Source of the DNA: Planctomycetaceae bacterium
Lineage (GTDB): Bacteria; Planctomycetota; Phycisphaerae; Phycisphaerales; SM1A02
Direction of reading: 5' to 3'
Assembly (NCBI GenBank): GCA_947490615.1
Contig: CANLHK010000017.1
Coordinates: 1-45,626 of the forward strand
DNA length: 45,626 nucleotides
Part shown: in pieces, positions 1 through 45,626 of the stretch
Layout: each line of letters starts with the position of its first letter
Position numbering within the stretch: position 1 is the stretch's first letter
Program-made: the position numbers and the translations under genes
Notes under the pieces: generated by a model
Seen by the model: the letters and a program-made list of their open reading frames with translations, nothing else
Told to the model about the DNA's origin: nothing
The model's database searches: none

Positions 1-1173
1 GTATCCATTCTGCGATGTCGTCATCGTGTTCGTGCTGAACGAACAGTCGGTGTACACGCCAGTCGAGCCCGTGTAGACGGCGCCGCCGTATCCGTAGGGT
101 CCACCGCTGATGGAATTCGTCGTGAACGGCGTGTTGCTGTATGTGCCATCGCCGCCGTTGAACACCGCGCCGCCTCGCGCGTCGCTAAACCCCGCGATCG
201 AATTATTCGTGAACTCATTGTTGTCGTAAGTTCCACCAGTCGTCATGTACACCGCGCCGCCGTGCCCCGTGTTCTGCTGCGGGCTCAACTGCCGCACCTT
301 GTTCCCCGTAAACACGCACCCCTGAATACTCGGCGCAGCCGTCAACGCGTAGATCGCTCCTCCGAATCCGTTGCCACTCCGCGGATTCGCCTCATTCGTC
401 GTGAAGGTACACGCGCTGAATGAGCCAATCGGCCCATTCAGCCACACAGCTCCGCCGCTCGCGCCGCCCGTGTAGCCCACATCCGTCTCCGCCCTGTTCG
501 ACTCGAAGGTGCAGGTCGCGAAGGTTTGCTCGCACTCGGCTTCCGCCGCGACCGCGCCGCCGTAACTATCTCCCGAGCGATTCCTCGCCTGATTCCCAGT
601 AAACACGCAGCTCGTCCACACCACATCGCTGTTGACCATCAGGTACGCGCCGCCGCCGCGTTCGGTGGCGATGTTGGTGTTGAAGGCGCAGGTGGTGAAG
701 CTCGGCTTGCCGTTGACGACCGCGACGCCTGCGCCGCGATCGAGTGCTGTGTTGTTGGTGAAGACGCAGTTCTGGATCGTCGGACTGGCTGAGTTGATGT
801 ACATGCCGCCGCCGACGGCTGCGCGGCCGTTGATGATGGTGAATCCATCGAGGACGGTGAGGGCAGTCTCTGCGTTGGCGAACTTGACGGTGGTGCCGAG
901 TTGGTTGCCGTCGATGATGGTGTCGGCTGCGCCGTTCAGACTGCGAAGCGTGATCGCTTTGCCGTAGAAGCGGATGAGTTCGGTGTAGGTGCCGCTGGAC
1001 ACCACGATCTCATCGCCGTTGGCCGACGCTGTGATCGCCGCTTGAATCGTCGGGTACTCCTTGGGGACATGGATTTCCGCCGCATCTGCTGCGGGAGTGA
1101 ATCCCATGCAGGCAGTCCATGCGAAGGCCCATGAGGCAACCACACGCACCGATAGTCCGTTCAATCTCAACAT
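1..1173 (-). CDS. Secreted right-handed parallel beta-helix repeat protein (C-terminus cut by window edge)
   Basis: Reading the minus strand from the ATG at 1173 gives 391 codons with no stop, running off the left edge, so only the N-terminal part is present. Residues 1-28 look like a signal peptide (MLRLNGLSVRVVASWAFAW followed by small residues to ADAAE). Next comes the motif I-H-V-P-x-x-Y-P-T-I-Q-A-A-I, then N-G-D-E-I-V-V-S-S-G-T-Y-T, the classic start of planctomycete pectate-lyase-like beta-helices. The rest is a run of about 20-25-residue coils such as 'PTIQNCVFTNN', 'CAFNTNIATERGGGAY' and 'GGAVYTGSTGVYTDCSF', rich in Gly, Asn, Thr and Cys. I infer an exported or outer-surface protein. 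The substrate is unknown and no catalytic residues can be assigned. A dockerin-like or sorting tail may lie outside the window. Confidence 0.85.
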   Translation of the reverse strand, partial: MLRLNGLSVRVVASWAFAWTACMGFTPAADAAEIHVPKEYPTIQAAITASANGDEIVVSSGTYTELIRFYGKAITLRSLNGAADTIIDGNQLGTTVKFANAETALTVLDGFTIINGRAAVGGGMYINSASPTIQNCVFTNNTALDRGAGVAVVNGKPSFTTCAFNTNIATERGGGAYLMVNSDVVWTSCVFTGNQARNRSGDSYGGAVAAEAECEQTFATCTFESNRAETDVGYTGGASGGAVWLNGPIGSFSACTFTTNEANPRSGNGFGGAIYALTAAPSIQGCVFTGNKVRQLSPQQNTGHGGAVYMTTGGTYDNNEFTNNSIAGFSDARGGAVFNGGDGTYSNTPFTTNSISGGPYGYGGAVYTGSTGVYTDCSFSTNTMTTSQNGY

Positions 1174-1431
1174 GACTCTCCTCAGTTCTGCCGCAGGCGC
1201 GGCGCGATCAGCGGAAACAAAGCAGCCGCACGAGTTCTCTTCCGCGAGCGGCAGTGCCCAAAGGAGAGAGAAGTGTCGCAAGTCGGGTTGCACGAGTCAA
1301 TCGAGTGCGGTGTGCTCGAACGGTTTCATCGTGAGCATCAGGTCGCGGCCGTCAACGGCAGCGCGACGCCGCCGCCGCAAGCGTGCGCTTGCAACTCCTG
1401 CCTGATCCACCGCTTGACGGACTTCCACCAT
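1174..1431. promoter_or_regulatory. Intergenic region upstream of the beta-helix gene
   Basis: 258 bp lie between two minus-strand genes. The region should hold the 3' end of the RCC1 transcript and the promoter of the beta-helix gene. At 1377-1392 there is a perfect inverted repeat, GCAAGCG-TG-CGCTTGC. It could be a weak terminator for the RCC1 gene, but no T-run follows on the minus strand, so an operator is equally possible. A GAGAGTC purine stretch just 5' of the ATG at 1173 (minus strand) may act as ribosome binding site. Confidence 0.35.
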
Positions 1432-3489
1432 TTACGGTGCGGTTCCCCAGCGCGAGAGCAGCACCGCAAGATCTTGCGAACCAATCACTCCATCATGGTT
1501 GAGATCACCATACGGCGGCTCTGGATCGTTCCACACTGAGAGCAGTGCAGCGAGATCCTGCGAGCCGACGATGCCGTTGAGATCAAAGTCTCCCCACTGG
1601 AGTTGCTCGCAGTCGGCCAGACCATCGGAGTTCTCGTCGGTCTGAAATGGACCGCACAGACACTCGGAAGGTCGCGTGGGTTGTTCGCTGCATTGGGCGG
1701 GGATCGCTAGGTTTTGCCAGACGCCCGCCACGATGGCGCCCACGCCGCCGTACGCCGCGGGTTGCGCAATGACCCCCTGGCCAAAGCGGTTGCCGCCCCA
1801 GGCGCGCAGTGAGCCATCCTCCAGCAACACGATGGTGTGTTCATGACCTGCTGCGATGGCGCGCGCTGGTGGAAGATCCGCTGGCACTGCGCACTGTCCC
1901 AGGCCATTCCAACCCCAACAGATCACCGATGCTTTCGCGTCGAGCGCGACGGAGTGCAGGTTTCCCGTGGCGACGCGTCGCGCGTTGGTGAGTGAGATGG
2001 GTGGCGTCGATTGGCCAAACGAGTCGGAGCCCCAACAGGCGACCGCAGCGTTGGCGTCGACGGCAATGGAGTGCCTTGCTCCCGCCGCGAAATCGATCAC
2101 CGTCGCGAGGTTGATGGGGACGGCACATTGTCCGTCGTCGTTGGAACCCCACGCGACCAGCGCGCCGGCCATCGTCGAAGCAAGCGTATGAAAACTTCCG
2201 CACTCGACGCGTTCAAACGGCCCGTACATCAAGTGGGTGTCGCACTGTCCGTGGCTGTTGTCTCCCCAGCAACGCAGGGCGCCGACGGAGTCGATCGCCA
2301 CGCTGTGCAGAGAGCCCGCGCCAACAGCGCGCGCCACGAGATCAAGCGGAACATCCGACTGTTGGTAGGTGTTGGAGCCGATCGCGCGAACCATGCCGTT
2401 GGCGTCAAGGAGGAGATGATGTGCTTCGCCGACGGCAGCATCGACGATCTCCGCACTTCCGATGCTTGGCGCGCATTGGCCACGATCGTTGCGTCCCCAG
2501 GCGCGGAAAGTACCGTCGGCGAGTTGCGCCATGGAGTGTTCGAGCCCAGCGCTCAGCGCCACGACATCGGTGATGAACGCCTGCGCTTCACACTGCCCGA
2601 GTGTGTTGGCGCCCCACGAGTAGACCGAACCGTCAGCGATCCGCGCCAGCGCGTGAAATCCACCCGACGCGATCTCGACCACATCATCGAGGCTCGCGGG
2701 GACTCCGCTCTGCATCACAGTCTGCCCGCCCAAACATCGAACGGTGCCGTCCGCGCGCAAGGCAAGCGTGTGTCCGTACCCGCAGGCGACGGCGGTGGCG
2801 ACACCAACATCCTCAGGCACCGTGGTCTGTCCGTCGAAGTTCAACCCCCAACAGAGCACCGCGCCGTCGGCACGCACCGCAGCGCTGTGGTTCGTGCCAG
2901 CTGCGATCGCGCTGGTCAAGCCGAGTTGCGCAGGAACCAGCGTTTGCCCGTAGAGGGTGCTCCCCCAGCAGCGCACCGTGCCGTCGCTGCGCAGGAGCAC
3001 ATTGTGATCGCCGCCCGCGTCCAGCGTCGCGGCGACGCCCACGCTCGGCGGAGCGTCACACTGTCCGTGGTTGTTCGCGCCCCAACCCACGATCTGACCG
3101 CTCGCTAGGACCGCGAGCGTGTGACGACCACCCGCAGCGACCTTGATCGCAGCACCAATCGCCAGCGGCACCACGCATTGCCCATTGCTGTTGTCACCCC
3201 AACACGCCACGCGTCCATCGGGCAAGCGCGCTGCAACATGGTTGTCGCCACAGGAGACCTCCGCGACATCATGCAGCGTCTCGATGTGCGAGAAGCCGAC
3301 GAGACCCCAGGCTGTGACGGACTGCGCCGTGGTCGCGCTGGTGCACGCCAGCACTCCGAGCGCACTGGCAAACTGCGCGGCGTGCTGCGCCACCGCAGCG
3401 AGGCGTCGTGCGCTAAGGAACTGTCCCGCGCGACGCTTTACAACTTGGGCGTGCGAAACCGATCCGCTGTCGAGCGAATTGCATTGCAT
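1432..3489 (-). CDS. Secreted RCC1-repeat (beta-propeller) protein with dockerin-like C-terminus
   Basis: 685 aa. A positively charged N-terminus and a hydrophobic Ala/Leu stretch ending near 'TSATTAQS' (about residue 57) suggest export. I count 13 repeats of about 50 residues carrying W-G-x-N-x-x-G-Q-C or a variant, alternating with 'AAGxxHxxAxxxDGxVxCWG', the signature of RCC1/BLIP-II seven-bladed propellers; 13 repeats could make two propellers. Repeats 5 and 8 are degenerate (LGGQTVMQS, IGSNTYQQS). The last 50 residues contain two copies of D-x-N-x-x-G-x-x-G-S-Q-D-L-A-x-L-L-S-x-W, a calcium-type dockerin-like module shared with the M14 peptidase at 41634-43949. The role is probably in surface or extracellular protein interaction; no enzyme motif is visible. 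The ATG at 3489 is used, but a start further in, before the hydrophobic stretch, would also fit. Confidence 0.88.
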   Translation of the reverse strand: MQCNSLDSGSVSHAQVVKRRAGQFLSARRLAAVAQHAAQFASALGVLACTSATTAQSVTAWGLVGFSHIETLHDVAEVSCGDNHVAARLPDGRVACWGDNSNGQCVVPLAIGAAIKVAAGGRHTLAVLASGQIVGWGANNHGQCDAPPSVGVAATLDAGGDHNVLLRSDGTVRCWGSTLYGQTLVPAQLGLTSAIAAGTNHSAAVRADGAVLCWGLNFDGQTTVPEDVGVATAVACGYGHTLALRADGTVRCLGGQTVMQSGVPASLDDVVEIASGGFHALARIADGSVYSWGANTLGQCEAQAFITDVVALSAGLEHSMAQLADGTFRAWGRNDRGQCAPSIGSAEIVDAAVGEAHHLLLDANGMVRAIGSNTYQQSDVPLDLVARAVGAGSLHSVAIDSVGALRCWGDNSHGQCDTHLMYGPFERVECGSFHTLASTMAGALVAWGSNDDGQCAVPINLATVIDFAAGARHSIAVDANAAVACWGSDSFGQSTPPISLTNARRVATGNLHSVALDAKASVICWGWNGLGQCAVPADLPPARAIAAGHEHTIVLLEDGSLRAWGGNRFGQGVIAQPAAYGGVGAIVAGVWQNLAIPAQCSEQPTRPSECLCGPFQTDENSDGLADCEQLQWGDFDLNGIVGSQDLAALLSVWNDPEPPYGDLNHDGVIGSQDLAVLLSRWGTAP

Positions 3490-3996
3490 GCGAGCTTCCG
3501 ATCCCTGCTCTCACACTGCGAGCGTTGAATTGTGAAGACCCAGTAGTTCGGTGCGCGTGGTGAGCCCAACGACCAGTGGTCGCGTGACGCCGCAGGGCGG
3601 AGTCAGTACGCCAGCTCCTCGGAGGAACTCATCCCGGCACCCATTTGATGTCATTTGCCGATCCGTCGCCTAGCGCGTTTCCCTGCGCTGCTCGTGGCGC
3701 GTTTCCCTGCGCATTTCCCTGCATTGATCCATGAACTCCTCTGCGCGCATCTCCAGAAGGAGATCTCGACGGAGTGCACGAACTTCAATCCTATCGGCGC
3801 TCGGTAGTGGATTGACATAGGGGATCGCCCCTCCGACCGCCGATTGGGAGATTCGCCCCACGGATGTGCAAGCAGGGGCGCGCGATCGAGTGAGAGTTGC
3901 TCGACACATCGCGCAGGATGTGCGAGTTCCTTTCAATTGCTCATCGAAGCTCATGATGCGTCGCATCAAGCGGAAGCCAGTGCATTCTTGAAGCGT
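3490..3996. other. 507-bp intergenic stretch, no confident gene
   Basis: This lies between the RCC1 gene and the DUF456 gene, both on the minus strand, and should carry the RCC1 promoter. A small minus-strand reading frame (3670-3966, about 98 codons) ends in an Arg/Glu-rich helix (REMRRETRHEQRRETR). It has no ribosome binding site and no family resemblance, so I do not call it a gene. Three near-copies of CGTTTCCCTGC occur at about 3676-3720. A short dyad, CGACC-AGT-GGTCG, lies at about 3570-3582. Nothing else is recognised. Confidence 0.4.
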
Positions 3997-4557
3997 TCAC
4001 GCACGCCACGCCGCAACCGCGAGCACAAGAAACACGATGAATGCGGCGGGAACTTTCGCCAGTGTGCCGAGGATGCGCCCAAGGACTGCGCCACTCACGG
4101 GCTTGGCGAGTTCGCTGATCGGCTTGGTTCCGTGGTGGAGTTCGCCAATCGCTGCGCCTGCTGCGGTTCCTGCGAGTGCACCAAGCAGCGTGCCGAGAAT
4201 TGGAATCGGAATGAACACGGTCCCTGCGAGGACTCCAATCATGCCGCCCACGATCGAACCGATCATGCCTGCGCGCGACGCGCCGAAGCGCTTCGCTCCC
4301 GCTGCGGACAACGCGAACTCAAGCACTTCTCCAATACCCGCCACGATCACAGCGACGCCAAGCGTGATGGGATGAAAGGTGAGTGGGGCAGACGCGGGAA
4401 GCCAGAGCCAGTCGAGGCAATCGATGACGACGGCCGACGCGATCAGGAGCCACGCGCCAGGCAGACCCACAATCACGACGAGGACGCAGAGCACGCCGAT
4501 GAGGCTGAATCCCGCCGCGACGAGGTAGTCGGTGAGGATGGCAGGCATGCCACTCAT
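3997..4557 (-). CDS. DUF456-family membrane protein
   Basis: 186 aa. The sequence is almost entirely hydrophobic or glycine-rich. A transmembrane helix lies at about residues 8-40 (LVAAGFSLIGVLCVLVVIVG...). The DUF456 hallmark follows: two short glycine-zipper-like segments, 'GAKRFGASRAGMIGSIVGGMIGVLAG' and 'PILGTLLGALAGTAAGAAIGEL', then a C-terminal helix at about 165-183. The family function is unknown; glycine-zipper membrane proteins are proposed to oligomerise. The start is the ATG at 4557, whose ATGA overlaps the stop of the upstream gene (4554-4556), so the two genes are probably translationally coupled. A second ATG (Met-4) is close by. Confidence 0.8.
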   Translation of the reverse strand: MSGMPAILTDYLVAAGFSLIGVLCVLVVIVGLPGAWLLIASAVVIDCLDWLWLPASAPLTFHPITLGVAVIVAGIGEVLEFALSAAGAKRFGASRAGMIGSIVGGMIGVLAGTVFIPIPILGTLLGALAGTAAGAAIGELHHGTKPISELAKPVSGAVLGRILGTLAKVPAAFIVFLVLAVAAWRA

Positions 4558-5000
4558 GCTTCCACCGCGATCTCGGCGGAGGTGGCGTCGTGACTTGGAG
4601 TGAGCGTGATGGTCCGACCCAGCGCGCGGATCACGAAGCGGTCGCCGTCGCCGTCGACCTTCACGACGGCCACGCCAGCGCCGCGACTGAGCGGGGTGAT
4701 GCGGCCGCGGGCGCTCGAAAGCTCTCGCGCAACGGTGAGCGTGAGGTACTCGGCGCGGTGGGGCGGCGCCTCTGAGACTGCAAACCGTCCGGAGACGAGA
4801 CCTTCCGCTCCCCACGCCGCAAGCGGAAGTCGCCAGGCGTGGAGGACGCGCGCGTTGGGATCGGTGTTGATCCGCGGACCGACGAAGAGATCGAGGTGGT
4901 CCGCGTCGGATTGCGAACGGTCGCTCGACTCGTGGCGGAGAAGCGCGACGGTGACGGCGAGCGGGTCGCTTCGAGTTGGATCGGGATCGGCGGAGTTCAT
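4554..5000 (-). CDS. Conserved-looking hypothetical protein, coupled to DUF456 gene
   Basis: 148 aa from the ATG at 5000 (MNSADPD...); the frame is open further upstream to 5042 but that extension is Arg-rich and unlikely. I do not recognise a family. The central part alternates hydrophobic and polar residues as in a beta-sandwich (HLDLFVGPRINTD, VLHAWRLPLAAW, AEYLTLTVARELS), followed by 'GAGVAVVKVDGDGDRFVIRALGRTITLTP'. No signal peptide or membrane segment is evident, so it is probably cytoplasmic. It overlaps the DUF456 gene by 4 bp (ATGA), implying a two-gene operon, and is divergent from the TPR lipoprotein at 5074. Confidence 0.6.
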   Translation of the reverse strand: MNSADPDPTRSDPLAVTVALLRHESSDRSQSDADHLDLFVGPRINTDPNARVLHAWRLPLAAWGAEGLVSGRFAVSEAPPHRAEYLTLTVARELSSARGRITPLSRGAGVAVVKVDGDGDRFVIRALGRTITLTPSHDATSAEIAVEA

Positions 5001-5073
5001 GGCGCGGGAGGTTCGATTTCTTCGGTGTTGCGCGTCTTCCACACGGCTGCGAAGTCCGTATCATCCGACCCCC

Positions 5074-5745
5074 ATGAGCCGTACTTTCTCATCCATTCTT
5101 GCTGTCTCCTTCGCCGTCCCTGCCGTCATGCTCGCCTCAGCCTGTGCTGGTCCGCGACCAATGACCGTTGCCAAGAAGGAGGCCGACCGCGCCTACGAGT
5201 TTGGACAGTATGACAAGGCTGTGCTCGGGTACGCCGAGATTCTCGAGCGCGCTCCTGGCGATTGGGAGGTCGAGTACCGCTACGGCGTGAGCCTTGCCGA
5301 GATCGGCAACCTCGCTGAGGCGCGCACCCATGTGGAGACCGCCTACGCAGCGAACCCCGCGAATCAGGAAGTCGCTGCGGCTCTCGCGCATGTGTACTTC
5401 AAGCTCAACGACAAGCAGAAGCTCGTGCAGCTGCTGCAGCAGCGCGGCGGCAATCTGAACTCGCTCGACAGCTACATGCTGCTCGCCGACTACGGCATCA
5501 AGATGAACGATCCTGACATCGCCACCATGGCGGTGAACGGCGCGATCTTGCTTGCCGACGGCAACAACTTCCTGCCGTATCTCAAGGCTGTCGAAGTCGC
5601 TGAGGACATCGGTGATTCCAAGCTCGCGACGCGTCGACTCCGACAGGCCTACACCATCGCTCCCAACGCGGGCTTGGTGCGGGCGAAGGTCGCCGAGTAC
5701 GGGCTCGCGCTCGAGCCGACCACGGGCCTGCCCCCAGGGCAGTGA
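5074..5745 (+). CDS. TPR-repeat lipoprotein
   Basis: 223 aa. The N-terminus has hydrophobic residues 6-22 and a cysteine in 'MLASACAGP' (Cys-26 region), an acceptable but not perfect lipobox, so membrane anchoring is likely. Residues about 35-120 carry two to three tetratricopeptide helices (ADRAYEFGQYDKAVLGYAEI, YGVSLAEIGNLAEARTHVET, AALAHVYFKLNDKQKLVQLL), and further degenerate TPR units run to the C-terminus. TPRs mediate protein-protein contacts; the partner is unknown. The gene ends 12 bp before the ArsR-methyltransferase gene on the same strand, so the two may be co-transcribed. The ATG at 5074 is the only start that preserves the signal peptide. Confidence 0.85.
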   Translation: MSRTFSSILAVSFAVPAVMLASACAGPRPMTVAKKEADRAYEFGQYDKAVLGYAEILERAPGDWEVEYRYGVSLAEIGNLAEARTHVETAYAANPANQEVAAALAHVYFKLNDKQKLVQLLQQRGGNLNSLDSYMLLADYGIKMNDPDIATMAVNGAILLADGNNFLPYLKAVEVAEDIGDSKLATRRLRQAYTIAPNAGLVRAKVAEYGLALEPTTGLPPGQ

Positions 5746-5757
5746 TCGACGCGCCTC

Positions 5758-6702
5758 GTGCCGACTGGCCATTCGGTCATCTCCATCTTCAGTGCGCTCG
5801 CTGATCCGCAGCGCGCGCGCATGCTGCGATTGCTCGAGCGCGACGAACTCGCGGTGGGCGAACTCGCCTCGGCGTTGCAATTGCCGCAGTCGTCGATGAG
5901 TCGTCACCTCAAGGCGCTGCATGGCGTCGGCATCGTGAGTAAGCGCGCCGAGGGAACGGCCACGCTCTATCGCCTCGCGCGCGAGCGGATGGCTGCGACC
6001 GATCCCGCGGGGAAAGCGTGGGAGCTCCTGCGTGCTTCACTCGGTGACGGTTCGGCGTTCGCGGATGACGATCGTCGACTCATCGAAGTGCTCGCTGCGC
6101 GCAGCACCGACCCCAAGGGTTTCTTCGGTCGAGTGGGCGGTGAGTGGAGCGGACTGCGCAAAGGTCTCTTTGGCGAATCGTTTGGCGCCGAGGCGATGCT
6201 CGCCTTGCTTCCACCATCGTGGAGCGTTGCGGACCTCGGCTGTGGAACCGGGGAAGTTGCCGCGGAAATCGCGCCCTTTGTTCGCAAGGTTGTCGCGATC
6301 GATCGTGAGAGCGCGATGATCGAGGCCGCACGCAAGCGGCTGCGCGATTGCAGCAATGTCGAAGTCCGCAAGGGTGCGCTCGAAGAGCTGCCTGCGGCTG
6401 CTGGAGAGTTTGACGCGTGCGTGCTCTCGTTGGTGCTCCATCATGTGCCAGCACCTGAGCGTGTCTTGGTCGCGGCGCGCAAGGCGCTCACCAAGCAGGG
6501 CGTGATCATCGTCATCGACATGGTTTCGCACACGCGAAGCGAGTACCGCTCGGCGATGGGTCACGAACATCTTGGCTTCTCACCCACGACGCTTGGCGCC
6601 ATCGCAGCCGCGGCAAAGCTCGAGGTCACGCTCTACCGCCCGCTGCGCCCTGCGATTGACGCGCGTGGGCCTGGGCTGTTTGTCGCGCGCCTCTCGAAGT
6701 AG
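5758..6702 (+). CDS. ArsR-type transcriptional regulator fused to SAM-dependent methyltransferase (SahR-like)
   Basis: 314 aa from a GTG start. Residues about 5-80 form an ArsR winged helix (FSALADPQRARMLRLLERDE, LPQSSMSRHLKALHGVGIVS, then the wing KRAEGTATLYRLA). From about residue 140 there is a class I methyltransferase fold with motif I V-A-D-L-G-C-G-T-G-E (about 156-165), the acidic end of beta-2 at 'VVAIDRESAMIEAARKRL', and 'CVLSLVLHHVPAPERVL'. No metal-binding Cys pair of classical ArsR sensors is evident. Family knowledge: ArsR proteins with a SAM/SAH-binding methyltransferase-like domain (SahR in proteobacteria) control methionine-cycle genes. Here ahcY lies 1 kb downstream, which supports a SAH-responsive regulator. 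Whether the methyltransferase domain is catalytic is unknown. Confidence 0.85.
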   Translation: MPTGHSVISIFSALADPQRARMLRLLERDELAVGELASALQLPQSSMSRHLKALHGVGIVSKRAEGTATLYRLARERMAATDPAGKAWELLRASLGDGSAFADDDRRLIEVLAARSTDPKGFFGRVGGEWSGLRKGLFGESFGAEAMLALLPPSWSVADLGCGTGEVAAEIAPFVRKVVAIDRESAMIEAARKRLRDCSNVEVRKGALEELPAAAGEFDACVLSLVLHHVPAPERVLVAARKALTKQGVIIVIDMVSHTRSEYRSAMGHEHLGFSPTTLGAIAAAAKLEVTLYRPLRPAIDARGPGLFVARLSK

Positions 6703-6720
6703 CGCCGCAACACGACGCGC

Positions 6721-6769
6721 AAAAAAAGAAGCGGCCCAGCGCGTTGCGAAAGGCAAGGCGCTGGGCCGC
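6721..6769 (-). terminator. Intrinsic terminator of the TRASH-like gene (convergent pair)
   Basis: A perfect 12-bp stem, GCGGCCCAGCGC (6731-6742) with GCGCTGGGCCGC (6758-6769), and a 15-nt loop. On the minus strand it is followed by TTCTTTTTTT (complement of 6721-6730), a typical U-tract. It may also slow transcripts coming from the ArsR-methyltransferase gene on the plus strand, although the plus side lacks a T-run. Confidence 0.85.
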
Positions 6770-6808
6770 TGTGTTCACAGAGGCGGTTGTTCGATCCGCG
6801 ATCTGACC

Positions 6809-7486
6809 TCAGTGGTCGGACTTGCCGCCCGCGGCGTTGGTCAGTGCGTTGACCTTCGCGAGCGTGCCCTTCGGATCAGCCTTGGCCTTGGCGGCGCACT
6901 TCTCACAGCAGGTGCGCACGAGATGATTGTTGATGACGACATCCGTCGAGTCAGCCTTGATCGGCTCGCCGCTGACGGGGCACTGCTTGGCCTTGTAGCC
7001 AGCCTTCTGCGCGGCAACGATCTGCGCGTCGAAGGCCTTGGCGAACTTGGTCGGGTCCTTCTCAAAGCGCGCGACGCACTTCTTGCAGCAGAGCTTGTAG
7101 ACATGGTTGTGGTAGACGACGGTCTTGGCCTTCTCGTCGAGCTTCTCGTCGGTCATCACCAAGCAAGAGGTCAGCGGGTAGGTGCCCGCGGCCTTGATGA
7201 TTTCCTCGTTGAGCTTCGCGGTGTACTTGGCTGGATCGGCCTTGAAGGCGGTCTCGCACTTGGCGCAGCAGAACTTCATCTGCGTGCCGTCAAGGGTCTT
7301 GTCCTTCATGCCGCTCAGGACCACGGTGACCGCGCCTTCGCCGAGCTTCTCGCCCGAGACGACGCAGGTCTCGAGTGGATAGGCGTCACCCGTGAAGGTG
7401 TCGGCAGCGGGGGCGGCGGTGAAGGCGAGGCCAGTGAGCGCGCCAAAGAGGGCGACGGTCGAAACGAGTCTGCGAGTAATGGTCAT
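6809..7486 (-). CDS. Secreted protein with three TRASH/YHS-like cysteine domains
   Basis: 225 aa. A signal peptide at residues 1-28 (MTITRRLVSTVALFGALTG ending near APAADT) directs export. Three tandem units of about 55 residues follow, each with one cysteine in a C-x-V/M-x-x-E pattern (CVVSGEKL, CLVMTDEKL, CPVSGEPI), then C-C-x-K-C (CCAKCETAF, CCKKCVARF, CCEKCAAKA) and an 'xDPxKxxxKL' helix. This resembles TRASH/YHS-type metal-binding modules, suggesting periplasmic binding of copper or another soft metal; the metal is inference. The gene sits between the ArsR-methyltransferase gene and ahcY, convergent with the first and divergent from the second, and shares its upstream region with ahcY. 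The start at 7486 is chosen because it begins the signal peptide. Confidence 0.8.
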   Translation of the reverse strand: MTITRRLVSTVALFGALTGLAFTAAPAADTFTGDAYPLETCVVSGEKLGEGAVTVVLSGMKDKTLDGTQMKFCCAKCETAFKADPAKYTAKLNEEIIKAAGTYPLTSCLVMTDEKLDEKAKTVVYHNHVYKLCCKKCVARFEKDPTKFAKAFDAQIVAAQKAGYKAKQCPVSGEPIKADSTDVVINNHLVRTCCEKCAAKAKADPKGTLAKVNALTNAAGGKSDH

Positions 7487-7696
7487 GATCAATTTCCTTG
7501 AGTTTCTGGGGCTGAAGCGGGGCACGATACCGAGTCGGCGGACTTGTCGGGAAGAGGCAGAAGCCGTATTCTCCCATTCATCCGCATGAAAGGATGAAGC
7601 AAAGGCCGATGAGGCAGACTGCTTGATCCCGGTCCTCGTGCCATCGACGACCATCCTGCTGTGACGCATCGAAGTCCGAACTGAGCACCCATCACC
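7487..7696. promoter_or_regulatory. Divergent promoter region of TRASH-like gene and ahcY
   Basis: 210 bp separate two divergent genes. The notable element is a perfect inverted repeat, TTCATCC (7576-7582), 8-nt spacer, GGATGAA (7591-7597), which could be the operator of the nearby ArsR-methyltransferase protein or an RNA hairpin. Immediately 3' (7596-7623) the sequence can fold as AAGCA-AAG-GCC-GATGA-GGC-AGAC-TGCTT on the plus strand. It does not match the SAH riboswitch consensus I know. No clear Shine-Dalgarno precedes the ahcY ATG. Confidence 0.45.
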
Positions 7697-9259
7697 ATGC
7701 CGACCGCCACTCCAAACGCTCCTAAGACCATGAAGAAGTCGACCCCAGCTCCAACCAAGCAGGCTCCAAAGTCTGCGCCGCGCAACACCTTCCTCGATAC
7801 CAACCTCGAGCTCTTCTCGACGCCCGCCTACAAGGTCCGTTGCACCGATGAGCAGACCATCCGCTTTGGCCGCAAGGAGATCGAGCTCGCCGAGCACGAG
7901 ATGCCAGGCCTCATGGCGATCCGCGAGGAGTACAAGGGACGCAAGCCGCTCAAGGGCGCGCGCATCTCGGGCTCGCTGCACATGACGATTCAGACCGCAG
8001 TGCTCATCGAGACGCTCGTGGAGCTCGGCGCCGAAGTGCGTTGGGCCTCGTGCAACATCTTCTCGACGCAAGATCACGCCGCCGCGGCGGTGGCAATGGG
8101 TCGAGGTGGTACTCCAGAGAATCCAAAGGGCATCCCCGTCTTCGCGTGGAAGGGTGAGACTCTTCCTGAGTATTGGTGGTGCACCTACCAGGCGATGAAC
8201 TGGCCCGATGGACAGGGACCGAACCTGATCCTCGACGACGGCGGCGACCTCACGCTGCTCGTGCACAAGGGTTTCGAGTGGGAGAAGTCAGGCAAGGTCC
8301 CTGCAGCCAAGCCCACGGACAGCGACGAGTACAAGGTCATCCTCGCGCTCGCGAGCGAACTCGTGCGCGAGGCCAAGGGTCTCTTTGCGCGCATGGTTCC
8401 CAACATCAAGGGCGTGAGCGAAGAGACGACGACAGGCGTCCATCGCCTCTACCAAATGCAGGAACTCGGCCAGCTGCTCTTCCCTGCGATCAATGTGAAC
8501 GACGCGGTCACCAAGAGCAAGTTTGACAACCTCTACGGTTGCCGTCACTCGCTCGTCGACGGCATCATGCGCGCGACCGATGTCATGCTCGCGGGCAAGA
8601 CCGCGCTCATCATCGGCTACGGCGATGTCGGCAAGGGCTCGGCCCAAAGCCTGCGCAGCCAAGGCTGCCGCGTGAAGGTCGCCGAGATCGATCCGATCTG
8701 CGCGCTGCAGGCGTGCATGGAAGGCTACGAGGTCACCACGCTCGAGGATGTCATCGACAACTGCGACATCTTCGTCACCGCAACGGGCAACTGCGACATC
8801 ATCACCGCCGACCACATGAAGCGGATGAAGGACAAGGCGATCGTCGGCAACATCGGACACTTCGACAACGAGATCGACATGTCGGGACTCGCCAAGATCA
8901 AGGGCGTGCGCCGCGTGAACATCAAGCCACAGGTTGATGAGTGGGTCTTCGCTGATGGCCGCTCGATCATCATCCTTGCCGAAGGTCGCCTGCTGAATCT
9001 CGGCTGCGCGACGGGTCACCCAAGCTTCGTGATGAGCGCGAGCTTCACCAACCAAGTGATGGCGCAGGTCGAGCTCTACAAGAACTCCAAGCACTACGGC
9101 AAGACCGTCACCACCTTGCCCAAGGCACTCGACGAGAAGGTCGCGCGTTTGCACCTCAACAAGCTCGGCGCCAAGCTCACCAAGCTCACCAAGAAGCAGG
9201 CCGACTACATCGGCGTGCCCGCAGAAGGTCCGTACAAGTCGGATCACTATCGCTACTGA
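7697..9259 (+). CDS. ahcY: S-adenosyl-L-homocysteine hydrolase (adenosylhomocysteinase)
   Basis: 520 aa. The enzyme splits SAH into adenosine and homocysteine using bound NAD, completing the methyl cycle in the cytoplasm. Landmarks are '[16 protein letters not shown]', '[15 protein letters not shown]', '[10 protein letters not shown]', '[11 protein letters not shown]', '[20 protein letters not shown]', and the NAD-binding loop GYGDVGKG (from about residue 307). The C-terminus S-D-H-Y-R-Y is the conserved family end. The roughly 40-residue insertion common in bacterial enzymes is present (from '[20 protein letters not shown]'). The first 30 residues (Pro/Thr/Lys-rich) are an unusual low-complexity extension; Met-12 (7730) is an alternative start but neither has a good ribosome binding site. 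Probably regulated by the ArsR-methyltransferase protein at 5758-6702. Confidence 0.97.
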
Positions 9260-9287
9260 GCAGCGCTCATTCGTTTCGACATCAACG

Positions 9288-9330
9288 CACAGCCCCGACC
9301 ATTGCGGTCGGGGCTGTGTTGTTTCTTGGA
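9288..9330 (+). terminator. Intrinsic terminator of ahcY
   Basis: A perfect 13-bp stem, CACAGCCCCGACC (9288-9300) with GGTCGGGGCTGTG (9306-9318), and loop ATTGC, followed by TTGTTTCTTGG. It starts 28 bp after the ahcY stop. Confidence 0.9.
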
Positions 9331-9342
9331 TGATTGGCGCGC

Positions 9343-10437
9343 TTAGGTCGCAGCGGGAACGGCGCGCTTACTCCACGCCTCGAGCAGCTCCGTCTCACGC
9401 GCGGCGGTGATGCCCGGCCTGCCCTTGACGCCCCACGCGAAATCGGCGGCGCGCTCAGACTTGGTCGCTGCGAAGTCGGCGATGGTGTCGCGCGCGGTTT
9501 CGGACAGCGGCCGACAATGCAGTCCGTGAGCAAAGGCCTTGGAAACATTGGCGTTTCCTGCGCCGAAAGTCGTGGCGTCCTGCGGGATCCACAACGGCAG
9601 ACCCATCCACGGCTGCACCTGCTGCTCGAGCAACCACGCCTCGTCGATCCAGACGAACTGCACAGGATTCGACACGGCGGCCTTGATGCCCGCGAGCATC
9701 TCTTCCATGGTGAGCGTGCCTTGCGGACCGTTGGCGATGTAGGTTCCGTGGTGGCCATCGGCGATGAGTTTGAGCATGAAAGCCGCGAGGTCGCGCACAT
9801 CGATGAGCTGCACTCGCACCTCTTCGGGCTTGGGCGCGCGCGGCGCGAGCACCTTGCCACCTTGCGCGATGCGCACGGGCCAATAGGTGAAGCGGCAGGA
9901 GTCATCGCCGGGGCCGACGATGAGCCCAGGTCGCACGATGCAGGTCTTGCTCGGGCAAGCGACTTCGGCGGCAGTTTCACAGAGAGCCTTCAGCGGGCCG
10001 TAGGTCTCGCCTGTGATCTGTTCGACCTTGGTGTCAGGAATCGTCGAGACGGGCGTGGACTCGTCGGCGGCAACCGAGAGATCGCTCCACACCGAGATCG
10101 TCGAGACCAGTTGGTACATCATCGTCACGCCAGTCAGCAACTCCGCCGAGGCCTTGGTCACGCGCGGGAAGTACGAGGAGTTGTCGATGACGGCATCAAA
10201 CTTGGTTCCGTCCTTGCGCATGGTGGCCACCAGCGCTTCGAGACTCTTGAGTCCTTCGCCCTTGGCAGGATCGCGATCGCCCTTGAGCTGGGTGATCTTG
10301 GCGTACTTCGCGCCCGCAAAGAGCGTCGGCGAAGTCTTGCCGCGATTGAACAGTGTGATCTCCCAGCCGAGTGCCATCGCCTGTTCGACGAGGTGCGGAC
10401 CAAGGAAGCCTGTGCCACCGAGAATCAGAATGCGCAT
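9343..10437 (-). CDS. NAD-dependent epimerase/reductase-like protein (extended SDR)
   Basis: 364 aa. The N-terminal nucleotide-binding motif is I-L-G-G-T-G-F-L-G at residues 5-13, followed by 'ITLFNRGKTSPTLFAG', where the Asn-Arg-Gly after beta-2 suggests NADP(H) preference. Further marks are 'FDAVIDNSSYFPRVTKASAE', 'LVSTISVWSD', 'YGPLKALCE' (Tyr-x-x-x-Lys catalytic pair) and 'CIVRPGLIVGPGD'. It is a sugar-epimerase or isoflavone-reductase-like extended SDR; the substrate cannot be read from the sequence. It is convergent with ahcY and divergent from the DUF1573 gene (50-bp gap). Confidence 0.85.
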   Translation of the reverse strand: MRILILGGTGFLGPHLVEQAMALGWEITLFNRGKTSPTLFAGAKYAKITQLKGDRDPAKGEGLKSLEALVATMRKDGTKFDAVIDNSSYFPRVTKASAELLTGVTMMYQLVSTISVWSDLSVAADESTPVSTIPDTKVEQITGETYGPLKALCETAAEVACPSKTCIVRPGLIVGPGDDSCRFTYWPVRIAQGGKVLAPRAPKPEEVRVQLIDVRDLAAFMLKLIADGHHGTYIANGPQGTLTMEEMLAGIKAAVSNPVQFVWIDEAWLLEQQVQPWMGLPLWIPQDATTFGAGNANVSKAFAHGLHCRPLSETARDTIADFAATKSERAADFAWGVKGRPGITAARETELLEAWSKRAVPAAT

Positions 10438-10486
10438 GGCCGCAGCGTACCCGCGGGGTCGCGTCGTGTTTGGTTACGATTGCCGC

Positions 10487-11338
10487 ATGATTCCCCGACG
10501 GCGCAGCCCACTCACCACAGCGCTCACCGTCGTAGCACTGGTGTTCGCGGCGTTGGGCATTTACCTCAATCGATCGAAGCTCGGCGCGGACTCAGCAAGC
10601 GAGAGCAACTCTTCCGCAGGCGGTGACGAAGGCGCGCGGCGTGCACCTCGCGTGCGTGTGGGCGGAGAGCCGCGACGAGTGCGTCAGCTGCGTGTCAGTC
10701 CCGAGAAGATCGATCTCGGCACACTCTCGCAATGCAGGCCCGTGCCTCCCATCGAGATCGTGCTCACCAACGATGGCACGGAGAGCGTGCAACTGGTGGG
10801 CTGGATCGCGACCTGTTCCTGCGTCGTTCCCGAGCTCGAAGCAGGGACCTCGATTCCTGCAGGCGGATTCATCAAGGTGCCCGTGCATCTGCATCCGATC
10901 GGACTTGGCGGCAAGAGCCAGCGCCTCGATTTTCGTCTTGAGGGCAACGCGCGCGGCGGAAGTGTGCGCATTGATTACATGGTCGACACCGCGATCCTCC
11001 CGATGCCTGTGCTCGTGGTGCGACCTGATGCGGTGAACACCAAGATCGTCGACCTCGAGCGCCTCGACGCTGACGGGCAGTTTGTCGCGGAGAAGTTCAC
11101 GATCCGCGGCATCGAACCACCCGTTGCGAAGTTCGTCGAGAGTCTGAGCGATGGCCACGCCGCCATCGAGATCGACTTCAACGCCATCGACGAGGTTGCC
11201 GCCGCGCACGATCACCGCGGCACGATGTTCCAGTGGGAACGACAGGGCGCCAAGGAGCGTTGGAAATCAATGGAACTCACCATCGAAACCGACTGCCCCT
11301 TGTGCGAACGCCTGCGCATCACCGTGCGCAACCGCTGA
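10487..11338 (+). CDS. Membrane-anchored DUF1573 protein
   Basis: 283 aa from the ATG at 10487. A single N-terminal hydrophobic helix (residues about 9-26, LTTALTVVALVFAALGIYL) acts as signal anchor, followed by a Ser/Gly/Arg-rich linker. Residues about 65-160 match DUF1573: 'DLGTLSQCRPVPPIEIVLTND', 'WIATCSCVVPE' with the conserved Cys-x-Cys, then 'IPAGGFIKVPVHL'. This Ig-like fold is common in Bacteroidetes and planctomycetes and its function is unknown. A second Ig-like half with C-P-L-C near the end may form a disulphide, consistent with an extracytoplasmic location. It is convergent with the thiolase gene, with 9 bp between the stop codons. Confidence 0.82.
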   Translation: MIPRRRSPLTTALTVVALVFAALGIYLNRSKLGADSASESNSSAGGDEGARRAPRVRVGGEPRRVRQLRVSPEKIDLGTLSQCRPVPPIEIVLTNDGTESVQLVGWIATCSCVVPELEAGTSIPAGGFIKVPVHLHPIGLGGKSQRLDFRLEGNARGGSVRIDYMVDTAILPMPVLVVRPDAVNTKIVDLERLDADGQFVAEKFTIRGIEPPVAKFVESLSDGHAAIEIDFNAIDEVAAAHDHRGTMFQWERQGAKERWKSMELTIETDCPLCERLRITVRNR

Positions 11339-11347
11339 CGCGTCGAT

Positions 11348-12526
11348 TTAGCAGAGCTCGATGAGCATCGTCACGGCGTTGCCGCCGCCGAGGCAGAGCG
11401 AGCAGATGCCGCGCTTGCCACCAGTGCGACGCAGTTGATGCACGAGCGTCACGAGGACGCGCGCGCCGCTAGCGCCAATGGGATGTCCCAAGGCGACGCC
11501 GCCACCGCAAATGTTGAGCTTCGACTCAGGAATGCCCAGCGGCTTGATGTCCGCAAGCACTTGTCCCGCGAAGGCCTCGTTGAGCTCGAAGAGGTCGATG
11601 TCGGCAACCGTGAGCTTGTTCTTGGCGAGGATCCGCTCGATGCCGAGCTTGGGCGCGAAGAAGAGCTCCTTGGGCGAAATGCCTGCGGTGTTCGAATCGA
11701 TGATCCGCGCCATCGGCGTGGCGTTGGTGCGCTTCAGGCCTTCTTCGCTCATGACCAAGACCATCGCAGCGCCATCGGAAATCTGACTGGCATTGCCCGC
11801 GGTCGCGGTGCCGTCCTTGCCGAAGGCGGGCTTCAGCTTGGCCAGTCCGTCGGCGGTGGTGTCGGCGCGAATGCCCTCGTCGGCATCGACGCCGACCTTG
11901 GCCATGCACTGTTCCGCGGTGAGCGTGACGGTTTCAGCCTTGAAGTGACCCGCGGCCGTCGCAGCGGCAGCGCGTTGATGGCTCTGCGCAGCAAAGCGAT
12001 CTTGTTCGGCGCGGGAAATCTCGTGCTTGGCGGTGAGGAAGTCGGCAGCGCAACCCATTGGCCACTTCTCAAACGCACAGGTCAGGCCGTCGGCGGCCAT
12101 GTGGTCTTGAATCGTGCTTGGCCCGTACTTCACGCCGTTGCGCATAGGCATCATGTGCGGCGCGAGGTCCATGTTCTCCACGCCACCCGCGAGCACGACA
12201 TGGTTGTCACCCGCGCGAATCGATTGCGCGGCCTGCATGACCGCCTGCAAGCCCGAGCCGCAGACCTTGTTCACCGTCACGGCGCTGATGGTGTCGGGCA
12301 GACCCGAGAGGAGAGCCACCTGACGCGCAGGATTCTGCCCAACGCCCGCCTGAAGGACATTGCCAATGATGCACTCATCGACATGCGCTGCGGCGTTGGG
12401 GCAATCGGCAAAGACTGCCTTGGCGGCGTAGGAGCCGAGCGTCGGCGCAGGAACGCGGGCGAGGCCGCCCATGAACTTTCCAATCGGCGTGCGGCGGGCG
12501 GCAACGATGTAGGCGCAAGTGGTCAT
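11348..12526 (-). CDS. Thiolase (acetyl-CoA C-acetyltransferase)
   Basis: 392 aa, the normal thiolase length. Catalytic residues are visible: Cys-89 in V-N-K-V-C-G-S-G-L, His-348 in G-H-P-I-G-A-S-G and Cys-378 in C-L-G-G-G-N-A. The 'NEAFAGQ' motif is also present. It condenses two acetyl-CoA, or cleaves beta-ketoacyl-CoA; biosynthetic versus degradative role cannot be decided. The N-terminus 'AYIVAARRTPIGKFMGGL' fixes the start at 12526. It is divergent from fbp across a 201-bp gap. Confidence 0.95.
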   Translation of the reverse strand: MTTCAYIVAARRTPIGKFMGGLARVPAPTLGSYAAKAVFADCPNAAAHVDECIIGNVLQAGVGQNPARQVALLSGLPDTISAVTVNKVCGSGLQAVMQAAQSIRAGDNHVVLAGGVENMDLAPHMMPMRNGVKYGPSTIQDHMAADGLTCAFEKWPMGCAADFLTAKHEISRAEQDRFAAQSHQRAAAATAAGHFKAETVTLTAEQCMAKVGVDADEGIRADTTADGLAKLKPAFGKDGTATAGNASQISDGAAMVLVMSEEGLKRTNATPMARIIDSNTAGISPKELFFAPKLGIERILAKNKLTVADIDLFELNEAFAGQVLADIKPLGIPESKLNICGGGVALGHPIGASGARVLVTLVHQLRRTGGKRGICSLCLGGGNAVTMLIELC

Positions 12527-12727
12527 GAGCGTTCAGTGAGAAGTGAGGAGCAGCGGGGAGAAGCGGATGGACCGAACAACGGAACCAATTGATCCGCGAC
12601 GGGCTGTTGCAGCGATCACAACTTCGCACGCGCCCTCCGCGGGGGCGCCGATGATACCTTTGCCGCAGCGGTCGCTGCCGCCCCTTGATTCAGCCAGTTT
12701 TTTGGGCCGATCGCGAGTTCACTCCTT
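12527..12727. promoter_or_regulatory. Divergent promoter region of thiolase and fbp
   Basis: 201 bp without a gene. It contains a GC-rich inverted repeat (GCGCCC...GGGCGC near 12630-12650) and a T6 tract at about 12698-12704. No confident -35/-10 pair is seen. Confidence 0.3.
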
Positions 12728-13726
12728 ATGCCCAAGCGCTACGACCTCTCCGAAAATCTCATGAGCCTTCAGAGCTACATCCTGCTCGAGGAGGACAAGC
12801 ATCCATCCGCCAGTGGTGACTTCACATGGATCGTGAGCGCGATCTCGCTTGCAGCCAAGTCGATCGCCAACCATGTGCGTCGCGCGCGCCTCTCGGGAGC
12901 GATTGGGAAGTTCGGCGACACCAATGTGCAAGGCGAAGAGCAGCAGAAACTCGATGTCATCGCCAACGAAGCGCTCATGCGTTGCCTTGGTACGCGCGCG
13001 TCGATCGCCGTCATCGCCAGCGAAGAAGATGATGAGCCAACGATCCTGCGTCGTGGTTCCGAGGGCGGAAAATACTGCGTGCTCTTTGATCCACTCGACG
13101 GGAGTTCGAATCTCGACACGGGCGTCGGTGTGGGAACGATCTTCTCGATCCTTCGCAACGACCCCGCGATTTCGGATGCGCAAGAGACGGTCTGCCAGCC
13201 TGGCGCCGCGCAGGTGGCTGCGGGCTATGTGCTCTACGGCTCGTCGACGATCTTCGTGATCACCACAGGCAACGGCGTCGCGCTCTTTGAGCTCGATCCC
13301 TACATCGGGTCGTTTCTGTTGGTGAAGGATCAGTTGCGTGTGCCCGAGCGCAACAGCGTCTACTCAGTGAATGAGGCCTATGCGTCGAGCTTTCCAGAGG
13401 GGTATCGCAACTACCTCGCCTGGGCGCACGCCAATGGGTATTCCTCGCGCTACATCGGGTCCATGGTGGCCGATGTCCACCGCACCCTCCTCACGGGCGG
13501 GGTCTTCATGTACCCCCCAACCAAGAAGAACCCCGAGGGGAAGCTCCGCTACCTCTATGAGGCCAGCCCGATGGCCTTCATCATGGAACAGGCGGGGGGA
13601 TTGGCCTACTCAGGTGACAAGCCGACCCTGCTGCACCAGCCTCATCGGGTCCACGAGCGCGTCCCCGTGCTTCTTGGCTCGCGTCACGAGGTGCAACGAG
13701 TTCGTGATTTCCTGCAAAATGGGTGA
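12728..13726 (+). CDS. fbp: Fructose-1,6-bisphosphatase, class I
   Basis: 332 aa, the normal length. It hydrolyses fructose-1,6-bisphosphate in gluconeogenesis. The metal site D-P-L-D-G-S-S-N starts at residue 121; upstream 'GDTNVQGEEQQKLDVIANE' and 'VIASEEDDEP' provide further acidic ligands. The substrate-binding block 'RYIGSMVADVHRTLLTGGVF' and the C-terminal signature 'GKLRYLYEASPMAFIMEQAGG' are intact. The ATG at 12728 gives the expected N-terminus. Confidence 0.96.
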   Translation: MPKRYDLSENLMSLQSYILLEEDKHPSASGDFTWIVSAISLAAKSIANHVRRARLSGAIGKFGDTNVQGEEQQKLDVIANEALMRCLGTRASIAVIASEEDDEPTILRRGSEGGKYCVLFDPLDGSSNLDTGVGVGTIFSILRNDPAISDAQETVCQPGAAQVAAGYVLYGSSTIFVITTGNGVALFELDPYIGSFLLVKDQLRVPERNSVYSVNEAYASSFPEGYRNYLAWAHANGYSSRYIGSMVADVHRTLLTGGVFMYPPTKKNPEGKLRYLYEASPMAFIMEQAGGLAYSGDKPTLLHQPHRVHERVPVLLGSRHEVQRVRDFLQNG

Positions 13727-13771
13727 AATCCTGCTTGTGACTGTGGATTGAACCGATTCTTCTACTGAAGC

Positions 13772-13798
13772 GGGCCGTCTGTCCGGCCCTTTGGTTGG
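13772..13798 (+). terminator. Probable intrinsic terminator of fbp
   Basis: Stem GGGCCG (13772-13777) with CGGCCC (13784-13789) and loop TCTGTC, followed by TTTGGTTGG. It lies 45 bp after the fbp stop. The T-tract is imperfect, so strength is uncertain. Confidence 0.6.
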
Positions 13799-13983
13799 CA
13801 ACGACAGTCAGAAACGACCGTTTGAAATGCAGCTGTGCGTTCGGCCTTCGAGGTCGAGCGAGGAATTGAGGAGATCCATCGCGGTTCCCGCGTTGTCTCG
13901 TCTAGTGCTTCGACACTAGAGCAGCGCGCGACACCTCGACGCCGGTTGAAACCCGCACGCGCCTTCGGGCGCAGGAGGCTCGC
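13799..13983 (+). promoter_or_regulatory. Hairpin-containing 5' leader of the membrane protein gene
   Basis: The region holds a perfect 7-bp hairpin, TCTAGTG (13901-13907) with CACTAGA (13914-13920), and a 5-bp hairpin closed by the stable UUCG tetraloop, GCGCC-TTCG-GGCGC (13959-13972). The second hairpin abuts a perfect Shine-Dalgarno AGGAGG (13973-13978), 5 nt before the ATG at 13984. The arrangement supports that start and could allow translational control. Confidence 0.5.
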
Positions 13984-14688
13984 ATGGCACTGTTGGGCAA
14001 TCATCCCGAACTCAACACTCGTTGGAATAGAGACACTCACAGCGAGGATTCGATGCAGCCGCATCGCTCTCGCACGCGCAGTGAGCGCGCGCGGGATGAC
14101 GGTGTTTGGACCGCGTCGCTGTTCCTGGTCTTCGTCAGTTTCCTCATGCCGGTCTGGTTCTTCGGCGCTGCAGCAGCGCTCGCCACGGGATCTGGGGCTC
14201 CGGCCTTTCCCCATACAACTCTGATTGTGCTCATCGCGATTGGCGCGGTGGCCATTTGGTTTGCGGTGCACGTGGCGTTGACCCTCGCGCGTGCGCCGCG
14301 GCTCGGTCGCGGGTACCACCGTTGGGCCATGCGGCGACTCTCGATGTTCGCTGCGCCACTCGCGATCTTGTTCTTACTTTGGTTTTCGTACCGATTCGAT
14401 GGCCTGCTCGGCATTGCGATGGGTTACATCGGCGCCGTGGCGCCAGCCTTCCTCGTCGCGGAACTTTCGTTTGCGCTTCCCGCCATTAGCAAGCACCGCT
14501 ACGGCGCTGACATCGGCGGCCTCGGTGGTTGCTTCTGGCTTGGTGCGGCGGCGTGCTTGCTCCTGACGAGCGCCTTTGGATTCCCGTGGTGGACCCCCGC
14601 AGCGGTCGCGGGCGTCGCGGCATGCTGCACGGCCATCGGGGCGTCGCGCATTTGGCATCACTACGAGGGCGACATCATCCACAGTTGA
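13984..14688 (+). CDS. Hypothetical multi-pass membrane protein
   Basis: 234 aa. The start at 13984 is supported by AGGAGG at ideal spacing; Met-24 (14053) is an alternative. After a polar, charged 38-residue N-terminus, about six hydrophobic segments follow: residues about 43-66 (ASLFLVFVSFLMPVWFFGAA), 78-100, 120-138, 142-165, 180-200 and 205-222. No catalytic motif or named family is recognised. It lies alone between the fbp terminator and the sugar kinase gene, so it is probably transcribed from its own promoter. Confidence 0.7.
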   Translation: MALLGNHPELNTRWNRDTHSEDSMQPHRSRTRSERARDDGVWTASLFLVFVSFLMPVWFFGAAAALATGSGAPAFPHTTLIVLIAIGAVAIWFAVHVALTLARAPRLGRGYHRWAMRRLSMFAAPLAILFLLWFSYRFDGLLGIAMGYIGAVAPAFLVAELSFALPAISKHRYGADIGGLGGCFWLGAAACLLLTSAFGFPWWTPAAVAGVAACCTAIGASRIWHHYEGDIIHS

Positions 14689-14804
14689 GGATGGCATCCG
14701 CCAAGTGCGCGATGCAGTTTCAGTGTGACATTCCACCGCGCGCGTCCGACACTCGGGCGCGCGCGGTTCGTTTGCGGGCACTGCGACCTTGGTAGGGTGC
14801 GCGT

Positions 14805-15749
14805 GTGCCGCAGAATCCCCGCGCCTCGAAGCGAACGATCCATGTCATCGGATCGCTGATGATCGATCGCGTGGTGCGCGTGCAGGAGTTTCCACGCGCG
14901 GGTGAGACGATCGTGGCGCTTTCGTCTGCGGTCCATGCTGGTGGCAAAGGCGCCAACCAAGCCGCCGCCGCTGCCAAGTGTGGCGCGCGGGTGCGCATGC
15001 TCGGTCGAACCGGTGCGGACGGCGCGTTCATCGTCGAGGCGCTGCGCGAAGCGGGCGTTGAAGCGAGCTCCATCGCCACTGACGACGAGCTCTCCGGAAG
15101 CGCCACCGTGATGGTCGCGGCAAACGGCGAGAACGCGATCGTCATCGCGCCTGAGGCCAACACGCGACTTCGCCCGCGCGACATCGAGCAGTTCCTCGAC
15201 CAGGCCACGGCGGGCGACATCGTGCTCTTCCAAAATGAATGCGCGCTTCTGCACGAGGGCATCGCGATGGCCAACGCGGGCGGACTCGCAGTCTGGCTCA
15301 ATGCAGCACCCGCCAACGAGACGCTCTCTGCGCTGGCCTACGAATCGCTCGCAGGATTGGTCGTCAATGAAACTGAAGCAGAGGCGTTGACGCAGGAAGC
15401 GGATCCCGCGCGCGCTCTCTCATTGCTCGCAGCCAAGATGCCCAAAGGCACGGTGATCGTGACGCTCGGCGCGAGCGGCGCGATCGCGGCGTTTGGCAGC
15501 GAGCGCTTGGAGCATCGCGGCTTCGTCGTGGACGCCGTGGACACGGTCGGTTGCGGCGATGCGTTTGTCGGGGCGTATCTGGCGGCGCTCATCGCGGGTG
15601 ATGGCGTGCAACAGGCGCTTGAGCGCGGCAATGCTGCTGGTGCGTTGACGACGCTGCGCTACGGAGCGATTCCTTCGCTTCCATCGAGGGCGGAGATCGA
15701 GAGATCGGCTGCGTTTCCTGCGGGCTCGCGCCTCGAGGCCTTTGCATGA
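14805..15749 (+). CDS. rbsK: PfkB-family carbohydrate kinase (ribokinase-like)
   Basis: 314 aa from a GTG start. It phosphorylates a sugar, probably ribose, with ATP. The N-terminal substrate motif is 'HAGGKGANQAAAAAKCG' (about residue 44), and the C-terminal PfkB signature is D-T-V-G-C-G-D-A-F-V-G-A with the catalytic Asp in GCGDAF (about residue 252). 'LVVNETEAEAL' (N-E-x-E) binds Mg/ATP. Gly-Ser-rich 'VIVTLGASGAIA' is typical of ribokinases. Its TGA overlaps the ATG of the next gene (ATGA at 15746-15749), indicating translational coupling. Substrate assignment is by similarity only. Confidence 0.88.
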   Translation: MPQNPRASKRTIHVIGSLMIDRVVRVQEFPRAGETIVALSSAVHAGGKGANQAAAAAKCGARVRMLGRTGADGAFIVEALREAGVEASSIATDDELSGSATVMVAANGENAIVIAPEANTRLRPRDIEQFLDQATAGDIVLFQNECALLHEGIAMANAGGLAVWLNAAPANETLSALAYESLAGLVVNETEAEALTQEADPARALSLLAAKMPKGTVIVTLGASGAIAAFGSERLEHRGFVVDAVDTVGCGDAFVGAYLAALIAGDGVQQALERGNAAGALTTLRYGAIPSLPSRAEIERSAAFPAGSRLEAFA

Positions 15750-16531
15750 CCGCCTCCGAATCCACACTCTCCTGCGACTGCGCTTACGACGCGCGCGGTC
15801 GTGTCGCGGGCGAGCGATGTCCTGAGTGTGGTGGGGTCTTGCGCGTCACTGTCTTGAGAGGGCCGCTGCGCGGGAGATGGGCTCGTCGCGCAGCTCGTGT
15901 TGCTGCGGTGATGGCTCTCGTGCTCGTCTCTATGGCTGCGCTCAACCTCACCGCGGAACTGTTCCGCGTCTTCGGCGGGCTTGGCCTCCTTGGCAACGCA
16001 TTCTTGTGGCTCGTGACGGGAACCGACCTCCTGTTCATGCTCGAGCTCTATCTCTCCCCCGTCATGCTCGCTTTGGCAGCGATGGCACTCGAACAACGGA
16101 GCGCGTGGCGCCGTGCGCTCTTGGCAGCGGCGGCGGTCGCTCTTCTTCTCGGCGTCGCTGTGAGTCTCAGTCCGTACATGGCGATGGCGGGGGCCTCGTG
16201 GGAGTTCATCAGTTTCCTGTTCACGCTTCTGGCGCTGCGAGAGCCGGTGACACTCGCGCTGTTGGCGTTCAGTTTGCGGAGCATGAGCTGCGCAGCGGCG
16301 GTTCCTCAGAACGGTCCACGCTGGCGGAGAGTTGCGCCACCCATTGCGGGATGCGTTCTCGTTCTCGGCGGGCTGGCCGTGGCGCTCTCGCCGTCTGCGA
16401 TTGCTCAAGCGGGCAGCGGCGAAGTAGAGGTCTGGCGGTTCCTCACGGTGATGCTCTTCCTGCGAGGGATTGCAGCCATCGTGGTGCTGCTCCTGTTCGC
16501 TGCGTTTGTCCGAAGAGCATTGCGGGCGTGA
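15746..16531 (+). CDS. Zinc-ribbon membrane protein, paralog A
   Basis: 261 aa. The N-terminal cytoplasmic-type zinc ribbon is C10-x-C12 ... C25-x-x-C28 (CDC then CPEC). It is followed by 'GGVLRVTVLRGPLRGRW' and a basic patch, then about six hydrophobic segments (from residue 48 to the end) with the central motif 'SAWRRALLAAAAVALLLGV'. The spacing, the GPLR motif and the AWRRAL motif are shared with the next gene. The family is not recognised; planctomycetes carry many membrane proteins with a CxxC...CPECG head, and the function is unknown. The start overlaps the PfkB kinase stop. Confidence 0.75.
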   Translation: MTASESTLSCDCAYDARGRVAGERCPECGGVLRVTVLRGPLRGRWARRAARVAAVMALVLVSMAALNLTAELFRVFGGLGLLGNAFLWLVTGTDLLFMLELYLSPVMLALAAMALEQRSAWRRALLAAAAVALLLGVAVSLSPYMAMAGASWEFISFLFTLLALREPVTLALLAFSLRSMSCAAAVPQNGPRWRRVAPPIAGCVLVLGGLAVALSPSAIAQAGSGEVEVWRFLTVMLFLRGIAAIVVLLLFAAFVRRALRA

Positions 16532-16555
16532 GCGGCGTGGTAAAGTTTCCGCCTC

Positions 16556-17362
16556 ATGGTTGTTGAACTCGACAATCTTGCGCGACGCGCGCTTCCTTGC
16601 GGGTGTGGCCATGATCCACAAGGACAAACGGGCGGAGAGTTGTGCAGCGAATGCGGAAGCGTTCTGCGCGGATCGTTGCTGGAGGGTCCGCTGCGGGAAC
16701 TTCGTGCGCGTCGCGCGTGCGCGCGGGCGGCGGTGAGCGCGCTCGCCGTCGTCGCGAGCGACCTTGTCTTCCTCATTTGGATGCTTCGTTCCTTCCTCGG
16801 GATGGGCATGCTCGAGCAGCAGTCGCCTCTCTCGGTCGCGATGTTTCTGAACGGGATGGGGTTGCTGCTGGTCGTGCTGACGCCGCTGACGCTCATGCTC
16901 GCTGCGTCGGCACTCCCGAGGCAGAACGCGTGGCGTCGTGCGCTTTTTGCCGCTGCAGCGTTGGCGCTCGTCTTGGGTCTCACCACGCGCATTCCATTTC
17001 TGGCCGATCGGATCGACATCATGCTCTCGCCGAATATCTTGCTGTTCGTGAATCGGTTGGATCTCCTCTGTCAGGGCTTCGTGGTGGCGGTGTTGGCCTT
17101 CTCAGTACGGCGCATCGCACGGGCGACCACCGTTCCAGGCTTCGACCGCGGCTGGAGGTTTGTCCTGGCAGAGTGCGCTGGCGTCGTGACTCTCGTTGCC
17201 GGAGTCACGACTAGCTTTCCGTCAGCCATCGCGCTCCTTATCAGCGGAGATTCGGCGCTTCCCCAGGTCTGGTGGCCCGTGAGCGCGTTGATGATGTTGG
17301 TCGGCCAGATCACGGTGTTCGTCGTCGCATCGTCGCGGCTGCGCGCCGTGCTGCGGGCGTGA
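16556..17362 (+). CDS. Zinc-ribbon membrane protein, paralog B
   Basis: 268 aa, 24 bp after paralog A. The same layout is seen: C15-x-C17 ... C30-x-x-C33 (CGC then CSEC) with identical 12-residue spacing, then 'GSVLRGSLLEGPLRELRARRA', then about six hydrophobic segments with 'NAWRRALFAAAALALVLGL'. This is a tandem gene duplication that has diverged strongly in the membrane part while keeping the head and the AWRRAL loop. Function unknown. Both genes end with a similar '(A/V)RRALRA' or 'RLRAVLRA' tail. Confidence 0.75.
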   Translation: MVVELDNLARRALPCGCGHDPQGQTGGELCSECGSVLRGSLLEGPLRELRARRACARAAVSALAVVASDLVFLIWMLRSFLGMGMLEQQSPLSVAMFLNGMGLLLVVLTPLTLMLAASALPRQNAWRRALFAAAALALVLGLTTRIPFLADRIDIMLSPNILLFVNRLDLLCQGFVVAVLAFSVRRIARATTVPGFDRGWRFVLAECAGVVTLVAGVTTSFPSAIALLISGDSALPQVWWPVSALMMLVGQITVFVVASSRLRAVLRA

Positions 17363-17425
17363 GGACGACAGGCGCGCCAGTCTTGGTACTCTTTCCGCCC
17401 CTTGCTGACCGCAGCGCGCACCACC

Positions 17426-18997
17426 ATGACACACCTCGAGAAGGCGAATCTCGCCACCCAAGTTGTCCTTGCCCGCAACACCAACCAGGCGCTCGGCATT
17501 GGGCGCTTTGCCATCGACTTCATGTCGGGCAAGCTCGGAACTCCCGACGCTTCGGTCCTTGAGCGGACCACGATGTTCCACACCGACTCGGTGCTCTGCG
17601 GGCTCAGCGCCATCGCGCTGAACACTAATGCGCCGATCATCCTGCGCGCCGAGGCGGCCGAGTATGCAAACCCTCAGGGCGCGCCCGTCTTTGGTTCCAC
17701 CGCGAAGGTCGCCGTCGAGAAGGCGATCGTCGCCAACTCCAACGCCGTGCGCGAATGGGACTCCAACGGCACGAACTTTGGCTTCAACCCAACGCTCGGT
17801 CACACCGCGGGTGAGTTCGGACACAACGACTTCTATCCCGTGGCCATCGCAGCGGCGCAGCAGCAGGGACGCGATGGCGCGTATGCGTTGCGCGGCATGA
17901 TCTGCATCGATGAGATCCGCGGTCGACTGGCCGAAGTCTTCTCGCTCAAGACCTACAAGATCGACCATGTTGTCCACGGCGCGATCGCCAGTGCAGCAAC
18001 CTACGGCGCCATGATGGGCGCGACCGCTGAGCAGATCGAGAGCGCCATCGGCATGACGGTCGCGCACTACATCCCGTGGCGCGCGATTCGTGCGGGCAAG
18101 CAGCTCAGCGATTCCAAGGGCGCGTCGGCGGCGATCACCACCGAGGTTGCGATCCTTTCGATGCTGCGCTCGATGCGCGGATTCATGGGGCCGCGCGACA
18201 TCTTCCGCAACCCCGAGAGCATGTTCCGCCAGTTTGAGAAGACCAGCGGCGACAGCCCGTTTGACTTGGTGCTCTCGCACTCGGGCAGCGACTTCGCGGT
18301 GATGGGCATGCACTTCAAGCTTGGCCTCTACGAGCACCAGTCCGCGGGTGCCTTGCAGGGCATGCTCACGCTCCTGCGGGAGAATCCGCAGATCCTCGAG
18401 AAGTCGCAGGAGATCAAGAGCATCCACATCGTGGCGTACGAGCCGGCGTTTGGAATCATCGGTGATCCCGCCAAGCGCGACCCCAAGACACGGCAGTCGG
18501 CCGATCACTCGATGGTCTACATCGTGGGCACGCTGCTTCGCAAGGCCATCGAGATGGCGCAATCGACCAAGTCGACCAAGCTCGGCCATTGCGACAACTG
18601 CTATTGGAAATACCTGATGCTCATGCCGCACGACTACGCGCCCGAGGCGATTTCCAATCCAAAGACCCGCGCGCTGATGGAGAAGTTCTCCTTCGCGCAC
18701 GGCGGACCTGAGTACGACCGTCGCTACCCCGACGGCATCCCGACTTCACTCGTGATCGAGATGAACGACGGCACCAAGTTCGACTCGGGCCTGGTGATGT
18801 ATCCAGCGGGCCACGCGCGCAACACGACGGCCGACCTCAAGGGCATCCTCGCGAAGAAGGCCGAAAACCTCGGCAAACTCGCCTCGGACAACCCGCAGTC
18901 GATCATCGATCGATTCAATCGCTTGGCAGCGCTCTCCACGAGTGAGCTCGCGAACCTCTACGACTTCCAGATCGCGAATCGTGGCAAGTATGAGTGA
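17426..18997 (+). CDS. prpD: MmgE/PrpD family protein (2-methylcitrate dehydratase-like)
   Basis: 523 aa from the ATG at 17426 (an in-frame TTG at 17402 adds eight residues without support). The family dehydrates 2-methylcitrate in propionate oxidation, or acts as a related decarboxylase. Family features are 'LGIGRFAIDFMSGKLG', 'FHTDSVLCGLSAIAL', the 'NSNAVREWDSNGTNFG' active-site block, 'GHTAGEFGHNDFYPVAIAAA' and 'HYIPWRAIRAGKQLSDSKGA'. No prpB or prpC gene is adjacent, so the pathway is not shown here. The long version (over 500 aa) resembles PrpD of the methylcitrate cycle. The stop overlaps the next gene by 8 bp. Confidence 0.85.
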   Translation: MTHLEKANLATQVVLARNTNQALGIGRFAIDFMSGKLGTPDASVLERTTMFHTDSVLCGLSAIALNTNAPIILRAEAAEYANPQGAPVFGSTAKVAVEKAIVANSNAVREWDSNGTNFGFNPTLGHTAGEFGHNDFYPVAIAAAQQQGRDGAYALRGMICIDEIRGRLAEVFSLKTYKIDHVVHGAIASAATYGAMMGATAEQIESAIGMTVAHYIPWRAIRAGKQLSDSKGASAAITTEVAILSMLRSMRGFMGPRDIFRNPESMFRQFEKTSGDSPFDLVLSHSGSDFAVMGMHFKLGLYEHQSAGALQGMLTLLRENPQILEKSQEIKSIHIVAYEPAFGIIGDPAKRDPKTRQSADHSMVYIVGTLLRKAIEMAQSTKSTKLGHCDNCYWKYLMLMPHDYAPEAISNPKTRALMEKFSFAHGGPEYDRRYPDGIPTSLVIEMNDGTKFDSGLVMYPAGHARNTTADLKGILAKKAENLGKLASDNPQSIIDRFNRLAALSTSELANLYDFQIANRGKYE

Positions 18998-19499
18998 TGC
19001 CCCTCAAAGCGATGTCTGGATCTGTGACTTCACCGACGCCGACGACGCCGCTGCGTTTGCGCGCTTGATGGCAGAGTTTGCTGCCGAGCCTGTCTCGGCC
19101 AGCGCGCACTTGGATGCCGCGCACTTCAAGCGCGTCGCCGAAGATCTCGCGCGTCGCGCGGGAACGCTGGTCTTACTCGGCGCACGCGCTGAAAGTGAAA
19201 TCACCGAAGGCGTGCTCATCGCCTTCGAGGGCTACTCCTCGTTTGCGCAGGCGCAGCTCTTCAACATCCACGATGTCCATGTCTCACCCAACGCGCGCAG
19301 CAAGGGCCTCGGGACTGCGATGATCGAAGCGCTCGCCGACCTCGGCCGCGAGCACCGCTTTGCCAAGATCACGCTTGAGGTCGCAGCGTCGAACACTGGC
19401 GCGATTCGCCTCTATCGACGACTCGGCTACAGCGGACTCGACGGCGCACCCGCGAAGATCCCAGCAGGCGTGACCTACTTTGCGACGAAGAAGTTGTAG
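18990..19499 (+). CDS. GNAT-family N-acetyltransferase
   Basis: 169 aa from the ATG at 18990, overlapping the prpD stop. The acetyl-CoA site is 'HDVHVSPNARSKGLGTAMIEAL' (about residues 90-111, with the R-x-x-G-x-G/A pattern as R-S-K-G-L-G-T-A), followed by 'ITLEVAASNTGAIRLYRRLGY', the standard motif B. The acceptor is unknown. Overlap with prpD implies co-expression, so regulation by acetylation of a metabolic enzyme is possible, but this is inference. It is convergent with the B12-GTPase gene. Confidence 0.85.
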   Translation: MSDAPQSDVWICDFTDADDAAAFARLMAEFAAEPVSASAHLDAAHFKRVAEDLARRAGTLVLLGARAESEITEGVLIAFEGYSSFAQAQLFNIHDVHVSPNARSKGLGTAMIEALADLGREHRFAKITLEVAASNTGAIRLYRRLGYSGLDGAPAKIPAGVTYFATKKL

Positions 19500-19515
19500 C
19501 GCGGACTCGAAGCGT

Positions 19516-19531
19516 CTGACGCAGCCGTCAG
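19516..19531. terminator. Hairpin between convergent genes
   Basis: Perfect stem CTGACG-CAGC-CGTCAG in the 36-bp gap between the convergent GNAT and B12-GTPase genes. There is no T-run on either side, so a bidirectional terminator role is only plausible. Confidence 0.35.
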
Positions 19532-19535
19532 CATC

Positions 19536-20657
19536 TCACCCCAGCAACCCATCAAGCAACTCGACGACGCCCTTGCCTTGGGTGGCGATGGTCTCGTAGA
19601 TCTTGCGGCCTGCGGCGATGTCGAGGAGCTCGCGGACGAGTTTCGACTCGCCTGCGTAGTCGGCCTTGTTGACCACGAAGATGTCGGCAATCTCGAGGAT
19701 TCCAGCCTTGTCCATCTGCACCGAGTCGCCCATGCCAGGCACGACGACGACCGCCGTGCGATCAACGAACGAGCGGATGGCGACATCGTTCTGACCTGCG
19801 CCGACGGTCTCGACGATGAGCTTGTCGTAGCCAGCGCCGCCGATGAGTTCGATGATCTCAGGAAGCGTGCGGTAGTCCTCGCCGACGATTGCCAAGGAGC
19901 GATAGAAGATCCCTTCATCGACGGCGTTGAAGTCGACGCGGAGTCGATCGCCCAAAAGCGCGCCGCCCGTGATCGGGCTCATCGGATCGAACGCGACGAC
20001 GGCAATCTTCTCGCCGCGCAGGACCGCTTCGCTGGCCATCGCCGCAACGAGTGTGCTCTTGCCTGCGCCAGGTGAACCAGTGATGCCGACGACTTGCCGT
20101 GGTCGGCGCCGCGGTGCGGTGACGGGTTTGGACGCGTGCGCGAGGGAGATGTTGCGCGCGAGTTGCGCGGCAGCATTGGTGGTGACGGTGGCGGCGAGCG
20201 GCGCGTAGGTCTTCACGCTTTCGCGCACGCTTCCGACGATCTCGTCCATGCCTGTACCCGTGTGGTAGATGCGCGCTACACCAGCGTTGAGCAGCGGACG
20301 CACATCGTCCTGCGGGATGATCCCGCCGACATTCACGATCATGTCGGGGCGACCAACCTTGGCGCATTCCTCAAGGAGTCTCGGCACGAGGACAAGATGC
20401 GAGTTGGACATCATCGAGCAGGCGATGCAGTCGGCGTCCTCATCGCGCGCGCTGATGGCCAGGCTGCGCGGAGTCTGCCAAAGGCCCGTGTAGATCACAT
20501 GGATCCCTGAGTCGCGCATGATGCGCGCGATGAGCTTCACGCCGCGGTCGTGACCGTCGAGTCCCATCTTGCCCAGCAGCACGCGCGGACGATGGGAGAG
20601 ATCGCCGCAGCGGTCTTGCTTCTCGATCGGAGTGGTCGGTTCGGTGGTGGCGCGCAT
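19536..20657 (-). CDS. Cobalamin-binding domain fused to MeaB/ArgK-type GTPase
   Basis: 373 aa. Residues 25-150 form a B12-binding Rossmann domain with D-G-H-D-R-G at 34-39 (His-36 the lower cobalt ligand), S-M-M at 81-83 and G-G at 111-112, as in methylmalonyl-CoA mutase C-termini. Residues 188-373 form a MeaB-type G domain: Walker A G-S-P-G-A-G-K-S-T at 194-202, 'AFDPMSPITGGALLGDRLR', 'ETVGAGQNDVAIRSFVD', and NKAD for guanine. This matches the first two domains of the IcmF fusion mutase, but the catalytic TIM barrel is absent. The partner mutase must be encoded elsewhere, or the protein acts as a cofactor chaperone. The start is chosen at 20657 (MRATTEP) because upstream codons show no domain. 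Confidence 0.85.
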   Translation of the reverse strand: MRATTEPTTPIEKQDRCGDLSHRPRVLLGKMGLDGHDRGVKLIARIMRDSGIHVIYTGLWQTPRSLAISARDEDADCIACSMMSNSHLVLVPRLLEECAKVGRPDMIVNVGGIIPQDDVRPLLNAGVARIYHTGTGMDEIVGSVRESVKTYAPLAATVTTNAAAQLARNISLAHASKPVTAPRRRPRQVVGITGSPGAGKSTLVAAMASEAVLRGEKIAVVAFDPMSPITGGALLGDRLRVDFNAVDEGIFYRSLAIVGEDYRTLPEIIELIGGAGYDKLIVETVGAGQNDVAIRSFVDRTAVVVVPGMGDSVQMDKAGILEIADIFVVNKADYAGESKLVRELLDIAAGRKIYETIATQGKGVVELLDGLLG

Positions 20658-20736
20658 CGAAAGGCCTCGTTTGGATTCGCGTTGGAGCGCGAAACGCCGA
20701 GGGTAGCGAAAAACGATCCAAGCCGAAAACGCGGCG

Positions 20737-21471
20737 TCAGTCGACGGAGGCTTCGCGCGTGTTCGCCTCGGAATTGGCGCTGTTGGCGGCCTCTGCCGCC
20801 GCGGCAGCAGCGGCTTGTTCTTCGAGGAGCTTCTTGGTGTCGCGCGACTTGGGGTCCCCGATCGGACGCGCGTCGCTGGTCCATTCACCAGGATGGAAGC
20901 GTGCCGCCAACGCCGCGACGATCGCTTCAACACCCTTGTACTTGTAATCGTCGAGTTCAATGCGGCGTCCATCGGTGGTTTCGACGAACGCAATCGACTT
21001 CGCCATCCACCGACTCATGTCGATGCCCTTGATGTTGTCGGACGCTACGACTCCTGCGTGCGAGTGGAACGAGCCATCATCGGCGAGTCGATAGCGATGG
21101 CGCGTGAGCTTCCACTGGTTGAAGGCGAACCACGGCACGCCGAGCACGCCACAGCCGATGATGTAGAGCCAAAGCTGCACGGGTCGGTCGTAGGCGGCGG
21201 GTTCCGCTGGCTTCTCGCGGTACTTGTTCAGCGTCTCTGTGGCCGCGCGGTACTGCGTCGACTCGTCGGCGGTCAGCGGCGTGGTGCGGACGCGTTCTTC
21301 AAGCGCGGACTTGGTCTTCTCAGCATCGATGTACTCGACGAACGCCGCTTCGTTGTTGGGGATCTTGACCGAGTAGTCGTAGTAGCCCCAGATGCCGAGC
21401 CCGAGGCAGAGGACGGCGTAGGCGATGTTCTGAATCGACTGGCGTGGCTGGATGCTGGTCTCGATGGCCAT
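20737..21471 (-). CDS. Conserved-looking two-helix membrane protein
   Basis: 244 aa. Transmembrane segment 1 lies at about residues 14-30 (IAYAVLCLGLGIWGYYDYSV), followed by a roughly 70-residue, helix-rich extracytoplasmic stretch, segment 2 at about 102-120 (LWLYIIGCGVLGVPWFAF), and a soluble C-terminal domain 'YRLADDGSFHSHAG', 'ISRWMAKSIAFVETTDGRRIELDDY'-like, which reads like a small PH-type or bPH-like sheet. It ends in an Ala/Glu-rich tail that is probably coiled. No named family recognised. Start at 21471. Confidence 0.7.
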   Translation of the reverse strand: MAIETSIQPRQSIQNIAYAVLCLGLGIWGYYDYSVKIPNNEAAFVEYIDAEKTKSALEERVRTTPLTADESTQYRAATETLNKYREKPAEPAAYDRPVQLWLYIIGCGVLGVPWFAFNQWKLTRHRYRLADDGSFHSHAGVVASDNIKGIDMSRWMAKSIAFVETTDGRRIELDDYKYKGVEAIVAALAARFHPGEWTSDARPIGDPKSRDTKKLLEEQAAAAAAAEAANSANSEANTREASVD

Positions 21472-21534
21472 GTGTGGATGCCTAAGGCGAAAAGGAATGC
21501 GCTGCGTGGACATTCGGCACCGTAGCATGCCCGC

Positions 21535-21918
21535 ATGCACTTCACGGCGTCAACTCTCCTCGCGTGCTTCATTCTGCTGGGAGTCGGTGGTTGCAACACG
21601 ACACGATCGGCTGTCATGCCAGGAGCTCTGCAACATGTCGTTCTCGTCGATCTTGAAGATGACGCAGAGATCGCTGCGATGCGCGCCGACAGCGATCGCC
21701 TGCTGCCGACCATCCCGATGGTCAAGGGCTATGTGTGCGGAACTCCCGTCGAGTGCGGACGGACGAATGTCTCGAAGGATTACGACCTCGGCATCGTTGT
21801 GCAGTTCGACTCGGTGGAGGCCTACCAGGCGTACCTCGTGCATCCGATACACCAGGAGCTGGTGACCAAGTGGCGCCCGCATTGGAAGCGCTCCTTCATC
21901 GTTGACTTCGCGCCGTGA
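21535..21918 (+). CDS. Dabb-like (stress-response A/B barrel) lipoprotein
   Basis: 127 aa. A lipoprotein signal peptide ends at 'LLGVGGC' (Cys-20), then a Dabb-type ferredoxin-like domain follows: 'LQHVVLVDLEDDAEIAAMRADSD', 'IPMVKGYVCGTPV', 'DYDLGIVVQFDSVEAYQAYLVHPIHQELV', ending 'RSFIVDF'. The Dabb pattern (H-V-V at the start, Y-x-x-H-P-x-H near the end) is clear. The function of lipid-anchored members is unknown. It is divergent from the membrane protein gene and 6 bp from the convergent aminotransferase stop. Confidence 0.8.
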   Translation: MHFTASTLLACFILLGVGGCNTTRSAVMPGALQHVVLVDLEDDAEIAAMRADSDRLLPTIPMVKGYVCGTPVECGRTNVSKDYDLGIVVQFDSVEAYQAYLVHPIHQELVTKWRPHWKRSFIVDFAP

Positions 21919-21924
21919 GCGTCG

Positions 21925-23091
21925 CTACGCCGTGATCGCGCTCCACGCGCGCTCGAGACGCGTGAGCGCTTCATCGAGGACCGCGTGCGTCGTAGCGAGG
22001 CTGAGTCGGATGTGGCCCGCTGCCTCGGCGCCAAACCAGCGCGGACTTCCTGGAACCACGCGAACGCGGGCAAACCGTTCGATTCGCTGGCCCAACTCTT
22101 CTTCGTTCAGACCCGTCGCGCGAATGTCGGCGAAGAGCACGAAGGTCGCCTGTGGCTTGCGCGCGATGCGGACACCCTTGAGCGCGTTGAGTCGCGTGAA
22201 CGCCAAGTCGCGCTGTGCTTGGCAATGCACGAGAAAGTCGCTGCGCCACGCGTGAGCGTGTTCGAGCGCTGCGACCGCTGCGACTTGGGAGAGCGTCGCA
22301 GCTCCTTCGATCGTGTGGTGAAAGCCTTGCGCAGCAGCAAACGCTTCGGCCCGCGCTGCGTCAGGCGCGACGACGGCGCCGATGCGCAGTCCTGCAAGTC
22401 CGAAGCCTTTCGAGAGGCCGTAGACGATCCAGTGCTCGCCTGATTCGCCGGCAAAACTGTGGAAGGGCGCGCCATCGAGTAGGACATCCGACCACACTTC
22501 ATCCGAGATCACCGTGAGTCCGCGTTCGCGTGCGAAGGCCGAGATCGCCTGCACTTCGTCGCGGGTCCAAAGTGTTCCAAGTGGATTGTGTGGGTGGCAG
22601 ACGCTGATCGCGCGGGTGGCGGGCGTCACGAGTGCGCGAAGCGCTTCGATGGTGAAGCGTCCGTGCTCATCGGCACGCCACTCTCTCAGCGTCGCACCTG
22701 CGCGACGCGCACTCTCCCCAAGGAGGAAGTCGACGGGATCCTGCACGATCACTTCATCGCCTGCACGCAACACTTGGCGCGCGACCAACGCCAACGCACT
22801 GGCGGCAGAGTTCGTGGCGATGACGCGGTCGGCATGCACCAGCGCGTTCTTCTCCTGCGCAAAATGCCGCGCAATCGCGGCGCGAAACGCTGGAAGCCCC
22901 AGTGCAGGTCCGTAACAGAGGTGCGGAGCGCGCACATAGTCTGCGATCGCAGCGGTGATCACCGACGCGACGGGCAGATCGGGGTCCGCAGCGGTGAGGG
23001 GAATGACATCAGGGTCGACCGAAGCCCAACGCAAGTTGTAGGCGCGCTCCCGCAGCACATCGAAATCGGGTTGAGTGGCGTCGATGGTCAT
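21925..23091 (-). CDS. PLP-dependent aminotransferase, MalY/PatB type (putative cystathionine beta-lyase)
   Basis: 388 aa. A fold-type I PLP enzyme with the Schiff-base Lys-228 in Y-G-L-S-K-G-F-G-L-A-G-L-R. Other features are 'LCYGPALGLPAFRAAIA', the 'CHPHNPLGTLWTRDE' loop (N-P-x-G), 'VISDEVWSDVLLDG' (Asp binding the pyridine N), and the Arg of 'HIRLSLATT' for the substrate carboxylate. 'DEVWSDVLLDG' is the MalY/PatB hallmark, suggesting C-S beta-lyase activity that yields homocysteine, pyruvate and ammonia, but a simple aminotransferase is possible. The gene order does not decide. Confidence 0.85.
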   Translation of the reverse strand: MTIDATQPDFDVLRERAYNLRWASVDPDVIPLTAADPDLPVASVITAAIADYVRAPHLCYGPALGLPAFRAAIARHFAQEKNALVHADRVIATNSAASALALVARQVLRAGDEVIVQDPVDFLLGESARRAGATLREWRADEHGRFTIEALRALVTPATRAISVCHPHNPLGTLWTRDEVQAISAFARERGLTVISDEVWSDVLLDGAPFHSFAGESGEHWIVYGLSKGFGLAGLRIGAVVAPDAARAEAFAAAQGFHHTIEGAATLSQVAAVAALEHAHAWRSDFLVHCQAQRDLAFTRLNALKGVRIARKPQATFVLFADIRATGLNEEELGQRIERFARVRVVPGSPRWFGAEAAGHIRLSLATTHAVLDEALTRLERAWSAITA

Positions 23092-23184
23092 GTCCTCGGT
23101 CTTGGCATCGCGTCGGCTCGTGGCTCCTGTTGGCGGACCACCGTGCAGCGCAGCGTATGCGCAGGAGGCCTTGCATGATTCTGC

Positions 23185-24279
23185 TCAAGCGACGAGTGGA
23201 ATCACTGGACCATCGTTGCGCAGCGGCGCAAGGAACGCTTCGCGCAGTCGGCGACCTTCCATGAACATGCGGCGATGGTGGGGGCGGCGCAACTGTGAGT
23301 AGTTTTGGAACGCCGCGCGCAGACCCTCTTGATCGTGCACTTCGGACAAGAGCACTTTGAGCATTGCTGCATCGGCGAGCGCACCATTGGCGCCCTGACT
23401 TGTGAACGGAAGGCAGGCGTGGGCAGCGTCGCCGACGAGTGCCAGGTTCTGGCAGACGGTCGTGGCCATCGGCGGGAGATCGCTCGTTGGCCAGAGATGG
23501 GACGCAGCAAAATCGGTGCGGTCGAACGCCTCAAAGATCTCAGGCGACCAACCAGTGATCCGCTCACGCACGAAGCGTGCGAGCGCGAGCGGCGAGGTGT
23601 CGTTCATCGACCAACGGCGCGCGTCGAATTGCATGAACCACACGATGCGCTCGTCGCTTTCTGCGAGCAGTCCGACCGCAAGGCCACCCTCTTCGTCGTG
23701 GTACTTGTGAAAGGCTCGGCCGAGACGCCGCGCCAACGCAGGAGCGTGAGCGATGGAGACAATCTCCTTCACCACGACTTCAGCGAGCTTCGCCTCAGGG
23801 AAGAGCAGGGCGCGGGTGCGTGATCGCGCTCCGTCGCAGCCGAAGAACGCCTCGCCGTTGATCGAACCGCCGTTGTCGAGTTCGATCGCTTCGGTCGATC
23901 CGTCTTCGCGCTGCACGATGGTGGAAAGCGTGCGTCCTTCGAGGAACCGCGTCGCACCTGTGGTTTGGCGCAGCAGACCGAGGAACTTCTCGCGAGCTAC
24001 GCAGATCGCTGGCTCGATCTCCTGCTCGGTCAGCACGCGGCCGTGAGCAGTTCGCAAAGAGACGCGATCGATGGTCCGTCCCGCGGAGCGCCAGTGGATT
24101 TCGGGTGCGAGGAGTTCGAGCGCGTCCACGCCGTTGGGCATGAGGATGAACCCCATTCCTTCGGCCAGTCCAGTGGCCCGGCGCTCAACGATGACGGACT
24201 TGGTGCCAAGGCTGGTGCCTCGGAGCGCTGCGGCCATGGCGCAACCGCCGACGCCGCCGCCGATGATGACAGATCGCAT
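23185..24279 (-). CDS. FAD-dependent monooxygenase (aromatic hydroxylase type)
   Basis: 364 aa from the ATG at 24279 (MRSVIIGGG). The Rossmann FAD motif V-I-I-G-G-G-V-G-G sits at residues 4-12. The D-G motif is at 'FFGCDGARSRTRALLF', and the second FAD motif is 'LALVGDAAHACLPFTSQGANGALADA', characteristic of PHBH-type group A flavoprotein monooxygenases. The substrate is unknown. It is shorter than typical PHBH (about 390). It runs in the same direction as the aminotransferase downstream (93-bp gap), so an operon is possible. Confidence 0.88.
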   Translation of the reverse strand: MRSVIIGGGVGGCAMAAALRGTSLGTKSVIVERRATGLAEGMGFILMPNGVDALELLAPEIHWRSAGRTIDRVSLRTAHGRVLTEQEIEPAICVAREKFLGLLRQTTGATRFLEGRTLSTIVQREDGSTEAIELDNGGSINGEAFFGCDGARSRTRALLFPEAKLAEVVVKEIVSIAHAPALARRLGRAFHKYHDEEGGLAVGLLAESDERIVWFMQFDARRWSMNDTSPLALARFVRERITGWSPEIFEAFDRTDFAASHLWPTSDLPPMATTVCQNLALVGDAAHACLPFTSQGANGALADAAMLKVLLSEVHDQEGLRAAFQNYSQLRRPHHRRMFMEGRRLREAFLAPLRNDGPVIPLVA

Positions 24280-24346
24280 GAAAGACTCCTCATTGGTGAG
24301 CCCGTGACGCGGGCCCACCCTCATCCGTGGGGAGGCGGTGCGTCTC

Positions 24347-25261
24347 TCAGCGGTCGCGCGAAATTTCTGGATGTGGGGTTGAGCGCTCTCCAGCCCGAAC
24401 CGCAGCGGGGAGCTGATTTTCGACGGGAGGGAGCGGGCAAGTCGCAAACGGTGTGAAGCTGCAGGGCGGATTGATCGCGCGGTTGAAGTCGAGCGTCGTC
24501 AGGCCGTTGCGCGGGGCGGGGACCTCTAAGAATCGCCCTCCGCCATAGGTCAGGGCTCCGTTGGTCTTGTCGCCAAAGACCACAAACAGCGTGCCTGCGG
24601 AGCCTTTGGTGGCGGTGAGCGTGTGGGGCACGCCAGCGACAGTGAAGGTGAGCTGGGCAGCGACGGGTTGCTCTTCGACAAAGCCTCGGACATTGGTGAT
24701 GGCGACCATTTGCCCTGGCGTCGGAGCGACCACCGCGGCCTCGACAGCCCAAACGGGGTTGTAGTCAAAGAGCGGGATGCCTTGGAAGTGCGCGCGGGTG
24801 GCGCTGGCGCTGTCGCGAACCCGAAGCGCGCGCTGACCATTGCGACGCACGAGCGTGAAGGAGAGTGTGCCGTTGCGGATCACGGAGGGAGCGCCAGACT
24901 CGTCGGTGTGGAGCACCCCGTCCGCCGTCGCGTGCTCAAGCGTGCAGAGGACCGACGGCGCTGCATGAAACCGCACGGTGTCGGCGGTGACTTCCAACGC
25001 ACCGATAGTCGCGGCGGTGCAGTGCTCGTAACAGAGCGTCGAGCTCGGGGCGGCCCCGATGGTGCTGGTGCCGAGTTCGAGAAAGTCGAGACCGACGAGC
25101 GTGAGCCAGCCGTCCGGCGCGCGCAACGCATCAAGTCGCGCGGCGTGCCAAGCAGCGCGATCGGCTGCGGGCGAAGGAGAGGGAGTCGTTGAGTGTGAAG
25201 CGGTCATCGAGGTACACGCAGCCAGAAGCGAGAGCCCAAGCAGACACGCGAGACGAGTCAT
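24347..25261 (-). CDS. DUF1684 lipoprotein
   Basis: 304 aa. The signal peptide 'MTRLACLLGLSLLAAC' gives lipid-modified Cys-16. The DUF1684 body has 'RAPDGWLTLVGLDFLELGTSTIG' near residue 50 and the diagnostic C-terminal block 'NRAINPPCSFTPFATCPLPP' followed by 'ENQLPAAVRAGE'. In most members the Asn-Pro-Cys block contains 'FNRAxNPxCA', so the domain is intact. Function unknown; surface-anchored members are common in Bacteroidetes and planctomycetes. The start lies only 51 bp from the terminator of the upstream structured region, so its promoter must be very short or embedded. Confidence 0.88.
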   Translation of the reverse strand: MTRLACLLGLSLLAACTSMTASHSTTPSPSPAADRAAWHAARLDALRAPDGWLTLVGLDFLELGTSTIGAAPSSTLCYEHCTAATIGALEVTADTVRFHAAPSVLCTLEHATADGVLHTDESGAPSVIRNGTLSFTLVRRNGQRALRVRDSASATRAHFQGIPLFDYNPVWAVEAAVVAPTPGQMVAITNVRGFVEEQPVAAQLTFTVAGVPHTLTATKGSAGTLFVVFGDKTNGALTYGGGRFLEVPAPRNGLTTLDFNRAINPPCSFTPFATCPLPPVENQLPAAVRAGERSTPHPEISRDR

Positions 25262-25299
25262 GCGCGAAGGGTACCGAGCGACCATGCCAACGCAGATCG

Positions 25300-25343
25300 C
25301 GCCAAAAACAAAGCCCCCCGCAGAGGTGGGGTCTGCGGGGGGC
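25300..25343 (-). terminator. Strong intrinsic terminator downstream of nrdJ region
   Basis: The 12-bp stem is GCCCCCCGCAGA (25313-25324) with TCTGCGGGGGGC (25332-25343) and a 7-nt loop. On the minus strand it is followed by TTTGTTTTTGGC, an excellent U-tract. It ends a minus-strand transcript coming from nrdJ or from the structured region between. Confidence 0.92.
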
Positions 25344-25600
25344 GGGAGCGGGACCTTCGCGTGGTTGGTCCCGCCGTGGTGGTATGGAGCGAGCGCTGGT
25401 GTGATGTCTGGTCGCGGCTCCTGCTTCGCGTGTGAGGACACGCGGGCGGGGACAGGCTTTGCGAACTCCTTGCTCGCCTGTCTGCGCGGATGGATCCGTC
25501 CATCCGATGAGCCTTCCAAACTGTCGGGTGTACGACTTCCCGAATCAACCATCGATCGCGAACTGTGCCAGGTGTGTCGGAGTCCTCAGCAGACACCCGG
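25313..25600 (-). ncRNA. Candidate structured non-coding RNA (chain of hairpins ending in a terminator)
   Basis: No protein domain, ribosome binding site or known RNA family is recognised. Hairpins found by eye, nearly back to back: 25313-25343 (12 bp, terminator), 25348-25374 (GCGGGACC/GGTCCCGC, 8 bp), 25386-25421 (GGAGC/GCTCC plus inner GCG/CGC), 25427-25444 (CGCGTGT-GAGG-ACACGCG), 25451-25482 (GACAGGC/GCCTGTC, 18-nt loop), 25487-25506 (CGGATGGA-TCCG-TCCATCCG) and an enclosing stem 25525-25531 with 25593-25599 (CGGGTGT/ACACCCG). The chain of stems plus the correctly oriented U-tract argues for an RNA made from the minus strand. The 5' end is unknown; it may be the 3' UTR of nrdJ or an independent RNA starting anywhere up to 25928. 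Confidence 0.45.
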
Positions 25601-25928
25601 TCAAATGGCCTTGCGTGAATTTCGGCTTCCGTTCCTATCTCCGATCTCCTGACTGCATCCGATGGAGCAGGCATTGCGAGATCAGCCACCTCGTGTGGAG
25701 CAAGGTCAGTCACTGCAGCGGGATTGCCTCCGCGCTGCCATCAGTCTCCATCCGCACACGCTTGTTCGACTGCGCGCGGTGCGTCGCGCTCAGCCGGGGC
25801 CGAAGCCCGTTCATTGGTCTTGCCTCCTCGCGGAGGCGGGTGGTCTTGAGTCACCTGTCCTGAAAGTCTGTCGTCCTAGCAACCTCGGCGCGCTTGCCTC
25901 TGCCGCGCAGGAGTTGGCGGGGCCGTCC
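25601..25928. other. Gene-free stretch directly downstream of nrdJ
   Basis: 328 bp between the nrdJ stop and the hairpin cluster. A GCCTCC-TCGC-GGAGGC hairpin lies at 25822-25837. No coding frame with family resemblance is found on either strand. It could be the 5' part of the candidate RNA or the nrdJ 3' UTR. Confidence 0.4.
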
Positions 25929-28900
25929 TCAGCTGCAACCCATCGAGTTGCCGCAGTTGAGGCAGCGGTAGCAGGTGCCGTTGCGCACTGTGATCGATCC
26001 GCATCCATCGCACGCAGGGGCGTCGCCCATCAACGCTGCGTTGGCCGCATCGAGCGCATTGCCTGCGGTCGTCTTGACGATCCGCTCGACCGAGGCCGAG
26101 GCCAAGGTCACGCTCTCGTACTCGAAGCTCCGCACTTCGCGGGGCTGCGAGGCCGAGCCAGAAGATTGGAACGCGCTCGTGGCCATGCTCACACTCGACT
26201 CGGTCACCTCGGCGACACCGTGCGTTGGAAAGAGCCGCGTGGTCGGAAGGGCGGGAGTCTGCAATGTCGCGGTCTCTGTCTTGGCTGCGTCGAGCGCGAT
26301 TTCGCGGCGCACCGCCCATGCGGGTATGGCCGATGGAGTCGGTGCTGGTGAAGTGCTGCCAGTCGAGACGCCTGACGCTGTCGCTGATCCGTGCGTGCAT
26401 GCGGTGTCCTCCTTGCGTGGTGAGTCGCTGCAAGTGAAATCACTGGTCGGGGAACTCGAGGTTGGGCGTCCTGTCAGGGTGGATGGCGACGCCTCTTGAG
26501 CGCCGACAGCGGTCCTGCGAGGAGCGTTCTGCTCGCGATAGCCTGGGACGAACTGCATGCCGAGCCATCGGAAGATGTAATCGACGAGGCTCTTGGCGAA
26601 GGGGATGTCCGAGTTCGTCGTCATGCCCATCGGTTCGAAGCGCTGGTGTGCAAACTTGGTGACGAGGCTCTCGATGGGAACTCCGTACTGAAGCGCAACC
26701 GAGACCGCAGTCCCGAGCGAGTCCATCAGTCCGCCGATCGTCGAGCCTTCCTTGGCCATGGTGATGAACAACTCACCAGGGCGACCGTCCTCGTAGAGAC
26801 CGACGATGAGATAGCCCTCATGGCCTGCGACATTGAACTTGTGGGTAATCGAATCGCGCGTTTCACGGAGGCGCCGACGCATCGGCTTCTCGATGATGCG
26901 CTCGACGATGCGGTCCACCACGCGGTCCACCACGCGCTCCACGACGCGTTCGACGACGACTTCCACGATGACCTCGCGGATCCCAGCCTCAACGGGAGTT
27001 GCCGTGGCGGGAGCCGCAGGAATCGCGGCGACCGCTTCGGCCGTCAGCGCTTCGGTGAGGAGTTCGCGTTGCTCAGCGGCATCGGTGACGGCCTCAGCGG
27101 CAGGGTCGGCGTTGACCGCAGACTTCTTCGCCGTTGCAGCGGGAGCTTCTTCAGCCCTGTCGCTCTTGGTCGAGAGCGGCTGGCTGAGCTTGCATCCGTC
27201 GCGATAGAGCGCGTTGGCTTTGAGTCCGAGTTCCCAACTGAGCCTGTAGCACTCACCGATGGCCTTGACATCGGCGTCGCTTGGCAGGTTGATCGTCTTG
27301 GAGATGGCGCCAGTCACGAACGGCTGCGCTGCAGCCATCATGCGGATGTGGCCTTCCGCCTTGATGAAGCGCTCGCTCAGCGGTCCGCAGCGGTTCGCGC
27401 AATCAAAGACGGCGAGGTGCTCATCCTTGAGATGCGGAGCGCCTTCGATCGTCTGCGTCCCGCAGATGATGCGGTTGAGTCCGTCGATTTGCTTCGCCGT
27501 CAATCCAAGCGCGCGGAGTCCGTTGAACGACGGATCACTCTTGGCCTTGGCGGGATCGATACCGCACGCGGCAAGCACTTCGGTCGGCATCGACCACGCG
27601 CTGAACGCGAAGGCGATCTCGAAGACGGTTGGAAGCGAGTTCTCGACGGCGATGAGCTTCTCGTGTGAGAAACCCTTGGAGAGCAGGAACTCGCGCAACG
27701 AGGACGCAGTCGCGGCATCGCTGCCGCCATCTTCCGCAGCAGGAATCTGCGCATCGAGGCTGAGCGTGCCCATCACATACGCGACCATCTCGTCAGCTTG
27801 CTCAGGTGAGTAACCGAGCGCGCGAATCGCTGGGCGAAGCGACTGGTTGGCGATCTTGAAGTAGCCGCCGCCCGCGAGCTTCTTGAACTTCACAAGCGCA
27901 AAGTCCGGCTCGACACCCGTCGTGTCGCAATCCATCAGGAGACCGATGGTGCCGGTCGGCGCAATGACCGTGGTCTGCGCATTGCGGAAGCCAAACTTCT
28001 CGCCGTAATTCAGGGCGTCGTCCCAGCAGGCCGTGGCGCGATCGAGCATGCGATCGGCGTTGGCGAAGGTGACGCGACCTGCAGTAACGACGGTGTGATC
28101 GATCGGCACCGGACGGGTGCGCAGTGCTTCGTAGTCGTCGCTGGTTCGTGAGACTCCCATCGCAGCGCGGCGATGGTTGCGGATCACGCGCAGCATGTTC
28201 TCGCGATTTTCGGGGTAGCCCGCAAAGGGTCCGTGCTCGGCAGCGAGCAACGCGCTCTGCGCATACGACCGACCTGTGAGGATCGAAGTCAGCATGCCGC
28301 AAGTGGCGCGGCCTTCTTCGCTGTCATAAGGAATGCCTGCTTGCATGAGCATGGCGCCGAGGTTGGCGTAGCCCAAGCCCAGCGTGCGGTAGCGCCACGA
28401 GAGATCAGCAATCTCCTTCGACGGGAACGCGGCCATGAGCACGGAAACTTCCAGCACGATCGTCCAGAGGTTGATCGCGTGCTCGTAACCCTCAAGGTCG
28501 AAACGCCGCGATGGCGCGTCGTAGAACTTGAGGAGATTGATCGAGGCGAGGTTGCACGCCGTGTTGTCGAGGAACATGTACTCCGAGCAGGGATTGCTCG
28601 CGTTGATGCGTCCTCCAGCGGGGCAGGTGTGCCAGTCGTTGATCGTGGTGTCGTACTGCACGCCTGGATCGGCGCAACGCCACGCTGCGAAGTTGATCTC
28701 TTCCCAGAGGTCCTTGGCCTTCACGCTCTTGGCGACCTTGCCGTCGGTGCGACGGATGAGATCCCAATTGGCGTCGGCATCGAGCGCGTCGAAGAACGCG
28801 TCAGGGATGCGTACCGAGTTGTTGGAGTTCTGCCCGCTGACGGTGTAGTAGGACTCGCCGTTGAAGTCGTAGTCGAGCTTGAGCTTGAACTTCTCCGCGA

Positions 28901-29855
28901 GCTTCTTCTGGTCGTCGCTGAGCACCTTCATGCCTTCGACGAGTGCGGCGACCTTGATCTCCTCGCGCACCTTCCAGTTCACGAAGCTCTCGATGTCGGG
29001 ATGGTCGAGGTCGAGGCAGACCATCTTGGCTGCGCGACGCGTCGTGCCGCCCGACTTGATCGCGGCCGCCGCGCGGTCGCCGATCTTGAGGAAGCTCATG
29101 AGACCAGAGCTCTTGCCGCCACCCGAGAGTGGCTCGTTCTCGCCGCGGCACTGGGAGAAATTCGTCCCTGTGCCCGAGCCGTACTTGAAGAGGCGCGCCT
29201 CGCGCGTCCAGAGGTCCATGATGCCGCCCTCACCCACGAGGTCGTCCTTCACCGCTTGGATGAAGCACGCGTGGGGTTGCGGATGGGTGTAGGCGTCGGT
29301 CGCGAGTTTCGCGTTGCCCGAGCGATGGTCGGCGATCCAGTGTCCTTGCGCAGGACCAGAGATTCCGTAGGCGTAGTGCAGACCGGTGTTGAACCACTGC
29401 GGGCTGTTGGGAGCGGCCATCTGCGTGAGCAGCATGTAGGCGAGCTCGTCATAGAACGCTTCGGCATCACGCTTCGTGGAGAAGTAACCGAACTTCTCAC
29501 CCCAGTGCGTCCAGCACCCAGCAAGACGGTGAACGACTTGTCGCACCGACTTCTCAGGTCCAGTGACGGGCTTGCCCGCGATCGGCTTGCCTGAGGCGTC
29601 CTTCTTGCCCGCGGCGCTGGTCTCCTCCAAGATCGGAGTGCCGTCGGCGGCAAACTGCGGAACGCCAGCTTTGCGGAAGTACTTGCTCACGACGATGTCC
29701 GTCGCAAGCTGACTCCACGAGGCGGGCACTTCCGCGTCGGTCATCTCGAAGACGGTCGACCCGTCGGAATTCGAGATGCGGCTTGATCGTTTGGACCACT
29801 CCAAGGTGTCATAGACATTCTGGCCGGACTTGGTGAAGCGTCGCGAGATCTTCAT
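25929..29855 (-). CDS. nrdJ: Class II (adenosylcobalamin-dependent) ribonucleoside-diphosphate reductase
   Basis: 1308 aa from the ATG at 29855 (MKISRRFTKSG). It makes deoxyribonucleotides using a B12-generated thiyl radical. Landmarks in order are 'MAAPNSPQWFNTGLHYAYG' (about 140-160), 'HACFIQAVKDDLVG' (about 195), 'GTGTNFSQCRGENEPLSGGG', 'NPCSEYMFLDNTACNLASINL' (Asn-Cys-Glu radical site, about 420) and 'VIAPTGTIGLLMDCDTTGVEP'. A linker at about residues 960-990 holds repeats of (V/I)(V/I)(E/D)R, then a TSCPD domain at about 1000-1100 ('HKFNVAGHEGYLIVGLYEDG'), and a Ser/Thr-rich stretch. The end is a zinc-ribbon-like tail C-D-G-C-G ... C-Y-R-C-L-N-C-G, a likely redox-active C-terminal relay. 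It lies 203 bp downstream of dcd on the same strand with tandem repeats between. Confidence 0.96.
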   Translation of the reverse strand: MKISRRFTKSGQNVYDTLEWSKRSSRISNSDGSTVFEMTDAEVPASWSQLATDIVVSKYFRKAGVPQFAADGTPILEETSAAGKKDASGKPIAGKPVTGPEKSVRQVVHRLAGCWTHWGEKFGYFSTKRDAEAFYDELAYMLLTQMAAPNSPQWFNTGLHYAYGISGPAQGHWIADHRSGNAKLATDAYTHPQPHACFIQAVKDDLVGEGGIMDLWTREARLFKYGSGTGTNFSQCRGENEPLSGGGKSSGLMSFLKIGDRAAAAIKSGGTTRRAAKMVCLDLDHPDIESFVNWKVREEIKVAALVEGMKVLSDDQKKLAEKFKLKLDYDFNGESYYTVSGQNSNNSVRIPDAFFDALDADANWDLIRRTDGKVAKSVKAKDLWEEINFAAWRCADPGVQYDTTINDWHTCPAGGRINASNPCSEYMFLDNTACNLASINLLKFYDAPSRRFDLEGYEHAINLWTIVLEVSVLMAAFPSKEIADLSWRYRTLGLGYANLGAMLMQAGIPYDSEEGRATCGMLTSILTGRSYAQSALLAAEHGPFAGYPENRENMLRVIRNHRRAAMGVSRTSDDYEALRTRPVPIDHTVVTAGRVTFANADRMLDRATACWDDALNYGEKFGFRNAQTTVIAPTGTIGLLMDCDTTGVEPDFALVKFKKLAGGGYFKIANQSLRPAIRALGYSPEQADEMVAYVMGTLSLDAQIPAAEDGGSDAATASSLREFLLSKGFSHEKLIAVENSLPTVFEIAFAFSAWSMPTEVLAACGIDPAKAKSDPSFNGLRALGLTAKQIDGLNRIICGTQTIEGAPHLKDEHLAVFDCANRCGPLSERFIKAEGHIRMMAAAQPFVTGAISKTINLPSDADVKAIGECYRLSWELGLKANALYRDGCKLSQPLSTKSDRAEEAPAATAKKSAVNADPAAEAVTDAAEQRELLTEALTAEAVAAIPAAPATATPVEAGIREVIVEVVVERVVERVVDRVVDRIVERIIEKPMRRRLRETRDSITHKFNVAGHEGYLIVGLYEDGRPGELFITMAKEGSTIGGLMDSLGTAVSVALQYGVPIESLVTKFAHQRFEPMGMTTNSDIPFAKSLVDYIFRWLGMQFVPGYREQNAPRRTAVGAQEASPSTLTGRPTSSSPTSDFTCSDSPRKEDTACTHGSATASGVSTGSTSPAPTPSAIPAWAVRREIALDAAKTETATLQTPALPTTRLFPTHGVAEVTESSVSMATSAFQSSGSASQPREVRSFEYESVTLASASVERIVKTTAGNALDAANAALMGDAPACDGCGSITVRNGTCYRCLNCGNSMGCS
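26886..26975 (-). repeat. nrdJ: 12-bp-period coding repeat in nrdJ linker
   Basis: The minus-strand codons for (V/I)(V/I)(E/D)R are repeated about seven times in a row, giving a 12-bp DNA period (variants of GTGGTGGACCGC). A four-residue hydrophobic/charged period is neither a heptad nor a random low-complexity tract. The number of repeats could vary between strains by slippage. Confidence 0.7.
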
Positions 29856-29964
29856 GTTCTTAGGGCTTCCTGCGCGATCGATCGAGCGGGGAGGGGTGCT
29901 GGCGGTGGACGACTGCGGTGGACGAATCAGTTTCGAAATGGGGGGGAGCTGGTGGGCGCGGCGG

Positions 29965-30034
29965 TCGACCTGATGCAGACCTGATGCAGACCTGATGCAA
30001 ACCTGATGCAAACCTGATGCAAACTTGAGGTCGA
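29965..30034. repeat. Five tandem 11-bp repeats between dcd and nrdJ
   Basis: Five perfect-length copies of (G/A)ACCTGATGCA start at 29967, 29978, 29989, 30000 and 30011, with a degenerate sixth (AACTTGAGG) after 30022. Copies 1-3 start with G and copies 4-5 with A, otherwise identical. The array is bracketed by the inverted pair TCGACCT (29965-29971) and AGGTCGA (30028-30034). It sits 110 bp upstream of the nrdJ ATG. The 11-bp period puts every copy on about the same face of the helix, as in arrays of transcription-factor sites. Confidence 0.9.
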
Positions 30035-30058
30035 AGGCCACGCCAGACTCAGCGATGG

Positions 30059-30721
30059 TCAGCTGGCGCCTGCGGGAACGCGCGGGGTACAACAGTGCTG
30101 CGCAGCGTTCTGCGTCACGACAGAAGCCGACGGCCGCGAGGGCTCGAGGGGACCATCAACAAGAGGAAGCGTGAGCCCCTTCTGGTCTTGGTACTTGCCC
30201 TTCTTGTCGGCGTAGCTGGTGGCGCACACGCGATCGGCCTTGAGGAAGATCATCTGCGCGATGCCTTCGTTGGCGTAGATCCGCGCTGGAAGCGGCGTGG
30301 TGTTGGAGATCTCGATCGTGACCTTGCCGCGCCACTCGGGCTCGAGCGGCGTGACATTCACGATGATGCCGCAGCGCGCGTAGGTCGACTTGCCGACGCA
30401 GATCGCTAGGACATCGCGCGGGACGCGGATCTCCTCCACCGTCTCGGCGAGCGCAAAGGAATTCGGCGGGATGATGATGTGGTCGCGACCAGTCAACTCG
30501 GTGTCGATGGTCAAGAACAGGTCGTTGGTGAAGTTCTTCGGGTCGACCACCGCCGTGCCGCCGCTCGTGGCGTTGGTGAAGACCTTGAACTTGGTCCCCA
30601 CGCGAACGTCATAGCCGTAACTGGACACGCCGTAGCTGACGACGCCTGGTCGCTTCTCGTTGGACGCGAAGGGCTCGATATGAACGAGCTCGCGGATTTG
30701 GGTATCACTCAATACTGGCAT
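30059..30721 (-). CDS. dcd: dCTP deaminase
   Basis: 220 aa from the ATG at 30721 ([12 protein letters not shown]). It deaminates dCTP to dUTP (or, if bifunctional, to dUMP) in the pyrimidine deoxynucleotide pathway. Family blocks are '[15 protein letters not shown]', '[25 protein letters not shown]', '[34 protein letters not shown]' (with the catalytic Glu region 'PLEPEWRG') and '[15 protein letters not shown]'. After the normal end near '[10 protein letters not shown]' (about 185) there is an extra tail of about 35 residues, '[15 protein letters not shown]...[11 protein letters not shown]', that looks unstructured. Whether it deaminates only or also hydrolyses triphosphate cannot be decided. 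Next to nrdJ, as expected for dNTP supply. Confidence 0.93.
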
Positions 30722-31365
30722 GCAACGCACCGAACGCGAACCCCACCGGTCCGCACGGTCCCGTGCTCGCGCGCCACCATGCGCCACGAACTCGGGTGTT
30801 TCTGTTGCAGGTCGTCGTCCTGACGGCCTGGGCCCACCTGATCGAACTGACACTCACGCACACACACGACACGCGCCTCGCTCCAGCCCGCAATCAGCGT
30901 GCGGGGGCATCTTTTCTGGTCCGAGAATCAACTTGGCGAGTGGCGCAAACACCGTGTCTCCAGCGAGTGCGTCAGCCGAGATCCTACCCCAACCCATTGT
31001 GGTCGCAAGGGAGAAGTACCCCCAGTGATTGTTCTTTTCGAAATATCCTCGAGTATTTGGATCCGACTTTGGCGCGGTCAAACTGACCAAGAAAGGGGCT
31101 TGTGAACTCACGCGCCCACAGCCCGAACCGCGAAGGCTACCGCTCCATCGGAAGCGACAGAACTCTCGCGTGCAATCGTGGACAACCTGTGCCGCGCCGA
31201 CACTCGATTCCTGGTGAGTGACACCGGGCTTGCGCTCTCGGTCGCGTCGCACCGACGCGCTTGCGCCATTCCGAACAAAGGGCGAACATCGATGCCGCGT
31301 TCGTGCGAGAGTGCGCTGATCGTTTCGCAGCACTCTGCACGCCAGCGTTGGATGGATCGTTCTTG
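30722..31365. promoter_or_regulatory. 644-bp divergent region between dcd and pcrA, no gene recognised
   Basis: It should contain promoters for dcd (minus) and pcrA (plus). Palindromic elements are GCACGG-TC-CCGTGC (30753-30766), CCCGC...GCGGG (30887-30905), an AT-rich dyad AAATA-N8-TATTT (31041-31058), GGTCA-AAC-TGACC (31076-31088) and CGCGTCG-CAC-CGACGCG (31243-31259). Both strands have open frames, but none shows a domain or a good ribosome binding site. The AT-rich dyad stands out in this GC-rich background and may mark a promoter or operator. Confidence 0.4.
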
Positions 31366-33639
31366 ATGTTGAGCTCACAGGTCGATGCTTCTCTCCTTGA
31401 GGGTCTGACGAAGGCGCAGGCAGAAGCCGTCGCGCATGGCGAAGGTCCTGCGTTGGTGCTCGCTGGCCCCGGCTCAGGCAAGACGCGCGTGATCACGCGG
31501 CGCATCGCGGCACTCATTGCGCGCGGCGTGCCGCCGTGGCAGATCCTCGCGCTCACCTTCACCAACAAAGCCGCAGGCGAAATGCGCGAGCGCGTGGGGC
31601 GGTTGGTCGCGCGGGATGATGGTTCGCGCACGGGGCTCGTGGTCTCGACCTTTCACGCGCACTGCGCCTCGATCCTGCGTCGCTTTGGTGGGCCCATTGG
31701 TTTGCAGCCGGGCTTCTCCATCTATGACACGGCGGATCAGAAGGACGCGATCAAGTCGGCGATCGAGGAGGCGGGGCTCTCAAGCACACAGTGGACTCCT
31801 GCGAGTGTGCTCGCGGAGATCTCTGCGTCAAAGAACGCGCTGCGCGGCGCCGCCGAGTACCTCGCGCGCGCCAACGACTTCTGGACGCGCTCGGTGGCGG
31901 GCGCCTTCACGGCCTACGAAACCACGCTTTCCCGCTCCAACGCCGTGGATTTCGATGATCTGCTGCTCAAGGTCGCGTTGCTCTTGCGCGACAACGCGGA
32001 GGTCCGCGGACTGCTGCAAGCGCGCCACCAATGGGTCCTCGTCGATGAGTACCAGGACACCAACCACGCGCAGTTTGTGATCGCGCACGCGCTGGCGGAG
32101 CAGTCGCGCAATCTCTTCGTGGTCGGTGATCCCGACCAGTCGATCTACGGTTGGCGCGGCGCGGACATCTCCAACATCCTCGAGTTTGAGGAGCAGTTTC
32201 CTGGCGCGCGCGTGATTCCGCTTGGTGAGAACTTTCGCTCCACGGGTCACATTGTCGCAGCGTCGGCGGCGGTGATCTCGCACAACACGCGGCGCAAGCA
32301 CAAAGAGCTCACGACAGGACTTGGTGACGGACTACCGATACGACTGCTCAAGACCAACGACGAGCACGAAGAGGCCGACGAGGTTGCTGCGCTTCTCGCG
32401 GCACGCGCGCTCGAAGGCGTGCCGTGGCGATCGATGGCGGTGCTCTATCGCATGAACGCCTTGTCGCGCGTGATCGAGGACGCGCTGCGTCGGCGGATGA
32501 TCCCCTGCTCGATCGCCCGCGGCACCGCCTTCTATGACCGCAAAGAGATCAAGGACGCCCTGGCGTACCTGCGCGTCTGCGCGAATCCGCGCGATGAGGT
32601 TTCGCTGCGGCGCATCATCAACACGCCGACGCGCGGCATCGGTGACACCAGTGTGCGCAAGATCGAGGCCTATGCGGTTTCCCACGGGATTCCGCTGATT
32701 TCAGCCTTCGCGCAAGCGTCCGATGCGCGCATCGTGTCGGGCAAGATCGGAAAGGCCGTCGACGGCTTTGTCGCCATGGTGCGCGGCTTCGCGCAGGCAC
32801 TCGATGAGCGGTTGCCCGGCGACCTCGCCGCGTTTGTCTCGGAGCTGCTTGAGCAGACGGGTCTTGATCGACTCGACGAGCACGCCACGGGTGAAGAGCG
32901 CGAGCGCATCGCCAACCTCGAAGAACTGGTTTCGGCGGCGGCACAGTTTCGTCTTCCTGATGAGGACACGGTCGCCGATGGACCAGCGAGCGAAGCGAGT
33001 GCACCTCACGATGAGTCCGCGCCGCCGATCGATCTTCGTGCGACGCTCGGCGACGCGCTTCGGACTTGGCTTGAGTCGGTGTCGCTCATCGCTGATGCCG
33101 ACGCGATCGATCCTGAGCAGGGGAGCGTCACGCTCATGACGCTGCACGCCGCCAAGGGACTCGAGTTTGACACCGTGGCGATCATCGGCGTTGAGAACGG
33201 TCTCTTGCCGCACGCGCGTGCCTCAAGCCAAGGCAGTGACGGCATCGAGGAAGAACGGCGACTGCTCTTTGTGGGCATGACTCGCGCCGAGCGGCTCCTG
33301 AGTGTGAGTGCCGCAGCGGTGCGCACGGTGCGCGGTGTGCGGCAGTCGTCGATCGAGAGCGAGTTTTTCCGCGAGATTCCCTCGTCTGCGGTGTCGCGCA
33401 CCGATCTCACTCAACGGCATACCAGCGGACGAGTCGAGTACGACGATCCCGAGGCCTTCAGCGACATCGATGTCGCGGAGATGTTCCCGATCGGCTCCAC
33501 GGTGCGACATCCGATCTTCGGCGTGGGCAAGGTGGAGTATCTCGCGCGAGGTTTCGGTGGAACCCGCGCGCGGATCTCGTTCCGCTCGGTCGGGCTCAAG
33601 ACGCTCATCGTTGAGCACGCAAAACTCAGTCGCGGGTGA
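31366..33639 (+). CDS. pcrA: ATP-dependent DNA helicase PcrA/UvrD
   Basis: 757 aa from the ATG at 31366 (an in-frame frame opens further upstream but adds no family sequence). It is a 3'-5' SF1 helicase of DNA repair and replication. Motifs in order: Walker A A-G-P-G-S-G-K-T (about residues 33-40), 'ALTFTNKAAGEMRERV', 'VSTFHAHCASILRRF', Walker B D-E-Y-Q-D-T-N, 'VGDPDQSIYGWRGA', 'LGENFRSTGHIV', and motif V/VI 'VTLMTLHAAKGLEFDTVAI' with 'EERRLLFVGMTRAERLL'. The C-terminal Tudor-like PcrA domain is intact ('GSTVRHPIFGVGKVEYLARG'). It may bind RNA polymerase as in other PcrA proteins. It is divergent from dcd. Confidence 0.95.
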   Translation: MLSSQVDASLLEGLTKAQAEAVAHGEGPALVLAGPGSGKTRVITRRIAALIARGVPPWQILALTFTNKAAGEMRERVGRLVARDDGSRTGLVVSTFHAHCASILRRFGGPIGLQPGFSIYDTADQKDAIKSAIEEAGLSSTQWTPASVLAEISASKNALRGAAEYLARANDFWTRSVAGAFTAYETTLSRSNAVDFDDLLLKVALLLRDNAEVRGLLQARHQWVLVDEYQDTNHAQFVIAHALAEQSRNLFVVGDPDQSIYGWRGADISNILEFEEQFPGARVIPLGENFRSTGHIVAASAAVISHNTRRKHKELTTGLGDGLPIRLLKTNDEHEEADEVAALLAARALEGVPWRSMAVLYRMNALSRVIEDALRRRMIPCSIARGTAFYDRKEIKDALAYLRVCANPRDEVSLRRIINTPTRGIGDTSVRKIEAYAVSHGIPLISAFAQASDARIVSGKIGKAVDGFVAMVRGFAQALDERLPGDLAAFVSELLEQTGLDRLDEHATGEERERIANLEELVSAAAQFRLPDEDTVADGPASEASAPHDESAPPIDLRATLGDALRTWLESVSLIADADAIDPEQGSVTLMTLHAAKGLEFDTVAIIGVENGLLPHARASSQGSDGIEEERRLLFVGMTRAERLLSVSAAAVRTVRGVRQSSIESEFFREIPSSAVSRTDLTQRHTSGRVEYDDPEAFSDIDVAEMFPIGSTVRHPIFGVGKVEYLARGFGGTRARISFRSVGLKTLIVEHAKLSRG

Positions 33640-33678
33640 GGCGACGATGAGTGCTGTTGTGTGTCGTGGCGCGTCGCA

Positions 33679-35163
33679 CTACGCGGCGCGAGGAATCGGC
33701 GTGGGCGCGACTCCATGTGTTGCGGCATCCGACATGCTGCTGATGGTCGCGAGCGCATCAAACGCCGCAGCCTTGTAGAGCTCGGTCAGCGTCGGGTAGT
33801 TCAGACACGACTCCACAAGATGCTCGATGCCAAGTCCGCTGTGAATGGCCATCTGTCCGAGGTGCACGAGCTCCGTCGCGTCCTCGCCGACAATCGAGAC
33901 ACCGAGCAGCGCGCGCGTGTTGGCGTCGAAGATCGCTTTGAGGAGACCCGTCTCGTCGCCGAGCATGCGTCCGCGCGCATTGTCGCGGTAGTGGGCGCGG
34001 CCGATCACAATGCTGATGCACTTCTGATGCGCTTCTTCTTCGGTGAGTCCGACCGCACCGATGGCGGGGATGGTGTAGATCCCGATCGGCACGGTGTCGG
34101 CGACCTTGCGGAGAAACGGAATGCCGAACATGTGGCACGCGGCGACGCGTCCTTGCTCCATGCTCGTCGAGGCGAGTGCGGGAAATCCGATGACATCTCC
34201 CGCAGCAAAGACCGACTCGCAACTGGTGCGGTAGTGCGCATCGACCTTGAGATTGCCGCGTTCATCCGCGGTGAGTCCGATGTTCTGCAGCCCGAGTCCT
34301 GCGGTGTTTCCTGTGCGTCCCAGCGACCAGAGCACGCAATCGCTCGTGAGCGTCGTTCCGTCGGCCAGCGTGGTGCGGGCGCGTCCGTCGGCAAGTCCTT
34401 CGACGCGCGTCACGCCCTGACCGAACCGCAGCGTGATGCCTGCGTCGTCCATCCCGTGCAGCAGGACGGCGCGGATTTCTTCGTCGAGAAAGCGCATGAG
34501 CGCGTCGCGCGGTTCGATGAGCGTGACATCGACGCCGAGCTCCGCGAACACACCTGCGTACTCGCTGCCGATCACGCCAGCACCGACGATGACCAAGGAA
34601 TGCGGCATCGTCTCAAGCTCGAGCACACCGTCGGCATCGACGATGGCGCGATGGCTGAAGTCGACCTGCTTGCCGCGCGCGGGAGAGGAACCGGTGGCAA
34701 TGAGGATGTACTGGGCGTTCAGGAGTTCGACAGTGCCGTCGTCCATCGTGACGCGCACGGTGTGACCATCGACGATCTCGCCGCGGCCGTGGATGATGTC
34801 GACCCTTGCCTCTTCGAGTCGCTCTTCGATGTGGTCATGCTCTTCGAGTTGCACGAGCGTTCGTCGCGCCATGAAGCGTTGCATCGACATGCCCTTGAGC
34901 ACCGTCGGTTCGCAACCAGGAATCGGTCGGCGTCGAAGCGCGCTGGCCACCAGTGCGGTCTCGCGCAATGCTTTGGAGGCGATCGTTCCAGTGTTGACCA
35001 TCGCGCCACCAGGGCGCGGCGCGCACTCGACGATGGCCGCGCGCTTGCCCGCTTGCGCGGCGACCAACGCAGCTTTTTCGCCTGCGGGACCCGAGCCAAT
35101 CGCGATGAGGTCGAACGAACGCACGCCCCCGAATCGGCAGGTCGTGCGAGTGACTTCAGCCAC
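33679..35163 (-). CDS. sthA: SthA-like pyridine-nucleotide oxidoreductase lacking active-site cysteines
   Basis: 494 aa. Flavoprotein of the dihydrolipoamide dehydrogenase superfamily: FAD motif I-A-I-G-S-G-P-A-G-E-K (about 20-30), 'ILIATGSSPARG', NAD(P) motif 'LVIVGAGVIGSEYAGVFAELG', 'VFAAGDVIGFPALASTS', and an intact C-terminal dimerisation domain. The redox-disulphide segment reads G-G-A-M-V-N-T-G-T at 52-60, so Met-55 and Thr-60 replace the CxxxxC cysteines. Transhydrogenase SthA keeps the first Cys in E. coli, so this protein is even further modified. Soluble NAD/NADP transhydrogenase is the best guess; a divergent enzyme is possible. Convergent with pcrA. Confidence 0.8.
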   Translation of the reverse strand: MAEVTRTTCRFGGVRSFDLIAIGSGPAGEKAALVAAQAGKRAAIVECAPRPGGAMVNTGTIASKALRETALVASALRRRPIPGCEPTVLKGMSMQRFMARRTLVQLEEHDHIEERLEEARVDIIHGRGEIVDGHTVRVTMDDGTVELLNAQYILIATGSSPARGKQVDFSHRAIVDADGVLELETMPHSLVIVGAGVIGSEYAGVFAELGVDVTLIEPRDALMRFLDEEIRAVLLHGMDDAGITLRFGQGVTRVEGLADGRARTTLADGTTLTSDCVLWSLGRTGNTAGLGLQNIGLTADERGNLKVDAHYRTSCESVFAAGDVIGFPALASTSMEQGRVAACHMFGIPFLRKVADTVPIGIYTIPAIGAVGLTEEEAHQKCISIVIGRAHYRDNARGRMLGDETGLLKAIFDANTRALLGVSIVGEDATELVHLGQMAIHSGLGIEHLVESCLNYPTLTELYKAAAFDALATISSMSDAATHGVAPTPIPRAA

Positions 35164-35274
35164 TCCTCAACTTCTCGGTCTCCCGAGCAGAATGCAGGCG
35201 AAGACCCCTTGAAGTCCTGGGACTCCCGTGAGGTTTCGTTGGCAAACACCGTGGTTTGAGCTCACGCGCCGCGG

Positions 35275-37389
35275 TTACGGGCAGCAGCCGGTCTGGCTCA
35301 TCACGAACGACCACTGGTCGACTTCGTCACGAATGCGCAGCGCCAGCGGCTTGCCTTGTCCGTGGCCCGCGTCGCGATCGACCCAGAGCATGATGGGATC
35401 TTGCGCGAGGTCGTTGGACGCGTTGGCTTGCATGCGCGCCACGAACTTTCGCGCGTGCAGCGGATGGACACGCGAGTCGTTCTCTCCAGCCGTCACTAAG
35501 AGCGCGGGGTACTTCTGCGCCTTGTGAACATTGTGGTAGGGGGAGTAGGCGTAGAGCGTCTGGAATTGCTTGGCGTCCTCGCTTGAGCCGTACTCGGGAG
35601 TCCAGTAGCGGGCGATGAGGAAGTCCTGGAAGCGCACCATGTCCAAGAGTGGCACAGCGACAATCGCCGCTGCGAACAACTCGGGCCGTTGCGTCACAGC
35701 GACACCCGTGAGGAGGCCACCGTTGGAGCCGCCTTCGATGGCGAGTCGCTTGGTCGTCGTGTACTTGTTGGCGACGAGCCATTCCGCGCAGGCGTAGAAG
35801 TCATCGAAGACATTTTGCTTGTTCGCCTGCATACCAGCGCGATGCCAGGCTTCGCCGTACTCGCCGCCGCCGCGGAGATTCGCCACGACATAGACGCCAC
35901 CCGCATCGAGCCAAGGGACGATCGTGGGATTGAAGGTCGGCGTGAGCGACACATTGAAACCGCCGTAGCCGTAGAGCAGCGCGGGGTTGTTGCCGTCGAG
36001 CTTCATGTCCTTCTTGTGGACGATGAACATCGGGACTTCGGTGCCATCCTTCGACTTCGCGCGCTTCTGCACGACGGTGTAGTTCGAGAGGTCGGTCGGG
36101 GTCTCGGTCTTGGCCCACAACATGAGCTTCGGATGCATCGCGTGCGATTGGTAGATCGCGCGCGGCGCGTCGTAGCTGGTGTAGCTGACCCAGATTTCGT
36201 GGCGCTTGTCGCTCGTCGAGAGGCTTGCGGTGCCGAGACCAGGAAGCGGAATCTCGTGCAGCACCTTGCCCTCAAGCGAGAGCACTTCAAAGCGCGAGCA
36301 GACATCCTTGGACCAACTCGTGACAAAGACATCCTTGGCGAGCGCGACACCTTCAAGCACCATGTCGGCGCGCTCAGGAAGAATCGTCTTCCACGCGGCG
36401 CGCTCGGGGTGATGGAGATTGACGGCCACAAGGCTGCCCTTGGGAGTTCCGAAACTCGTGGTGAGGTAGAGCGTGTGGCCGACGACTTCGACGGGATCGA
36501 AGCGTCCATCAAGGCCTTCCGCGAGCACCGTCTTCTGGAGTTCACCCTTCTCGAGCCATGGCGCCATCGGCGCGATCCAGAGGTCGTTCGCTTGCCAACC
36601 CTTGCTGAGTGAGCCGATGAGCCACTTGCCGTCGGTCGATGGACCTGCGCCAGGAATCTCGCTTGGCACGGTTTGCTTGACGACGATCTTGTCGGTCGCA
36701 GCGTCGCTACCAAGCGTGTGGTAGCGGGTTTCGCGCGAGTAAGCATCCTTGATGTCGCGCAAGCCCGAGTAGAAGAAGCTCGCGCCGTCAGGCATCCAAC
36801 CTGAGAGTTGCACCTTGCCGACGATGGTGTCAGGCAGCCACTTGCCCGTGGCGACATCGAGCACATGGAGCTCGCTCATCTCGCTGCCCTTCTGCGAAGT
36901 GCCGAAGGCCATGAGCGTTCCCGCTTCGTTGGGCGTCCACCAATCGAGGCTGGTGAGGCCCTTGGCGTCGAGGGTGTTCACATCGAGGAGCACGCGCGGC
37001 TCTGCGTCGCGCGTGGTTCGGAACTTCACGACACCTTGGTTCTGCGTGCCCTTGCGCTCGGAGTAGAAGTAGCCAGCGTCGGTCATGCGCGGCGCGCTCA
37101 CGGCGCCAAGCGTCATCCATGGCTCGATCGCTTTGGTCAGCGCGGCGCGGCAGGGCACCGCATCAAGCACCGCACGAGTGGCGTCGTTCTGGACGGTCGT
37201 CCACTCGGTGACCTCCGACGAGTCCTTCTCCAACTTCTCAAGCCAGCGGTAGTCGTCGGTGATCTCGATGCCGTGGACGGTGTCCTTGACGGGATCGATC
37301 TTGGTCGGAGGAACGACGGCGGCGAAGAGGAGCGCTGTAACGGGGATCGCGATGAGCATGAGAAAGACTCCCAAAGTAAGGAGTCTCAT
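35275..37389 (-). CDS. Prolyl oligopeptidase (family S9A), exported
   Basis: 704 aa from the ATG at 37389, which has a GAGG 8 nt upstream; the N-terminus MRLLTLGVFLMLIAIPVTAL is a signal peptide or anchor. It cleaves proline-containing peptides. N-terminal propeller block 'DYRWLEKLEKDSSEVTEWTT', then an alpha/beta hydrolase domain with catalytic Ser at about 554 in G-G-S-N-G-G, Asp at about 638 in 'ENDSRVHPLHARKFVARMQA' and His at about 673 in D-A-G-H-G. 'YGYGGFNVSLTPTFNP' and 'NLRGGGEYGEAWHRAG' are family marks. The upstream map stop (37428) is 39 bp away, so the two genes may share a transcript. Confidence 0.93.
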   Translation of the reverse strand: MRLLTLGVFLMLIAIPVTALLFAAVVPPTKIDPVKDTVHGIEITDDYRWLEKLEKDSSEVTEWTTVQNDATRAVLDAVPCRAALTKAIEPWMTLGAVSAPRMTDAGYFYSERKGTQNQGVVKFRTTRDAEPRVLLDVNTLDAKGLTSLDWWTPNEAGTLMAFGTSQKGSEMSELHVLDVATGKWLPDTIVGKVQLSGWMPDGASFFYSGLRDIKDAYSRETRYHTLGSDAATDKIVVKQTVPSEIPGAGPSTDGKWLIGSLSKGWQANDLWIAPMAPWLEKGELQKTVLAEGLDGRFDPVEVVGHTLYLTTSFGTPKGSLVAVNLHHPERAAWKTILPERADMVLEGVALAKDVFVTSWSKDVCSRFEVLSLEGKVLHEIPLPGLGTASLSTSDKRHEIWVSYTSYDAPRAIYQSHAMHPKLMLWAKTETPTDLSNYTVVQKRAKSKDGTEVPMFIVHKKDMKLDGNNPALLYGYGGFNVSLTPTFNPTIVPWLDAGGVYVVANLRGGGEYGEAWHRAGMQANKQNVFDDFYACAEWLVANKYTTTKRLAIEGGSNGGLLTGVAVTQRPELFAAAIVAVPLLDMVRFQDFLIARYWTPEYGSSEDAKQFQTLYAYSPYHNVHKAQKYPALLVTAGENDSRVHPLHARKFVARMQANASNDLAQDPIMLWVDRDAGHGQGKPLALRIRDEVDQWSFVMSQTGCCP

Positions 37390-37427
37390 CGTAATGCCTC
37401 GCAGGAGATGCTCCGACGGTGCGCGCG

Positions 37428-38240
37428 TCAACCCACGATTTCAGGCAGATCAAAGAGACCTTGCGTGAGATTGATCGGTCCGTCCTCGGTCACGAGGACA
37501 TCAGCCTCGTAGTGCACGCTCATCGATCCGTCGGCTGTGAAGACGGGCCATTCGCGGCCAACAGAGCGGGTTTCGCTGCTCGAGATCGCGATCATCGGTT
37601 CGACGGCGACGAGCAAGCCTGGCTTGATCGCCTTCCACGCTTCGGGCCATTCGCCTGGATAGCTCGGAACCACATTGGCGACAAACGGTGCCGAGTGGAG
37701 GTCTTTGCCGTAGCCGTGACCACCGAGTCCGCGCACGAGACAGAACTTGCATTCTCCCTCAACATAACTCTGCACCGCTTTGGCAAAGTCGATGAGCGGG
37801 CGTCCTGGTTGCAGCGCCTCGACGCCCCGACGCAAACTTTCGACGCCGCAACGCATCAGCGCCTCGGAGATCGGATCGCGCTCCTTGATCGCATAGGTCC
37901 ACGCCGCGTCACCGATCCAGCCCTTGTGTCGCACACCGATGTCGATCGAAACCAAGTCGCCGCGTCGTAACGGCGAAGCGCGCATCTGGTGGGTGCCATG
38001 GACGACGCACGAGTTCACGGAAAGACAGGCGTGCGACGGGAAAGGCGGATGCCCGCGGATTTGGTAGCCGACGAAACAACTCGGCGCCTTGAGCTCTGCA
38101 AGTGTCTTGCCTACGAAGGCATCGATCTCGGCGAGTGTCTGGCCCTCGCGCAAGAACTCAGCGAGTCGCTGGTGCATGGTGACCACGCACGCTGCGGCGT
38201 TGGTCGCTCCTTCGATGTCGGCTGGACTGGTGACACTCAT
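37428..38240 (-). CDS. map: Methionine aminopeptidase type I
   Basis: 270 aa. It removes the initiator methionine. Metal ligands Asp-100 (D-I-G-V) and Asp-111 (W-I-G-D-A-A), His-81 (V-V-H-G), the GGHGYG block with the His ligand, Glu in 'AVEPM', and Glu near the C-terminus ('SVHYEADVLVTEDG'). Length is that of the type I enzyme with no N-terminal zinc-finger extension. Start at the ATG at 38240 (MSVTSPADIEGATNAA). Confidence 0.95.
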   Translation of the reverse strand: MSVTSPADIEGATNAAACVVTMHQRLAEFLREGQTLAEIDAFVGKTLAELKAPSCFVGYQIRGHPPFPSHACLSVNSCVVHGTHQMRASPLRRGDLVSIDIGVRHKGWIGDAAWTYAIKERDPISEALMRCGVESLRRGVEALQPGRPLIDFAKAVQSYVEGECKFCLVRGLGGHGYGKDLHSAPFVANVVPSYPGEWPEAWKAIKPGLLVAVEPMIAISSSETRSVGREWPVFTADGSMSVHYEADVLVTEDGPINLTQGLFDLPEIVG

Positions 38241-38276
38241 GGCGCGGCAAATGTAACGGAACGCCTGCGAGGCGGC

Positions 38277-39524
38277 TCAGCACCAGATATCTGAGCAATC
38301 CAACAGTTCACCACCGAGATAGGTTGAGATCGGCGTCACAGCGCCCCATTCATACGCCAACGCGCGTTCGTCCGTGGTGGGGAGCACGATGAGATCGGCG
38401 CGCTTGCCGACTTCGATGGAGCCTGTCTTCTTCTCAAGACCAAGCGCACACGCACTGTTCCAACAGGCTGCGTTGATCGCCTCCGCGTGTGTCATGCGGT
38501 AGAAGCGCGCCGCAAGGGCGATGGTCAGCGGCATCGAGGTCATCGGGCTCGAACCAGGATTGAAATTCGTAGCGATGGCGACGCCAGCACCCGCGTCGAG
38601 CAGCGCACGACCGTTGGCAAAGCGCAAATCAAGCGTGAGTCCGCAGCCAGGCAGGAGCACTGCGATGGCTGAGGATTGCGCCACGCGAGAAAGCGCCGCG
38701 TCGGAACTCGCCTCAAGGTGATCGACGGTGCGCGCGCCGAGAGCGAGCGCGTCATCGAGAAATCCAAGCTCATTGAACTGGTCGACATGCGCGCGCAGCG
38801 GGCATCCGAGCGTCTTGGCGCGCTCGAAGAGTCGTCGCGCAGCGTCGCGCGGCCACGCGGATTTCTCACAGTAGACATCGCAGGCGATCGGACCGTGCCG
38901 CGCGACGACGGCAGGCAGCATCTCGTCGATGACGGCCGTCGTGTAGGCATCTTCAGGTCCATCGATCGCGTGCGCGCCGAGGAAGGTTCCCGCGATGAAA
39001 CCCAGATCGTGCTGCGCGACTTCGGCAATGGCCGCGAGCATCTTCAACTCCGCAGCGCGCTCGAGTCCGTAGCCACTCTTGATCTCGACATGCGCGGTGC
39101 CCGTCGTGCGCATCTGCCGAAGATGGGTGCGGATACTTTCGACGAGTTGGTCATGAGTCGCGCCACGCACCGCGCGCACCGTCGACATGATCCCGCCGCC
39201 CGCCGCGAGGATGCTCAGGTAGTCAGTGCCTGCAAGCCGCATCGCCGTCTCGTCGTAGCGCTCACCAACAAAGCAGGCGTGGGTGTGACAGTCGGTGAAG
39301 GCTGGCATCACGACGCGACCCTCGACATCGACGATGTCATCCTGCGCGCCTTCGTGTTCAGGTGGAACCTCGCCACTGCCGACGGCTTCAATCAAGCCAC
39401 GCTGCATCACCACGAAGCCTCGCTCGATGACTCCAAGTTCACGCATCGCCTCGCCGCGGCGCGGACCAGCCGCGTGCTGCGCAAGCGTGAGGATTCGAGC
39501 ATTGCAAAGAATGAGTTTGGACAT
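38277..39524 (-). CDS. hutI: Imidazolonepropionase
   Basis: 415 aa. It opens the imidazolone ring in histidine degradation. Amidohydrolase-fold marks are the metal-binding 'TDCHTHACFVGERYDE' (His-x-His), 'TAHVEIKSGYGLE', 'RAHVDQFNELGFLDDALALG' and 'TVDHLEAS', then 'IATNFNPGSSPMTSMPLTIALA', a signature segment of HutI. The C-terminal beta-sheet 'GSIEVGKRADLIVLPTTDE' is typical. hutU and hutH are not in the window. It is divergent from sixA across a 56-bp gap. Confidence 0.95.
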   Translation of the reverse strand: MSKLILCNARILTLAQHAAGPRRGEAMRELGVIERGFVVMQRGLIEAVGSGEVPPEHEGAQDDIVDVEGRVVMPAFTDCHTHACFVGERYDETAMRLAGTDYLSILAAGGGIMSTVRAVRGATHDQLVESIRTHLRQMRTTGTAHVEIKSGYGLERAAELKMLAAIAEVAQHDLGFIAGTFLGAHAIDGPEDAYTTAVIDEMLPAVVARHGPIACDVYCEKSAWPRDAARRLFERAKTLGCPLRAHVDQFNELGFLDDALALGARTVDHLEASSDAALSRVAQSSAIAVLLPGCGLTLDLRFANGRALLDAGAGVAIATNFNPGSSPMTSMPLTIALAARFYRMTHAEAINAACWNSACALGLEKKTGSIEVGKRADLIVLPTTDERALAYEWGAVTPISTYLGGELLDCSDIWC

Positions 39525-39580
39525 GGCGCGCGGAGTGTCGCAGAAGCGCGCTCGGGTTACAGTGGTCCTTGGAGTTCCCG

Positions 39581-40147
39581 ATGGACCTGTTGTTGGTTCG
39601 ACATGCTCGTGCGTTTGATCGCGACAGCGCCGCGTGGCCCGACGATGCGCGCCGCCCGCTGACCGCCGAGGGTCGCGAAGCGTTCATCGTGCTCGCGCGA
39701 AAGCTCGGTCGTCTGGACTTGGATGTCGAACTCGTCGAATCGAGCAACTTCGTCCGCGCCTGGCAGACAGCGATGATCCTCTGCGAAGAAACACGCTGGC
39801 CCAAGCCATTGCGTCATGAGCGGCTTGAAGGAGCATCGGGCGAGGAGTCGATCGAATCGCTGGTCAGCGCACTGCAAGGGATGCTTGCGCTCAACACCGT
39901 GGTGTGGGTTGGTCACGAGCCGATGCTCTCACGACTCGCCGCGCGACTCTTGACGGGCCGCACCGATGGAGCTGCGATCGAGTTCAAGAAGGGCGCGGTC
40001 GTCGCGCTGCGCCTTCATGAGTCGGGCAAGACGCTCAAGGCTGATCTCTTGTGGATGCTCACGCCTCGGTTGGTCGCGCGGCTTCAGAAGAGCAAAGCCG
40101 CCAAGCGCCAGTCGAAAGCCGCGAAGCGCCCGGGCAAGATCGATTAG
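39581..40147 (+). CDS. sixA: SixA-type phosphohistidine phosphatase
   Basis: 188 aa from the ATG at 39581, preceded by GGAG at a 6-nt spacing; an earlier in-frame TTG (39569) is less likely. Phosphoglycerate-mutase-like fold: catalytic His-8 in L-L-V-R-H-A-R-A, 'SNFVRAWQTAMILCEE', and His-112 in V-G-H-E-P-M-L. It dephosphorylates phosphohistidine proteins such as phosphotransfer domains. A basic tail of Lys/Ala repeats ('KSKAAKRQSKAAKRPGKID') is unusual and might bind nucleic acid or membranes. Its stop overlaps the convergent STAS gene by 4 bp. Confidence 0.87.
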   Translation: MDLLLVRHARAFDRDSAAWPDDARRPLTAEGREAFIVLARKLGRLDLDVELVESSNFVRAWQTAMILCEETRWPKPLRHERLEGASGEESIESLVSALQGMLALNTVVWVGHEPMLSRLAARLLTGRTDGAAIEFKKGAVVALRLHESGKTLKADLLWMLTPRLVARLQKSKAAKRQSKAAKRPGKID

Positions 40148-40524
40148 CCGCGCAGTTGCGCGTCGAGTTCCGCTTGGTCTTTGGCGAACTTGAACATCTG
40201 GTCGATCTTCATCATGACCAGGAGCTTCAAGAGTTCGGGAGCGCAACCGAAGAGGATCGACTTGCCGCCCGCGGCAAGTGCCTTGTTGCGCAGCGCGATG
40301 CAGACGCCCACGCCCATCGAGGACATGAAGGTCACGCTCTGCAAATCGATGATGAAGAACTTGAGGTCCTTGCCCGCGGCCTTGAGATACGGGTCGACTT
40401 CGAGGCTGATGATCGGGCTCTCGCGCTGACCGACCTGCGAAGTCTTGAGCTTCACATAGAGCCGACGATTGGAGAAGTCGATGTCGGCGTGCGACGAGGA
40501 TTTTTGTGCAGGGAGGTCAGCCAT
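40144..40524 (-). CDS. STAS-domain protein (putative anti-sigma factor antagonist)
   Basis: 126 aa. A single STAS domain: 'DLKFFIIDLQSVTFMSSMGVGVCIALRN', with Ser-68/Ser-69 as phosphorylation candidates, then 'GGKSILFGCAPELLKLLVMMKIDQMF'. It is of the SpoIIAA/RsbV type, typically dephosphorylated to release a sigma factor from its anti-sigma kinase. No partner kinase gene is nearby. Adjacent convergent sixA is a phosphatase gene, but phosphohistidine rather than phosphoserine, so the neighbourhood may be coincidental. Confidence 0.85.
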   Translation of the reverse strand: MADLPAQKSSSHADIDFSNRRLYVKLKTSQVGQRESPIISLEVDPYLKAAGKDLKFFIIDLQSVTFMSSMGVGVCIALRNKALAAGGKSILFGCAPELLKLLVMMKIDQMFKFAKDQAELDAQLRG

Positions 40525-40547
40525 GGCGTGTTCGCGAGTTGCGCAGT

Positions 40548-41537
40548 CTACTCGGAGTCGCGTGCAGCGCGCACAACGGGAAAGCCGTAGATCACGAGGT
40601 CGGCCGAGTCTCGATCTTCTTTGCGTAAGCGCGGACTCGACTCGTCAAACACGCTGATGGTCAACACGCGTGCGCCTGGCCGCCGCGCCTGAAACTGCAG
40701 CACGGTGCCGCCGCGGCGCTCGATGTGGAAACAGCCTGCGCAGAGGATGACCTTCGGCGCACCGTGAGCAAGTGCGTTGGCGGCCGACGCTCCCATGGTG
40801 CCGTCCCACAGTGACTGCGAGAGAAATGCCGTGTTCGAGCGCGCGCGCGACTCCGCGGAGTCAGGGTCCTCATCGTTGCTGGTGACGAAGTCGTGAAAGC
40901 GCTCTTTCGAGGCCAGCCACGCGGCGCACCAGGCTGGGTCATCGGTTGTTTGCAGCGGAATGTCGAAGTAGCCGCGTTCGGGTTGGCCAAGTTGGTCGAG
41001 CGCATCGTGACCATCGCTGCGCGCGCGTCGCACGAGGTCACGCGGCGCGTTGGCTGCGCTCACAGGCGAATCAGCTTCACGCGCCGCGTCGACGAGCGGT
41101 TGGAAGAAGTTCACCCAAGTCCCTTTGCCTGCCCAGTCGCGGCTCTTGGTGGCGTCGATGAACGCATCGGGCGTCATCTCGCCGCGCAGGTACGCGTCGA
41201 GCATGACTTGTTCGTTGCGCTCAAGATGTTCAAGCGCGATCGCAGTGCCGGGCGTGCAGGCTAAGAGGTCCTGATAGACCGCCAACTGCACCGCGTGACC
41301 CGTCGGATCGTCGTGGCGTTCGCCGATGAAGATCGCGTCGGCGTCGCGCACGCGGTCCATCACATCCGACCAGCCGAGGAGCGCACCCGAGTGGCCATCC
41401 ACGATCGAAAGCGTGCGCGCGGAGGGATCGCTGCGCGCCGATGCGGTTGTCGTGCAACCAGTTGCGCCCAAGAGCAAGAGGGCAGCGACCGCCAACGAAT
41501 GCACGACATGGAACTTCGCGAATCTGCAGAGAGACAT
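40548..41537 (-). CDS. ChaN-like lipoprotein
   Basis: 329 aa from the ATG at 41537 (MSLCRFAKFHVV). The lipoprotein signal ends at 'LLLLGATGC'. The body has 'IFIGERHDDPTGHAVQLAVYQDLL' and 'AIALEHLERNEQVMLDAYLRGE', then 'ILCAGCFHIERRGG' (His), matching the ChaN/DUF399 family that binds haem in Campylobacter. Function in iron or haem handling is inference. It is divergent from the M14 peptidase gene. Confidence 0.83.
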   Translation of the reverse strand: MSLCRFAKFHVVHSLAVAALLLLGATGCTTTASARSDPSARTLSIVDGHSGALLGWSDVMDRVRDADAIFIGERHDDPTGHAVQLAVYQDLLACTPGTAIALEHLERNEQVMLDAYLRGEMTPDAFIDATKSRDWAGKGTWVNFFQPLVDAAREADSPVSAANAPRDLVRRARSDGHDALDQLGQPERGYFDIPLQTTDDPAWCAAWLASKERFHDFVTSNDEDPDSAESRARSNTAFLSQSLWDGTMGASAANALAHGAPKVILCAGCFHIERRGGTVLQFQARRPGARVLTISVFDESSPRLRKEDRDSADLVIYGFPVVRAARDSE

Positions 41538-41633
41538 GGAACCGAGTGTACCGATGGTCCGTGTTCCGCGGGATTTCCGGCGCAGCCGACCACGATGCTT
41601 GCGATGGCGCATGCTTGGAGCGACACTTGGCGC

Positions 41634-43949
41634 ATGACTTGGATCATGCCCACCTCCACTCAGTTTCGTCGTCTCGCGAACTCGTGTCTCCGCGTCGCTG
41701 CGCACACGCTGTTGGCCTTCGTTGCGGCAGGCGCGCTCACCAGTGGAGCGCTCGCGCAGGAGAAGCCCGAGTTCCATGAAGGCGACGCCATCGTGCGCGC
41801 GACGATTCGTTCGGCGCGCGATGTGCGCACTCTCTTGGCGATCTCGAAGGATGCGCTGACGCATCGTCTTGACTTTGGTCCTGCAGACTTCATCGTCGAC
41901 GCGAAAGGACTTGCTGCGCTCAAGCAGGCGGGCATTCCACTCGAGGTCGTCGTGGCCGATCTCGGCCCCGTGTTGCGCGCCGAGTATGACGCGCGCATGG
42001 CAGGCAACGCCGACGGTGGCGTCGCGGGTGCTGACTTCTTCGCGGACTTTCGCACCATCGATCAGATTTACGCGCGGCTTGATTTGTACGCGCTCGCGCA
42101 TCCTGATCTGGTCACGCCGTTTCTCGTGGGCACCTCGTTGGAGGGGCGACCAATCCGCGGCATTCGCATCACCAAGGCTGCAGCAGGCGCGCCTGGAGTC
42201 CTCTTCAACGCCACGCAACACGCGCGCGAGTGGGGAGCGACGACCGCGGGCATGTACATCGCCGATCAACTCGTCAATGGCTACGGCGTCAATCCGCGCG
42301 TCACCGCGCTGTTGGATCGCGCGTGGGTCGATGTGATTCCCGTGGTGAACCCTGACGGCTATGTCTACACCTGGACGACCAATCGTCTGTGGCGCAAGAA
42401 TCGTCGTCCTAACACCGACGGAACCTTTGGCGTCGATCTCAATCGCAACTGGTCCTTCCAATGGGGCGGCGGCGGCGCGAGCACCAACCCCAACGACGAG
42501 ACCTATCGCGGCGTCGCGCCTTTCTCTGAGCCTGAAAGTGCAGCGATGCGCGACTACTTCATCGCCAACACCGCGCTCGCTGGTCACATTGATTTCCATT
42601 CGTACAGCCAGCTCGTGCTCTCGCCATGGGGATACACGACGGCGCTCGCGCCCAACAACGACGCGTTCCTTGCGCTGGGCAATGAGATGAAGGACGCGAT
42701 CCGTCGCACCAACGGCGTGAGCTACACCGCAGGGCCGATCGCCAGCACGCTCTATATCGCGAGCGGCAGTTCGGTCGATCACGCCTACGGCCAACACGGT
42801 GTGCCGAGCTACACGATCGAGGTGCGCGACACGGGGACCTTCGGTTTCGTGATGCCTGCGAGTGAGATTCTCCCCAACGCCACCGAGAACTTTGCGGCGG
42901 CGATGGAGCTTGCGGATTCGACCGTTGATGGCGCGGTCATTCGCTTTCCGCTTGGCGCACCAACCACGGTCAACTACGACGCGCCTGCACCGATCGTCGT
43001 TGAGGTTCGCGCGATTCGCGGCTCGATCGTCGATGGTGGAGTCACGCTCCACAGTCGACTCGTTGGTGCGGCAGCGTTCGCCACGACCACGATGTCTGCG
43101 CAAGGCAACGGGCTGTTCGCTGCGCCGTTTGGTTCGACACCGTGCGGCGCGTCAAGAGAGTGGTTCATCACCGCAGTCTCAACCGTCGGCAGCGCGCGCT
43201 GGCCGCATCTGCCTGTGCTTGCGCAGAGCACGACGGCGACCGCGACACTCATCACCTACGAAGAGACCTTCGAAACCAATCTCGCTTGGACCGTTGGCGC
43301 AGCGGGCGACGCTGCGACCTCAGGCGTCTGGACGCGCGTCGACCCAGTCGGCACGCTCGCGCAACCTGAGAACGACTCCGTCGATGTCGGCGCGCTCTGC
43401 TACATCACGGGCCAAGGTGTCGCTGGCGGCGCGGTGGGTGCAGCGGATCTTGATGGCGGCATCACCACGCTGACCTCGCCGATCCTGGACGCGAGTCATC
43501 CCGAGAGCACGGTGTCATATCGCCGTTGGTACTCCAACAACCAAGGCAGCGCGCCCAATGCCGATTCGATGCCCATCGCGATTTCGTCTGACGGTGGCGT
43601 GACCTGGATCACGCTGGAAGATGTCAGCGAGAACGCCAGCGCGTGGGTCGAGAAGAGTTTCCGCGTTGCCGACTTCGTGACGCCAAGCGCCAATGTTCGT
43701 CTGCGCTTCCAAGCGCGCGATCTCGCCACAGGCTCCGTCGTCGAGGCGGGCGTCGACTTCGTGCGCGTCCTGACATCGGGCTGCCCCGAGACAGGCGACC
43801 CAGCCGATCTCAACAACGACGGCGCTGTCGACTCGCAAGACCTCGCGATGCTCCTCAACAACTGGGGCAACCCAGGAGTCGGAGACATCGACGGCAACGG
43901 CGCGGTCGAGTCGGCGGACCTCGCGGTGGTGCTGAACAACTGGGGTTGA
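41634..43949 (+). CDS. Secreted M14 zinc carboxypeptidase with dockerin-like C-terminus
   Basis: 771 aa from the ATG at 41634; Met-5 (41646) is a plausible alternative. Signal peptide to about residue 42 (TLLAFVAAGALTSGALAQE). After a pro-region, the peptidase domain has 'LFNATQHAREWGATTAGMYIADQL' (His and Glu of the H-x-x-E zinc motif), 'VVNPDGYVYTWTTNRLWRKN', 'GVDLNRNWSFQWGG', third zinc ligand 'GHIDFHSYSQL', and catalytic Glu in 'YTIEVRD'. The downstream part has beta-sandwich segments, then 'DPADLNNDGAVDSQDLAMLLNNWG' and 'GDIDGNGAVESADLAVVLNNWG'. These two EF-hand-like dockerin repeats are also found at the end of the RCC1 gene product. Probably extracellular protein degradation. Confidence 0.92.
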   Translation: MTWIMPTSTQFRRLANSCLRVAAHTLLAFVAAGALTSGALAQEKPEFHEGDAIVRATIRSARDVRTLLAISKDALTHRLDFGPADFIVDAKGLAALKQAGIPLEVVVADLGPVLRAEYDARMAGNADGGVAGADFFADFRTIDQIYARLDLYALAHPDLVTPFLVGTSLEGRPIRGIRITKAAAGAPGVLFNATQHAREWGATTAGMYIADQLVNGYGVNPRVTALLDRAWVDVIPVVNPDGYVYTWTTNRLWRKNRRPNTDGTFGVDLNRNWSFQWGGGGASTNPNDETYRGVAPFSEPESAAMRDYFIANTALAGHIDFHSYSQLVLSPWGYTTALAPNNDAFLALGNEMKDAIRRTNGVSYTAGPIASTLYIASGSSVDHAYGQHGVPSYTIEVRDTGTFGFVMPASEILPNATENFAAAMELADSTVDGAVIRFPLGAPTTVNYDAPAPIVVEVRAIRGSIVDGGVTLHSRLVGAAAFATTTMSAQGNGLFAAPFGSTPCGASREWFITAVSTVGSARWPHLPVLAQSTTATATLITYEETFETNLAWTVGAAGDAATSGVWTRVDPVGTLAQPENDSVDVGALCYITGQGVAGGAVGAADLDGGITTLTSPILDASHPESTVSYRRWYSNNQGSAPNADSMPIAISSDGGVTWITLEDVSENASAWVEKSFRVADFVTPSANVRLRFQARDLATGSVVEAGVDFVRVLTSGCPETGDPADLNNDGAVDSQDLAMLLNNWGNPGVGDIDGNGAVESADLAVVLNNWG

Positions 43950-44225
43950 GTTCGCGCAGGGGCACGCAACACCATCTCGCAGCACCATCTCGCAACGCGT
44001 GACTCCGTTGGCGCTTGCGTCGTGACAGCATTGGCGGATGACGCCGACGCGTCGCGAGCGGCCCACGAATTCGGCACTTTCCCGTGCGGGAAAACAGCCG
44101 GATGACGCATGACGGGTGTTCGATACCTCCCGCGAAACTTGTGGCGTCGCAGTGAGGAGCCCCGGGGAATGCCACCAGGACGACTCTCCGCGCCAAACGG
44201 CGGACCCGAAGATTTGGAGTTCACG
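43950..44225. promoter_or_regulatory. Intergenic region upstream of the lectin gene
   Basis: 276 bp. It contains a doubled CACCATCTCGCA (43970-43981 and 43983-43994), a 6-bp stem GCGTCG (44017-44022) with CGACGC (44044-44049), and a perfect palindrome TTTCCCG-TG-CGGGAAA (44078-44093). The palindrome could be an operator or a weak terminator; no T-run follows on the plus strand. No coding frame of interest. Confidence 0.4.
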
Positions 44226-45626
44226 ATGTCGATGCAATCGATCGGTGTGTTGTTGTCGCTCACTCTTGCGTCGAGCGCGATCGCCCAAGAGGCCGTCCAG
44301 TGGAGAGTGGAGGATGGGGGGAATGGGCATTGGTATCAGGGAATCATCGCGGATGGCATCACGTGGACCGAAGCGCGAGCTACCGCGAACAGCATTGGCG
44401 GAGATCTCGTGACGCTGACGAGCGTCGCAGAATCTGGATTTGTGTTCAGCGCAATCGCGTCGAACGCGATGCTCTGGCAGAACAGAGTCGGACCGTGGAT
44501 TGGGCTCTTGCAGGCGCGAACCGCTTTGGAACCAGCAGAGGGGTGGAGATGGTGTGACGGATCTCCACTGACGTTTGACTTGTGGCATCCGAATGGAATA
44601 GGTGGTGGTTCAAATCCAATCGAGTGGGGACCTTGCATCGACGCCGACTTTGGTGCTTACTACTGTTGGGTCAACGATCCAACGGTCGAGTCATGCCCGA
44701 TGAACACGTGGGGTTCTTACCAAGACTCGCACGACCCAGAATGTCATTGGGAGCCGTACCGATCCTTCATCGTTGAATGGTCCGCCGACTGCAACAACGA
44801 CGGCATTGTGGATTACGGGCAGATCCGCGATGGCTCCCTCGACGATCTCGACGCGAACAATGTGCCAGACTGTTGTGAGCAAGAGATTGATTACGGACTT
44901 ACGACACCAGTGCAGTGGCGCGCGGAGGATGGCGGGAACGGGCATTGGTATCAATTCGTTCGTGGTCCCTCTCAGGTCTGTTGGGTCGAGGCTCGGGACG
45001 GAGCGGCTGAACGCGGTGGGCATCTCGTCTCGATCACGAACGGTGCAGAAAGCGCGTTTGTAACCGCGCTCGTCGTGCCGCACGATCTCGGCGATGGCGC
45101 TCCAGGCCCGTACATCGGCGCAACATGCGAGGGTCGGCCATGGGGTGACTGGTACTGGCTCTCGGGAGAGCCGTTTTCGTACACGAACTGGAATTCGGGC
45201 GAGCCAAACAGCGGCGGCGGCGAGCTGTATGTTCATCTCTTCAGCTGGAGCTCGGGCTTGCGGTGGAACGACACAGACGCAGGCGAGCCGCCGAGCTTCA
45301 TCATCGAATGGTCCGCCGACTGCAACAGCGACGGCATTGTGGATTTCGGGCAGATTCGCGATGGCACTCTCGACGATCTCGACGCGAACGGCGTGCCGGA
45401 CTGTTGTGATGCGGGAGAGCCGTGCGACACCAATCTCATTCAGAACGGCGGATTCGAGAGCGGGCCTGACCAAGCGTGCGGTTGGATCTGCATCGGAACA
45501 GGCGGCACCGAGCTCTACGACTGGCAGGTCACGCTGAACAGCGTTGACCGTCAGCGCACTGAGCCTCCAGACTGCATGCCAGAAAGTTGGCTCGCTTTCG
45601 AAGGGGCGCACTCCGTTGACCTAAAC
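44226..45626 (+). CDS. Secreted protein with two tandem C-type-lectin units (C-terminus cut by window edge)
   Basis: 467 codons from the ATG at 44226 with no stop to the right edge. Signal peptide MSMQSIGVLLSLTLASSAIA. Each unit has 'VQWRxEDGGNGHWYQ', 'WTEARATANSIGGDLVTLTS' / 'WVEARDGAAERGGHLVSITN', a 'WIGL'/'YIGA' strand and Cys-rich loops, and ends 'FIVEWSADCNNDGIVDYGQI' followed by 'RDGSLDDLDANNVPDCC'. The last part is an EF-hand-like D-x-N-x-D-G module. The second unit is followed by 'NLIQNGGFESGPDQ...WQVTLNSVD...SWLAFEGAHSVDLN', which resembles a DUF642/choice-of-anchor C start. It is probably an extracellular carbohydrate-binding or adhesion protein. The rest lies outside. Confidence 0.85.
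   Translation, partial: MSMQSIGVLLSLTLASSAIAQEAVQWRVEDGGNGHWYQGIIADGITWTEARATANSIGGDLVTLTSVAESGFVFSAIASNAMLWQNRVGPWIGLLQARTALEPAEGWRWCDGSPLTFDLWHPNGIGGGSNPIEWGPCIDADFGAYYCWVNDPTVESCPMNTWGSYQDSHDPECHWEPYRSFIVEWSADCNNDGIVDYGQIRDGSLDDLDANNVPDCCEQEIDYGLTTPVQWRAEDGGNGHWYQFVRGPSQVCWVEARDGAAERGGHLVSITNGAESAFVTALVVPHDLGDGAPGPYIGATCEGRPWGDWYWLSGEPFSYTNWNSGEPNSGGGELYVHLFSWSSGLRWNDTDAGEPPSFIIEWSADCNSDGIVDFGQIRDGTLDDLDANGVPDCCDAGEPCDTNLIQNGGFESGPDQACGWICIGTGGTELYDWQVTLNSVDRQRTEPPDCMPESWLAFEGAHSVDLN
44766..45407 (+). repeat. Internal duplication in the lectin gene, 531 bp apart
   Basis: 44766-44876 and 45297-45407 are 111-bp blocks with high nucleotide identity (most differences are silent or single bases: AACAAC/AACAGC, TAC/TTC, TCC/ACT). 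Another matching block, 'GAGGATGG(G/C)GGGAA(T/C)GGGCATTGG', starts near 44317 and 44934. The first lectin half between these blocks is much more diverged. This suggests recent duplication or gene conversion of the conserved edges. Confidence 0.8.

Follow-up and report, generated by a model that had tools for sequence, protein, structure and literature searches.

A conserved structured RNA in the 3' UTR of planctomycete nrdJ with candidate CsrA-binding loops

Results

The nrdJ locus

The window, the whole stretch of 45,626 nucleotides analyzed here (contig C17), belongs to a planctomycete genome of 3.26 Mb in 28 contigs that is 96.9% complete. The gene order on its minus strand is dcd, nrdJ, the structured RNA that is the subject of this study, and a gene for a DUF1684 lipoprotein (Table 1). 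The nrdJ product matches a Pfam barrel domain (E 5e-120), Ribonuc_red_2_N (E 2e-38) and TSCPD, and its start is the ATG at 29855, within a longer open reading frame that extends to 30092. By eye, tandem GCATCAGGT(TT/CT) repeats lie 5' of this start codon, at 29960-30030 on the minus strand. A search for the class I small subunit gave no match in this 96.9% complete genome, and nrdJ may for this reason be the main reductase of the organism. Among relatives in the window's family, 16 have DNA upstream of nrdJ; 13 of them carry dcd there, and 1.9-3.3 kb of this DNA showed no dcd in the other three.

An earlier note, made from the sequence alone, had placed a structured RNA between nrdJ and the DUF1684 gene. 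While nrdJ proved to be a constant neighbor across loci, the DUF1684 gene follows the RNA in only 9 of 30 loci (flank up to 1.5 kb) and is therefore not a constant partner gene; it was found in 6 of 51 further loci, for which the fetched downstream DNA was short. The window also contains a small Dabb-domain lipoprotein-like gene (21535-21918, plus strand), and by eye open reading frame starts resembling it come after the RNA in some other genera.

Table 1. Genes and RNA features of the nrdJ locus, in window coordinates
Feature	Position	Strand	Description	Basis
dcd	30059..30721	minus	dCTP deaminase; gene before nrdJ	Pfam DCD, E 1.6e-34
nrdJ	25929..29855	minus	class II B12-dependent ribonucleotide reductase	Pfam domains; start by comparison
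Structured RNA	25301..25810	minus	conserved structured RNA in nrdJ 3' UTR	genus DNA matches; alignment; fold
5' domain	25608..25810	minus	extra domain; ANGGA at 25751-25747 and 25632-25628	alignments
P0	25568..25600	minus	hairpin; conserved loop residues CUCCGA	fold
Core	25406..25521	minus	P1 and P2 around P3, P4 and P5; four-way junction	own minimum-energy fold and family covariation
P1	25521-25516/25411-25406	minus	stem	
P2	25513-25509/25420-25416	minus	stem	
P3	25487..25506	minus	hairpin; loop A-C-GGA-U at 25499-25494, CsrA-type ANGGAN site	
P4	25451..25482	minus	hairpin; loop CAAGGA at 25472-25467, CsrA-type CANGGA site	
P5	25427..25444	minus	variable hairpin	inserts in some other genera (by eye)
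H4	25347..25375	minus	hairpin	covariation within genus
Terminator	25313..25343	minus	hairpin; loop CCCCACC at 25331-25325; U-tract 25312-25304	
DUF1684 gene	24347..25261	minus	lipoprotein gene, downstream and outside the RNA element	Pfam, E 4e-40

Hairpins and extent of the window's own copy

Six hairpins had been claimed for this spacer. Five perfect stems are present, at 25313-25324/25332-25343 (12 bp), 25348-25355/25367-25374 (8 bp), 25427-25433/25438-25444 (7 bp), 25451-25457/25476-25482 (7 bp) and 25487-25494/25499-25506 (8 bp); the sixth, imperfect hairpin was not separately identified. The last hairpin on the minus strand is indeed an intrinsic terminator with a U-tract, in which a GC-rich stem of 12 bp is followed by UUUGUUUUU. 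The proposed enclosing stem 25525-25531/25593-25599 did not hold up as a conserved helix: its 25525-25531 arm sits in a stretch that is unconserved in the genus alignment by eye, and 25593-25600 pairs instead with 25568-25575 to form the conserved hairpin P0. The proposed extent of 288 nt was likewise too short, as the conserved stretch spans ~510 nt and reaches about 25810 in the widest match, and the RNA occupies most of the nrdJ 3' UTR (about 25810-25301).

For 25300-25620, the minus strand has a folding energy of -138.6 kcal/mol compared to -116.1 +/- 5.9 for shuffled sequences (z -3.8; 0 of 100 as good), and the plus strand of the same interval also beats its shuffles (z -3.3; 0 of 100 as good). 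Computed alone, the minimum-energy fold of the window's copy is P1-P2-[P3,P4,P5], the same arrangement that was obtained from covariation across the family.

Distribution and linkage to nrdJ

A DNA search with the 641-nt spacer matched all 15 other sampled genomes of the genus over up to about 510 nt (widest match, query 116-625), and outside the genus it gave weak, short matches in 2 of 45 genomes. Throughout the genus, nrdJ lies directly upstream of the RNA on the same strand; the C-terminal regions of its product are ~54-63% identical, and stretches of ~80 nt at the 3' end of the RNA are 83-88% identical in three genomes.

To reach further, we used a covariance model of the 3' domain trained with the window's genus (R1), which found exactly one match each in 82 of 151 family genomes, representing 27 of 45 genera. 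Of these loci 81 were analyzed; in the one left out (G180), the nrdJ tail ends 214 nt upstream of the match by coordinates. In 79 of the 81 loci (30/30 and 49/51), nrdJ is upstream on the same strand, and in the other two the upstream sequence stops short of 185 nt. Since synteny was not used in the search, this neighborhood validates even the weak matches. A second covariance model built without the window's genus (R2), together with a filters-off search of nrdJ flanks, added nine genera at E below 0.001, and nine of the 45 genera keep nrdJ but show no convincing core with R1, R2 or the flank search. When R2 was run under strict filters on 301 genomes from the order and 392 from the phylum, it found the core only in the same family; at genome scale it missed the window's own copy, which scores 23.5 bits with R2 among the loci and is found by R1, whose training included it. 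By eye, loci from two other families (L233 from f4 and L234 from f3) contain the P3 sequence GGCGAGUGGAUGGA, where R2 gives only E 0.049 on L233 and, at another spot, E 0.29 on L234.

A 23-base degenerate core pattern searched over a collection of named genomes retrieved 38 loci, with titles naming 34 planctomycetes, three uncultured bacteria and one Chitinophaga. Three of these loci are truncated and nrdJ is upstream in the remaining 35. Placement directly downstream of one gene on the same strand, as expected of a 3'-UTR regulatory element, is seen in 79/81 family and 35/38 named-genome loci. The core begins 33-60 nt after the nrdJ stop codon in several genomes and a hairpin starts about 8 nt past it in L052, leaving little room for a separate promoter. 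The earlier note had offered an independent RNA, a processed nrdJ 3' UTR or a ribozyme-like element. Synteny and the short distance from stop codon to core favor the 3' UTR, probably co-transcribed with nrdJ, over an independent gene, and the ribozyme found no support.

Conserved architecture

Across genera, the core is closed by P1, a long stem with the consensus GCGAUGGG/CCCAUCGC, and within it P2 (GGUC/GACC) encloses the three hairpins P3, P4 and P5. In an alignment of 13 hand-chosen sequences, this structure pairs 92.7% of cells and two-sided changes occur at 11 pairs, compared to 5.2 in shuffles. When 85 distinct rows were aligned to the model, two-sided compensatory changes were seen at 30 of 31 base pairs, with 351 two-sided-change cells versus 94 in the shuffled control, and pairing in slid controls was 44-54%. 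The alignment is biased toward the model, and three weak opposite-strand rows of A7 are among its rows. The truncated locus L016 was omitted from several alignments. An alignment-free test of P1 gave a moderate result, with 10 bp reached in 40 of 52 loci versus 26% for shuffles and 39.5% for swapped flanks. The minus-strand reading is backed by frequent G-U pairs and by much weaker scores on the opposite strand (e.g. 123.9 vs 23.2 bits). The structure is conserved in relatives with compensatory changes, the kind of evidence that the earlier note had named as support.

The extra 5' domain is present in the window's genus and, by eye, in g17, and its AANGGAAG columns are invariant except for N in 15 sequences. 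In L038, a weak second R1 match (18.9 bits; 1745-1932, minus strand) lies upstream of the main one, a hint that the core may have been duplicated and have diverged to give the 5' domain. A sub-motif, GGAAYGGAAGCC, was seen by eye within the P5 inserts of some genera (L051, L070, L084) and in the 5' domain of the window's genus, a distribution that looks as if a module had moved.

Several tertiary or long-range pairings were considered. Among the 76 family loci outside the genus, 67 have CUCCG 5' of the core, but a kissing interaction between the P0 loop (CUCCG) and the P4 loop (CGGAG) is not supported, because the P4 GGA is kept in the 9 of 76 loci where P0 lacks CUCCG. For base pairing between the terminator loop CCCACC and either GGUGG of the core or the nrdJ start, there was no covariation and, by eye, no conserved partner. 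A CU tract (CCCUCC) precedes CCCACC in 23 of 76 family UTRs outside the genus; it might pair with the GGA sites, although the tract is not general.

Comparison with known RNAs and repeats

No Rfam family, including riboswitches, RNase P, tmRNA, 6S, L17DE and the nrdJ motif, matched the window at its gathering score, and none did so over the element in 11 relatives, in agreement with the earlier impression that no recognized family was involved; the Csr/Rsm families were likewise without a match at gathering score in the window and these relatives. At E-value thresholds, only sub-threshold matches fell over the RNA, such as sX13 on the window (23.6 bits, E 0.032, gathering score 50) and rsmX on L106 (24.5 bits, gathering score 56). 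The genome's own RNase P RNA is on another contig (C2), which removes this candidate; tmRNA, SRP RNA and 6S RNA were not located in it. In one genome (G024), RNase P RNA adjoins the element in convergent orientation, and the RNase P match there (L101 1-247) is this neighboring gene rather than the element.

The RNA stretch is single-copy in the window's genome, which sets it apart from the dispersed palindromic repeat that the earlier note had named as refuting its view. That the hairpins arose by chance or represent such a repeat, an idea for which only the high G+C content speaks, is refuted by the single copy and the covariation. It is near certain that the nrdJ 3' UTR contains a real and new conserved structured RNA family, newness being judged against Rfam 15 and open-access literature searches.

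A-N-GGA loops as candidate CsrA sites

The P3 loop contains A-N-GGA in 86 of 86 rows (N is U in 58, C in 14 and A in 14); it is exactly six nucleotides (ANGGAN) in 83 rows, and six with a standard closing pair in 78. The P4 loop contains CA-N-GGA in 85 of the 86, with all four bases occurring at N. The three weak opposite-strand rows of A7 were dropped for this count. The rows were found with models containing these loops, and their near-invariance is thus partly ascertainment; since N is free, the pattern is not ascertainment in that one respect. Judged by sequence, both loops match the CsrA/RsmE recognition motif. RsmE contacts the A and GGA of an ANGGAN hexaloop with N variable, and the SELEX consensus is RUACARGGAUGU (PMC7652899). 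A(N)GGA in a hairpin is described as a CsrA site, and Planctomycetes are named as having CsrA (PMC10729762).

The GGA triplets are predicted to be unpaired with a probability of 0.71 in P3 (GGA located in 75 of 76 cores) and 0.74 in P4 (located in 71 of 76), compared to 0.33 for all triplets; the value for ANGGA is 0.65 versus 0.30 for other GGA. The spacer between the two GGA has a median of 27 nt (range 25-48). The P3 stem of the window is unusually long and stable (8 bp), and very stable hairpins may bind less well (PMC7652899).

Relative to shuffled sequences, ANGGA is enriched in the 76 family UTRs outside the genus (334 vs 144 +/- 12), in the 15 genus UTRs (76 vs 44 +/- 5) and in 30 UTRs from other families of the order (99 vs 47 +/- 6), and CANGGA follows (147 vs 47, 27 vs 17 +/- 3 and 42 vs 13, respectively). 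The selection of these 30 among 41 fetched flanks was based mostly on the presence of a terminator; the 11 left out had no terminator found or lacked nrdJ. ANGGA averages 4.4 per UTR in the 76 loci and 5.1 in the 15 genus loci, where total GGA shows only a modest enrichment (254 vs 224 +/- 9). In controls from 14 to 18 loci with long flanks, neither the antisense strand (z -0.9 and 1.5) nor the downstream DNA (z 0.0 and 0.4) was clearly enriched in the motifs. The argument from the UTRs is tempered by the final 430 nt of nrdJ coding sequence, where ANGGA (z 2.3) and CANGGA (z 4.1) are also enriched, though more weakly. Family sequences also share ancestry, and enrichment among them therefore does not represent many independent events.

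A csrA gene (PF02599) was found in all 161 genomes of the order, often twice, with two matches in the window's genome; the same search also gave matches for 3 of the 14 control genomes. L4 and R44 are retained in the one CsrA that was read from the window's genome.

A terminator module linked to nrdJ and dcd

The final 40 nt contain CCCACC in 13 of the 15 UTRs from the genus and in 38 of the 76 from the rest of the family. In terminators after nrdJ across the order (window 25331-25325; L207-L230 and others), the CCCACC loop is often kept and CCCUCC precedes the stem, while the stem sequence varies. When 161 genomes of the order were searched for the pattern CCCUCC-N-CCCACC-N-UUUU, those with a located nrdJ tail yielded 83 distinct sites; nine further sites, in genomes without a detected tail, were counted apart. 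Of the 83 sites, 43 are found 105-917 nt past nrdJ and on its strand; they come from four families, f2 being represented by one genus only, and the hairpin around the CCCACC loop is formed at 41 of these 43. Among the 40 sites elsewhere, only three have a stem of 7 or more.

In three genomes of genus g37 (G057, G202, G214; L241, L242, L243), dcd is directly followed by the CU tract, the CCCACC loop and A-N-GGA motifs, and no nrdJ tail was detected in them. We infer that nrdJ was possibly lost from its place between dcd and the 3' RNA, a natural deletion; dcd precedes nrdJ in 13 of 16 relatives rather than all, which makes this reading less secure. That the 3' module persists next to dcd where no nrdJ tail is detected leans toward action in trans.

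Discussion

We propose, with a probability of roughly 0.6, that the element forms the structured 3' UTR of nrdJ mRNA and serves as a docking RNA for CsrA, a prediction made from sequence. Binding of CsrA by the P3/P4 RNA is likely given the motif, the loop size, the predicted exposure, the enrichment and the presence of csrA. One CsrA dimer would bridge P3 and P4, and the further A-N-GGA sites would add more CsrA binding. Less certainly, the terminated 3' end might persist as a stable RNA that titrates CsrA as a sponge, in which case CsrA activity could track the expression of DNA-precursor genes.

The main alternative within this CsrA model is control in cis, where CsrA at the 3' UTR would alter decay or termination of the nrdJ mRNA and no sponge would be formed. 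It is a possible but less probable outcome, consistent with the position directly after nrdJ in 79 of 81 loci, none of them contradictory, and with the single R1 match per matching genome; the occurrence of the 3' module after dcd in genomes without a detected nrdJ tail argues against it, as does the lack of a conserved partner near the nrdJ start in 16 genomes inspected by eye. The C-rich terminator loop (CCCACC) and CU-rich tract could alternatively belong to a base-pairing sRNA acting on Shine-Dalgarno or GGUGGG sites. Retention of the loop while the stem varies, with the hairpin formed at 41/43 nrdJ-proximal sites, and the sub-threshold sX13 matches speak for this idea, but it would account for the terminator and not for the P1-P5 core or the ANGGA loops, and outside the genus the last 40 nt contain CCCACC in only 38/76 family UTRs, preceded by CCCUCC in 23/76; we consider it unlikely.

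Somewhat more unlikely still is a 3'-UTR aptamer for a metabolite such as adenosylcobalamin or a dNTP that controls mRNA stability, with the GGA loops as tertiary contacts. A four-way junction with conserved loops beside the gene of a B12-dependent enzyme would suit such a role, yet no Rfam riboswitch matched, the conserved loop residues fit a protein-binding motif with a free N, and other families have similar motifs, mostly within different folds. A passive structure at the 3' end, with no role beyond termination and protection from exonucleases, would be in keeping with the strong terminator and the many hairpins, but it leaves the near-invariant unpaired loop bases and the conserved architecture unexplained and is quite improbable.

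The CsrB/CsrC, RsmX/Y/Z and McaS sRNAs, which belong to another phylum and end in an intrinsic terminator, are the closest analogs of the proposed CsrA docking RNA. They share with it several A-N-GGA in hairpin loops, a csrA gene in the genome and the terminator. Unlike them, the nrdJ element matches no Rfam family, is part of an mRNA 3' UTR and forms a defined four-way junction with two near-invariant sites, and its approximately 5 ANGGA per genus UTR are fewer than the GGA motifs in CsrB. The hcnA and glgC mRNA leaders have a GGA in a hairpin loop and a second site that a CsrA dimer can bridge (PMC7652899); these leaders act near the ribosome-binding site, whereas the nrdJ element is in a 3' UTR. 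The sX13 sRNA of Xanthomonadaceae is alike in its GC-rich hairpins ending in a terminator, with a match well short of its gathering score (23.6 vs 50 bits). The nrdJ RNA motif of Rfam lies upstream of nrdJ and shares the link to this gene by name, and the 3'-UTR element was without a match to it in Rfam scans. That motif is reported in Streptomyces and named in PMC8388888. Regulation by a structured RNA domain in a 3' UTR has been called highly unusual in bacteria (PMC2864571). A precedent is the L17 downstream element, a structured RNA that follows a conserved bacterial gene in what may be its 3' UTR and that in many cases has no annotated gene just downstream (PMC2864571); it involves another gene and another structure, with no CsrA motif reported in the available text of that paper, and the nrdJ element does not match it. 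No CsrA-partner RNA of Planctomycetota, and none tying CsrA to nrdJ, appears among the open-access literature matches listed, as far as their available text goes.

The interpretation in the earlier note, an unrecognized, terminator-ended structured RNA on the minus strand after nrdJ, is partly supported. Its account did not include how far the RNA reaches (about 25810), the four-way junction closed by P1, the A-N-GGA loops or the nrdJ-linked terminator loop.

Collectively, our data describe a new structured bacterial RNA family with strong covariation that is located in the 3' UTR of a gene. If CsrA docking is confirmed, the element would be a concrete candidate for a CsrA partner RNA in Planctomycetota, tying this global post-transcriptional regulator to B12-dependent DNA-precursor synthesis. 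More tentatively, it might represent an unreported Csr-type antagonist RNA of this phylum, in which the sponge is the 3' tail of a DNA-precursor transcript and a CsrA dimer is clamped across the four-way junction; making DNA precursors would then free CsrA targets.
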